A stretch of DNA of 64,000 nucleotides from Oidiodendron maius Zn. Its lineage: Eukaryota > Ascomycota > Leotiomycetes > Myxotrichaceae. Both the position numbers and the translations under genes were made by a program. Shown here in pieces: positions 1 to 64,000 of the stretch. Position 1 is the first letter of the stretch. Every line of letters starts with the position of its first letter. The DNA lies in the NCBI GenBank assembly GCA_000827325.1, contig KN832875.1, positions 744,001 to 808,000 of the forward strand, given 5' to 3'. The notes under the pieces are model-generated. The model was not told the origin of the DNA. It saw only the letters and a program-made list of their open reading frames with translations, and did not search any database.

Positions 1-874
1 AGACATGTTCCTCCCATTTCCACGCTCTTCCCATCGCCGTGTCCAGACCTCACTCTCAGCCCCTTTTTCCCCGTCTCTCGTATCCTCCCCTATCGCAACA
101 CCCTCCTATTCCGTACATGTCTTCCCTTCCAACCTCGTATCCCCACCTACAAATAATATCCACGCAAAAAGCCACCTGTATACAAACCCCCATCGACCAA
201 GCATCCGAACTCCGAGAAATTCGAAACGAGACAGGGGCGCTCGAGACAGCGAATTCGAAACGGGACACGAGGTTTCGAAAGAGGCGAGTCACGGGAACAA
301 GTTCACGCGCCACAGATCTCGCATCCTTCCCCCCTTTTCTCCCTCCCTGGCTCAAGCCATGCGATCATGGGGACGGAATGTGACTAAACGCACACGGGAG
401 TTGTGGCTGAGCCCGAGGGGTGTTGGCTGGGGAGGGTGGTCAGCTTTGTTTTCGGAGGATGTGGGTAGGGCGGACGGGGGTGGGGTGGCAAGTGATTATA
501 TATGACGAAGCTTACGCGTAGTTTTGTGGGTTAGGGAGGTTTTGTTTTAAGAATCGTGACTTTTCTAGGAGCGAGGGTAAGTAAGGCATACACGGATTGA
601 GTGATGGGAACGGGGGAAGCGTGGGAGGAAGGATTGGATGGGAGAGGCTGAAGTTAAGAAAAGCGAGTGTTGTGATAGTATGGCGAGGACGGGAATGGCA
701 TGGAAGGGGGATGGGAAGGGATGGGTATGATGGGCTGAGAGGAGATGGGAGCAAGGTGAGGTGAAGAATAGGTTTGGGTATCTCTAACAGGTGTTAAGGT
801 ATATACAGATCAAAACAACGCATGAAACCAACCTATGCCATGGTCTCCCTTTTCGCATGCTTTATACCTGCACG
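1..874. other. Window edge, 3' flank of NPR3
   Basis: The first ~350 bases are CT-rich and the remainder G-rich on the plus strand. Open frames at 5-505, 39-383 and 512-754 overlap each other in different frames, are low in complexity and show no domain. This is probably promoter or UTR sequence of a gene outside the window plus the NPR3 terminator region. Confidence 0.5.
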
Positions 875-3069
875 CTACCAATGCTTCGTGATAATTAGAT
901 GCTCCTGCAGCCCCATCACAATCCCCCACGCCTCTTTCCTCTTCATCCCCTCTCTCAGCCCTATCATCTCCAGTGCCTCGCTCCCATTAAAGTACCGAGC
1001 AAACTTGAACCAGCAGTCTCTTACTTTCTCCTCCGCAAACCGCTTCCCTATTGCCGCGATATACAGTGACTCCTCATGCGACACCCGGTGCGGGTCCACG
1101 ATGATATACGGCGCGATGCCCCTCAGATGCGGCGCATTATTCAGGCTCGGGTGCGCCGTGGCCTCTGGGTGGGGACGCTTCGAGAACTGCTCTGCGTCGG
1201 CGGCGGCGTCGGCTGCAGCCTTCGCGGCGAGGCGCTCCAGGCGCGCGTTCTCAGCCGCTTGCTCTGTGGTCATGGGCGCTGAGGGGTCGGTGACCTCTGT
1301 GCGGTCGGATTCGGATTCTTCGTTCGAGTCAGGTGAGGAGGAAGATGTGTTCTCGGAGGAGGATGGTGGATGAGCTCTCTTCTCAAGGGCTTCAGCCTTG
1401 AGCGCGTAGTCGACTTCGTAGATTATCTCGGGCCAGACAAGGATCCATGCAAACGTACGCAGCTGCGTGACCCATCCGCCGCGTATGAGCCAGCCTAGCA
1501 TCTCGAGGTACGTCCCGCGATGGTTCTTGCTGGGGAAGAAAGATTTGTAAGGGCGAGGAGCAGCTGAGAGGTGCGCGAGGAAGTACGGAAGTGCTGGTGC
1601 CAGTGGGAATGCCTTTTTCCATGCGATACTGGCTGCTGGTAGTTTGTGGTTATCGGAGTTGGGAGAAACAATGTACGTCTCTCGTGCGTGGAGGGGCGGG
1701 ATGGCGATGGCCCGTCGCCAGTAGATCAGATGCTGAGCAAGAATGAGAAGACTGGGCAGTTCGATGGAGTTGGCCTGTGCAACCTGGAGGAATGAGAGTG
1801 TAGGTTTGCATAGTCTGATGCACTCTATCAAAGGCGCAGACAGCTCAGTATTATCTGCCTGGATCTCTGCGATAACTTTATCCTCGTCATTTAGCAAGAG
1901 AAGGGCAAAATGTTTGTTGAGATGGGTAGGGTCTGCAACGCCTTCATCATCGACAAAAGGATTGGCAGTTGTTAGCAAGAGCCCCGGCATAGCTCTATCT
2001 GTGGGCTCAGGTAGTTTAGTGAGGAATGAGGGTACAGGAATCTGCAGCGATAAGTCCAGCGGCGGATTGGTTGCTAGCTGAACAGTGGCAATCTTGGTAT
2101 TGGATATAGCAGTGAAGACGTCTCGAATGGCACCGGCAAGGCTTGACTTAGCGAGAATCTCGCTCCACAGCCAACTCATTGGTCGACCTAGAGATATTAG
2201 AACCTATAAATCCAGGAGAAGAGGTTTAACCTACGGTCTTCGCGAGCTTTCTCCTTCATCGACAGTATCATCTCGGACTCCTTCCACACAAAACTATCCT
2301 GGGCCTGTGCATGCTTGAGGGCCTTGTTGAACTTTTTAATAACATGCTCATAAATTAGAATACGCCCATCTGCATCGTGCTTAGGGAGATTGAGGACAAA
2401 CACCACATTGAACATAGTCATGTCCCCGCTGTCGTCCCCGTCGTCAGAATTGGCGGCCTGATCCTTGTCCGAGTCTCCATTTTTCGACCTCTCTGCAGAC
2501 TTTCCATCCTCAGATACAGCTCCAGATCCTTCCGTTTTTGTCTTCTTCCCTTTCTTTGGCCTCTTCTTCTTCCAGAGCCCGTCCTCTCGGATATGCATGG
2601 GATAGGAGACGAAGTAGTGTGGATCAAGGGTGAGCTCGAACTTTTTTTTATGGAATGCCCTCGAAGGTGTCAGGATCATCTCCAGATCTGTAGCTGAAAA
2701 CTCTCCTAGGTGCTCCCATGGGACCACTTGCTCTCCGTTGGGACCATTGTAATGATCGTCTCCGTCTAACGCGCCCACGTGACGTACCTTCTTTCTGTTG
2801 ATCTTCTCTCCCAGGCTGAGTTTGCCAACGGCTTGATTGAGCTGGAAGCCCCCATCTTCTAATTCAGACTCATCGCTATCTCCGTACTCGTCATCTTCAT
2901 CCTCTTCGTCACTGATATCTAGTTCCGTACCAAAACGCGCCTCTCTTTGCGATAGCTGCTCCGTCAGATGTGGGGGATAATGGAAGACGAATCGAGGCCC
3001 CGCGCCAGACCTGACGACCAGAGCAATAGCGATGAGACCTGAGCTCATCGATATTGATTGAGACGCCAT
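875..3069 (-). CDS. NPR3: Nitrogen permease regulator 3 (SEACIT/GATOR1 subunit)
   Basis: Npr3 acts with Npr2 and Iml1 as the SEACIT (GATOR1) complex that restrains TORC1 at the vacuole when nitrogen is scarce. The model is complement(join(875..2187,2235..3069)), 715 aa. The N-terminus (LIAIALVVRSGAGPRFVFHYPP region, residues ~13-33) is the family hallmark. It is followed by an acidic stretch, a Lys-rich insert with Glu/Asp tracts, and a C-terminal half containing SWLWSEILAKSSLA. The protein ends in HLIITKHW, as in other fungal Npr3 proteins. The 47-nt intron joins EDR to RPMSWLW in phase. I chose the ATG at 3069 because the codon two positions upstream is GTG, not ATG. The identity rests on recognised sequence; the splice sites are read directly. 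Confidence 0.93.
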
Positions 3070-4066
3070 CTCCACCGCCCATGAATGTGCCTTGGATTTT
3101 GAAGTCTACCACAGAACTGTTAAGAGTTGTGGTTGATTGGCGGTCGAGAAAGGAGCAACTTTCTCGCTTCCTGGGCCATTCGTGGACCGTGCGTCAGCCA
3201 TATTGATAGGGGTTCAAAAGTGGCTTTAGTAAAGACTAGAAGCAGAATCTTCTTTGAAGAGAAGAGATGAAAATCTGAATCCGGATGAAATGAGCCAATA
3301 AATTATTTTATGGGTGATTGCGTATTGTGCTATTAATAGATGCACAATCTCAGGCGTATATCCAGCAACCACCCCTGCGAAACATCTTCCACAATCCTTA
3401 CTTTGAAGAGGGAATCTTAGTGCAGAGGTGTCGATTAAGAAGTCTAATTGTTTGAAATTCAAACCATACGTTGATTGAGAGTCGTGATGCATGCCGTTCT
3501 ACTCGGCATGATAAAGTTGCTTACTCGGATAGCCACGTCACTTATTGAATAGTCGACATGATGTGATTGAGGATGTAATGCCGTGCCTGTTAAGGCAGTG
3601 CGCATAAAATTGGAGAACTGTCTCATTAATTTGCTCAAACTCTTACTCTAGTTAATTCTTTGGTTGCTATCATCGGTTGAAATATAGCTTTGCCGTCGTT
3701 ATTCTATCCGGCTTCTCTCAGCTGGTTTTTGGTGTGAACCAACAGCTCCCAAATTGGCGTAGAGTTTGAGGCTGCCAAATTTAATTCGCATTGCCTAGTA
3801 GACTTAAGAATATATGAGTCACCGTAACCAACCAATTCGTGTAATTCATGGGTTTATATGGGAGATAAGTACGTAGTCTGAGCGCAAAATGCTAGCCTCA
3901 TAAAACAAATTCAAACTTAGAAAGTCAACTCTAAAGCATCATTTGTATTTGAATACGCTAGTCAAATCGCCATTTTAGGGGCAACTGTTCCACCCACGAG
4001 CCACCACTAACGCCGAATCATGCAGTATATAGTATACAAGACAAATTGGTGTTTGTAACATATGTC
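3070..4066. other. Intergenic, 5' flank of NPR3 and 3' flank of COX19
   Basis: About 1 kb without a supported gene. It contains the NPR3 promoter (leftmost part) and an AT-rich stretch from about 3500 to 4060. An open frame at 3226-3492 on the minus strand has no recognisable domain and lies where the NPR3 upstream region is expected. Confidence 0.6.
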
Positions 4067-4586
4067 CTACCACCTCAATTCTCCTTTCGATCCTCTGTCT
4101 GTACCACCGTCGTTCTTCGAAGCTTCGCTAGGCTCTTCGTCTGCGAAGCCTAGATTCTTAAATTCGTCTTTCGCCATGAGATTCCTACGATTCACCGTAT
4201 TTATCAACATAGTACTAGAAATCGAAACGGATTGACTTACCTATCCATCCGGCAATTTAGATATGCTTTTGCGAGATTCCTGCACTCCGGGTCATTCATT
4301 CCTTTATTCTTCTTCATGCAACCAAGATAGCTTTGCATTACAGCTTTGCACTCTCCTTCAATATGCACTATATTAGCACGCCATGTTTGCAATGCCGAGA
4401 GGAGGCATTTGCCTTGAAGGGTGGGAAAGCTGTGGAAATGCCTACCATCGTGATCGAGAGGAAAGCTTCCGCGCTCAGGGCTGTGTGTCGCGTTAGCCGT
4501 TACTCATATTGATACTCCCCTTCAGCATCTTACGGCGTGGGCTTTGAATTAATTTGCCGGCCACCAGGGCTTCCAAATGTACTCAT
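4067..4586 (-). CDS. COX19: Cytochrome c oxidase assembly protein Cox19
   Basis: A small four-exon gene that simple ORF calling misses: complement(join(4067..4184,4241..4355,4446..4480,4534..4586)), 106 aa. Cox19 is a twin CX9C protein of the mitochondrial intermembrane space that helps deliver copper to cytochrome oxidase. The translation shows Cys32-x9-Cys42 and Cys54-x9-Cys64, preceded by [17 protein letters not shown] and followed by [18 protein letters not shown], all typical of Cox19. All three introns have GT/AG ends and restore phase (exon lengths 53, 35, 115, 118 nt). It lies head to head with the GFA-like gene, 240 bp between starts, so the two probably share a promoter region. The motif spacing and multi-exon phase agreement make this a firm call. 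Confidence 0.92.
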
Positions 4587-4826
4587 GATTGCTCTATTTT
4601 CAGAGTGGATGGCGTCGGCGGTAGCTTTAAATTTCGATAACGCCACGGACCACCAGCCACAACTTCCCGGCGCTAGGACTTAGCGCCATGACGCGCCAGC
4701 CCCTTCCAGGGTTCTCAGGCCATGGCCACATATTAACCTCTTAAATATCTCAGCAGTCCAACTATTAGAGTATTAAGAACGCCCAGATATAACAGAAAAT
4801 ACTGCAAAGTATCAGATTGGCTCAAA

Positions 4827-5434
4827 ATGCCAATGTAAGCCCCTCTCAGGCTCAAGATGCAGGGGATATATCGGGGACTAATGTGAGAAACAGGAAACTC
4901 GAGGGCAGTTGCCAGTGCGGCGGAGTCGAATTCAGTCTGCAATCGCACACCCCGGTACCATATCAACTATGCGCTTGCTCGATCTGTAGGAAGTGCGGAG
5001 GGTACTCGGGATCCGTGAACCTTGGCGGGATAGCAGATACGCTCAAAATCACGAAAGGAGAGAACTTGATCAAGTATAGAACCCTCCCAGTTATATTTCC
5101 GGGACCGCATTTATAACAAGCATAATGTAGGAAATATGTGGCTGTCAAAGATCGCGGCAAGCCTAGTGAAGAGAAATGCACTTCAGAGCGTAACTTCTGC
5201 AGCAATTGCTCCACCATGCTCTGGCTGTGGGACAAGACATGGCCAGAACTGATCCATCCTTTTGCGTCGGCTATCGATACGGATCTGCCCCCTCCGGAAG
5301 AGATGGTGTGCGTAAAAGCGGACAGCAAGCCCGACTGGGTTCGCTGGCCAGAGGGGAAGAAAAGCATCCACGAGCACTATGGCGATGCTAGCATCGAAGG
5401 GTGGCATAAGAAGCATGGCTTGTTTATTAAGTAA
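4827..5434 (+). CDS. GFA/CENP-V-type zinc enzyme (glutathione-dependent formaldehyde-activating family)
   Basis: Model join(4827..4834,4894..5073,5131..5434), 163 aa. The family binds zinc through cysteines and includes glutathione-dependent formaldehyde-activating enzyme; the true substrate of most fungal members is unknown. Visible ligands are Cys9-x-Cys11 (GSCQCGG), Cys29/31/34 (LCACSIC) and a later CxxC (NFCSNCSTMLWLW). The C-terminal half (WPELIHPFASAIDT, PDWVRWPEGKK, SIEGWHKKHGLF) is conserved in fungal homologues. The first coding exon is only 8 nt (Met-Pro-Met start). It is inferred because no in-frame ATG precedes KLEGSCQCG, and because ATGCCAAT is followed by GTAAGC with an AG 59 nt later. 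The second intron (57 nt) restores the IKKYVAVKDRG reading. Function within the family is open. Confidence 0.85.
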
Positions 5435-7346
5435 TAAGCTATCGTGTCACTATCTAGGAATAATATAAGTTTGCCGTCATAGTTATGGCCTAGACAAATC
5501 CGTGAGGAACAGCTATTCAAATTCTTGCACAATACTCAGGTGGTGTTTGGATTATTATTGTCAACCTTAGCAGTACCTCAGGAATACATCGGGTACACAC
5601 TTGGCCGTTCACACTTTATTATCTTTACCGGACTAACTATGTCATTCAAAATAAGGATCTTTGGGTACAGCACAGGCCGCTAAGGCAGTACCTTAGCTCA
5701 GGACAAACCTGCCGGAAGGAGATCATCAGGACTACAACGCCAATACCGACCACAAATATGATGGCAATCATACCCACACCGGCGACAAAAGACGTAGGCA
5801 TTCAACAACTGGACCGACTATTTTGTATTACTACCTTGTTACTCTCAAGTTTTTTATTCTTCTCTATTTTATTTGATGAGCTTTATCGGTTCTCTTGGCC
5901 TGACGGATGCTGTGGTGTCTTCGTATGGATGATAGATCTCCCTCGCTACCCCCCTTATTTAAGCGACCGGATATCCGCTGTGGCTCACGACTTCATGTCT
6001 TGGCATTCAACCTCTAGTGTGCAAGACCGCTTGGAATATACATTGATCAGGCCTTACAATATTACTAGCGTATCTTTAAAGCCTCTTGGATGCTTGACTA
6101 GTTATATTACTTTATAGAGATACCAGAGCCATATAGGTATTGACATGAAAATAACCCTTTTGTTCTCTTTAGGAGCGTAAACCACTTCAAAGTTATATGT
6201 CGATTGTGGCAGTCATGCCAGGCCTACCAATGAGCTGGAGAGACCCTTGTCCCGCCTTTCCTCCGAGATAAACTATGAGGGATTAATTCCTCTTTCCACA
6301 TCCCTGGCGATAGAGCTGCGGGTGATACGAGCCGCTCCCGTGAGCGGAGGGCCCGGGATTTAGTAACCAGCTCCCTGACCGCTCCTACCATCCAACACTG
6401 ATACGCAGCCGCTCGTTTATCGAGAGGCGGGTTCATCCTACGCTAGAGGGGAGCAAATGGTCCTAGCGGGGACTGATTGAGGCATTGTCGGATACGTCGG
6501 CCATGCTCGTAGCGCTCTAAGTGGCCGAGCAGGCAGGAACATATTGCCCGGGACGGAGGAGTTAGGACCGTTCTTTTTCATATCAGGCGAGATAGGTACA
6601 GGCATCACGTCCATTTATTGCAGCATCCACATGAAAAATTCCACCCCCACATCACATCGGCCAATATCCAAGAGGGAGGGCATCAGCCTCATTAGTCGCG
6701 TACTAATGCTATATCCAACATTTCTACTTCGTAAGTCATAAAATAGTCGTAAATTTTCCTGGAGGGAAGAAGGCAGATAATAAATAGATGATGAGAAAAA
6801 GCAAAAAGATTCGTATCCCCGATTCCTTCCGCCACCGTTCCCTCCCAAATAATCCACGTCAGAGCCAGACGGAGATGTTTCAATTTTTGAGGGGCAACAC
6901 CCCTGTGAACCCCACAACTTGTCCCACCTTTTTCGCGACCGTGTGTATCGTGTATCGTATGCAGATTTGATGCTCGTTTCGGACGGGCTAGACGTTACAA
7001 GTACAAGCTTGCGTTGAAGGCAGGTCACTTGCATTGTTTAATGATGGCGGTGAGCTGTGTACAATGGATAATAATTAGTTATGATTCTTTGTAAGGAGTT
7101 TTGCTTGATCTATCTTCTCCGACCCATCAAATAGAGAGACCAAAGGAAAGGAAACACTGTTATATCTGGAGGCAGGCGCGTGTGCTCAATCGTGTACCCC
7201 AATAAATGCATCGACTTCATTGACTTCGTTATCATAGCCCATAAAATCGGTATACGTGTGAGGGGATGAGTAGTGATCGGTGGCGGGGAGGCAGCAGACT
7301 GAGCAGAGTAGATGTTTGGAGGGCAGCGGTGCTCCTGATGATTTGT
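5435..7346. other. Intergenic, convergent 3' ends; no gene supported
   Basis: About 1.9 kb between the 3' ends of the GFA-like gene and the DUF3824-like gene. Several open frames of 60-140 codons occur on both strands, for example 5758-6117 and 6615-7034. None has a recognisable domain, a convincing start context or family-like composition. The GC-richer block at 6230-6560 differs from its AT-rich surroundings but I could not identify it. Confidence 0.5.
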
Positions 7347-9557
7347 TCACCTCCCATTAGAATAGCCAACAGGCGCAGTCATTAGAGCTTGACGACCGTA
7401 TTGGCCCTCATCTGCATAATCGGGAGGAGGGCCGTAGTCGATGCGACCACGGGGAGGAGATTGATCGCTCTCGTTTCTGCGTCTGCCACTCCCGCCACCA
7501 TCCTTTTGCAGGCGCTCCAGGCGCTTCTGGTGGCGCTGTTCCTTCTTCTCGCGGAACTCCCGGCACTCGCGTCGCAGCTCATTTGCCTCTTTGATTTCTG
7601 AGATGGCTCCCTTGATGCCGAGTGCAGCAATACCAATCGATGCTGCATCTTGCAACACCGCCTTCGATTTGAGCTTTCGCGCCTCCTCGGGCGACATTTG
7701 GCCTTCACGCACCGCTTTCTTGCGGGCCTCACGCTTCTCCATACTCTGATATACATTGTGCGCAGCATGGATTGTAGCAACAGTTGCTAAGCCCATTGTA
7801 AGAAGTTGCTTACCTTTCATCTTCTTGGCACGTTTCTCGTCGCCAGACGAGGACCCAAGACTGCTGTCCGACTCGTCTCCTTTGTCTTTACCTCGTCTCC
7901 TGTCCTTGTCTCTACGACCTGCGTCGACACTGCGCCGCGATTCGCTGTGGCGTGATTCCTCATACACATCATCGCGCGAAGAGCCGTGACGGCGACTGCG
8001 ACGATCATCGCGGTAATCATCCTCCTCGTCAGACTCACGATGCCTCCGTCGGCGGTGGTCATCATCAGATCCTCTACGCCTGCGGTGGATAATCTCCTCT
8101 TCCTCAACTACTTCGCGATCGCGGCTGCGGTCGCGGCTGCGACCTGCCTCGTGTGCGGCCTCGCCAATTCCCAGAGCAGCGAGCCCTTTCCTGGCATAAT
8201 CTGTCACGCTCTTGCTTCTGCTACGTTTGTTCTTAGGAGATGGGCTTCGGCTGTCGTATGAGTCGCTTCTCTTGCGGCGACTCCGAGAAGGCGAGCGTTC
8301 TCGAGACTTCTCCTCGCGCTCCCGGGATTTCTCACGTTTGTCGTCTAAAAACTTCTTTCCAGCGAGAGCGCCGAGGCCCGCTGTCGCGAGGGCAGCAAGG
8401 CCAGCTCCACTGCCAAGCCCGCCGCCCCCTTCACCGCCCCGGGATTGGGATCGTGCACGAGATCTTGCACGGGATCTGGATCTTTTATCGGCGGCTTCAA
8501 CGTCGTGTCTGGACCCATTAATCAAGCGGTTGCCGGCTAAACCGCCAACCACGGCTTCGAGAATATGACGCTTGCTGTGTACGTCGGGGTTGCGATCTGC
8601 AGCGGCATCGATACCACCGGCACCGATGGCGGCAGTGAGAATACGCTTTCCTTTGGCGCCTCCCCATCCTCCGGGTTCTTTGCGAACTCGGAAGGCTTCA
8701 GTGGCGCCTGCTAATAGGGCAGCCTTGGCAGCCTGCTGGAATTTGGCAGCGCCTTTATGCTCTCCGTCCTTCTTATTCTTATCTCCGCTTCCTTTTGCTG
8801 CTGCTGCCGCTCCACCCAATCCTGCCAAGCCCAGAGCACCTTCGACGAGAGACTTGCGTCGGCTTTTGGGCTTCTCTTCTTCAGAGGAGGTGTAGTGCTC
8901 CGTTACCTCGCCATTTCGGCCTCGGTGGGCAGTGTACGTCTTGACCTTCTCTGTTTTGGCTCGGCGCTTCGAAATGAACTCGGCACCTTCATAAGCTGCA
9001 AATGCACCAGCCGCGCCAATAGCAGCTGATGAGAGGGCATTTCGAGAGACTGGACGGTCATGAGAAGACGCCTGTCTGCGGTCCCAAAGCTCCTTGCCAC
9101 CAACAGCCAGAGCGGCTCCTCCGACTGCCGCGAGAATCTTCTGGTTGCGAGAGAGGGAGCGTCGGCGAGTCTCCACCTTCTTATCTTCGTACGTCTCGCT
9201 CGTGCGGCTCCTGTCGTCATCGCGGTATTGAGAGTGACGGTCGGCCGACCGAGAGCGCACTGACGGGCCGTACCGGTCGTCGGCTCGTAACGAGCGGGAG
9301 GTATAGACTCCCGCGACCGGCGGTGGGAACTCTCTGCGGACCTCTTCGATGGAGAGGTCACTGTCCTGACGAACAGGACGCCGGATCAGATCGGTTTGTC
9401 GAGAGTAGGGGGCATCGGGAGCGTAGGGGACTCCGGAGCCTCGCACGTAGGTTTCTTCGGTTTCGACATATCGAGGTTCGCGGTCGCTGTGGTGATGATG
9501 CCGATGACGGCGAGGCGGGTCGTCGTCATAGCCATAGGGGTCTCCTGAGCGAGACAT
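7347..9557 (-). CDS. DUF3824-like, Arg/Ser-rich low-complexity protein
   Basis: Single-exon protein of 736 aa with an ATG at 9557 (MSRSGDPYGYDDDPP). It alternates charged RS/RD-rich tracts with short hydrophobic Ala/Gly segments such as ILAAVGGAALAVGGKELWDR, SSAAIGAAGAFAAYEGAEF and LLTMGLATVATIHAAHNVYQSM. This pattern of repeated small Ala/Gly helices in an otherwise disordered chain matches the fungal DUF3824 family as I remember it. A His-rich run lies near the N-terminus (HRHHHHSD, residues ~18-25), and an Arg-Glu-Lys-rich segment near the C-terminus looks like a coiled coil (ELRRECREFREKKEQRHQKRLERL). The function is unknown; possible membrane association of the Ala/Gly segments is inference. 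Confidence 0.75.
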   Translation of the reverse strand: MSRSGDPYGYDDDPPRRHRHHHHSDREPRYVETEETYVRGSGVPYAPDAPYSRQTDLIRRPVRQDSDLSIEEVRREFPPPVAGVYTSRSLRADDRYGPSVRSRSADRHSQYRDDDRSRTSETYEDKKVETRRRSLSRNQKILAAVGGAALAVGGKELWDRRQASSHDRPVSRNALSSAAIGAAGAFAAYEGAEFISKRRAKTEKVKTYTAHRGRNGEVTEHYTSSEEEKPKSRRKSLVEGALGLAGLGGAAAAAKGSGDKNKKDGEHKGAAKFQQAAKAALLAGATEAFRVRKEPGGWGGAKGKRILTAAIGAGGIDAAADRNPDVHSKRHILEAVVGGLAGNRLINGSRHDVEAADKRSRSRARSRARSQSRGGEGGGGLGSGAGLAALATAGLGALAGKKFLDDKREKSREREEKSRERSPSRSRRKRSDSYDSRSPSPKNKRSRSKSVTDYARKGLAALGIGEAAHEAGRSRDRSRDREVVEEEEIIHRRRRGSDDDHRRRRHRESDEEDDYRDDRRSRRHGSSRDDVYEESRHSESRRSVDAGRRDKDRRRGKDKGDESDSSLGSSSGDEKRAKKMKGKQLLTMGLATVATIHAAHNVYQSMEKREARKKAVREGQMSPEEARKLKSKAVLQDAASIGIAALGIKGAISEIKEANELRRECREFREKKEQRHQKRLERLQKDGGGSGRRRNESDQSPPRGRIDYGPPPDYADEGQYGRQALMTAPVGYSNGR

Positions 9558-11330
9558 GGTGGAGGTTGGATAGGGCGAGGGTCGTGCCTCGCAAAATGGA
9601 TGAGTTAGTCCTTGCCAAATATCAAAACCCAGCCGTGTGTAACGAAGCGCCCGAGTGTGTGTTGTGCTTCTGCTCTTGCCTGCGACTCCCGTACGTTCGT
9701 ATACAGTAGCAGACCAAAGCCTGGAAGGGAGTTGCCCACCGCACAGCAGCTTCTGGTAAATAAGTAGGAGTGAGACTGGGTGTGTTGCGGCGGCGAGGTT
9801 GATGACGAACGGAGGGACAAAAATGGAGGGGAGGAGGCAGAAGCGGGTGGCTGGGGAGGATTCTGCCCGCTTAAGTACTCGACCCTTACAACCTTACATT
9901 TGACCCATAAGCCATCCACCATAGAGCAAAGCGCCAGTGAACCGTCTCCAGGCCTGACCGTTTCACACTTCCTTCGACCAACAGTCGTGCGCGGCCCGTC
10001 ATGAAGGCGATTCTCTCCCCCCCCCCCCGGATCATTGGCAAGAGGATGACTGCGCGACTGTCCACATCTTCCTCTGTTGTCCCTGCAGACCGAGTAACAT
10101 CACCCTCCGAGAGCATCCACACGCCCCTCTGGGTGTTCCTCTCTCTGCGCTGCTCCCCTTCCATCTCCCCTTCCCTGCCTCGGCCTCTGCTGTGGTCCTC
10201 GGCCTCGCTGTCTCTCGTCATACGCTCCTCCATCAGGCTCAGACTCGGTGCTGGTCAAAGCAGCATTCGTGTGGCGCTCTCTCTCGGGACTCTCGCGGCC
10301 ATCAGAGACAATCTGGCTGCATGTGGCTGAGGACACTTGAGGGGTTTCCAGGTCGACTGCGCCTCACCATGACAGCTGAGATGGTCCCCAGCGTCGACCC
10401 GAGCGGCCAGGTCACAAGAGGAAAGCTCACACGCTATTAGGTACTGGCCGTACGAATCCTCACGGGCCAATCTCCTACGGGATCGTGCATGGGTACTCGA
10501 GTACAAAAGTGTTGGGACGGCTTCTCTCATACATGAATGCATATTACTCGACTCGGTGAGTGGGGGTCTACTCTGCAATAGCACGAGAGAATTGGCAGCA
10601 CCGTGCTGTAGAATATCTGATCTGTAAAGTAAGCAACACGTTTTGTGTGCGAGATTTGTTTCTTCCTCTCCTCGTCATTGGACTCTCGTATCCTGGGATG
10701 TTTCGTACGCCTTAAAAGTTGGTACCAAAGATCGACGACGTACCAGGCAGCGTTTTGCTCCTCAATACCCACACCGAAACCTGGAATTAATAGCAGTATT
10801 ATAACACGGTATGGCAGTCGTAGGCAAGATGGAGTAGAGAGGAGTAGCCATATCATGTCAATATAACCACTTGTATAGTGTCCGACCAGCTGCAGTACAA
10901 GCGACCCCCATATTTGCTGTTAAAGTGTCCGCGTAGAGGTTGACTGTCCAAGTAGTCTGCCCAGCATTACGCACGACTCCCAAACGTTTCCATGAGAGTA
11001 ACTGCTCAAATCGCCAAGGCAGATTCGCCACCTCAGGAAATCTCTGCCTTCCTCTCCAGAAATCCATCGAAAAAGTGACAGCTCAAGGCCTTGGGGTCTA
11101 AGCAATGCGCAAGGTTGCTTGGCCAGAGCGCCATGCTGGCTAACGAGGCAGCTCAGCCGCAACGGAACGGGACGACGTCCTAGAGCTTTATTACTCCTCC
11201 ATTTCTTCGTAAACGCTTCTCTTCCAGAGTTTCCGCGAACATGATTCTTGGGGCTGGATGACTTATTTCACCCGGAATCTCACTAGAGGACCATCCTTTG
11301 CAGCAACCCCCCCCAATCGGCTGCGAAAGG
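9558..11330. other. Divergent intergenic region
   Basis: About 1.8 kb between the divergent starts of the DUF3824-like and modin-like genes. It holds a run of 12 cytosines at 10017-10028 and a CT-rich stretch around 10080-10230. Open frames here (9605-9922, 10001-10330, 10527-10856) lack any family signature and overlap each other on both strands, as expected of non-coding sequence. Confidence 0.5.
10017..10028. repeat. Poly-C run of 12
   Basis: A 12-base cytosine homopolymer in intergenic DNA. The exact length may be affected by sequencing. Confidence 0.85.
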
Positions 11331-13190
11331 ATGTCGGGTATCGACAACATCAACCAAAATATCTTTGGGGTTGTTGCACTCGTGGTCTCCCTAGTGGCTC
11401 TCTTCACTACCGTTCTTCAAGTTCTGCAACAGTATTTCTCAAGTGCTGAGGGATATCGACGATGTATGCCGTTTCCTCTTTTGTTGATCCTCGCCAATGG
11501 GAATTTCTCCTCAGTTCTCTGCACCAAATGATCATCTTTACATGCCTTCAACTAGTGAATTATATGGAATACCACTAATATCTGCTAGGTGCTTCATCGG
11601 TTATGGGGCTTTGGTCCCAAGGAAACCATAGGAAACTACGAATTTACGAATTTCGAGTCGAGGTGGTCTTCGAGACGCCTGTTATTTTCCTCGCACCTCC
11701 AAATAACAAGCGCGGTCCGATTCCCGACCGAGAAATCCATTACATTGATGGGACGCCGAAATCCTACGAAGATACCAAAGTTCTGGGACGTGATGCCCAG
11801 ATGGAGGCGGATATACAAGCAGCAACAAGAGTACACACTGCCGATGATGAGAGAGCGTCCTGGCTCACCCTTCTTTCCACCCTTCAGCGACAAGAGAAGG
11901 AGTCTCGAAACTGGGATGATATCATGCGAAATGCATCTCCACCTCCCTCACCGGCATACAGTGCGCTCAAGGCACCTAATGCACCGGTATATGATCTGGC
12001 CGTTGGCATTCAACGCAAAACCCGGTCCTGGGACTTCATGCCCGCGGCAATCACGAGACCTTATGCTACGTCTGCAATTTGCCATTTGGTCGAGATGGTG
12101 GCTACCTTGGGGATGTACTGGAAAGTATTCGACCAAAGCTTGTGGAATCTTAGAGCCGAAGGCAACGGTTTCATCTTGACGTCGACTAATGTTCAGGGTC
12201 TCGGAGTTATGGTTGTTTTCACAGCCACTGGAAAGTCGAACTTTGGAGCGAGCAGAGTCATCCCTTCCGAGCTCGTGAAAGATTTGGCGTTTGGAACGGT
12301 GCCAAATATATTTGATAATCAGTTGTATTTAAAAGAGGAGGAAAATGCCCAAAGCCTAGAGCTTATCTTTGGATCAGATAAGGATGTCAATTCAACCCTA
12401 GAATCGTTGGGGTGCTCTGCGAATACGCTGAGACAATATCAGAAAGACCATAAGCACATGTTCTCATGTAGGAGCTTGAAATTAATTCTTCCATCAAGAC
12501 AAAGCTAATAGATATTTAGTATCGTTCGAGATCATTGGCATGCTCGGAAAGGTTTTACGCATCCGTGGAAGTAGCTTCAGGATGGTACCCAACCCGACTG
12601 GTGACCAGTGGCTGAAGAAGATCGGGCCCAAAGCTTCGTGGAGAATCACTCGCATGATGGAGATCTTTCATGATAAGCTAACAAGCCTCGTCTTCTCGAA
12701 TGGACTTGAGTCCAGTGACGAAATTCAAGCAATCATCCAACACTGGCAGAAAATTTATCGCCTAGGCCATCCAGACGGATCGATAGAGAATATCCACGCC
12801 AAGGAGGCCGTTCACGACGCCCTAGATCAAACCACGGATTATCTTCTTAGCCTCACCCAAGCCGAAGTTCTAAGTGTTCTCGTGGCTCATATTAGCCGAG
12901 TGGCAAAGGTCCTCTACGATCCAAATTCGCCTCTAAATGCAATCGTGCTCGCCAATAAGGAAGAGTCTCTACTCACCTACTACTTCGACCAAATCCGGCC
13001 CCTTGTGGTTGGAGATGACCCTAACGAACCCTATACGAATGAGAAAGCAAGTAACAAAAGAAACATTATTTGGGTATCCCTGATCTTCCGCATGCTGTGC
13101 TGGTTGTCGTTACACGATTTTAACAAGTCGGATGTCATGATTGTCCCTTCAGATCTGAAGGGCAGTCGTATGCCTGTGTACATTGGTTGA
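11331..13190 (+). CDS. Modin-like conserved fungal protein with N-terminal membrane segment
   Basis: Model join(11331..11463,11589..12467,12520..13190), 560 aa. The first ATG in frame is at 11331. Residues ~11-29 (IFGVVALVVSLVALFTTVL) form a hydrophobic segment and are followed by LQQYFSSAEGYRRCASSVMGLWS. That layout is shared by fungal proteins annotated as modin, a name from Podospora; their biochemical role is not established. The rest has no domain I recognise, though segments such as YRLGHPDG and YDPNSPLNAIVLANKEE are well-formed coding sequence. The first intron joins codon T|GT to give Cys. The second (52 nt) joins HMFS to LSFEIIGML in phase. The family name is from memory and is the weakest part of this call; the gene structure is stronger. 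Confidence 0.72.
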
Positions 13191-13526
13191 GATGATATAT
13201 GTATAATGCTAGTACAAGGTAAAGTTGTCCGCTGCATATGAAGACTGGTTGATATAGAAGGTTTGAAGGAGAATGTAATTAAAACATGCTGCATTTTAAG
13301 CGAGGATCACCATGTGCAGGAGCTGGAATGGCATATAATGAAACCAATACAGTTTAAATTCAGGAATGCAATTTGTAATTCTCATATCGGGCTTTCCTAT
13401 TGTCTCAAAAGTCTTGGTAAGAGATACAGTGCGTCTTGATTTCGCATCAAATGGACTCTAACTGCTACCCGAATTCCATCTATCACACCAACTACTACAT
13501 CTACTAAACCTAGCGTGCATTCGGCA
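13191..13526. other. Convergent 3' flanks
   Basis: Short AT-rich spacer between the 3' ends of the modin-like gene and CLF1. Nothing beyond presumed 3' UTR and polyadenylation sequence is visible. Confidence 0.6.
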
Positions 13527-15563
13527 CTACTCATTCTTCCCAGTGATCGTGCCGCCAGACTGTTTCCAGGATTGAGCCATTGCCAGAAAATTGGACAGTT
13601 TCTGCGTCTGCATGTCGTCCGCAGGGAACACGTAGTCAATGTACTCCTCGTAGCTGTCGTCGTCCAGCTTACGGCGCCTCTTTGTCTTCCGCGGCATTTG
13701 CTTCTGCACCTTGTCAATATCCTCCGCTGTGCCATGTGTCCTCTCAAACGAGAGCCAAGCATTCAATAATGTGACCCTCTCCTCCTTGAGATCCTTATCC
13801 TTCATACCTTTGAGCCCTCGCTCGAAAATCTTCCTAGCCCGCGCCTTAGCAGCATCGCTAACTGGCTTCTCCTCTTCTTCCTCTGCATCCTCCTCATCTT
13901 CGTCTGAAACGTTGATCTCGAAGTGGGCATAGCTGATCCAGACCTTTACATGATCTGTCTTGTCCAGCAACCTCTCGTACAGAGCTCTAGTTCTTTCGTA
14001 CTCGCCTTCCCCCTCCTCGAAATCAATGTACGCCTTCCATAACAGCTCCGGCATATCAAGTACTGGTTGGCCGATCGCTAGCTCGAAAATGGCACGCGAG
14101 CGGTCCAAATCATCGAGGCCTCGTTCCAGCTCTGCGAATTTGATCCATGCCTGACAGTTTGCAGGGTTCCATTCGATGTGTTTCTCATATAGAGTTCTAC
14201 ATCGCACAAATTCGAAAAGTTTCAGTTCTAGCTCGACATAACCCTTGAATAACTTATCCTTAGGGCACATGCCTATAGCCTGGCCCAACGTTTTTCGGGC
14301 TGCGGAAAGCTGCTGGTGGCGAATTTCAAACTGGGCTTTCATCAGCCAAATCTTAGCAAAGGTAAACTTCTTGTGAGGTATCAGTTTCAGGCACTCTTGA
14401 TAGATCTGCCTTGCTCGTTCTACATCTTTTGACTCCAACTCCTCCCAAACTGCATAGAAGATCCAGAGGTATATATAGCGTCTCCAGTGTCGCTTCTCCT
14501 GAGTCGGCGGTATTTGAGCAATGGCCCTCTCATAAATGTCTCGGACTCGGTCCACATCTCCTAAAGTCTCTTCCAACCTAGCATAATCGAACCAGGTATC
14601 ATAATTCTTTGGGTTCTCCTTGACCTGCTCCTCATACTGCACTCTTCGCTTTGAGAGGATAACATCCTCAACGCCTTCGCGATCCCCAAATTGCTTCTCA
14701 AAAGTTGTGTAGGCCTTGTGAAGAGACATCGACTTTGACCGTGGCATGCGATCCAGAGCATACTTGTAGATGGCTCTAGCACGCTCGTACTCCTTTAACT
14801 TCGCCTCGAACCTCGCATATGCAATGAACAACCGCTCATCCATGAACTCGTCTCCCAGCGACTCGACTGCAGTACCAAAAACTTCACGGACGAGGTCACT
14901 CGTGCCGTATTCTTCCTCGAATCTCGCCCATTTTATCCAATTTCTTGGCTCAGGATGAACCATAGTAAATCGCTGGAAGATGTCACGAGCTCTTTGGAAC
15001 TCGCCATACCTCTTCTCCAGCTTAATATAAGAACTCCAAGCTCCCTCGTCGGGCTCCCATGACATCCACCTCTCGAAGACCTGTCGAGTTCCAGGAATGT
15101 TCTGGAGCATCTCCTCCATGTACACGTACTTGTACCATAGTTTGTCAACTCTGGGTAAGATCGTGACAGCACGGTCTAGGAGATTTCGTGCATGGTTGAT
15201 GTTCCTCGTCTTCATCTCCGCTTCGATGTAACGGATCCATAGCGTAACGGATGTTGCATCCACGTCCAAAGCTCTCTCAAAAATTGATCTCGCTCTCCTG
15301 TATTCCTTCTGTTCCAATTCCCACTGCGCATACCGCATCCAATTGTTCATGTTAATGCGGTTCCTCCGTACATAGTCCTCGAACTCCTTGCGTTTCCTGC
15401 CTTGGAACTCATGAAGCTCTTCGAGATCTGCAAACCGCTGAGTTGGAGCTTGAAGGGCCGGTTCTTGGCGATCAACAGCTTCCCTAAGGAGCTGCTCGGC
15501 AGATATTTGAATAGCGCTGGGCGCCTTGTTCTTAACCCTTGGAGGGCCACGAGAAGACTCCAT
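13527..15563 (-). CDS. CLF1: Pre-mRNA-splicing factor Clf1 (Syf3/Crooked neck)
   Basis: Single exon, 678 aa. Clf1 is a HAT-repeat scaffold of the NineTeen complex that helps assemble the active spliceosome. The start ATG at 15563 ([20 protein letters not shown]) is chosen because the family begins here and its length then matches fungal Clf1 proteins; the open frame itself extends further upstream without homology. Tandem HAT units are evident throughout, for example [53 protein letters not shown] and [19 protein letters not shown], with the W..Y...E pattern and the aromatic pairs. The C-terminal region carries an acidic stretch ([12 protein letters not shown]) and a basic [11 protein letters not shown]. 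It is divergent from PRP31, another spliceosomal gene, 315 bp away. Confidence 0.96.
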
Positions 15564-15878
15564 GTCGACCAGTGTGGGAGGATGTCGTTGATTCGTGTAC
15601 CGGGTGAATGTGTAAACAGCCTCTCTTTGTAAATTAAGAGTCTCTGCGGATATTGGTCGCGCGAATGAGTCTTGGTATGGTGGCACTGGAAGGAAAGACG
15701 TCAGATGTTGTGAGCTGATGTATCCATCGAAAATACTGAAGGCAGATATATTTCTCGAGGCTGACATCGCGACAGCGCTAAGAGAGCAAACGCTAGCGGC
15801 CGCCTTCTTGCCTGCCGTCAAATAACTCCACCCGTTTCTTCGATTCATCAACGCGCAACACAACCAATAGAGATAAAA
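15564..15878. promoter_or_regulatory. Bidirectional promoter region of CLF1 and PRP31
   Basis: A 315-bp spacer separates the divergent start codons of two spliceosome genes. The open frame of CLF1 runs partly into it, but without family sequence. Shared promoter use is inferred from the geometry; no specific factor site is claimed. Confidence 0.6.
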
Positions 15879-17783
15879 ATGTCCACCCTCGCGGATGAGT
15901 TATTGCAAGACTTCGAGGACTCGGGATCCGAGGGGGAGGAGCAGCATAATGGAGGGCTTTTCCCAGACAATGAAGAGACAAAGTTTGCTGGGAATAACCA
16001 CGCGACAGATGGTAGCATGGAGTTAGATGGAGACGAAGAAGACGTTGAAGAAGACGAGGAGATGGCGGGCGTGAATGATGCTGTCAGAGATGTCGAGGAT
16101 GAGGAAGAAACAAAAGCCAAAGTTGAGAAAATGCAACTTGGCGGCGTGAACGACGTGAGGAGTGTTGCTGGTTTGATGAAGAGCCTGGAGCCTGTCCTAG
16201 AGGTTCGTGCTTCCTGCTTTCCCCCTCCTTTATGTCGAATAGACCGAAGGTTTACAAGTTTTTCTTCTTGGATTAGCCCTGACAGCGTCGCAACTCTACA
16301 GAAAATCGCATACTTCCAATCACTGCCACCGGAAAAGCAGACTACATTTGTTGGTTCGGTCGAAGACAATCCCGAATATCATCTTTTAACGCAGTCAAAT
16401 ACACTATCGACTTCCATTGATTCAGAAATCATTCTCGTCCACAAATTTATAAGAGATCACTACTCGATACGCTTCCCTGAGCTTGAGACTTTAGTGAGCA
16501 ATCCTTTGGATTATGCCAAAGTTGTCACCATTATTGGAAATGGGCCGATGGATGCAGAGAGCATGAAGAAACTTCAAAACTCCAAAGACAATAGGTTGGG
16601 AGTACCGTTAAGAGCCGTTCTAGATGGCCCGTCAGTGATGATAGTCACGGTCGAGGCTACAACAACCAAAGGTCGGGAAATGACACCGGAAGAGTTGGAG
16701 AGGGTCCTGCGTGCTTGCGAGATGACGATGGCATTGGATCGGGCAAAAAAAACGCTTACAGACTATGTTCAATCACGGATGAACTTGTTTGCGCCTAATT
16801 TAACTGCTCTTATTGGTTCTCTGACTGCGGCACAACTTCTCAACTTCGCCGGAGGTTTGACGGGCCTCGCCAAAACTCCTGCATGCAACCTTCCCCCTCT
16901 AGGATCCAAGAAGCAGTCGGGTCAAGGGTTTGCGACCAATGTTGGGGTCAGACAGCAAGGTTTCTTGTACCACTCACCCATCATTAGGGGAATCCCAAAT
17001 GATCTTAAGCGCCAAGCTATGCGAATCGTCTCTGCAAAGGTTGTCTTGGCAGCCAGAGTCGATCGTGTACATAATAGCCCCGACGGATCAGCGGGAGAAG
17101 AGCTCAAAGCTGCTTGCTTAGAGCGACTGGAGAAGCTCACCGAACCCCCTCCAAACAAGGGACAACGGGCATTGCCAGCACCTGATGACAAGCCTGCTCG
17201 GAAACGTGGTGGACGACGAGCCCGGAAAGCCAAGGAAGCTACCGCCATGACTGAATTACGCAAAGCGCAGAACAGAATGGCATTTGGCAAAGAGGAGAAG
17301 GAAGTCGGCTATGGCACGGGCGAGGGCACGAAGGGAATGGGCATGATCGGACAGGCGAACGAGGGCCGGATACGCAACCTTCAAGTTGACCAGCGTACGA
17401 AGGCCAAACTGAGCGCCAAGAATAAAGGTTGGGGAGCCACGCCTGTCGGTGGGGCTGCGTCTTCCCTTCGTGGCTTCGGTCAGGGGGCAGGCGCCGGAAT
17501 CGACCTGCGTGGCAAGGGGCTGCGTACCTCGGGTGTGGGACCTACGGCTGGTACAGCATCCTCGCTCGCCTTCACTCCGGTACAAGGCCTGGAGCTCGTG
17601 GATCCGAAGATACAAGCTGAGATGAATCGGAAGCGGAAAGCAGAGGAGGACCGGTGGTTTAAGGGAGGAACCTTCACGCAAGTCGGTACCGGCGGTACGA
17701 ATGGACCCATGGGCCCACCTCCCAAGAAGCTTGATTCTGGGGTCGGGAAGATGGGGCCTCCGCCTCTCCCTGTTAAGAAATAG
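15879..17783 (+). CDS. PRP31: U4/U6 snRNP protein Prp31
   Basis: Model join(15879..16202,16302..17783), 601 aa. Prp31 binds U4 snRNA with Snu13 and is needed for tri-snRNP formation. The N-terminus is acidic, followed by [13 protein letters not shown], and then the NOP-domain core ([46 protein letters not shown] split over ~215-300, [25 protein letters not shown]). A basic [17 protein letters not shown] segment and a Gly-rich C-terminus complete it. The frame is open across the 99-nt intron at 16203-16301 (GTTCGT...CTACAG, CTGAC branch site). Removing it joins VLE to [13 protein letters not shown] exactly as in homologues, whereas keeping it adds 33 unrelated residues. Confidence 0.95.
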
Positions 17784-18574
17784 GATTATATATGCTAATA
17801 AGGGGGCTTCAAAGTCTGAGGAGTTAGGGCATAAGGGGGAGTTCTGTGATACCAATGGCAAGGTCTATAAATCATCATAACCACGTAAGAAAATGCACAC
17901 ATTCATATCAACCTCCAGCCTCGTAAGATTACAAACATGATCCTATCACTGCTTCTGTCCATCGATTTACATGAGTCATGTGCTCGATTTTCCAACCACT
18001 GCGCCCGTTTTACTCAGCAGAGACGCGAGTACAGGACAAGAGGATCACCAGCGCGATAAATTCAAGGGTATCATTTCTGATTTATTATTGATCACTTCTT
18101 GCTCAAGTAGCTTGTACACTGCCCTCCCTTTGTTCGCAGCTGCTTGGAACTCGCCCGTAACCAAGGCTCTTCGATCCAATTAGCTAAATATAGCTAAGCA
18201 GCATTACGAAGATAACAATCGCTAGACTGCTTGCCGTGCTGTTAGGAGAACCCAAAATCGAGGTTGTACAGTATTTAACGGTAGTCCTAAACTCGACGGG
18301 CACACTAGCGAGTCAATTTGAGGCGATCATCATCGCAATCCTGTTGGAATAACGTAATAACTAGAGCTAAATTGAACTTTACAAATTTATAGTTGTTAAT
18401 TATCATCTTCTAACAGAACTGCCTGACGCTACAGCATGGGAGAAATATTGCAAATAAATAGGAAATGGGAAGATATTTCGCTGGGCAATACCGGTAATCA
18501 ATTAGGCAGATATCTGTATATTGTATTAAGTGGATTAGCTATAGGGTGTAACATACCAGAGACTATGTCTAAAA
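17784..18574. other. Intergenic, AT-rich
   Basis: The PRP31 3' flank followed by AT-rich sequence with many short stops in every frame. No gene is supported. It leads into the decayed TPR relic and may contain unrecognisable upstream parts of the same dead gene. Confidence 0.5.
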
Positions 18575-19141
18575 GTTGGGCACCCTCTATTTGCACTAGG
18601 GCAAGCTAAACGTAGCTTAGAAGTTGTACCATCGTATAGGGTCGAGAAGCCATTGGGCTTATACTATACCGCAACACACAGTAGATATAGTTCGCAACTT
18701 AGGTGTTCTATATAGTGACTAGAGCAAGCTAGACATAGAAGAGAAAATGACGTTCCACATGAAGCGGTTAATAATATAGGCGTCCTCTACACAGCCAAAT
18801 GCAAGCTGGACGCGGCGGAGGAGATGTATAGGTGGGGCGCCGCACGGGTTCGACGAGGCGTTGGGTTCTATGAAAGGCGCTATTAGTGTTTCCGCGCTGA
18901 ACGCGACTCAGAACCTCTCTGGGTTATGTTCGAAAACTTGTAGATCAGATGAAGCTAAACAACTCTATTTCCGCGCTAGAGATGGTATTGGAGCGGTTTG
19001 GGGATATTTGAGTGACCAGCACCAAAATATTGTTGAAACATTAGAAGATTTAGACATTGGCGAGACCTCATTGCCCTTGGTTCACAAGTTACAAACACTT
19101 GGAAAGTTCTTGCGATGGAAAATTCACAACATGACTGATTA
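18575..19141 (+). pseudogene. Relic of a kinesin-light-chain-type TPR gene
   Basis: Broken remains of TPR units of the kind found in fungal NB-ARC/TPR proteins. One frame from 18576 reads LGTLYL, then a stop (18597), GKLN, a second stop (18618), KLYHR, and then HTVDIVRNLGVLYSD, a stop at 18720 and SKLDIEEKM. The two NLG-type motifs are 123 nt apart, close to the 126-nt unit of this TPR class. A further unit (NNIGVLYTAKCKLDAAEEMYR, from about 18770) lies after a frame change. The last part (ATQNLSGLC, RSDEAKQLYFRARDGI, NIVETLEDLD) stays open to 19141 but has no proper start. Two of the three stops sit where the family has Gln, which would fit C-to-T change. The parent gene's function cannot be told. 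Confidence 0.75.
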
Positions 19142-19729
19142 AACCCGGTGTACAGAGCCGCGGGAACATGAAGGTGAAATCGGCTATACAAGCGAATGTA
19201 TATACATTTCAAATGTTTCTATGTACGAGCACCCAGGCAATATCGCAGTGGGACTAAATCAGATGCCAATGTACACCCAAAAATTTTCCTATCCCGTCCT
19301 CGCCTGTTCCCCCCCTATCCGCCAAAACCCATTCTACCCAGGGTCAACGGTATGAGATTAGAATAAACACACCGCCCCGACCCGCATGTCCTTGCCATGG
19401 AAAGATTAGCTATACCCACTTATGTACATCCGGAACCTGAACCTTATGTGCGCCGACCCAAAACCATCTAGCCCGACGAATGCTCCTATCCATAGACCCG
19501 AAAAGGCGCCAGAGAAAAAGAAAAAGCCGACCCTCCACCTTGTACGACGACTATGATAGTCGTTGAGTGGTATTAACAAAGGAAACAGACGAGAAGTCAG
19601 GCATTCGGTGTTGTGGCCTGATACTTCCCGACGTAGAGAATGTATCGTGTCGGCTCGACAGCGTGTTATTGTCGTTGACAACTATGGGGTCATGCCCAAC
19701 CGTTGCTCTGGGATACTCCTGTCGTGACC
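19142..19729. other. Intergenic 3' flank
   Basis: 588 bp between the TPR relic and the stop codon of the C2H2 gene. It probably contains the 3' UTR of the zinc-finger gene. No other feature was recognised. Confidence 0.5.
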
Positions 19730-20716
19730 TTAGCCCTCAGTCTGAGACGCAGCGGCAACAGCTAAGAGATCCAGGTTCGAGCTCACCCTCCTTCGCACGG
19801 TTCGCTCTTGGGACGGCAGGAGTGGCAGGAAGCCGTTCATGTCGAGGGCGCCGTGGGAAGGAACTGGACTCGGCGCCATGGTCTGGGAGCCAGATGATGA
19901 TGGGGCCATCGGGTACCCACCATTCAAGCGTCGCTCGTACATCTCTGAGCGTGACTTTTCGCTATCCTGCGAGGGGACATGTTGGCCCGAGGACTTGTGC
20001 CAGCCTCTGGACTTGCCCTTGTAGTGTGTCTCGAGGTGCTGCTTCATATTATCCGCGCGGGTAAACTTCTTCTCGCAGCCAGGGTGCGTGCACGCCACGG
20101 CCTTCTCGGCAGTATGGATTTTGGAGTGCCGCGAGGCGTGGCCAGAAGTCGTGAAGGTCTTGTCACACCCATGAGTGGCCCGGAACCGGCAAGGGTACCT
20201 TTTAGGCCCCTTCTCCAAGACAGGCCTGCTCGTATACGAGTCCTCTTCATACCCGTCGGAGTACGCCGAGCCTCTGCGAATTCCAACATGCGGGAGCATG
20301 CGCCCTATATGCTGTGGGTGACCTGGGTGGTCAGGATAGAAGGGACGATGTTCGTACGGTGAATCATGGTCCTTGAAGAACCCGTACCAAGGCGCCGTAT
20401 AAGACGGCCTCCGCCCATGGTCTATAGACAGGACGGGCCCTGGCGTGAGCGGAGTGCGAGGTCCCGTGGTAGCTTGCGAATCATACGAGTCGCTGCGCAG
20501 GAGACCTGGGGTTTCGGGCGATGAGGCCGTGCTCGGTAGAGATATGGACGAGTAGGACGCCGTTAGGGTGGATTCGGGATAGTAGGAGGCTGCAGACGTG
20601 AGAATTGGTTCTCGAAAGATGGGCCTCTTCTTCGTCTGGGGTGCTGGATCATCATTGAGCAACGAGACCTGATTTCCCGAGGCATCTCGGGCACTCATAT
20701 TTGATCCTGGAAACAT
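19730..20716 (-). CDS. C2H2 zinc-finger transcription regulator (MtfA-like candidate)
   Basis: Single exon, 328 aa, with an ATG at 20716. Two adjacent zinc fingers lie at residues ~176-201 and ~209-231. The second is canonical (Cys-x4-Cys-x12-His-x3-His, CTHPGCEKKFTRADNMKQH). The first has seven residues between its cysteines (CRFRATHGC) followed by DKTFTTSGHASRHSKIH. Flanking regions are Ser/Pro-rich and probably disordered, including SLPSTASSPETPG and TGPRTPLTPGP. This finger pair with HTAEKAV as linker is what I remember of the fungal MtfA group (regulators of secondary metabolism and development); that assignment is a hypothesis. The protein probably acts in the nucleus. The gene has an unusually long gene-free upstream region. 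Confidence 0.85.
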   Translation of the reverse strand: MFPGSNMSARDASGNQVSLLNDDPAPQTKKRPIFREPILTSAASYYPESTLTASYSSISLPSTASSPETPGLLRSDSYDSQATTGPRTPLTPGPVLSIDHGRRPSYTAPWYGFFKDHDSPYEHRPFYPDHPGHPQHIGRMLPHVGIRRGSAYSDGYEEDSYTSRPVLEKGPKRYPCRFRATHGCDKTFTTSGHASRHSKIHTAEKAVACTHPGCEKKFTRADNMKQHLETHYKGKSRGWHKSSGQHVPSQDSEKSRSEMYERRLNGGYPMAPSSSGSQTMAPSPVPSHGALDMNGFLPLLPSQERTVRRRVSSNLDLLAVAAASQTEG

Positions 20717-21147
20717 GGTGGTTGAATGGGGGGCCTTGCCGCTCCGACGTGGTCTGTGCGATGGGGGTCGAGATTGAAGTGATATTCGCCGGCAATTATG
20801 CTCGACTATTTAGGCTACCGGTAGAGTAGCCTGTCTGGAGGAGAGACGACGAGGCGGATATAGAGACGATGAAAGGGAAGGCTGGACAGGGAAGAGGCTG
20901 TTCCCCAAGTTGATGAGAGGTGTTCACACCCCGGCAAGGAGAGAGTTAAAGTGAGAGAAGAAAGAAGAGTTAGGACGAAAAGGAGAGGCGAGGAGCGGTC
21001 GACCCGTGGGAGAGGTAGGGAGGAGGAAGAGACGGTGGAGACGGAGACGGAGGAGGAGGGGACGACGGCCGTGGGAAGAAGTGGAAATATGGGATTTGCA
21101 GGACAGTTTATGGGATTTCCTGCGGCATGGGGGGTGGGGTGGTTGGA

Positions 21148-21205
21148 GGACATGTAGGACATGTAGGACATCTAGGATCCCTTTAGCTTTTTAGCTTTTT
21201 AGCTT
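21148..21205. repeat. Two adjacent period-9 tandem repeats
   Basis: GGACATGTA occurs at 21148-21156 and 21157-21165, with a variant GGACATCTA at 21166-21174. Immediately after it, TTAGCTTTT repeats with a 9-base period from 21183 to 21205. They are different sequences with the same period, about 430-490 bp upstream of the C2H2 start codon. Confidence 0.85.
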
Positions 21206-21211
21206 CATGAC

Positions 21212-21238
21212 GGGGGGGGAGGGGGGGAGAGGGGAGGG
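21212..21238 (+). promoter_or_regulatory. G-tract cluster (possible G-quadruplex)
   Basis: Four guanine runs of 8, 7, 4 and 3 bases are separated by one to three bases. They meet the usual G3+N1-7 pattern for a quadruplex on the plus strand. The site lies about 500 bp upstream of the C2H2 start, whose gene is on the opposite strand. Folding in vivo is inference. Confidence 0.6.
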
Positions 21239-22050
21239 AGTGGCAGGTTGGCTTGTTCCAACCCTGATCGCAGTTGGTAGAGTGATGGTACGGAAAAAGT
21301 ATACCACTGAGTACACAATGGGAGTCGGAGAGGGCAGGAGGCTTGCCTCTCAGCCTGGCCCACGATCTCAAGCCTCCCCCCCTCCCCCCCGACCTCATCG
21401 ACGATCAGTCCCTTGACACCGCGGGCCCGCCTTGGTCTGCGATCGAGCTATGAAATCATAACGCTGTCAGGGCTGGCAGGGCGCAACCACTGCATGGCCT
21501 GGGCCTCAACCGAGGGGAAACCACCTCTGGTCGCATCCCTGAGCAGTCCAGGAGCACAAGCACTCCAGGGACAGGCACGGCAAGGCCAAGCTGAGGCCGT
21601 TGACATGGTTTCCCGCCGTCCAGTGGCCCGGGATGCGGATGGGCCAGTTGGTGCTAGGCGGAAAGCAGTGAGGAAGCGGCGACTGCTAACCCAAGATATT
21701 GACGTTTGCAGCTAGTTCCTCGACCTAAGGTGCGACATGTCCAGGTCCCAGAACTATGGGAAATATTGGGCGGCGGCACTGGGCTCGCTGGTTCTGTCGT
21801 GACGATACCTTGGTCCATCAGATCTGATCCGTGCCCGGCGTTGCGTGCTGGTCTCGATCGCGATGGTCCTCCCGCGCCGTCGTCGTGATCATATTGTGAT
21901 AGCTCGCCGCGACGTCCTGTACCGTTCCCGCGGTCCCCGCTGGCGCGTCCCGGGCAAGAGGAGACGGCGACAATAGGACATATCATATAGCCCGGGGATG
22001 CTGGGGAAGGTGAGGAGGGAGGATGTTGCGTCCTGCCTCTTTTCCCCCTC

Positions 22051-22101
22051 ACGCATCGCGCATCGCAGCGCATCGCATCGCACAGCATCGCACAGCATTG
22101 C
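22051..22101. repeat. CATCGCA-type simple-sequence tract
   Basis: Irregular repeats of GCATCGC and CACAGCAT cover about 50 bp. It is not coding in any convincing frame. Confidence 0.75.
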
Positions 22102-22366
22102 AACGCCTGCGCAACACCAGCAAACCCCCCGGGCCACAGCAGATTGCGCACAGAAAGCAGGGTCTCCCAGTGGGCCCCACCAGTCTCACGCCTCCCCCCC
22201 GTGGATCGTGGTCGACGCATCGGCGCAGGTCCAAGTCGTGCCCGCTCGCTGTTCAGCTGGCGCTGCTCCCAAGACCGGGCCAACGACGTCGCGGTGGGTG
22301 TGAGACTACGATCGCGATGACTCGGTGCCTGAGCCGATCATCACTGCGCAGAAAAATGAATCCGCT

Positions 22367-22374
22367 TGACGTCA
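22367..22374. promoter_or_regulatory. Palindromic CRE site TGACGTCA
   Basis: A perfect eight-base ATF/CREB-type palindrome in the long region upstream of the C2H2 gene. A single site of this length can arise by chance, and it is about 1.65 kb from the start codon. Confidence 0.4.
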
Positions 22375-23807
22375 AAGCCCCACGATCTGGCTTCTCCCCC
22401 TTCCCCGGCACGCGGGCCTGGGGCGGGTTTGAATCTCCCTGTCTCACGGCGCAGCCATGACATCAGTGCAGAAGCCGAGGGCCAGGAGGTGGCAACACTG
22501 GGCGCTGCTCTCCTGGCCGCACGGGACAACGACGGGCGCCAATGGGAGCGGAGGCGACAGGGTCGTTGGAGATGCCCTCACGCGTGTGCGAACGGGGTCG
22601 ACAGCGACGGCTCTCGAGGACGGCCCCTTTCGCCGACCCACGTCACCGTCTCCCGCGGCTGGATCAGATCCCCTCTCCAAATGCCCAGAGCCCGGGTTAG
22701 CTTGGAAGATCGAAGTACCCTTGAACGCCTTGTCCAGAAGGAACTCGCCACTAATGGCCCCGCTAGAGATAACTCTCTGCAGTGCGAGATGTTGAAACTC
22801 GACGGCCCTCCTTGCAGCTACTCTCTTCTCCATGTTGGGTGCATGATGCTCCCAAAAGGATCGCCTGCAGAAAATGTCTTTCCCGAGGACAGACTACCGA
22901 TTCTTGGCTTGTGCGACTCTTCAGCTTCATCATGACATGAGGACCCAATGGTTTGCTGCGTCAGTACCGTTCTCGTGAAACCTACAGTGAAACCTGGAAG
23001 CAACGTGGGAGGAGCAATTTGCATTTTGTTTGCTAAGAGGCACGTTACGTCCCTTTCCTTCCCCTCGCTCGCTGCGCGCTCTGAATGGAGGCAGACCCCC
23101 ATTGTCATCAGCATCCCGATTAAGGGTTCTCTTTCAGCTTCGGGTCGCTTCTCAAAATGACCGTCCCTGGATGGCCCACCTACTAAAAGCGACGAGATAG
23201 CATCTTCGACGGTGTCGCACTCTCTCCCCCAAACCACCTGCCTATCTCTCCCTCTCCCTCTTCCACCTCGTTCATCTCCCTCCCACCAGTTCGCCCGCGA
23301 TCTGAACTGAGCCTCCCCTCCCCCACAAGATCTCAATACCCTGCTTTTACCGTCTCACTTTCTTGATCCCGATGAGACACCTCCATATAATTCTTGGAAG
23401 ACCAATTGACCAGAAATCTCAGGTTTTAAAAAAAGGCGAGACATACTTCGTATATGCTGACAGAAGGGGGCGCCATAAAGGGGCTTAAGCGAGGCTACCG
23501 GCCCGACTCCTTTTCTGCCCATCTTGCTTTCGTCCGGAGGAGATATATTCGATTTGTCAACCTGTCTGCGATTATCTTCACGCAAACTTCACGGGAATAA
23601 TAAAAGGGTTGATCAACGCTGTTTCGCTTATCCAAGGAACTTGGGCCTGTGACGTGCCTGGAGTGACGTGAATTTGATATCTTACGAAACTTGCCGAGAC
23701 ATCCCCATCCGTCGCGACATCAGAGCTTCGCTCATTCCCCACGGGGTTACAACTATTATCTCTGAACAAATTACATTACTGCTAATGGAACTAACCGCTC
23801 CAGCATG

Positions 23808-26601
23808 CTAATTGACGAAGAACCCATCCTCCGCCGTGCCTTGAGATCTCTCTCCCCTGGCCCCGTGCGCGAAGGCGGTATTGTCGAAGCGCGGGACGTC
23901 GAAGGTACCCTCTGGATCCCTCCCTGTACTCATGATATAGTTCTGCACCTTGGTAACCTGATGTCTGATGTCGCCCAGCAGGGTCGCCATGTCCAGTGCG
24001 ACCTTGGGGTTGATCTTCGCACCACTCCTGATAGCCGCCTCGACAACGTGATATCGACTCACGCAATTGCGGAGCATCATGTCGAAGGGTGTGGTGGTGC
24101 TACCTTCCTCCTTGTAGCACTGGATGGTGACTCTGTCCAAATTCTTCCTCCCGAAGAGAAGCCCCTTGATCTCGTTCGAGTAGCCGTGATAGTTGAAATG
24201 GATGGGGCGATCGGAGGTAAAGAGGCTGTCGAATTCTCCCACGGTGAGAGCATGTGGGTGCACAGTCTCGGATTCTAGGATCATGAGATCAGTGACGTTG
24301 ATGACCCGGACCCGGAGGGAGGGGCATATGCGGCGGATGATGGCTGCTGCGACGACAACTTCGAACATGAGCTCCGAGCCGATCCCGACAAGGACCACAT
24401 CCGGATTGAGGCCATCATCGGTGCTACAGAACTTCCACACGCTGGCTCCAGCTTGGCAGTGCTTCTCAGCCTCTTCGACCGAAAGAAAGACGGGCTGCGG
24501 CTGTTTAGAGCCGACCATCAGGTTGACGTAATTCTTCGAGCGGAGACAGTGAGCCACTGTTGAGAGAAAAGTATTCTAGTGCAATTAGCAGGTGCATGGT
24601 CTACAACCATCAAAATAACGTACCGCATCAGGCGGGAGGTAGACACGAGCCGCAGTGGGCTTCAAGTTAAGCACAGCTCCGATGAAGGAGGGATTCTGAT
24701 GGGAAAATCCATTGTGCTCCTGGCGTGTCCAAGTACTGGTCTCTATATAGTTGATGCTGGAGATGTCGGTTCTCCAGTTAGTTTCTTTGGCCATTTTATT
24801 GAACTTGCTGTACTGCACCATCATTGTGTGGATGATACCCAGGAAGCTCTCATAGCTGGGGAAGATTCCAGTTCGACCGGTCAATGTATAGCCCTGCATG
24901 AAGCCCTGGCAGGTATGCTCGCTGAGGATTTCGATGACTCGTCCACCTCTGGCATTGGAAAACTCATCCCATTGGAAATTGCGCCCGGTATGCTCGAAGA
25001 CAGCGTCAATCTTATTGCTTACCAACTCATCCGGAGAGAAGAGTCTAAGAGTCGTTGGGTTATCGACCAACGCTTGATCAATTAGTCTGCCTATTGCTTT
25101 CATGCAGGATTCCTCTGATCCCTTTTCAACACCGAATTTCTTCCAGTCGGGAACCGTCAAGGGCTCATAACACTTGTAGGTTTCAGGGCGCTGGCCAATT
25201 CTCAGGTGCTCGGGTGGTAGTATTGCCTTGATCGAGTCAACGATGTCACCTGACTTGGTGAAGAGTTTGGATGGCCCGTAGGACAGTAGCCAGCTCTGGA
25301 GGTCTGCCAGCTGTCCCTTGTCACTCTTTGCGGCCATCAATGGGACCTGATGAGCGTGGAAGGATCCTTCAACAAATTCTCCGTTGACCTTCTTAGGCCC
25401 GCTCCACCCTTTTGGAGTTCGCATGATCAATACTGGCCACTGAGTTCCTGTATTAGTTTCCATTTTATCATTCCAGCGTAAATTGATACTCACTTTAGGC
25501 TTCATAATAGGTTTTCCAGTGCGGGCTAACTTCTGTATTTTACGGATTTCATTAAGAGCCCACTGCATGCTCGTAGCAAGGTCAAGATCCTAGACTGGTC
25601 AGCAACGATTCCAACTCTTTAACTTGCGCTTACAATAGAGTCCAGATCTTCGACAAATCGGCACTGGTACCCATAGCCTGTAAAGAGCGATGCTAGCTCC
25701 TTGTTATCCATGCACCCATAGATAGTGCGTTCTGATATCTTGAATCCATTTACGTGGACAATAGGAATGACTGCTCCAGACTCAGCTGGATCAATATACT
25801 TCGCGGCATGCCAAGCTGTGGCAGTTGGACCGCTTTCTGCCTCTCCATCACCGACAATACAAGCCACAATTAGGTCTGGCTTGTCCATGACTGCGCCGTA
25901 TGCGACCGACAGAGCATACCCTAGCTCGCCTCCCTCATGAATCGCTCCTGGGGTCTCCGCATTAATGTGGCTGGGGAAACCAGAAGGCGTACTGAAACGG
26001 CTAATGAGATTCGAGAGCCCTTGTTTGTTCATCGAATACTGAGGGTAGAATTTCTCTAAACTTCCTTCCAGCCAGAGGGAGGCCAAGATTGCAGGTGCGC
26101 CATGACCAGGACCGACAACATAAATCAAGTCAAGATCGTTATTGCGAGTAAGGAGATTGAGATGTGCATATACAAGAGTAAGGCCAGGACAAGTTCCCCA
26201 ATGCCCAAGTAATCTAAATTAATTTATGAGTCTCGGAATAATTTGTGAGACTGCTTATAATGTACTAGCAGTACGCACCTTGGTTTTATGTCATCGAAAG
26301 TAATATTTCTCTCAAGTAAAGCGTTTCCGCGGAGAAAGATCATTGCTAACAGAGTTAGTTATGAGACCTGGTAATTGCAGAGGGGGATAAAAAGTGAGGG
26401 TTGACAATGGGCATTTGTCTGGGGAAAAATCTCCCTACCAGCAGCGATGTAATTGCTCGCCCTTCTGAACTCTTCGAGCCCTTGCAGGTCACCATCGCTG
26501 AGCTTCACATTCTGGAGCTTAATTGCCAAATCCGTGACATAATCGGGTATATGGGAAGGTAATGGCTGCGGGTTTGGCCTGTCAATAATCTCTCCGGGCA
26601 T
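23808..26601 (-). CDS. Xylulose-5-phosphate/fructose-6-phosphate phosphoketolase
   Basis: Six exons: complement(join(23808..24575,24624..25439,25494..25589,25634..26213,26279..26345,26439..26601)), 829 aa. This ThDP enzyme cleaves xylulose-5-P or fructose-6-P with phosphate to acetyl-phosphate plus glyceraldehyde-3-P or erythrose-4-P. The translation shows IKPRLLGHWGTCPGL (residues ~75-88), VGPGHGAP (~110-117), the ThDP/Mg motif GDGEAESGP (~198-206) and SFHAHQVP. The Pyr-domain part has WRTDISSINYIETSTWTRQEHNGFSHQNPS over ~500-540, and the C-terminal domain includes FDMMLRNCVSRYHV. All five introns restore phase and family sequence, for example PPDA|NTFLSTVAHCLR. It lies head to head with acetate kinase, which would use its acetyl-phosphate product. 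It is probably cytosolic, as no targeting signal is visible. Confidence 0.96.
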
Positions 26602-27082
26602 TTTAAGATAGTAATCTCTTAATTACTTCTGTATCGTCGTGGTGTGGCACTTCTACAGACGCGTTGTGTGCAGAGACTGGAATATAAACATAGCGGCGGA
26701 ATTGAGCAGCATTGATGTAATTCATGCAGGGCATTAACCGTACCAAGGATAATACCGCATGCCGTCACAAAAGTGGCAGCGGGGCCTCGAAGGCCTCCTC
26801 CCGCGTTGTGCTCCAGAAGAAGGCGAGAGGAAGTGTGATGTGGTGGTGGCGTGAGGTGGTGGTGGCGTGAGGTGGAATGAGGGGCTGCAGGGACTCGAAC
26901 GTCATACCCTGATTTTCCTCCAAATTCCTGGATGTGAGAGAAGAAGAGGGGTCTGCAAGGATCAAGAAGAAAAAAAATATTCTCGATCTCATGAAACCAC
27001 ATTGCACGAGATGTCCTCAAATAATCAATTGTGGATGTGATTGCGAGTGGGTAACATCTCGTAGGCATTTGAACTTCTCACA
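26602..27082. promoter_or_regulatory. Bidirectional promoter region of phosphoketolase and acetate kinase
   Basis: 481 bp separate the two start codons. It contains a GTGGTGGTGGCGTGAG-type direct repeat at about 26838-26874. The arrangement suggests coordinated transcription; no specific regulator site is claimed. Confidence 0.6.
26838..26874. repeat. Direct repeat in the phosphoketolase/acetate kinase promoter
   Basis: The unit GTGGTGGTGGCGTGAG occurs twice in tandem in the 481-bp divergent promoter. It may be a simple-sequence expansion or a regulator site. Confidence 0.7.
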
Positions 27083-28390
27083 ATGTCGAAAATAATACTC
27101 TCCATCAACGCCGGGTCCAGCTCTGTCAAAATCTCCGTATTCTTGGCCTCGCATGGCCAAGAACCTGTGGAGTTGGCCGAGACCCAGGTCGATGGCTTGA
27201 CTGCCCCCCCTCCTCGATTAAGTTATACCAGGGCCGGAGGCCGCATTGCCAAAGGGAGGGACATTGACAAGGCGATATCTTCCCAAAATGATGCCTTCCA
27301 ATACATGCTCGGCGAGTTGATTAATGATCCAGGTTTTAAGGAGATAAATAGCAGGGAAGATATACCCATTGCGTGTCACAGAGTGGTGCACGGCGGCGAT
27401 TTTGATCGACCACAACTTATAACGCGAGCCACGTACAACCAGCTCGAAGATCTCACCGATCTAGCACCTCTGCACAACTCGTCAGCGCTCGAGATTGTCA
27501 GATTCTGCATCAAGGAATTGCCCAAGACCAGGAATGTAGCTGTGTTTGACAGCCAGTTCCATCAATCGATTCCGGAGCATATCCGAACATACCCTATCAA
27601 TCAAGAGATCGCGAAGAAGAATAAGTTAAGGAAGTATGGGTTCCACGGCATCAGTTACTCATTCATCACGCGAAGCGTGGCTCAGTTTCTCGGCAAGAAG
27701 CAGGACCAGACAAATCTGATAATCCTACATCTGGGAAGTGGTGCCAGTGTATGTGCCGTGAAGAAAGGGAGGAGCTGGGATACTAGCATGGGATTGACAC
27801 CGTTGGCGGGCCTACCTGGTGCTACAAGGAGTGGAAGCTTGGATCCCAGGTATTCTCCCTTTGTCAAGTAATGCGGGAGGAGAGCTGATAGATAATTCTA
27901 CAGCTTAGTCTTCCATTACGCAACAAACGTAGGAAAACTCTCCCCATCCTCGACGGGGAGTCTTCACATCTCTCGAGCAGAAGAGATACTGAACAAGGAG
28001 TCAGGGTGGAAGTCTATAACAGGAACCACCAATTTTGGAGACATCGCATCTTCTGATGACCCCGATAAGAAACTTGCGTTCGAGATCTTTGTAAATAGGA
28101 TCTCGGGCTATGTGGGGAATTATTACGTCTCTTTGCATGGAGAAGTTGATGCACTGGTATTCGCCGGCGGGATCGGCGAAAAGAGCGACAAGTTGAGACA
28201 GAGAGTTACGGATGATATAGGTTGCTTGGGGTTTGTAGCTGATAAAGACTTGAATCGAAAGCCGATTGAGGACGTGGTTCAGGAGATAGGCGAGAATGGC
28301 GCAAGGCATCGGACTTTCGTCTGCCGGACAAATGAGCAGTTTGAAATGGCACGATACTGCGCTGTCAACGAAGAGCTTTTTAACGGATAG
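27083..28390 (+). CDS. Acetate kinase
   Basis: Two exons, join(27083..27849,27904..28390), 417 aa. It interconverts acetyl-phosphate plus ADP with acetate plus ATP. Family signatures are SINAGSSSVKISVF (residues 7-20), CHRVVHGGD (98-106), AVFDSQFHQSIP (153-164, where many members have FDTAFH), YGFHGISY (185-192), HLGSGASVCA (216-225) and, in exon 2, FAGGIGEKS. The 54-nt intron joins SGSLDP-AG|C to give SLVFHYATNVGKLSPSS, as in homologues. It is divergently paired with phosphoketolase, so together they form a route from pentose or hexose phosphates to acetate and ATP. Acetate kinase is uncommon in eukaryotes. An ancient bacterial origin is commonly considered but is not shown by this sequence alone. 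Confidence 0.96.
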
Positions 28391-28738
28391 GAGGAAGGCA
28401 CTATATGTTGCCGGGAACTTCTATGTGGGTAATAGCTGATTGCGTCGGTTTATTGCATATATGCTACAAATGCTAACACCAAGACGCGCTATTCATATGT
28501 AATTAAAAAGTTCATTCACACTTGCAAAGGAGCTAACTTTTGGCTCTCCCTGCTTTCCGTGGCGCTATGCTGCCAATACTGAGCCGATGCTGAGCAATTC
28601 CCAGTGGTATAAGTCGACGCAGATCCATATTTCATAACGCCTATTGCACCTCTGCACACTATCCATACCGTATCCTTGACGTGGTAAAAGTACCTACGTT
28701 CATGTCCTAACCGATTCTGTTGCTGTCGTAGCTTTGCC
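28391..28738. other. Convergent 3' flanks
   Basis: 348 bp between the stop codons of acetate kinase and the GST-fusion gene. No gene was seen. Confidence 0.6.
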
Positions 28739-30941
28739 TTATGGTAGGCCGTAACCTCCATTAATTGCATCGGCGAGCTCCGATGTATTTGGGCGATTCT
28801 GGGCATAACGTTCGTAACTATCGATGTACAGTTCATCCAAGCTTGTTGTTGCCTTTACGTGCTCATTATTTTCCACGGCATCTATCCACCGCGCCCACCG
28901 GCTGCCTGGAGTCGGATTTGGCCAGGAGCGATAATGCTTTAGAACTCTAGATAGTCGAATCATCCAGGGTGCAAACTGGATATCGACAAATGACAAGTGC
29001 GATCCGAGGAAGAATGGCCCGTGTGGGTCACTAACTTCGACAACCTTGCTAATTTCCGCATGAAGCTTCTTTGTATTCTCTGCCTGCTTGCCAAAGTCCT
29101 GGGCTTGCAGAACGCTGTAGAAAGCAGGGATAATTTTACGATTGATCTGTGTCAAGTCAGCATCTAGTGTCTTGGGTGTTTTGCAAGAACATACATGGTC
29201 ACTCCAAAGTCTACAAGAAGCTCGGAGTTGGGCATTTCCTAGTGGCAGGAGGGGCTGTCCTATATTAAGATCCTCCAACTATAGTAATGGTCAACATTTA
29301 TAGATCGGAGGGGAAGAGGGAAGTTGCATACGTATTCCATCAAGACCGTGCTTTCTCCGCATGCCCAATCGCCATGACGGAGAGCAGGTACCAACCCTCG
29401 AGGATTAACCTCAAGAAGAGCTTGTGGTTTCTTATACGGATCAACCTCAATATATTGATATGGTAAACCTTTAGCCTCCAATGCAATCCATACTCGCTGC
29501 ACGAATGGACTAAGCAACATATTAATCAAGCGGCCAAATGAATTGAGGACGCTCTGCTGCTGCCAAGACTCACCAGAAGCAGCTTCCAAACAGCTTTAAT
29601 CCGTCTTCCTTAGAGTGCATCCTAACGGTCGTCAGAGCATTGCCGCTAGCCTTCTTGTGATACGTTTTTTCTTGCTTCAGGGTGTCAGTAAAAAGGCTTA
29701 TTATGGTGGGCTGGCAGGCGCCAAATTCAAGTTGATGCTTCAAGGCTCCAGACAGTGAGAGATAAAAGGCACAAGAGCAAAATACCAACCTGAGTCTTCT
29801 TCTCTTCCTTGTCCCTTTTCATCGAATAACGCTGGACGCTATTCTTCTTAACCCGATCGCTCTCCAATAAGCCATGCTTGTGAGGGCCAGCAACTCCATC
29901 GCTTTTGCCGTTCCCGCCATTACCATTGACACGTTGGATTGTATAGTACCGTTGTCCAGTGGCTCCAGGGTGGTTGGGCGGAATGCCGGAACCGACCGGC
30001 ATCATGCCAAACTGCTGTTGCTGATCCACTACTTGTCCTGGTTGCCCAGGTGCAAAGAAATTATTTGCTTGAGCGTCCGGTTGCGCCCCGTCTGGCGTAA
30101 AGTCTGGTCGTAACATAGCGCCTGGAAAGTATTCTGTAATCTTAATCTTAACATCACAGAGATCGCGTTCTCGGGCAGTGCGCTTGCGCTTCTTCTTATT
30201 CGGGTCGTTGGACTTGGGAGTTCCAGGAGGGCGTCCTTTTAGTCGGCAGTCCCAGTAATGAGAAACAAATGGCTTGCGCTTGTAGCGTTGAGTAGAACGA
30301 TGAGAGTAAACGTTATCAACGTGGGGGAAGTATGTCTCGAACCTGCAACAATGGTTTAAATATGCATCGCTAACACGTTATACAAACACTTACTCTTCCT
30401 CGCTGAGGGTAATTATTTCGTCCACATTGAATAACTTTTGACGCCACTCCGCAAGGTTAGGTGGGTCAACAACGATTTTTGTACTGAGATGGCCATTGCT
30501 CTTTTGATCGGAGCCATCTGGCAAACCAAATATATCGTCCTCCTGCTGTAATCGACCGATTGAATTATGCTGAATAGAGCCAGTCGTCAAGATGCCGAAC
30601 TGTCCGCCTGGGTTACCACTATGTTGATGAGGGGTATGTGGGCCGTTGGTGTTTTGGACTGGGATGGGTCGGTGTCCATGGCTTCGATCAAAGGGGTTTG
30701 GAGGTTGAAACGCATGGGTATTTGGGTCCTGTAGTCGCAGGTCCGCGTGAAATACCGGGTCATGGTCGTCAAGGCCAGCAAGGTCAAGACCGGCTTGAGA
30801 TGCTAGAGTGTGGTGAGACAGATGTGCTTGCCCATGTTGGATTGTCTGAGGAGCTTGCGGCTGCAGCGAGCGGTATGTAGACGGCAGTTGCTGGTGAAGG
30901 ACTGAATCCGCCTCCATTTTGGCAGATTGAGCACGGCGCAT
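28739..30941 (-). CDS. AT-hook-like basic protein fused to omega-like glutathione S-transferase
   Basis: Model complement(join(28739..29146,29195..29278,29332..29509,29574..29674,29790..30342,30394..30941)), 623 aa. The C-terminal ~240 residues are a thioredoxin-fold GST with a Cys-Pro-Phe active site (LKLFGSCFCPFVQRVWIALE), [26 protein letters not shown] and an alpha-helical domain ending AINGGYGLP. Upstream is a Gln/His/Pro-rich region, then FETYFPHVDNVYSHRSTQRY, KPFVSHYWDC, GRPPGTPKSNDPNKKKRKR (AT-hook-like plus nuclear signal-like) and DVKIKITEYFPGA. The joining intron (29675-29789) has a GTTGGT donor, a CTGAC branch site and an AAG acceptor; it yields KKTQ|QEKTYHKKASGNALTTV, in frame with the GST. 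Alternative: two genes, with the upstream one ending at 29727 and the GST starting at ATG 29620. The upstream start (30941 or 30917) is uncertain, and another 5' exon is possible. Confidence 0.68.
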
Positions 30942-31218
30942 TCGTTTCTTTGGAGCCCCTGGTGGTTTGACGCTGCTTTACGACGACGTTGTTTCGAGGC
31001 TGCACGATCCCCCTCTTAGGTTAGCGGGAGGCGGCAGTAACTGCTGAGGCATCAACATTTGCTGCTCAAGGATACTGTGAAGATTATCTAAGTGCAAGAA
31101 ATCCTCTTGAATTATTTGATATCATTAATAGATCTATGCTAGCTGGATATCCACTACTCAAACAACATATGAATTACAAAATCTCAGCAGCCACCACCAC
31201 CGACATACGCGTGCAAGT

Positions 31219-34079
31219 TTACGTACTCGGCTCGGGAGCACTGTGAGCAGAACCTCCCCTCATGGAAGACTTGGCGGCGCCAGTGTATTCCAAGAACGGA
31301 ATAGTTATGCCGTAGCTTTGTGTCCGCCCATCCTTATCATGCTGGTCTTTCTCGACTCTGATGCAGACATCGAGACTACCATCAGTGGCCTTGCCATGCC
31401 TCTCACTATCTGCCGCTCTATGCTGTGTTCCTGCATTGGTCTCGCCTATGTGAAGCCATGAGTGCCCATCTTTGACTTTCGACGCCGTGGCAGCTTGCGG
31501 ATCGTCATTGCCATTAGATGCATGCCCGTTAACTGTATTGGCCTGTGCTGCTACGGCCGGTCCATGATTCTCGGTGATCATGGCCCAATTCCGGCTCGGC
31601 ATTGTAACATGATTGAAGCGTGCAGTCCTGACCTCCTTGCCAGGATCCTTGTCAAAGAAGTTCATAAGGGTTTCATCCGTGTCGTCATCCAAATGGTGAA
31701 TCTTATTTCTTCTTGCTAGAAGGTTGGCAACCGCTTGGGGCGGAGGCTTGTTCACTATGGCAGAAGAGATGATATTTGTGATATATCGATGGTCATTTAG
31801 AACAGGTATCTGCAGTTCGGGATTGGAGTAAAAACGGCCAACCGCCGCCAGATGGACATCTCCACCAAGGATAGTAATGCGGACGGAGAATTCGGAGGCA
31901 AGAGTTTGGAGTTGGTGAACAAGATAGGCGCGCTCCTTTTTATGAGTTCGGGCTGTGTAGTGGTCGTCCAGATCATCCAACAAATCGACACCTCCGTCGA
32001 ATGAGTTGAAGAAACTACCACCTATTAAGGATGAGTATCGATCAATTCAACAACAGCGATAGGAATCACTTACCAAATCCAAATCTTTTGTTAAGAAATT
32101 TCAACGGACCCATCAAGGGACTCGAAAAGATATTCTCAAGCCAGGTCAATCGCTAACACAGTTAGTGAGAATGCAAAAGGCGCGTGTCAGAAAATACTAA
32201 CTGGGTACGCGATGGGAATTCCCAATAGAACTATCAGATGGCGTATGGGCGATGGCGAAGATTGGGCTGCCTCAAGCTCGTAGCGCAAGCGAGAGAATAT
32301 TATTTGGTAAGTCTCTGGATAGTTGACTTGCCTTCGAGTACGCTGAAAATGTCAGTTTGGCCAGTTTTATCATCGCAAAGCATACCTCTGTTCGAGCATC
32401 AATTCCAAAGAAGGCAATCCGAGCGCCAAGTCTAGCATATATACTACGAGAATGTTCTGCCACATACGGCTTCAAATACATTAGCATGTATGGTATATTC
32501 ACAACTTTTGACTTACTCCAGGCTTGGGACCGATAATATAGCTAGGATCGGTAGTCTTTTCTTCAAGGACAAAGGTGTTTTCTAGTTGCCTTGGATCAAC
32601 AATACCATCTGTAGTAGAGGCTCCTTCGGGTAGATCTAGAAAATCTCAGCACAGCCCTATTGTACATGCTAGACTATCCCACCTGATGTGTAAGTCGAAA
32701 CTGGTGGCGCAAGATGATGCTGGAATAGCAGGTAGTATTTGTGGGCCACACCTCCGATACCACGGAAGACGTCGCACTGCATGAAGTCGTCGACGTAGGA
32801 GCCGAACCCGTCAATTATCTGTTGGATTATTAGTTTAGCCGCGCAAGAGATACAACTGGTAGTTTCTCAGTCGTCAGAAGAATCAACCAACATCATGATC
32901 ATCCCATATATTCAATTGCGGGATCTGTCCATTTGCAGCGGAAAAGGGTTCCGTCCCGTACCTGAAGTGAATTAGCTAGCTACATTCTTATCGAGGCTCA
33001 ACCTCAACAGTTTCAAACTCACCATCTAATATAATTATTCACATAGAACTCGTCACAGCTCTTCCGCAATTCTTCATGAAAAGGGAAATCTCTCCTCTTT
33101 TTGGGATTGGCGATATCCGTCCAAGGTCTCAATGGGCCAGTTACCCTGATGCCATCATTATAGATCTGATCACCGCCCCCAATCCTACAATCACTTAGTT
33201 AGAGAATCATACCTCTGATCACGACACTTACATGACATGAAAGGGAGACTTTGCGTGTACTCGTCCAACATCATTCCAGAGAGCTGGGCCGCTCCATGCA
33301 GCCTCATCCGTTCCGACACTGAAACCATTGCACGAGTGGAACATTATCCTCATGGAATCAGAAATGGCCGGAACGAAAAAGCTCTGCCTATCGGTCTTCA
33401 TGCCATGTGTGAAGGTGAGCCCTGGTATGCTATAGACACAGCGTAGTTCTACCTGTTGCATAGGGACCTGTAAACTGAATCGCCAGAATGTATGGCGAGG
33501 ATCGGAATACAACCTTGTGCCATGAACGATTGTCTGTTCACTCCCTTCGCTCTCTGCTAGTTGAGCACCTGAAGTAGATTCTAACCCATCTATTAACGAA
33601 ATCTGCGGCGCAATCGATCCTGATATTTGCGTGCGAGCACCTGTCTTCAATCTCAGCTCGGGAACAGACGTGTCGCCCAACTCTCCACCTTTTGTCACAA
33701 TTAAGACGCTTCCAAACCACGTCGCATTTTCCATGCGCCTATAGTTCAGCAGTGGTCCACACACCACTTCTGTGGTGGCTCCGTTGGCCTGGACGGTCTG
33801 CGCCGGACGTGTTCCTCGTGCAGCTCCCCCAGCGACAGCTATAGGTGTGTATCTGGGCCCCGACGCTGAAGAAGTGGGCTCGTGTTTCGGTTCTACTCTC
33901 GACCCTTTAAGGAAATCCGAGAGATCTCCTGTGTCACCCCTTTGATCTGCATCGCGCGGAGCTTGAGCTGCGTGCTTCGCGAAGGATGTCGATTCTTGAT
34001 GGCGCCAGCGATTCTGAGAGGCGTGGGTGCCGGAATGGTCGCGCCCATGGCGGATGTTGTCGCCCAGGTGAGAGGCCAT
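31219..34079 (-). CDS. PhoD-like metallophosphatase
   Basis: Nine exons: complement(join(31219..32021,32074..32152,32202..32342,32386..32469,32517..32635,32683..32818,32892..32961,33023..33184,33232..34079)), 813 aa. PhoD-like enzymes hydrolyse phosphate esters with metal ions; the substrate here is unknown. Metal-site motifs are MIGGGDQIYNDGI (around 283-295), LNIWDDHD (353-360), ARTERTRRQVNYPETYQ and ITILGGDVHLAAVGRFY (596-612). The N-terminal ~110 residues are polar and probably disordered. There is no clear signal peptide, unlike secreted bacterial PhoD, so an intracellular location is likely. Every join keeps phase and rebuilds family sequence. The exact 3' end could differ: a GTACGT donor-like site overlaps the stop region, so one more exon cannot be excluded. 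Confidence 0.88.
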
Positions 34080-34903
34080 ATTCTATGGTATGTATTTCTC
34101 CACGACTTGAAGGGGTCGTAGAGGTCAATTTGATGGCAAACCACACGCGTATGTCAAGTTGGCCAGAGAAGTGGCGCAGAAGGCTGACGGGTCAACAAAC
34201 TTTAAGAAAATTGAACCATGCCAAGAAATTGTAGAAGCAGCCAACGAAACGGTCTATAGGAGAGGATGCATGCACTCTTAGCAGCAAGAAAAAAGACTGG
34301 TGAAGCAACCGCAGACCCTCCGTGGCTCAATTGATTGACGTGTATGGAATGGCAGAGCGGGTATGACGAAGGCGGATGGCCCACAAGAGCTGGCTGTGGC
34401 TGCAGCTCTTCAGCTCCTGTGATCGATGTTGGGACCAACGGGGGGCTGGAAATCCTACCGTAGTTGTCAATCGGTGATGGCGTTGCTTGTTCGCTAGATG
34501 CCCCTTGCCAAGACTGAGACAGCCTAGGTCGGCTCCCTATCTTAACCGCGACCTCGCGGGCAGTCAAGAGACAACCTCGGTAGCAGCAGACCGGCGCTAT
34601 GCATGCATCGAAGCTGTCACAACCACATATCTGTCATGGAATAGCTGTCGGCAAGTCATTAATACTGGTGTTGAGACATACTCTCTACAGTACGGAAAAG
34701 CTTGATCGCACAAGATAGGCTCTATATAACTTGTGTCACATTGCTGCAAGGCGCAGATCACTCTCTCATTGACTTCAAAGCATCCTCGTGAGGTGACCCT
34801 GCATCTCTCCCAACTGCCTTGATATTATATCAACCACATGACGGCCATGTATGATCTACCTCCATGGTGATATGGCTTAGGGTATCTTTCATCTAGGTAC
34901 CTA
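34080..34903. other. Intergenic: promoter of the PhoD-like gene and 3' flank of PUF6
   Basis: 824 bp. Open frames at 34202-34567 and 34487-34705 have no recognisable features. No gene is supported. Confidence 0.55.
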
Positions 34904-37155
34904 TCATATCCTTTCTAACAACAGTGCCGAACCCCTATTGCCCGCGTCCTTAGGCTTTACATCTTTTGTCTTCTTTCCTGTGCCAGCGGCCATGCTTTTT
35001 ATAGCAGATTCTCTTTCCACTCTACTCACTTTCTGCTCTGGCGTCTCTTCCTCTGCTGCCTTTTGCAGTTTCTTCTTGTTGCCCTTCAACGTCTTAAGAA
35101 CCTCCTCTTTCTTCGAGAAGTTGCTTGACTCAATAAGGGCCACGACAACAAAAGAACTAGATCCAGTGGCCCACTCAATCAAATAATCCTTGATGTTTGT
35201 GTATAATATATCGGCGAAATTCAGAGCTGGGATGACTGGCACAATGGACTTTGTTTTGATGTCGAAGTGCCCGCCAGCAACCAGCGCTTTGAGTGCCTTC
35301 CCACCGAATGGTGTATTTGCGATATGGCTCGCGGTACTGATCTCAGCGGAAGCGGCTTGTTCCTCGGCAGGTAGGGCTTCCACATAACTAGGATCACCTG
35401 CTGCAGTCTCCGCGATGGCTGCCAATGCAGCAGACTTATCACCCTCGGCTCCAAACATCACTTCAGTAATGAACTGGCAGCCGAAGGATGTAGTAACAAG
35501 GTCTGACGCTGCAGTAGTAATGGAATTCAAGAGATATGGGGATAGGGCCTTGGCCAGCTCGCTTCGTCTGACTTCAGGGTCTTTTTTACTTGTCGACGCG
35601 CGGATAGCATCCACTTCCTTTAGAACATCGATGTCTGATGAGAGACTCGCCGGAAACAACGCTCTGGATCTTCCTTGATAGAGATACAGGAGCGTTGTGC
35701 GGGCATTCACGTCGTTAACACAACCCATGATATTCTCGATCTGTTTATCCGCATCCTTGCTCAGAAGCTCCGGAAAAATAGACTTAGAAGTCAAGACGGT
35801 ATCGTCGATGACCTCGTATGCTGCGAGAATGACAAGATGCCCGTTTGGATCGGCCGCCATGAGCTGTAAGGTATCTTTATACATCTTGAGAATCTGTTTT
35901 CGATCCTTAGCATTGCCGTATGCTAAAGCGAGGCATACAACTCGTGCACCCGACTTCGTAAATGCTAAGTTCTTTAACAGATCACCCTCGTCATCGCCTT
36001 TCAATATCTCGATGAATTCAGTAACCTCTTCTGTACCTGGCTTCGCGTTAAGAAAATACTGTAACATCGCATCATGTAAAAGCGTGAAACCTGTCGTTCT
36101 CTTTTGAATAAGGTGATTGATGAGTTCCAGAAGCGAACGCATGATGGGAGCTCTTTTACTTGGTTCTGCACTCAGTATCTCAGAGAGCTCTGCCGGGAAC
36201 TTCTCCGCATTGCCTTTCTGGAACAAAGCAAACTCAGCCCCATACCATTCTCGAAGTATTATCGCCTTCTGCTGTCTGCTTGCTACCCCGCGGTATATAT
36301 CGTCTAGGATCCAAGAAGCTTCCGGGTGTTTAATAAGTCGACGAACATTTTCATAAAACTCTGGCACAATCATGTCTCTGATCTCCTCATCTCCCTGAAC
36401 CAACAACTTCCCAATTAAAAATTTGGCATATCTGCTCTCAGCAAGCTGTCGATATGTCCCTGCTAGCTCCCTTGCAATCATCTTCTTCTGCTCTAAGTTC
36501 GCATATTTGATTGCGGTCTGAATGACTCTCACACTATCATGCTTCAATACAAAGTCCTTGATCTTGCCGGTGATTATTTCGAACAGTTCTGCAACCAACT
36601 CTTTCCTCTCTGCAGCTGGTACATGCGACTTTCGACGAAGTCGCTCCCATATCTTCTTGGTTCGTGCCAAAGATTCGGCCAATGGTTTGGCTGCCTTTCG
36701 TTCTTGGGCAAGTTGTTTCTGTTTTGCGTGTGCCTCTTTCGACGATTGACCTTTCAATTGTAAGTATTATAAATATCAAGCCATTCAAAATGCTTACTGT
36801 TCGCTGCAGCCGCTTTTGCTCGATCAGGATGCACGCTATCTTTTGTAGGCGGTTGTGCGTTACTGTCACTGCTAAATTCCGTGGTATCTGATTCTTCCAA
36901 GTCATTTGAGTCCGTTGATTTCTCCCTATGCAGTGGAGCACCCCCATCAGAGCCAAAATCGTCAAAATCGTCTGAATCACCCCGTTCCCTAACTTTTTTT
37001 GCTGTTCTTGGCTTAACTTTCGTTGTTTTCGTGGCTGATTTCTTCCTTGAGTTGAACTTTAGCTTCTTGTTTTCCTTCGTGCCAGCATCCTTAGTAGGAG
37101 CCCCCTTCCTCTTTGTCCCATTCATTGCGATCTTTGTCGCAACTGCAGTAGGCAT
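34904..37155 (-). CDS. PUF6: Pumilio-family ribosome biogenesis protein Puf6
   Basis: Two exons, complement(join(34904..36750,36798..37155)), 734 aa. Puf6 is a nucleolar PUF-repeat protein involved in 60S subunit biogenesis and, in yeast, in ASH1 mRNA repression. The N-terminus is Lys/Arg-rich with acidic patches (residues 1-115), then QSSKEAHAKQKQLAQERKAA. The repeat region has motifs such as KDFVLKHDSVRVIQTAIKYA, GTYRQLAESRYAKFLIGKLL, HPEASWILDDIYRGVA and DPNGHLVILAAYEVIDDT. The intron at 36751-36797 joins AAN-A|GT to give Ser and restores family sequence. It is divergent from GIR2, 177 bp between starts. Confidence 0.93.
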
Positions 37156-37332
37156 TGTTCCGCTTTGTGAACGGACCGCCAGATCAAATACTGTAACCTC
37201 AAGAACTTTTTCCGATGAACTTTTTTTTCGGGTATTAAATCATCCGGCGCTAAACCAATCTCGGAACCCCACCACCCCGAACGTCAAGCTTGTCACGTCT
37301 CCACAAACACGAATAATGAACCACTTCACAAG

Positions 37333-38123
37333 ATGGGAAGAGAAGACCAGAAGGAGGAACGAGAGGTCCTCGACAGCATCTTTCCAGACGAAATCCAAGG
37401 TAAATTACTACCTAATTATCTGCCCACAGCTTTAACCAAGAACCCAACGATCCTCGAAACTATGCGAAACTTCTAATTCATTAAATAGATATCTCCGAAA
37501 CTGAATACCGAATATCTATTTCGCTAGAGGTTATAAATGAAGATGGGGATGATATTGAATCGCCAACTGTACTGCTGCAAGTTAAATATCCGGAAGAATA
37601 CCCTGAACAAGCGCCAGTCCTTGAACTTCTCGCTCCTCCCAATGCACCGGCACATCCTCTCTTCAGCGTCACATCCGACAGGCAAGAACTCCTAAATGGC
37701 TTAGCTAAGACAATTTATGATAACTTAGGGATGGCAATGATTTTCACTCTGGTTTCTACCTTGAAAGAAAATGCAGAGCAGCTCATTGCTTCACGCCAAG
37801 AGCAAGTGCGACAGGAACGCGAGCAGAAGATTTTGGAGGCCGAGAGAGAGGAGAATAAGAAGTTCCACGGTACATCGGTCACACCAGAGACGTTTATGAA
37901 CTGGCGGGCTTCCTTTAAGAAGGAGATGGAAGAGGCTCGCCTCAGGGAGGAGGAAGCAGAGGAGGCAGCAGAGAAAAAGAGGAGTCGAGGGAAGGAAATG
38001 ACAGTTCAATTGACAGGAAAACAACTTTGGGAGAGGGGAATGGCTGGCAAGGTTGAAGAGGATTACGAAGAAGATGATGAAATCCCTATCCAAGAAGTGG
38101 AGAAACTTATGATCGAAGCATGA
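37333..38123 (+). CDS. GIR2: RWD-domain protein Gir2 (RWDD1/DFRP2-type)
   Basis: Two exons, join(37333..37399,37489..38123), 233 aa. Gir2 binds the translation GTPase Rbg2 and the Gcn1 activator, linking to general amino-acid control. The RWD domain covers residues ~1-115 (REVLDSIFPDEI, then PTVLLQVKYPEEYPEQAPVLEL, which contains the diagnostic YPEEYP motif). A long charged coiled coil follows (QEQVRQEREQKILEAEREENKKFHGT split over ~125-150), then VTPETFMNWRASF and an acidic end. The intron joins DEIQ-G|AT to DISETEY. It shares a 177-bp divergent promoter with PUF6. Confidence 0.93.
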
Positions 38124-38383
38124 CTTAGGGATAAATGGTGCCAATTATTGACCAAGGGTATTGTAGTCGGATATCAACGTGAAGGTATTTTTTGCCGTTA
38201 TGATTCAATCGTCCTTGAGATTATCATTACACTCTGTATGTAGTGGCCAACAGGTTTAGGCACTAGCCCTTTTATATGCCTAACTCCTAAGCGCCGGTGC
38301 AGTCGATGCAGTATAATCTCTATAAAAAATTTGGGGCAAGCCAATAACTCTCTGAATCCGCAAAAGGAGTCCTGCGTGATACA

Positions 38384-39571
38384 TCAAGATTCTACCATTT
38401 CCTCATCCTCCACGCTACCCTCTTCGTCCTCCCATTCACCGCCATCATCTTCGTCCTGACCGACTCCGACATCTCCTAATTCGGCATTCAAAACTACCAG
38501 GAGCTCTTTGGCGTGCTCGCCGAGTCGTACATCTTCATAATCCTGCTGCTCAAATAATTGAAGGCTGTGATTAAGCCATTGTCGACTCGATATCCATGAT
38601 ATTCTCCAGCTTTCGCCATCCTCATTGTCGGCCTTCGGATCCCCAGTCTTCTGCTTATCGCCCATAATGTATAGGCCCCATCCGCCAAGATACCAGACTT
38701 CCACGCTGCTATCATCCTCGCCTACCAATCTTTCCAGGACTTCAATGGCCTCGACATTCATGTCCGCCTCCATGAGCAACCTAGCCAGACTAACTCTTGT
38801 AGGGAAATCCGGGACCACATCGCTTTCTGGCGGCAAGTCTTGCCACAAATCTAAACTTCGTTTCAGTGCAGCCCTCGCATCATCCATCCTCTGCTGTGAA
38901 ATCCTGACGTTCGCTAATGTTTGCCACGGTTCCGCAAAAGTAGGTGCAACCATTGTAGCCTCTGTAACTAACGTCTCACATCTTTCTTCAGCATCTTCCT
39001 CCCACGATAAATCTGTCATGTAAACCTCCACAACCCCACACAGTGCTACTGCCAGTTTCCTTCTCTTTTCCAGCAGCATGGCTTCTATCTCGGCATGAAC
39101 ATTATTTCTCTCCAGCAGGGCTTGAATCTGGGCGCGCAGGCTTGTCGCACCCTTTTCAAACCAGTCTACGCTGTCCTTCCCACCATGTTCACTTAGTTGT
39201 GCCAGCCAAAGAAATTTCTCAGCTCCGCCTCCGACATCCTCTCCGACTGTGCCATCCTCATCAATCGATGCTGCTTGCAGAAAATACTGCCGGGCGGTCT
39301 CTATATCCCCCAGCTCGATATGTATTTCGCCCAGGAGATTGAGCGCCGGCAATGCCTCTTCGGACTCGGGGTCGAGTAGCCCGAGAGCACGTTGTGCTGG
39401 CTTAACAGCTCCCTCAATATTGCCCTGCTGAAGAAGAGAGCTTGCTTCTGCGAGGATGATTGAAGGCGACGCGGGCGGTGTGGATGATTTTGAAGGGCTT
39501 GCAGACACCTTGTTTAAGATTGATTTGTTGCGCTTCTTTGACTTTTTGTTGTTGGGCTTCGTCTTAGCCAT
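38384..39571 (-). CDS. ACL4: Assembly chaperone of ribosomal protein L4 (Acl4)
   Basis: Single exon, 395 aa. Acl4 is a TPR chaperone that captures nascent Rpl4 and delivers it to pre-60S particles. The sequence begins with a basic, Ser/Lys-rich tail (residues 1-35). It continues with TPR units (ILAEASSLLQQGNIEGAVKPAQRAL, ALNLLGEIHIELGDIETARQYFLQAA and others) and SVEVWYLGGWGLYIMG, and ends with a strongly acidic tail (residues ~375-395). The basic head, TPR core and acidic tail match the family. It is convergent with GIR2 (260 bp between stops), putting three translation-related genes together. Confidence 0.88.
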   Translation of the reverse strand: MAKTKPNNKKSKKRNKSILNKVSASPSKSSTPPASPSIILAEASSLLQQGNIEGAVKPAQRALGLLDPESEEALPALNLLGEIHIELGDIETARQYFLQAASIDEDGTVGEDVGGGAEKFLWLAQLSEHGGKDSVDWFEKGATSLRAQIQALLERNNVHAEIEAMLLEKRRKLAVALCGVVEVYMTDLSWEEDAEERCETLVTEATMVAPTFAEPWQTLANVRISQQRMDDARAALKRSLDLWQDLPPESDVVPDFPTRVSLARLLMEADMNVEAIEVLERLVGEDDSSVEVWYLGGWGLYIMGDKQKTGDPKADNEDGESWRISWISSRQWLNHSLQLFEQQDYEDVRLGEHAKELLVVLNAELGDVGVGQDEDDGGEWEDEEGSVEDEEMVES

Positions 39572-40094
39572 TATATATTTGCCAAACAGTTTAAAGCTAG
39601 GTAATTCGGAGGGAGGTCGAAGGAAGAGGTGGAGCTTGCTAATTGCAGAATATATTTTTCTAGGCCAGCACCAAGACTCTTTACAGAAAGTTCAGGATAG
39701 GCGATATCGCTAATCCGAGTTTCTCCCGAACCCCTCATTTCAGTCGTTAAAACGCGCCTTAGGGAAGGGATGTGATATCAACATTATCATGTCTATGTAA
39801 TATGACTTTCCAATTATTCTTTTATATCATCCTGACGAGGCCCAGTTCTCAGTCAGCTATGAATGAGCACACTATTCACAAGGAAGATTTCTCAACCAGT
39901 CAGGTGAGTATCAGAATTTCATTATTATTATTATTCTTGTACCAGACCAAGTGCTCCGATGGATTTCAGTCGTGCCAAAATAACCTCAGAGCGATTGTGT
40001 AAAGGAGCCTTATACCAGATTGCTCTAATGACTCACTCTCAATTTAAACGTGTGCCGGTCGGGGCGGTAAACCTAATGTAAGGCTTCCATTGTT
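39572..40094. other. Intergenic
   Basis: 523 bp: the ACL4 5' flank and the 3' flank of the next minus-strand gene. It holds a short ATT microsatellite at about 39921-39936. No gene was seen. Confidence 0.55.
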
Positions 40095-40992
40095 TCAATG
40101 AACCCCCTCGACTTCTTTTGTAGAACCTGCAGCGCTGGCAGATTTAATATTTCCAAGTTCTTCTCCCGTGCCGCTTTGGCCGCGTTTCCTACCGCCGATA
40201 TGAAATCTTGAGCCTGTAGAGACTTGAGCTGCGTTTTCCGCACCGTCTGCAAGTCTCGAAAAGAAACCTTTCTTTTTCCCTTGCTTGCCATTGTCGTCGT
40301 TTAACCCCACATCCTCGAATCCTTCTTCTTCGGTGGGTGGTTCTCTCTCGAAACGTCGCTCACCAACTGCTGAACGAGGTAGCCTGGGCAGTCGTGCAGA
40401 GTCAAGACTTTGCCGCGATGTCTCCCTTAGCACGGGCGATCTGGCAGAGATGTCCTATATGTGCGGTAAGCACAAAACTTTGGTCTCTTTGCCTGTCTTT
40501 GCCTGGCGCACTCACAAATGATCTCCTATATGAGTCGAACGATTCGCGCGATATTGAAAAGTGTTCGATATCATCGCTATTGCGTGTGCTTGTAGAAGCC
40601 CTTGAGACGTTCGACCGTTGGTGCCAAATGCCACTCTTTTCCGGCGGTGAGGGCTAAGAAATTGAGTAAGTGCCCAGATATCCAGTTCCTGAATCTTACC
40701 GGTAAATAAACCCCACTATCATTGACAACTGTGTAAAAGAGAAAATTGATTAGCCAGTTTCTCCGCAAAATCGCAGGACCACTATTCGCATACCGCTCAA
40801 TTTGTACTCGGGAGGATCCTGGCTGTGGCCACTTTTGATGCTCAGAGCAGAGGACATAGATCCCATGGTATCAACTTTCTCAAAGGTAGGGCGCATGCCA
40901 TTTTGATCCAATGGCCTAACATTTTCTTCCCCTTGGGTGAGACCGCCACCGTAAATGTCTGCCCGCTTTGCGAAGGGATTCCGAATCGGCAT
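40095..40992 (-). CDS. Conserved fungal protein of unknown function
   Basis: Four exons: complement(join(40095..40454,40516..40653,40700..40728,40794..40992)), 241 aa. I recognise it as a protein conserved among filamentous ascomycetes but know of no function. The start MPIRNPFAKRADIYGGG is at 40992; an upstream in-frame extension lacks this conservation. Other notable stretches are SVVNDSGVYLPPSPPEKSG, ISRESFDSYRRSFDISARSP, EEEGFEDVGLNDD, KKKGFFSRLADG and FHIGGRKRGQSGTGEELG. The third of these contains several possible phosphorylation sites. The protein is polar throughout with no membrane segment. Its second exon is just 29 nt. All joins keep phase. Confidence 0.85.
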
Positions 40993-42104
40993 GGTGAGTT
41001 GTGATAAGTGAAAATGGAATAGGTTGAACAATTGTCGACCACTGGGAGGAGGATTCGTATCGTCAAGTGTAGTCAAGGAACGAGAATTGAATGGGGGCGG
41101 AAGTAAGGGACGGTGCGAGTAGTTCCCAGACGGCAGGTACTGTCAGCTCGTGACGTTATTTAGTCGTGCCCGACATTCCTGCTGCTGACGCACATAGTGC
41201 CGGGTATTAAAGATTCTCAGCCACCCGGATATACTATTGCCGTCGATCGGCCGGAGCAAAGTCCACACTCGAGATTGACTGCAGCGAATGATATGACATG
41301 GGGGACAATTATCCCTAGTTGATATCGCGGGCATCGCTCGGTGATCCCGATGGGCAGTGATGGTCTCTAGATATGCGAGGAATTACTTTCGTGGTGACAA
41401 CAGCAGATACAGACATGAAAGAAACCAGTTAACCTCGATCTGATGACCATGTTCTGCAGGCATTTCTCTACGCCACAAGGCACCAAAGGGACTGATACTC
41501 CACTCCTCTTTAGTCGGGTTTGCTACATTGTACTTGCAAACTGCCAGTCTTTATGATTATAGAGTGCATTTCGTCCATTTTATGAGTAATAATATGTTGC
41601 CGTGGACATATTGTAAACCTAAATCAATTGTCATAGATATCAAGTTAAGATACTTAGTACCTGAACATACCTCTATCTAGGCAGCTGTCAGATACAACTG
41701 TCCGCTTGTCTCTAGACTCGCCGTTCGCGGGGTGGCCGTGCTCAAGGATATCTCTTGAGTTTCGGGCAAAATGTCCGATCTCATGAACATGGGCAGACGA
41801 AGAAAGGGGCGGGCCGGCAGACTTCAGACACAAGCTCATTATTATCAGTTAAGTAAAGCGGATGCTAAGCATTATGTCGTTCAAGTTGTGATAAATATTG
41901 TCTTATTACCAGATTACCAGAAATAGAAGTCCAGTTAAGTTTTCGAAAGTTAATTGAGCAAATTAGTCACGTGCTAGCGCACTCCTTTCGCGTCTACTTG
42001 TCCTGTCGCGTCCTGCTTATCATTCGTCAACAACAGTCCCAAAGTGCGCACATCTGCCATATCAGCTAAAGCAAGCCTTAAACAGACATCTAACCAGATT
42101 CAAG
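40993..42104. promoter_or_regulatory. Divergent promoter region of the unknown gene and RAD51
   Basis: 1.1 kb. It contains a palindromic E-box CACGTG at 41968-41973 and CGCGTC-type elements at about 41990 and 42007, close to the RAD51 start. No gene is supported; the minus-strand frame at 41654-41839 lacks domain signal. Confidence 0.5.
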
Positions 42105-43258
42105 ATGGCTGAGGAGACTGATGCATCACAGTATGCAGCTGAAGATGGCGGTATGGGAGGTCCAGGCGCGCCAACGCCGCTCTCTGCACTTGAGGCATGT
42201 ACTGTCAACACTCTATTGTGCGAACCTCTCTAACGCGTCATTCTAGGGCGTCGCAGGCCTTACAAAAAGAGATATACAGTTGATAGTTGAAGGCGGTTAC
42301 AATACGGTCGAGTCGGTTGCATACACACCGCGACGTCTGCTTGAGCAGATCAAAGGAATATCGGAGCAGAAGGCAACGAAGATATTAACAGAAGGTAACT
42401 GAAATCTGATAAAGCTTCATTTATTAGATTCTGATTTTTCAAATAGCCTCTAAGCTCGTGCCCATGGGATTTACGACAGCCACTGAAATGCATCAACGAC
42501 GAAGCGAACTGATCTCCATTACAACTGGTTCCAAGCAGCTCGATACATTGCTTGCAGGAGGTATTGAGACCGGATCTGTTACGGAAATCTTTGGTGAGTT
42601 CCGAACTGGAAAAAGTCAGATATGTCATACTTTAGCCGTCACTTGCCAACTACCATTCGATATGGGCGGGGGAGAGGGCAAATGCTTATATATCGATACC
42701 GAAGGCACATTTCGACCCGTCCGCCTACTTGCAGTTGCCAATCGATATGGACTGTCCGGAGAGGAGGTCCTAGATAATGTCGCTTACGCTCGTGCTTACA
42801 ACTCCGATCATCAACTGCAATTGCTCAACCAAGCTGCAGCTATGATGTGCGAAACTCGATTCTCATTGCTGGTCGTTGACAGCGCTACCTCACTTTATCG
42901 GACAGATTTCGTTGGCCGTGGAGAGCTTTCGTCTAGACAGACACATTTGGCTAAATTCATGCGCAGTCTTCAACGCCTAGCAGATGAGTTCGGCATCGCC
43001 GTAGTTATAACAAACCAAGTTGTTGCTCAAGTCGATGGTGGACCAAGTGCAATGTTTAATCCAGACCCGAAAAAGCCCATCGGTGGAAACATTATCGCAC
43101 ACGCCAGTACTACACGATTAAGCCTCAAGAAGGGGCGTGGCGAGACAAGAATATGCAAAATTTATGATAGTCCCTGCCTGCCAGAAAGCGATTGTCTTTT
43201 TGCTATCAACGAGGATGGGATTGGTGACCCAAGTCCTAAGGACTTGGAGAAGGAATAG
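42105..43258 (+). CDS. RAD51: DNA recombinase Rad51
   Basis: Three exons, join(42105..42194,42247..42394,42447..43258), 349 aa. Rad51 forms nucleoprotein filaments on single-stranded DNA for strand exchange in homologous recombination. The N-terminal helix-hairpin-helix region ([24 protein letters not shown]) is followed by the linker [20 protein letters not shown]. Walker A is GEFRTGKS (129-136), Walker B is LLVVD (220-224), and the L2 loop region is [20 protein letters not shown]. The end, [17 protein letters not shown], is characteristic. The first intron (42195-42246) must use a GC donor (GAG|GCATGT) to rebuild SALE|GVAGL; no GT donor nearby keeps the frame. The second intron is a standard GT-AG. 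Confidence 0.98.
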
Positions 43259-44220
43259 AATATCTATTATCTGTTTATGATTTGGCTTTGTATTAGACAG
43301 GAGTTGGTTTGGCAGACGATCATGATGGCACAGAGCTTATACTTGCTGCGAAGCAGCATCTTCTCAGAGTGGTGGAAGAGAGCTATGGGACTGTCTATAT
43401 ACTTTGTGTACGATAAACACAAGGCTCTGTATAGAGTCCTGATTCTTAGATCATACAAGTCAAACATTAGTACGAGTTCAGCCCACAATCAAGTCCTATC
43501 GCAGAATCAAGCGTCAATCTGGAGCACGAGACTGCATATTGTATTTCATGTCTCCTTCCTGTCGGCTCAGACTTGCCTTTCACCACTTCATCACTGTCAT
43601 CATGTGGCTCTCCACCGGCATCCATCAATGATCTCAGGTTACTACTAAGCAGAAACACACGAGAGCAGGTGAAATAAGCTTCCGGGGGCACATGAGTACA
43701 ATTCAGCAGTATCTGAGTAATCATCACCGCCGACTAGATTATTCCTATGTGTATGCGAAGTCGTGGAGGTTAGGCAAGTCGGCCTATTTTTTAAATCAGC
43801 TATTACGTGATGATCTCGCTACCTTAAAGAATCCGAGACTCGAGAGACGCAGTACTGTTTTGGCTGATTATCTTGATTAGAATGCCTCGGCTACCAAATC
43901 GGTACCACGACGTCTTCACAACTGTGGCCATTATTTGAGGTCGCGTGAATTAATGCACTTATGGCCAGCGACTTCCCAACTACTTATAGTTGTATACTTT
44001 GCCGCAGCTGCACAAAATCCGGTATCTCTGCAATCGTCCTCCTTCAGCTGATTAAGAAAGGTGGGTAGGAGCGTACATTCAAGTACTCTTTCATGGGTTC
44101 TCTTAGCCTTTTGAAACACTGTAGCGATGGAGAACCATGCAGAAAATGACACGTCCATGAAAATGTTTCTGGATTGAGATTCGTCACGAGTTATCGTACG
44201 GTAGGGGGCCACTTCAGTGA
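43259..44220. other. Convergent 3' flanks
   Basis: About 960 bp between the RAD51 stop and the asparagine-synthetase-like stop. Open frames here (43277-43648, 43692-43880, 43931-44212) show no family sequence. Nothing else was recognised. Confidence 0.5.
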
Positions 44221-46213
44221 TTATGATATTAAAGAGGTGCCTTTTGTCGTTCCAATTTCCATTTTGGCTGTCCTGGCCCCGAACTGGATCTAGATCATAT
44301 TAGCAAAATCTTTAAGTAGAGTGGAGACATACGGCTCTTTTCTTCTCCCGAGCCACAGAAAGCATCCCTAATTTGTATGCTAGCAAACGAAGCACTTTCT
44401 TGCTAGGATCTATATGCGGTTCTTGCTCATTCGAAGGTGCTGTCCCGAACCCGCATTTCTCCCATATGGGAAGCCCTACTGCCCATTTAACAAGCTCTTC
44501 ATCTAAATACGGAAAACGAGCTTCTCGGCCCCAGTGAGACATTACACGGTCGTCACGGCCTAGATTACGCTTCCCTAGCCGGTTAACATCCAGCTCAAGC
44601 TCGTCGAGCAGTCCTGGAAACCCTTTCCTGTTGAAAGCTGTTGCATGACGAGTATATCCGCCAAACAGTTCATCGGCCCCAAGGCCAGAAAGTAGAATGC
44701 GTGCCGGCGTAGTATATGGCGTAAGTCCCTCGTCCACACCAGATGAGACGATACCAGTTCCCCGAGCAGCAAAATACAGCGCGTATGCTATCGAAAGATC
44801 CATCTCCGTATTATGTGGGTGAATTAAACTCACTACTCTTGTCCGATGCACCAATGTCTCCGCATACGGCACGTTGACCTATAGAATACTCAGTTAAGTC
44901 AAATGGGATATGGGCTTGAGTATCATGTACAGCAATAAATCTCCAAACTCGATTTGGACACACATTCAGCAATTCTTGGAATGCCTTCCGTCCAGTTTCT
45001 CTGTCAGGACAAGATTCGAAAGGCGATAATAGAGATGAAACCCTTTCAAATGGCCTAGCCTCTGGGAAATTCAAAGTGTACCGGTTCTGGGTGTGGAGGC
45101 TAGCTTGATTTTTTGACTTTGGTGTATTTTGCATTGCATGAATGACTCGGGGATTCTCGAATGCAACATTTATTAGGTCGATATGGTCTCCTAATGGGAG
45201 GAGGTCATGCGCAATCCTTGCCAACACTGTGCAGTCAAGGCCCCCAGAGAAGAGGACCGCGACACGAACATTGTGCACCGAGTCTAAACCTGGAGGTATA
45301 GGAATATTGAGAATCCTGTCCTTGAGAGACTCACGCAGATAGTCATGCAAATGCTTCACAGATGAAGATTGCGGAGTGAGGAACTGGGTGCCCTTCGGTA
45401 TGTTTTTGTTGAACATACCCAAAGGAGGATTCTATGAGATAGGTAAGGTAGGGATCGAAAGTATGTGGGGTTTTTTCATACTTTGTTTGGTGGCTCCTCC
45501 CATTGTTCGGGAAATGGCTGCGGTATATGTCCAGAATCCACTGACTTAACACCCCAAGAATACTTATGCACTGGCAGTATTGAAGTCGAGGTAAGACTAG
45601 GATCTGGAAGTTGCAGTCTTCCTATAGGTGTCTCCTTACCCAACGGAAGGACATATATGCCATCAGCCTCGACTTCGTTCCAGAGACCTCTTGTAGGATC
45701 TGCTACGCTCGAAAATTCTATAGCATTCGCATGCTCCATATTATTATAAAGTAGAGAACGTCGGCCAAGGCGATCCCGACCAAAGAACAATTGCTTGCGG
45801 GTATTGTCTAAAAAAACAAACGCAAAGGGACCACAAATGCTGTTCAAGACTTCAAACACACAGTGACTTGACCCAGCTACTCCATTTTGTGTCGTGCTCG
45901 CCTTGACCATCGACTCAAATACCTTCTGACCATCATTGCCAACAAAGGTTTCTTGCCCAATCTTCCATGCCTCGCCATTCCAACATAATATAGACCCACT
46001 TTGTGGATCAACAAAGGGTTGAGGGGTGAGATGGCCTCCTCTGAGAGCTAAGACAGTTGAAGTGAAGGAAACAGCAAGTGTTGTCCCGTCACTTTCGACT
46101 TGTGCTTGCGCTTGTCCAATATGATCTGGACCTCTGTTGCACAGTAGATGCTCTAAGTCCTGTCCCGGAAATATGAAGTCTCGACGGGAGATCGCAGCGT
46201 AAATACCGCACAT
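44221..46213 (-). CDS. Asparagine synthetase domain-containing protein (ASNSD1-like)
   Basis: Four exons: complement(join(44221..44289,44333..44878,44931..45431,45482..46213)), 615 aa. The N-terminus MCGIYAAISRRDF carries the Cys2 nucleophile of class II glutamine amidotransferases, with CNRGPDHIGQ further on. The second half is an AsnB-type synthetase domain with the PP-loop VAVLFSGGLDCTV (SGGLD at 306-310) and LLSGLGADELFGGYTRH. The last exon, only 69 nt, adds IQFGARTAKMEIGTTKGT as in homologues; stopping at the previous exon would lose it. The order and unusual length fit the ASNSD1/YML096W group rather than canonical asparagine synthetase. The catalytic product of that group is unknown. 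Confidence 0.92.
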
Positions 46214-46614
46214 GTCGTGCTTCCTGATTCAAGGACGAGCTAGAGCCATCCTGCACATCAGGAGGTTGTTAGTGGCGTGATATTGAGAAAATGTAGAATT
46301 TTGAGTGCCGGTATTACAAGCGACAGGGGGACGCTTTCCTGGATCCATAACCTCGCTTCAATGTCTAGTCGTGCAGTTGGCGAGTCCATCGCGAGTGTAT
46401 GCACACTTCCTCCGCCACGACACATAGAGCTCAGATATAGCTGCAAAGCTAATGCCGATGACTGAATAGTTGACTTCGTCTCGATGTTTGGCCTGGAAAT
46501 ACACTCCTGTGTATGCATTTTATCTCCGGCATAGACGACCTTGATTCAACGTAATAAGTACCCCGCCAACGTTCCCTACCTATTCTAAACGCCCAACGAG
46601 GCGCTAGTGGATGT
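46214..46614. promoter_or_regulatory. Divergent promoter of the ASNSD1-like gene and VPS9
   Basis: 401 bp between the two start codons, with no other gene. Confidence 0.6.
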
Positions 46615-49173
46615 ATGTCTTCTCCCAGACAGCTAGCAGATACCTCAAAACTCGCTGATGTGATTCTGGCGATAAATCTATCTGAGGCGAGGCCGTCAGA
46701 TTACGAAAAGACCGACCATGGCGGAAATTCCCCAGACAATGCCGATATCGTAACGACAGCTGATGGAAATGACGAATCAGACGTACACACCTCGGGCAAC
46801 CAAGACAAGATGACGGACTCACAGGCGGCCTCGAATAATGTGGTAAATGATTCTCTCGAAGGCACATACGATGTTGGGAGTGTAGAGGTCGACGCTGTCG
46901 AGGAGACTTGTGCGGAGATAGAGAAGGCGGCAGCCGACCAAGACGGTGCTCCCATGGAGTCCTCAACGGCAACTCTAAAGCCACAGGTCAACATGCCTGC
47001 AATATCATCACAGCATCTGTCTCCGGAGGACCAGTCATATTTAGACCCGACTCCCCAAACTCCACTTTCATCGCGACCGCCGTCACGGTCAGCCTCAAGT
47101 GCGGGGGAGAAACAAATCTACCTCAGTACACCTGAGCCAGAACGATCCCCAACTAGATCAGATGTTGACTTTGATGAGAAGAATATAACAAGTGAGGATG
47201 AGCGGGATGCAGACTCGAGGACGGAAATACAGAGTATTATGGACCAATTCAGTGAGACGGGGCAAGGTCCTGGCCACGAAGAAGTTATGTCACCTAGGCT
47301 TGAACTCGCCAGTCCACTTCTTGGCAGTCCGATCCAGCATCCCCCGAGAAAGTCAAGTTTGGAACCCCTGAGCTCTCGCAGTGCGAGCTTCTTGGATTCG
47401 AGACTACCCTCAGGGACCACTCAAAGCATGCAGGACCGCGATCTGCCGGAAGCAGGCCCTGCTGTTCCTCCCAAACCTGGCTCTATTCATGGATTCAGCC
47501 CATCGCGGATCCAAGATGACCGATATGTGGAAAACTCGGTATCTCCTCCATTACATAGACCTCCTCCTCCGGAGCCAGAACCAGAACCAGATCTCCCTTT
47601 CGATTTCCACCGTTTTTTGGAGCAGCTAAGGCATAGAACCGCCGACCCTGTGGCCAAATTCTTGCGATCCTTCTTGCAGGAATTTGGTAAGAAGCAGTGG
47701 ATGGTTCATGAGCAAGTCAAGATCATTGGCGATTTTCTGTTGTTCATTACGAACAAAATGGCGCAGTGTGAAGTTTGGCGAGACGTGTCTGATGCAGAGT
47801 TTGCAAACGCTCGTGAAGGCATGGAGAAGCTTGTTATGAATCGACTGTACACGCAAACGTTTTCACCAGCAATACCCCCCCCTCAACCAATCCCGGGATC
47901 AAAGCCAAAGCGGAAAGGTGGCGAGCGTCCTCTAGGGCCCGGGAGAAGAGGTCAACATCAAGAAGACGTTGAAAGAGATGATATATTAGCGCAGAAAGTA
48001 AGCATTTATGGTTGGATTCGAGAGGAGCATCTGGATATACCACCAGTTGGAGATAGTGGCAAACGATTTCTAGTCTTGGCACAACAAGGCGAGTTTCGAA
48101 TCCTGCTTATAACTCTTGCTACAAGCTCTAACCATAACATTAGAGCTTCTTAAGATCAAAACCTACAGGGCTCCACGAGACAAGATTATTTGTGTTCTCA
48201 ATTGCTGCAAAGTTATATTTGGTAAATTACACTAGTTTTTATCTTCTATATTAATTGCTAAAGATCGCACAGGCCTACTCAAGCACTCCAAATCCGATTC
48301 CTCAGCAGATTCATTCATGCCTCTATTGATATATGTGGTCCTTCAAGCGAATCCCGAACATCTTGTTTCAAACGTTCAATATATCCTAAGATTTAGAAAT
48401 CAAGAAAAGCTTGGCGGGGAAGCTGGATACTACCTTTCATCCTTGGTGAGCATAGTAACACATGACCTGCGAGCGACCTGACTAACAAAATAAAGCTTGG
48501 TGCCGTCCAGTTCATCGAGAACTTGGATCGAACTTCCTTGACTATATCTGATGAAGAATTTGAACAGAATGTCGAAGCAGCCGTTTCTGCAATTGCTGAA
48601 AAGCACCAAACTGAGGCCGCAAAGGGAGAACTTCCGCCGCAAACAGAAGAGAAAATCGCTTCAACTAGGCGATCTGCAGAGGCAGAATCTTCCGCACCCC
48701 GACATGCAAACTTACAAGCAGGATCTGATGGCGGAGAAGCAATAGACGAAAAGGCTGCAATATCCGGTCTGCTTCGAACCATTCAGCAACCTTTCACTTC
48801 TATTGGGCGCATTTTCTCTGAAGAGAGCAGCTCTCCGCAAGGTCCCCCAATTACTCCTTTGTCGGCAAACAGTCCTCGTGCGTCAGCATCGCCTCGGATA
48901 AGCACAGACCGTCCTCGAAGCCCAAATCGGCCAGCAAATGTGTTCGAAGCCAGTTCCCGCAGTAGGTTGAGCGCAGAAGATTCAGCAGCACGTCAAGCAA
49001 GCGCCGAGGCAGCCGAAGCCCAGCGGATCCAGAGAGCCGAACACTCAAATGTAGTTGAGACTCTGGCTGGAATGTTCCCGGACCTGGACAGAGACATCAT
49101 CAGCGACGTAGTTACGCAGAAAGATGGCCGGGTTGGACTTGCAGTGGATGCATGTCTCGCACTCAGCTCTTAG
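46615..49173 (+). CDS. VPS9: Vps9-type Rab5 guanine nucleotide exchange factor
   Basis: Four exons: join(46615..48088,48144..48221,48273..48445,48496..49173), 800 aa. Vps9 activates the Rab5 GTPase in vacuolar sorting and endosome fusion. The first ~310 residues are acidic, Ser/Pro-rich and likely disordered. The helical bundle and VPS9 domain follow (FDFHRFLEQLRHR, FLRSFLQEFGK, YGWIREEHLDIP, ELLKIKTYRAPRDKIICVLNCCKVIFGLL over ~492-520, ADSFMPLLIYVVLQANPEHL). A C-terminal CUE-type ubiquitin-binding segment (VVETLAGMFPDLDRDIISDVV) closes it. The first intron (48089-48143) needs a GC donor, CAAG|GCGAGT, to give the Glu-Leu-Leu-Lys reading; the nearby GT choice hits a stop. The two other introns are GT-AG. 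Confidence 0.95.
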
Positions 49174-49699
49174 AAGAGCATTTGGCAAGAGTCAGGGAGT
49201 GCCGGTATTTGTTCGGGTTCATGTGTCCTAGATTCCCATCTCGTTATATAGTGTCTTTGGTTTCATGGCTCTGGCCAACACCGGGTCCGGCAGCATAATT
49301 GGGAGCATGCCTATTTTTTCTGATATCCACACAGTTTAGCGTTCTTAGCTTCCATAAGTAAGGTAGTTAGACCAGTCTCTATCGAGAGGAGGAGAATGGC
49401 AATTAGTTATAAAACTTCCATCATGCGTACAACTACGATATGTATTATTCTGCACCGGCCGACTCTCATGCTGGTTGTGATTGGAGTAAGTGTATGTCCC
49501 CTATGTCAAAAACTACATAGGTAACTGTGATTTATTTGAGATGGTCCGTAGTTATATCGCAGTGTCTGTACTATCAAGGTGGGGCAGGTTTATCGCACTC
49601 GGTTGTCGCGACGCTATCAAAACAAATTTAGGAGAGTCCTAAGGTCCGATTTTACACATTGGATCACAGATATATAGTTTGAGAACATTCTCCGGAATC
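49174..49699. other. Intergenic, tandem genes
   Basis: 526 bp: VPS9 3' flank and promoter of the following gene. No other feature is seen. Confidence 0.55.
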
Positions 49700-52222
49700 A
49701 TGGCAAAGAAGAAGAACAAGACTCAAGCCGACGGTGCCGAGTCAACATCTCCATCAACGCCAACTGCCGCGCCAATCCCTGTGAAGACAGACAAGGACTC
49801 CAAATCAGAACCCCAGTCACAATCACTTCCACAACCACAACTGTCAACGTCCGCTCTCATCATATGTCGCAACAAGTGAGTCTCACAATGGCTCCTATTG
49901 GCCAATTTCCTTTGTCAAGAGCATTTACATCTAACTGGGCTTTTTATGCCGTCTTCCTATGGCATCGCTATTCATGAGATGACAGCGAATCTGCCTTCAG
50001 AGCTCAGCTGCAACCAGACGCGTTACACCTAAACTAGTTCGGCCCTCTGATGCTAAAACTTCCACAGACATTGGCGATATATATCTTCTTTTCACGGTCC
50101 ATGGCTTCAATTGCCCCCTGAAGTTCTCGAAAGCCTTGCCAACAGTAACTACAATCTTCCCCGGCCTCGGCCAATCGATCCTGCGGTCTTCTTCGACCTC
50201 CTCAAAATCAGACGCCTAGTCGATGATGCTACAGACCTTGCTGTGCGGGCAGCTAGCGGTGTGACCTCTTCCTCCGCTGCAAATGCCCAGCATGCAGGCA
50301 ACGGTTTGCTGGGCAGTGGCGGGGCAGCATTAGGGCTAGGTCTTGGGGGAGGGGGGAATACCAAACTCAGTCGGGAACGAAAACATAGGATGCGAGAGCA
50401 AGCCACACAGAAATTATCCAAAGCATACCATTTGGATGAGATTGCTTGTAGTGTTGCAACTATGCAGTCCGCATCTAGCATCGAAGACGTTGCCCAGCTA
50501 GTACTACAGCGTAGTCCACTTGACGCTGATGCCAAATATGTCCACTTCTTTCATGAGAAAATACCCTCTCGTCAGCTCGCCGAGTGTACCAGTCTCAAGC
50601 CGCTGGACGAGATTATCGGTGACAGACCTAACGAAGGTGAAATTCTAAGGACGCGTGCCGTCACTAGGATATTCAAAGATGACTTCTTTGGCGCGGCCCA
50701 AGACCTCACAATGGCGTTGCAGGTTTGTAAATATCATCAGAAACAGCATAAAATAGGAAACCAGCAAATACAGCTTGCAAGCGAAGCAGAGGCTCAATAT
50801 ACGAACCGCCGAAAGGAAGATACCAAACTGGATGAGCAAGATCATCCAACCAGTCTCGAGAGCCAACTCTTGTTCCATCGAGCTGGTGTTTACTTGACGA
50901 TTGCTTGTCAGCATGTTAACGAAGCTCTCCCGCCAAAAACACTTCAACACATGGCCGATAGCCCCGAAACGGGACAGGTCAATGGTGGTACTGGTGTTGT
51001 TGTAGCAGAAGCCGAGTTGACTCCAGTTGAGAAGGAAGCCGAGCGAAAACGGCTGGAAGCTCGTAAGATTGTAAAGACAAATGCAAAGAGAGCTCTCAGA
51101 GATTATATTTCTTATTTATCTCATTTCGACTACACTCCTGGCATTTCAGCTGAGATCACTGAGGGATTTGTGCGAAAGGTGAATCAGGCTGCAAATGGCT
51201 TTAAGATTCCCAGGCCCCAGAATCACAGTAGAAACTTGGATCTCGAAAGCAATTCTTCGTTAAGCAAAGGTCAGCTATCTGATGCTCTTGTCCCTCACAA
51301 CAGTGCACACGCCCATCGAAACCGCCCGCACTCAGGACCACAGCGGAATCCGGAGATTCTTGCCCTCCCTGTGCCTGCAATATTCCCAATCTCTGATCTA
51401 TTCTCAGCGACACCACCCACAGATCTGCCGCCGTATCCAGAGAGCGTTACTGCGCTCACAACGAGGCAACAAATGCAGGCTTCACAAAACCAAGCTGCGC
51501 AAGCTTTCTTAGCTCAAGCTGATTGTCATGAGGCCCTGACTTATCACCCCCTTCTCACAGATGCGCTCCATTCGTTGCTACTTTGCCACTGTTTAGTACA
51601 GACATCAGCTCGTGAACTTCAGCGTCATGCACATATGGTTGCCAGGCTAGCCAGGGTCTGCGATGGATACCCAATATTCCAAGCGGCACGCTCACCGAGT
51701 CGGGCTGATTGGATCGAGGTTCTTCGCCGTGGAGACAATTGGATACAGTTAGAGCAACCATGGGAATCGCTTTGCGCTCCAGCTCCATTGCCCGGCCAAT
51801 TCCCTACAAATCAGCAAAAGGAGACTCCTGCCGAGAAAAAGGAGCGACTAAAGCAGCAAGCTATCATGGAAGCTCTGGAAGATGATAGGGTCCGTGATGA
51901 AGCTAGCTTCCATGCTGCGGTTGCCGCTAGACAACGAAGGCAAGAGGAAGAAACTAGAAAGGCTGAGGGCAGAGAACTTCCGAAGCGCTGGGCTCAGGAA
52001 GATGGAAAGGAGTATCCTATTACTACCGAAAGAGCTGAGGCCATCGTCCGCTGGGTCAAAGAAGCACCCGTTGGGGGAGATGCTGGTGGAACCCGTAAGA
52101 AGAAAAAAAGCTCTAGGGCTGGATCTAAGGGCAAGGTCAAAGGCGGGATGGAAGACTCACTGTCCGACTTGAAACTTGAAGAAACAGAGGGGCTTGAAGC
52201 AGTTGAGGAAGAAGTTGATTAG
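49700..52222 (+). CDS. Conserved fungal protein of unknown function
   Basis: Two exons, join(49700..49875,50068..52222), 776 aa. The start is the ATG at 49700 (MAKKKNKTQADG); the codon 21 nt upstream is TTG. I remember similar fungal proteins labelled 'histidine kinase group protein', but I see no kinase motif (no H-box, no N/G ATP site) and would not use that name. The most distinctive segment, ICRNKHWRYISSFHGPW followed by LQLPPEVLESLANSNYN, spans the 192-nt intron. Other features are a Gly-rich patch, a Pro-rich middle, helical stretches with TPR-like Ala/Leu spacing (LTDALHSLLLCHCLVQTS), and a charged C-terminus (KKKKSSRAGSKGKVK and an acidic end). The basic/acidic tails suggest RNA or protein binding, as inference only. 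Confidence 0.85.
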
Positions 52223-52577
52223 ACGTGCGATTCTGTATTCTGTGTTGGGTTACCGCATGTAAAATACACAGAGTTGGCTAATCCTGCAACCAAATTCTAG
52301 GGAGTGAGGCAAAAGTACTTCTGAACGCCCTTCACTTGACGTTCTTCTGTACTACAGAAGCCCCACCATATTACAGCAGCATCGTCTGTCAACCCCTCAA
52401 TTACCTACTCGTTCAATAGAATCTTAGCCTCCGCATTGAGAGAACTACCGTACACGTACTAAACCTTACTATCAATCGCCGTTCATACGAAGCTCTTGTT
52501 ATCATTTTAAGTATCTGTGTATTTGATTGTCATAATTACCGCTGCCATTTGTTGCACGTCATAGGACGATTATCGCG
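52223..52577. other. Intergenic, tandem genes
   Basis: 355 bp of 3' flank and promoter, AT-rich. No gene was seen. Confidence 0.55.
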
Positions 52578-53464
52578 ATGGGTAAAATAAGACCGGAAGA
52601 CCCCACATCATTTCATGACATCCAACTACTGTCTTTTGATGTCTATTCCACGCTGATCGATGAGAAAGGTAGGTTTGGAAATACTTAGTGGGTTCAAATT
52701 ATAATATCCGTGTATGAGGAAATACCTCTCTTTCTTTCTCAAACTAGATCCACGGATTGCGCTGCTAATATGTCATAGGAGGGCTATTCTCGGGCCTCCA
52801 ACCCCTCTTATCGCGCCTCCCAGTCCCAAATCCATATGCTAATGATCTAAAATACACGTTGCATGCCTTCCAAGAGTTTGAGCATGAACTCCAGATCTCT
52901 CGTCCAGCGCTGCAGTATAATAAGCTTCTTCAATTAGCTTATAAAGCCTTCGCAGCGTCCATACACCTCCCTGAACCATCAGAGGAAGAGGCCCATCATT
53001 TCGGTTCTCTTGTAGGAGCCTGGCCTGCGTTTCCTGACACGGTGGCGGCCCTGAAGATTCTGAAGAAGCACTTTAGGCTTGTGATATTGAGCAATATCGA
53101 TAATGACTCGATCGCAGCGACTATTTCCGGTCCACTAAAGGGCGTTGAGTTTGACGCTGTGTATACCGCTCAGGATATCGGCTCTTACAAACCCAGCTTG
53201 TCTAATTTCAAATACCTGCTGGAAGCTGTCAAAGTTGACCTTGGTGTGGAGAAAGAGCACATATTGCATACGGCGCAGGCGCTGCTGGTTGATCATATAC
53301 CAGCCAAGACCATGGGAATGCACAGCGCTTGGATTAACCGAGAGGATGAAGAGGAAACCTTGGAGAAGATTAAGGGTGAAGTGGCGTTCACATGGCAATT
53401 CGAGAGTCTAGGAGAGATGGCTGCAGCGGTAGAAAAGGAGTTTGAGAGCGCAAAAATAATATAG
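52578..53464 (+). CDS. HAD-superfamily hydrolase (haloacid dehalogenase type II-like)
   Basis: Two exons, join(52578..52668,52779..53464), 258 aa. HAD enzymes use an aspartate nucleophile in phosphatase or dehalogenase reactions. The motif I aspartate is Asp21 (LLSFDVYSTLID), with Tyr-Ser-Thr following as in type II haloacid dehalogenases. Motif II is LVILSNID, the motif III Lys lies in DIGSYKPS, and the acidic motif is replaced by ALLVDHIPAK, as in fungal members. The 110-nt intron joins DEK-G|GA to GGLFSGLQPLL. The substrate is unknown; dehalogenation is only one option. Confidence 0.9.
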
Positions 53465-53840
53465 TGTCAGTCACGGGTCGTATTGTAGCTACGTTGTAGC
53501 TCCTGAGAAATCAGATCGTCGCAAACCAAAGCATACTACTAGATGTACTCCGACACGCCATTGTTATGCCTCATAAATAGATTTGGCCTTCTCATTCGCC
53601 ATAGTTCACCCATTCCTAAATTCCCTATCCCACGATCCCAACTCCTCACCGATATGCCATAGCTCTGTCCCATGCTAGAGTTGGCAACGGACCTGGTGTT
53701 CTCCTTTCTCGCCTCATCTTGATCCAAAGAACTCCTAGACACCTCAAAAAGACTTCACGGAAGCCATCCAAGTCTATCCTTATGTATGAGACCAAAATCT
53801 AACCAAAGATATATTGTTAAAGCTGACTTAAGAATGCCTT
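53465..53840. other. Convergent 3' flanks
   Basis: 376 bp between the HAD gene stop and the stop of the first Zn2Cys6 gene. No gene was seen. Confidence 0.55.
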
Positions 53841-56385
53841 TCAGGGCTTGATGGGGTTCTCGTACTGTGCCGAGAGGCTCATGAAGTTTTCAATCTCCGT
53901 AAGCCCATATGTTTCAAGGCTTTGCATCAATTCTACCTGTTGTTCCTGGCTAAGACTCCCTTGTCTCATGTTTATATCGTAACTTGGGTCAGTGTACAAT
54001 TGGCTGTTAAATGAGTATGGTGTAGGCTGCATGAAATAAGTTGAATCAGCAATCAATGTGTTGTGGACAGGCTCCGGTTCCTGGGACAGCGGCATAGGAT
54101 GCCAGACATTCGGCAAAGCAGACGGTTGCACAAACTCAGGAGGGAAGTAACTGAAACGGCGATCAGACTGCCCGCTAGGCGGATTCTCAAAGATAGAGTT
54201 TGACCGGAATCCAGTGTGCACTGGAGGGGGTGGGGTGCCATAATCGAACTCTGGGAGTGGCTCCGGCACCTGGTGAAACACATAACTGAACTGTGGTGAG
54301 CTGTAGGCGTTCTGGGAATGTGCAAGTGAGCCATTAGTTGCGCTAGAGTGCTCCGAGGCTGATGGTGAGTTATTATCGGTGAGAGACGATGGTGAGTTTG
54401 CAGACAGAGATGATGGCGGGGTCGAATCGTAACTTCGCAGGCATGCCTTAGCCAGCTTTGAGTAGAGATTTGAGGCTGCTGCGGTTCCTGGCCAACGCTC
54501 CCGGCACTTGACAATAACATCAAGGGCTATATCTATATTTTCTTCCAGCTCTTCTTTACTATGCAATGCACGGACCTCTGGATAGGATATGGACCACAGT
54601 ATGGTGTTCACAGCCATAAATAGGGCTAATAAAAATATCCAGGTGATGTCGACCATCGCTGTTTCCATCTGCTTAGCTTGCATTTTTATATTATAAGCAG
54701 ATGCATCGTAACAAATGATGGCCGAGCGTACAGATGGCTTGGAAACCTGAGGGGAAGGCCTGAAGAGAAAGACGCGCATTGTGTTAAGCCTGCCAATAAA
54801 CCTGTCAGAGGTCAGACTGTCGGTCTAATAATACCTAACCTGGCTTACGACTTACCAATCTTTACTCCAGGTCGGTGATTGGGGAGACGAATCAACCCAA
54901 TCCTGGAGCTTCTTCTCCATCTGGGCATACCAGGGGTGTTCATCATTCTTAGGCTCCGGTCGCTTCTTCTGGTACAGCACCCGTCGAATCTCTGCCTGCA
55001 AGAGCCTCATCCGAAAGAAGTGTATAGACACGAGCTTCTTTTCAGATGGCGGCCCAGGTAGGAGGCCTGCGGCAGTAATATTGTCATCATCCAGAGTCTC
55101 AAAAAATTTAACGTCAACATGACCTTGACCTGTAGCAAAGGCATTAGGTCGGCCCATACTATGCGCAAGTCCAAATTCCATCGAAACAACTATCCAGTAG
55201 AGTCGACGTCTCATATCCAACTGAAGTGGGTTGACTAGGCCTAAGGAAACTCCTTGGGTGATGGTCTTTTCCTCCGTCAAGCCGAGCTGTTGGCAGAGCC
55301 TCGTAGCCAGGCCGACGACATAATAAATAGCAGTTCTTGTCGGAGTCAACAATGAATATTGAGCCACCAAGACTAAGCACTGCAGCGTTTTGATATCTTT
55401 CGGTCGTATTACTGCCTCCATGTACGCCATTGCGGCTAAATAATAACTGTCTGCTAGACCAGCGTATTGGGTATCCAGTTTCTGCATGCTGATCGCCAGC
55501 ACCATTCGGAGGACAAAGTTTTTATAAGGGTCTGTACTTCCATCGTAGACATCTTGAAGGTCTTTTGCAAAGGATGGCTCGTGCAAAGTAGGAAGCAGGT
55601 ATTGAGCTAGCAGAATATAAGCAAGTGTTCTTTCATGGTCCATCCCCAGAGGAGAATTGGAGTTGCAAAAATCGATACCAACCTTTCTGATTGAAAACCT
55701 CTACTAATTTGTCTGTCACCAGGCGACTAGGTAGCGTTGGCGCTGGGACTGCGCTAATCATAGGGTACGACTTCTTGCGCTCTGTTGCTACCTCGGGGGC
55801 TGGTACTGGAGCACGGCGCTGGCGAACCTCTGGCACAAGTTCTCGAATTCTCCTGGAATCGGTATATTTCTTGGCCTCTTCCATAACCAGCCTCGTCATT
55901 GCAATCCCGCTCGAAGGACCTAAGAATCGAGGTGTCTCATCATCCTCATCTAGACGGACAAGTCCTCCTGGGCGCACAATATCCTCCGTGTTTTGCGGGA
56001 CGCCGTCGTCCTCGGTATATTGGCTAAGTTCCGCTTCTAGAGACCGGACTTTTTCTTGGAGGTGAATAACATAAGTCCGGGGTATCTTCTTCCCCTTGGA
56101 CGTGTCGAAGTATTCGCAATGAGCGCCCGCCCTTTCACACGGAAGGCACTTGGGAAGATTGGGGTCGCATCTTGTTTTCCTCTACCCTAACAGTCAGCTC
56201 TCATCGGCGCGCTCGTTACACAGCGAGCCACGAACCTGGCGACATCTGCAACATGCGGTCAAGGTATGCGCGATCCTATGTGGATGGTCATCGCTCTCGT
56301 GGCTGCTCTCGCGGCCGAACGACTTCACCTCCCGAGCCTGCTTGACGGAGTGCTGAGCTTGCCGAAGCAAATCGGCGGCATCCAT
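53841..56385 (-). CDS. Zn2Cys6 fungal transcription factor with middle homology domain
   Basis: Four exons: complement(join(53841..54801,54856..55606,55683..56181,56236..56385)), 786 aa. The zinc cluster uses Cys45, Cys48, Cys55, Cys62, Cys65 and Cys72 (spacing 2-6-6-2-6) and is split by an intron after Gln50. A linker helix follows (YVIHLQEKVRSLEAELSQY, dimerisation-like). The fungal transcription factor domain runs from about 205 to 480 (AQYLLPTLHEPSF, LQCLVLVAQYSLLTPTRTAIYYVVGLATRLCQQLGL over ~300, DMRRRLYWIVVSMEFGLAHSMGRP). The C-terminus is Ser/Pro/Tyr-rich and acidic, fit for activation. It lies head to head with a second Zn2Cys6 gene 1.3 kb away. The regulated pathway is unknown. Confidence 0.92.
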
Positions 56386-57694
56386 CGAGACGGCGGTACC
56401 TTTCTAATAGAGTATGGAAGTGTAGATCTGTATATGGATTGATCTGGTTGACCTCATCATCCTCAAGATGTCGTTGTGTCTCGGGCGCTACGTATCCGCT
56501 GTGGGACATGTACCGTGAGCCGGCAAGTGGGCAAGGGGCCCACAAGACAAGAATCTCTCTCGAAGAGACCTAGTTGGAAGGGCGTAAGAGGAAACACTTG
56601 ATTCCAGGGATATCGGCTGTGTCTGCGAAGAGCATATAAATAGGTTGGTGGGTGGGATAGTTTGTTAGAGCCCCGTGAAACACGGTGCGGGCTTTCGGGA
56701 CAGACGATTTGAGACGAGAGACCCCGCTGTCGATCAAATTGGGAGGAAAAGAGCCAGAGAACTAAAGTGGCAAGTCAGCAGCAGGGTTGGGGCAGATGAG
56801 GGATGCCGCGACGCCGGGGTGCTGGAGATGAATTCGGGAAACGGCTCGACAGAGGGCACAACTGGCTGTTGTGTGCTGGGCAGCGGAGAAGGAAGGCAAC
56901 TCGGATATTGTATACAGCAGATACAAGACGTGCTCTGCACGCCAGCCTCTAGCACCTTCCACACTGCGCAGAGAGGTGTGGCACAGTGCTTTTGCTGTAG
57001 GAGGGCAGGAGATGAGGCTGTGAAACCCGTAGACGAAAGGACCCTGTTGCAGCCGATTGTGTCATGCCTGACCCGACCTGGCGCAGACTCATGCGGTCCT
57101 TATAGTTCTGTCCAACTCAATTCTATATATAAATACATAGTCTCTACGATGTTGGCAAGGCTAACGTATGCGAGGGGACATATATTCGCGCTGGACCACG
57201 CCTTCGTACCCACCACAGTACCCAGCAGGTAGAGGCCTCAATATTTAAATATCATCCCCGCCGATCCAGCCCCTTCACCGACAGCTCGCAAACACGGCAG
57301 AAAGAGCCACCCAGCCGCTCTCGCGGATAATATCCCTCGTCTGAGTTGGGACGACTTCTAGAGAATTGACGCCGGTAAGTCGGTTCTCAGCGCGTAGGGA
57401 TCTCTGCCTCCAGCACCTCAAACGGAGTTGATGGTCTTCGCCAGTGCGCCCAACCAGCTCTCCGACCAGCACAGAAAAATGGCTCAGGCTGCGAGTAGAT
57501 CTCCGGGGTACTTGCGCTCTTATCCAGTCATAACATCCCTTGCTATTGCAACTTGACTCTTAGTCATGACAGCCGCTTGGCAATCACCTCTTTGTGCGCA
57601 AGGCTGACATGGCACAACAATCAAGCGCTGAGAATGGGAGCGCAGCGACGTACAGATCTACATCAGATATTTAAAGTGATCATCTCTCGCAATT
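56386..57694. promoter_or_regulatory. Divergent region between two Zn2Cys6 genes
   Basis: 1.3 kb. A frame at 56675-57232 (plus) runs through it but shows no family sequence, and competing frames overlap it on the other strand. It is most likely promoter and 5' UTR for both regulators. Confidence 0.55.
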
Positions 57695-59928
57695 ATGCAT
57701 CGTTCTGGAGCCTTGAGCCCTGCAGACACGCCCCTTCTGAGAGTGTCGAGGCCAGTTTCTGCGTGCTCAAGATGTGAGTGCACGCTTCCCGATATTGTCC
57801 ATTTTCCATCTGACTGGATGTATAGGTCGGGCAGCTAAAATCAAGGTGTGAATGAGTGCAACTTGCGCCATTCTCTGAGCTAATTGTTGTAAGTGCGATG
57901 GCAAGCTGCCTGCTTGCACGGCCTGTGAGAAGTCAGGGAGGGCAAGTGAATGTTCGAGTGCGAATGACCAATTTGCAAAAGGCAAAGAGAGGAGGTTAGC
58001 TATGATTGCATTCAGTAATCCATCTCACTATGTGCTAATTCAAGCAGCTATGTTGCTTCTCTCGAGTCTCGCATCGAGAAGCTTGAGCGTAAAATTTCTT
58101 ATGCAAGGTCAAGAAAAGCCTCAGTAGCCATGCATGATGCCGACGAGCCAACGCAAGGACCTGAACGGAAAGACTCACTCGCAGTTATTCGTGCCGCTAT
58201 TCATGGCAAAGCAGCCAGGCGACGTGAAGCTGCAGATGTCAACGAGCTCGTATCAGATTTTGGGTTTCTGTGAGTGCCTGCTGAATTAACACCCCATTGC
58301 ATGTACGCTGATATGCACCATTCAGTTCTGTCAACGCCACCACTCGAGACTTTGAGCCGAGCACTACCAACATGACGTTTGCTCGTCTCATCCTCGCCGC
58401 CTCGAATAACGAAGCAGTGCCCAAGCCTAAATCTTTCCAACTTCCTCCACGGTCGACAGTAATGTTACTACTCCAATTCTATTTAGACAACATCTTTGTC
58501 TTGTTTCCTGTATTCTCCGAAACTGCATTATTCAATGCTCTTGATGCCATATATCAAGTGAATGGCCGTCCCGTCGCAGAATTCGAGTACTGGCTGCTCT
58601 ATATGGTCCTCGCCGTGGCCTCTGCAGCCCAGTCTCAAAGCAGTAACGATACATATAGTGCCAACGGCCTTATGTGGGCAGGACGTGCGCTACGCCATGC
58701 AGATAAGGTCCTGATGCCAGGATATGTATCGCAAATCCAGGCGTTAGTGCTACTGGTCCAATACTCTATGTTAGACCCTGCCCATTTTGACAGCTGGCAA
58801 CTGGTCGGATTCGCTAGCCGCGCTATTGTAGATCTTGGATTTCATCAAGATCCCCCTAAGGAGCAGCAGACGGACAAGAAGACCTTGGAGATGCGACGTA
58901 AACTCTTTTATTGCGTGTACTCGTTGGATAGGTACGCTACCGCTCCTCCTTTTCTCATCCTTATAAGGCTGCTCACACTACGTAGGTCCATCAGCATGGT
59001 TCACGCCAGATCCTTTTCATTCACGGATGACTCTATTAGCGTGGCCTATCCGTCCCTCCTGTCACCCCTGGCCCAGGAGACATCTGGAAGTACTCTTACT
59101 AGGCCACACTCCTTAGACATTGCCCTTCTTCTCTTTCAGCTTCGTCGTGGCCAATCATCTTGGTATCAAACGCTTTTCCAGTCTACCCGCGAACCCCTCC
59201 AGCAAACCTCGACCTACATCTGGCAGATGTGCCAGGATATGCATGAATGGTCTGAATCATTCCCTGACACTTTGCCCCCAGTATTCAAGGATTTCCTCGA
59301 GCTCGAGCTTTTGTATAGTTACATATACTGCATCGCACCGTCCTGCCGCGTGCAATCAGTACCAGATTACGGCAAGACCCTTATTTTCGAATACAGCATG
59401 TCCTATATGCAGAAGGTACTCCCGATTAGCAAAGACCCTATCAACAATGCATTTTATACCTACCATGATGCTCTAAGGGTATACTTTATCGGCAGCCAGT
59501 TTCTAGCCGTTCTTGCGGAAAGTCTAGATCAACTGCTCAATGGGATTATCCCATATGTCCCCTTTGTTCCGGGCGCACCACCTCCTCCTCCATTGCCGCC
59601 GAGCACGGGAATTGACAATATGGATAGAAGCATGAATTGTATTGCACAGATCAAGGATACTCTGCGAACGTTTGGCCGACGCTGGTACGATGCGCAAGCT
59701 CTTTTATCGAGCTTTGAAGCCCAGGCTGGATCCCTGCTCGCCACTTTACATCAGAGGAAACATGGTATTCCCATCAATAATCACAGCCCTCCGGATTTCA
59801 TGCAGCACCCAATATATGATCGAAGTGGTAACTTGGTCACAGATGACTGGTCAAATATAGGACCTATCTTTACGAATCCAAACACGTTGCAGGGAGGGCT
59901 CGGAGGGTCATCAAATGGTTTGCCATAG
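57695..59928 (+). CDS. Zn2Cys6 fungal transcription factor
   Basis: Six exons: join(57695..57773,57826..57845,57894..57994,58048..58269,58326..58931,58986..59928), 656 aa. The zinc cluster uses Cys24, Cys27, Cys34, Cys41, Cys44 and Cys53 (spacing 2-6-6-2-8). It is encoded over three exons, the middle one only 20 nt (completing Cys27 and ending just before Cys34). A coiled-coil linker follows (YVASLESRIEKLERKI). The middle homology domain is in ~170-460 (LLLQFYLDNIFVLFPVFSE, YVSQIQALVLLVQYSMLDP, LVGFASRAIVDLGFHQDPP, MRRKLFYCVYSLDRSISM). A Pro-rich turn (PGAPPPPPLPPS) precedes the C-terminus. The intron at 58932-58985 is 54 nt with no stop, so simple ORF calls include it; removal gives the family reading SLDRSISM. 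Target genes are unknown; the sugar transporter 2 kb downstream is a candidate. Confidence 0.9.
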
Positions 59929-60456
59929 CTTTTCAGGGAGGTAGATGACGTGACAATGATACGAAGATTCATCCTCAAATACTGTCGCTTTAATTGCTTT
60001 GTCCATCTTTTGGATAGCACTTGGTCTTAATGGTCATGTGGAAGGAATCATGCCTCAACGCATATATAAAGTATCTACCAACCGCCTTTGCTCCTTCCAT
60101 GTTAGGTTGAGATGTTGTTCTAATAGCAAAGTATTCTACCTCGCTATTTCCCATATAAATGGCTTCCTGATTCCCTTCAACCACAAAGTGCTTTGCTATC
60201 CATCCTCATCCTATTCTGATAATCGGATATCTTCATCACATCAAACTTTGTGCCGAAATTAGCTTCAAATCACACTACGCATTACTCTTTTAGTCACCCA
60301 AAGATCCCTGGGCTCATCAATCCCTTCCGCTAAGGATCCAGATAGGCCGAGCACTTTAGCATCATTTAGCAGACTGAACTGTGGAGCACATTCTCTTATG
60401 TTTCGAGGGTTAAAAATTAGGTATCGACAAACCGTCCCTGTCACTGAACTTGCCCG
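59929..60456. other. Intergenic
   Basis: 528 bp, AT-rich, between the second Zn2Cys6 gene and the small membrane protein gene. Open frames on both strands lack support. Confidence 0.55.
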
Positions 60457-61304
60457 ATGGAGCATATAACGGATCGGTGTTGGCTATGTCCGGTCTCACA
60501 CGCTACTGAGCTGGAGAATTCAACGATTGGATACTCGCAACCACCCTTTCCATTCAATATACTTCCTGGCCGCGTCCAAATCAGCTGTCAAGACTACACC
60601 GGCTACGCTCTTGAGCGATGCAAGGCCGACGTTAGGACACGAACTGAGTTATTCATCGCTCTGGTTGCAATATTTACCTTGGTGATTTTGTGCATAGTAT
60701 TGATTTGCATACTTACGTGCGTTCGTCGAATAAAAGCACGACGAAGACTTCAGCCGGTCCGCGCAGCTACAAAAACATCCGAGCAGACAAATAAAATGAC
60801 TATACCATGCAAAAAGAGATGTGATCGCCGAGTTCCCAATAAATCGTGGACGCCTGGTATCACTAGCCGACGATCTTTAGATAGAGACGAGGCCGTAGAA
60901 GCAGCAGAACAGGGCATTGCTGATCAAGATGTTCCTGTAACCCTGGATGGAATGACTGATGGCTGGATGCAATGGATTCGGGAGCGTGCCAATATGGTGT
61001 GTAATCTTTATGTTCTCCCCGGAAGCCGGTCTAATAATCTCCAAAGCAGCAGTTCAGTCGCCATCATTCACTAAGACATACGCCTGATAATTTGTCTCCA
61101 CCTGCACTCCCAGCGCTAGCCCCAGGAACTGCTCCCCATACAACATCTCTCAAATTGCCTAAACCAACACTGTCTAGTTTTCGCAAGACTGATGATCTTG
61201 ACCTTGGATTTGCAAAACCTTCAAGCCTGAGTATGAGAGATGGGGGGGAAGTGAAGGGGAAGGGGAAGGAGAAGCTCAGGGTTCGATGGGAGGGATCCGT
61301 TTGA
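60457..61304 (+). CDS. Small single-pass membrane protein, function unknown
   Basis: Model join(60457..60996,61047..61304), 265 aa. One strong transmembrane helix lies at residues ~65-88 (LFIALVAIFTLVILCIVLICILTC) and is followed at once by the basic RRIKARRR, which favours a cytosolic C-terminus. The N-terminal part has paired cysteines (Cys8, Cys11, Cys44, Cys55), suggesting an extracellular or luminal domain. After the intron the tail is Pro/Ser-rich and ends KGKGKEKLRVRWEGSV. The 3' splice site is a CAGCAG doublet, so acceptance one codon later (61050) is equally possible. I do not recognise the family. The start is the first ATG in frame and is uncertain. Confidence 0.65.
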
Positions 61305-61927
61305 GGACTGGATGGGAATTACAATATTGTAGTGTCTAGTGTCGATGTTACCGTCTTCTGCTCAGTGAGGCTCCTCAAAGATTCGAATTTTGAGTCTGAA
61401 ACACTCATAGCAATACGGCCAGGAAGCATTCACTTTCTAGTTTATTATCATGGTTGGATTTGGTTCCTTGCCCCGGAGGTTGGTGTGGTGGAAGAGCATC
61501 AGGGACCTCTAGGTCCTTCCCGTCCAGGGTCATGCACTATGACGGTTCTGTAGTGTTATGCTGCTGACATGACAAGGGATAGCTAGATTGTTAGGAATTT
61601 CAGAGTGGCAATAGCCTTTGTGAAATGGAAGTACTATACGCGAACCTATCTCCCTGTTAGATTTTCAGTATAGCAATATGTCCGTATACGTTGTTGGTCT
61701 ACAGGCCTCTATCTCGTAGGACTTGCAAGCTTGCATTGACAACATACTCTCATTGTAAATCGGCATACAGGCGTGCAAGGCAGTGACTAATATATAAGCA
61801 TACAGATTCAAATCTCCATATTATATCTTCAGGAATAGTACTTTGCCATCATGAACAGTTTCATCAATTTTCCAGGTATCGACAGTGCCTACAACAAAAT
61901 TAAGAAAACCAATTCTCATTATTTATA
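61305..61927. other. Convergent 3' flanks
   Basis: 623 bp between the membrane protein and MFS transporter stops. No gene is supported. Confidence 0.55.
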
Positions 61928-63693
61928 TCAGACTTGTCCATCATCAGCACGCTTGCTGTCCGCAATGACAATGGTATCAAGGTTAGTAGGCTCACTTCTT
62001 TCCACATTATCGAATCCTACGTGAGCATGATGTGCATCTTCGACGTGGAGGAGGTCAGCTCCCTTCTCGACATGGTTGGAGCCGCCGAAGAGGGTATCGA
62101 TTTCTTCGAGGGATACTTTCTTTGTTTCTGGAATACAGAACCAAACAAAGATTGCCATGCAAATATTGATGGAAAAGAAGAAGAAGAAGGTTTTCTGCAC
62201 TTGAAGTTAGAATGAAAGGCATTTTGGTGGATTTGGGATCGGAGCAACATACAAATCCACAATTGGCCAAAAAGGTTGGGAAGAACTGTTGCAGGATGGA
62301 GTTGGCAACATTTTGTGTCTGAGATGCCATACCAACGGCCTGCGCCCGAACATTCATCGAGAATACTTCGGAGGTCCAAATCCAGACAGTCGCACCCCAA
62401 GAAGGCTTATAAAACAAGATGAAAAAGAAAAGTAGAAACACGATAGCAATGCCTACTGGCTCGGACTTGGAATCACCTGGGAGGGTAGGAGTCTTGAGAC
62501 CAACCAAAGCAACAGCAAGCATGCACAGAGCCATTCCTAGAGCTCCAACTATAAGTACAGCTTTTCGACCAAAACGATCGACTGTCCAGACAGCGTTCAG
62601 CGTGAAGATAATACCAAATGTTGCATTTAGAGCGTTGATGAGTGCGATCTTGGAAGAACTTGTGAAGACCTTCTTATAAATAGCAGTCGAATAAGTGTTA
62701 AGTGTCCCCTGACCTGTGAGCTGTTGGCCGATATTAATGACGAATGCAAGGAGCAACCGTTTCCGCACTGAGCGATCCTTCCAGAGTGCAGCATATGTAC
62801 TTGAGATGGCTTCTTTCTCGAACTCAATAGCCTCCCGAATCGCGAGGATCTCATCCTCAACCTCTTGCTCCGTCGGGCGAACACGGGTAAGAGAGGCACG
62901 GGCTTTTTCGATTTGATTGCCATGTTGAATGTACCATCTGGGGGTTTCTGGGATGAATGGAAGCAGTATGAGGATGATGACTGGTACTAGCATCTGGAAA
63001 ATAACGACCATCTTCCAGTCCCACTCCCCGAGCTTTGCGGAATGCAGCGAGCATGCATAATTGACCCAATAGGCAATGAAAGAGCCGACTGAGTAAAACA
63101 TTTGCCAAAAGGCCATGATCTGCCCACGGATTTCAGCTGGTGCAAGCTCTCCAATATATACTGGCCCTGCCGCTACATGAAAGGTGAGCCAAGGTCCGGT
63201 TTGAGGTTATAACCCAGGATACTTACTCAGAGCAATTCCTTGGCCAAGGCCAATAACGACACGTCCGGCAATGAAGCACCCGAGCTGCCCGCGCGGAGAG
63301 AAGGTCTGGATAAATGTCGCAATAATTGTTAGAACACAGCCAATAGCCATCCCCCATCGTCGTCCAAGGAAGTCAGCCAGTGGCCCGCCGAGGAACCATC
63401 CAGCAACAATTGCACCGACTGTATAGGAAGTATTGATGGCACCAATTTTCTCGGAATCCTATCATTATTAGCTTCCGGTCAGGCTTTGAATATGATTAAA
63501 CCCTACTGGATGACCGAAATATGCCACCCAGTGCTTAGATCCTTGAACGGAATTGTACACAGATGCATCATAGCCATACAACACCATACAAGCCGCTGCT
63601 ACCAGCGAGATGTACCTAAGGATCCGTAAGTGCATAGATCAGGTCGATGACCTATAGAACCCACCAATTGTATATTCTCGTTTTGTCAACCAT
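61928..63693 (-). CDS. MFS sugar transporter (SP family)
   Basis: Five exons: complement(join(61928..62194,62253..63172,63227..63458,63507..63615,63665..63693)), 518 aa, the usual length for fungal sugar/H+ symporters. Signatures are LYGYDASVYNSVQGSKHW near the N-terminus, GPLADFLGRRWG (loop 2-3), GRVVIGLGQGIALTAGPVYIGELAPAEIRG over ~130-160, PFIPETPRW before the central loop, NIGQQLTGQGTLNTY, DRFGRKA and PETKKVSLEEIDTLFGG at the end. The first intron could use GTGGGT (chosen) or the site 3 nt downstream, changing one Trp. The substrate may be a hexose, pentose or disaccharide; this cannot be told from sequence. It is next to two Zn2Cys6 regulators. Confidence 0.93.
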
Positions 63694-64000
63694 GGTTGCC
63701 ACTGAAGGTAGATGTACTGAGTACGAAGGTTCTCTCAGGAAGGTAATGCCACGTGCAGAAGGGCTTCACTGGCAACGTCCCCAAACACTTCTAGGACTCT
63801 TAAGAAAATGTAGCTGAGTTCCTTGTAGTTCTCCTGAAGGGGGCGAGCCATGGTTAAGTATCCCCTCTGGAGTAACAGAAGTACAGGCGGATGCCACCTT
63901 GCCCTTGTCACTCACCAGGCTGGTGGCCGCAAAATCCCCAGACCTACCAGCTACACTGGGCTATCACCGGCCGAAGTTGGCCAACCGACCCGACATATTA
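63694..64000. other. Upstream flank of the MFS transporter gene
   Basis: 307 bp at the window end; presumed promoter of the transporter gene. No coding feature was recognised. Confidence 0.5.

Follow-up and report, generated by a model that had tools for sequence, protein, structure and literature searches.

A predicted fungal protein in which an omega-like glutathione transferase is probably joined in frame to a basic, AT-hook-like front half

Fungal cysteine-type glutathione transferases (GSTs) are usually described as small, free-standing enzymes that serve detoxification and redox balance (PMC3815920, which also deals with the yeast Gto proteins). The nearest solved chain found for the protein described here in a PDB search (E = 5.6e-51) was 6srb chain A, a protein of 261 aa that bears the PDB label 'Uncharacterized protein'. 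Like our predicted protein it has a Cys-Pro active site and a helical domain, and it matched residues 372-619, including an extension that precedes the apparent GST start codon. In contrast to our protein, the deposited chain, which is possibly a trimmed construct, consists of the GST only and lacks the basic N-terminal half. The omega-class GSTs (human GSTO1; yeast Gto1-3) have the Cys-Pro-Phe sequence and the glutathione-site residues in common with our protein (alignment to 3lfl, E = 8.8e-18); whereas, the GSTO1 chains that were matched (240-247 aa) have no DNA-binding-like half. GST folds are used in gene regulation in Ure2p and SspA, as we propose for the fusion; however, to our knowledge both of these proteins act via partner proteins and have no DNA-binding segment of their own. 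SspA also gave the best NCBIfam score, at 52.1 of 314 bits, which is far under the cut-off. Among the matches listed from the full-text literature, no title concerned a GST joined to a DNA-binding-like half, and the available parts of PMC4470081, PMC3815920, and PMC5981210 made no mention of fungal GSTs that have a DNA-binding half fused to them.

We analyzed a stretch of 64,000 nucleotides (contig KN832875.1, positions 744,001 to 808,000; referred to as the window) from the Oidiodendron maius Zn genome assembly, which comprises 45.9 Mb in 58 contigs and contains genes with short introns. A preliminary description of this DNA had claimed that an AT-hook-like basic protein is spliced in frame to an omega-like GST in a model of 623 aa. 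The six exons of the model have a coding length of 1872 nt, and give exactly 623 aa and a stop codon. The features, in window coordinates, are:

30394..30941, minus strand: exon 1, Q/N/H/P/G/S-rich N-terminus, probably disordered
30917, minus strand: second in-frame ATG of exon 1, residue 9
30343..30393, minus strand: intron 1, 51 nt, GTAAGT..CAG, containing an in-frame stop
29790..30342, minus strand: exon 2, encoding the basic domain, residues about 184-367
30282..30326, minus strand: block PHVDNVYSHRSTQRY, residues 189-203
30213..30236, minus strand: AT-hook-like GRPPGTPK, residues 219-226
30180..30197, minus strand: nuclear-signal-like KKKRKR, residues 232-237
29820..29822, minus strand: internal in-frame ATG, residue 357, possible start of a 267-aa GST-only product via the same splice
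29675..29789, minus strand: key intron 2, 115 nt, GTTGGT..TACTGAC..AAG
29574..29674, minus strand: exon 3, N-terminal extension and first GST strand
29621..29662, minus strand: GST N-terminal extension YHKKASGNALTTVR, residues 372-385, 6srb-like, upstream of the apparent ATG at 29620
29332..29509, minus strand: exon 4, Cys-Pro-Phe helix and glutathione site
29195..29278, minus strand: exon 5, of the GST
28739..29146, minus strand: exon 6, GST helical domain and stop

Apart from the key intron, the gene has four introns, of 48-64 nt, with donors GTAAGT, GTGAGT, GTATGC or GTATGT and acceptors CAG or TAG. Intron 3 (29573-29510) splits the codon for the catalytic Cys401 into 29575-29574 and 29509. 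A PhoD-related phosphatase gene (31219-31983, minus strand; PF19050, E = 1.2e-15) is the upstream neighbor on this strand, some 280 bp from where the fusion gene starts. Downstream there is a convergent acetate kinase gene, made up of two open reading frames (ORFs) within 27083-28390 on the plus strand (PF00871), and adjoining and divergent from it are phosphoketolase-like pieces, named by eye, in two ORFs at 23808-25568 on the minus strand. The pairing of the phosphoketolase-like ORFs with the acetate kinase gene is consistent with an acetate-making pathway.

As judged from its sequence, the region from residue 372 to residue 623 is a complete cysteine-type GST, which is omega-like in the broad sense; its best PDB matches are a mixture of omega, thiol-dependent reductase, DHAR, and tau chains. 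In the C-terminal half, Pfam searches detected GST_N_3 (E = 5e-23; 81.7 bits, cut-off 22) and GST_C_2 (E = 2.8e-7; 31 bits, cut-off 24.9), and thus both the N-terminal thioredoxin-like domain and the helical C-terminal GST domain passed the cut-offs; the matches to the Pfam GST models began at residues 393-400. When the alignment with 3lfl was counted by hand, C401-P-F, K428, V441, E453, and S454 fell opposite C32, K59, V72, E85, and S86, which we take to be the catalytic cysteine and glutathione-site residues of GSTO1. Retention of the Cys-Pro-Phe active site and of these residues bears out, in the broad sense, the earlier designation of this half as omega-like. A search of the organism's own genome yielded five other matches, all of them to the GST half, with identities of 26-44%. 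At locus L009 (1366-3009, plus strand), the first half of a 547-aa ORF matches GST and a second GST-like segment was seen by eye in its second half; this ORF possibly encodes a tandem GST protein.

The front half begins with a disordered-looking arm (residues 1-150, 53% Q/N/H/P/G/S), followed by a basic domain at residues about 155-367. Within the latter, residues 200-245 are 35% Lys/Arg and contain both GRPPGTPK and KKKRKR, residues 261-310 form a low-complexity linker, and residues 311-367 make up a second basic stretch (23% Lys/Arg). GRPPGTPK, KKKRKR, and the block PHVDNVYSHRSTQRY were all present as had been claimed. The GRP core lies in a basic setting, KGRPPGTPK and then KKKRKR. A basic residue plus GRP followed by four basic residues within 12 occurred in none of 53 predicted proteins in a sample of this genome, and a basic residue plus GRP alone in two of them; these comparison proteins came from the strictest gene-finder setting, and some are surely imperfect. 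The term 'AT-hook-like' stands as a description of the motif GRPPGTPK, but the Pfam AT_hook model gave no reported match at E up to 10, a search in which HMMER's filters discard the majority of matches with E beyond about 0.1. The AT-hook-like and nuclear-signal-like segments are therefore treated here as motif resemblances only.

Searches with the front half gave no relative in the collections used. In Pfam nothing rose above noise, the best match being PF22941 for a 61-aa core (E = 0.34, 11.5 of 27 bits), which we took as chance; NCBIfam gave no match at E up to 0.1; the sole PDB match to the basic half was a ribosomal protein at E = 0.4; and in the organism's genome, searched to E = 10, the basic part had no other copy. 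Scans of viral contigs produced 31 pattern matches to the basic domain, none of them a relative, and none to the GST half; scans of prokaryote genomes produced 138 and 18 pattern matches, respectively, again with no relative. As both of these collections are non-fungal, the scans say nothing about fungal homologues.

The main evidence for an in-frame join comes from the residues that precede the apparent GST start. The 6srb alignment starts at residue 372, 14 residues ahead of Met386 (29620), the apparent GST start, and over residues 372-385 there are 6 identities in 14 positions and a BLOSUM62 score of 25. Only 4 of the 76,348 stop-free 14-mers in the six frames of the window reached a score of 25 or more (mean -11.2, SD 7.2), and the segment itself is presumably among the four. 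Upstream, no stop interrupts the GST frame until the one that bounds it at 29818, and 29620 is the sole ATG within it. As 6srb-like residues precede the only in-frame ATG, the GST would require an upstream exon spliced onto it, or a non-AUG start. Exon 2 of the basic gene ends in phase at GTTGGT, just where the GST stretch needs a preceding exon. The codon log-odds of the 54 nt before the ATG at 29620 were +2.54 in the GST's own frame versus -7.85 and -4.04 in the other frames, whereas those of the putative intron 2 were -2.33 and -4.28 in the two relevant frames; these values are noisy on short pieces, as the 47 nt after the ATG, which are coding by homology, gave -2.59 and exon 5 gave -2.0 in their own frames. 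The earlier remark that coding-like residues continue upstream of 29620 was thus borne out both by the similarity to 6srb and by the codon log-odds. An alignment of 4ags upstream of the ATG was discounted because that part of the chain resembles a purification tag. The chain 4px1 also aligned from residue 372, and was left out as support.

The splice signals themselves were present as had been described, with the donor GTTGGT at 29789, a branch-like TACTGAC, an AAG acceptor ending at 29675, and an in-phase join. TACTGAC precedes the acceptor by 10 nt and is followed by 29675 as the first AG; its score was mid-range, at about the 35th-55th percentile of training introns (51, 36, 55, and 39 in the four settings). 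GTTGGT was the top-scoring donor among the best 15 of 86 in-phase joins. With 86 in-phase GT..AG joins available in the examined region, agreement in phase is by itself weak evidence. The 29789/29675 pair ranked 7th of the 86 by splice-signal score; in three of the joins above it the same donor was paired with another AAG acceptor (ending at 29654, 29609, or 29651), and the other three were 29785/29671, 29923/29671, and 29772/29622. As the same donor scores higher with later AAG acceptors, 29675 is to be regarded as one candidate acceptor only.

For comparison with other introns of this genome we used a gene finder self-trained on 260.6 kb of its sequence, with the target region excluded, at four strict settings; the training set was small. 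In the small sets of training introns obtained (n = 77, 42, 80, and 33), GTTGGT ranked at percentiles 13, 7, 8, and 6 by donor score; the acceptor of the key intron scored at percentile 0 in all four. GTTGGT was the donor in 1/77, 0/42, 0/80, and 0/33 of these introns, and AAG the acceptor in 8/77, 4/42, 8/80, and 3/33. A laxer run called 320 introns in 64 genes, which is implausibly many; it was excluded from the decision and kept for the donor and acceptor counts (3/320 and 47/320, respectively). With its 115 nt the key intron exceeds in length the four other introns of the gene, as well as about 95% of those used for training (fraction of at least 115 nt, 0.038-0.061). The claim of an in-frame fusion is the best reading, as 6srb-like GST residues occur before the single in-frame ATG, but its donor and acceptor score weakly.

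These weak signals bear on two other arrangements of the locus. If there were two separate genes, the basic protein would end at 29727 and the GST would start at the ATG at 29620. The gene finder chose two genes in all four settings, with the same outcome when the key intron was forbidden; moreover, a start at 29620 would keep the whole thioredoxin-like domain, as the Pfam models begin only at residues 393-400. However, the residues before 29620 resemble 6srb and are coding-like, and the intergenic gap would be merely 106 bp (from the stop ending at 29727 to the ATG at 29620), which would be tight for same-strand neighbor genes in a fungus. In addition, the gene finder's own GST model started at 29520, inside intron 3, and lacked the catalytic Cys401; since its GST loses the catalytic cysteine, the program was wrong at the GST start under either model. 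We consider two separate genes improbable. The weakness of intron 2 also allows one locus with two products. The intron would be spliced to give the 623-aa fusion or retained to give a 387-aa basic protein ending ..VGILLLCLLSLTVWSLEAST, as read-through from exon 2 reaches the stop at 29727 after 20 extra residues; or else a second promoter and the ATG at 29822 would give, via the same splice, a stand-alone GST that starts at residue 357. The length of that product, 267 aa, is near the 261 aa of 6srb, but the ATG at 29822 is in a poor context, with T at -3. This arrangement seems to us a possible, if rather unlikely, alternative. We conclude that one gene probably encodes the basic front half and the GST in a single protein, the join being likely, in part perhaps with alternative products.

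A further proposal, compatible with the fusion, concerns the nature of the front half, which could be a zinc finger of the FAR1/WRKY-GCM1 kind with Cys215, Cys245, and His337-x-His339 as ligands and the AT-hook-like segment as a loop, possibly derived from a Mutator-like transposon. FAR1-type domains (PF03101) occur in this genome above the cut-off at L010 and L011 and below it at L012; by eye, L011 and L012 adjoin transposase-like ORFs, a context that suggests the presence of Mutator-like elements. The likeness of the front half to L010 and L011, again by eye, is in spacing and flanks, with C-x29-C, then alternating hydrophobics, an aromatic strand, and H-x-H. However, His337 lies about 90 residues past Cys245 and a long insertion would be needed, and the Pfam search of the front half gave no FAR1 match. 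A profile was built from L010 and L011, with L012 left out because it was below the family cut-off and its halves were, by eye, in different ORFs. This two-sequence profile gave the linker-removed domain 3.7 bits, a score reached by 60 of 1983 scored shuffles (2000 made), and gave 0.7 with the linker and -0.3 for the full N-terminus. Thus neither Pfam nor the profile of the two in-genome copies identified a FAR1/WRKY-GCM1 finger with C-C-H-H ligands, and we regard such a finger as doubtful.

The properties of the fusion protein suggest how it might work. The available comparisons support an enzyme half that is intact, a front half that is basic and motif-bearing, and a GST frame that extends upstream of its apparent start and would need a preceding exon. 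The six-exon gene would yield a 623-aa protein with a Q/N/H/P-rich arm, a basic domain, and an omega-like GST. The basic part would bring the protein into the nucleus and onto DNA or chromatin, and the GST half, GSTs being dimeric, would dimerize it. Cys401, together with glutathione, might then add glutathione to nearby protein thiols or, more likely, remove it from them by reduction of mixed disulphides, or it might read the glutathione redox state. We infer the nuclear location, the DNA binding, and the redox-regulatory role from motifs and similarities in the predicted protein. Taken as a whole, a single 623-aa fusion with its basic half at DNA or chromatin and a redox-active GST half is the explanation that we favor, with moderate confidence. 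Much more speculative is the idea of a redox enzyme within a DNA-binding regulator, in which the GST would sense or set the glutathione state either of Cys401 or of thiols carried by the attached domain and by chromatin; glutathione status would thereby switch gene control within a single polypeptide. The attached domain would then represent a DNA-binding fold not yet described, perhaps a FAR1-type finger that has diverged.

Long fungal GST proteins with such an N-terminus, to which the preliminary description had alluded, may exist, and it is quite possible that sequence databases already list the fusion protein as a GST-domain protein without a name. If fused orthologues are common in sequence collections, the gene would belong to an ordinary but undescribed family. 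The fusion, if true, would add a domain that has no match in the copy of Pfam searched; and with a GST fixed to a basic, nuclear-looking domain, glutathione chemistry on chromatin would become directly testable.
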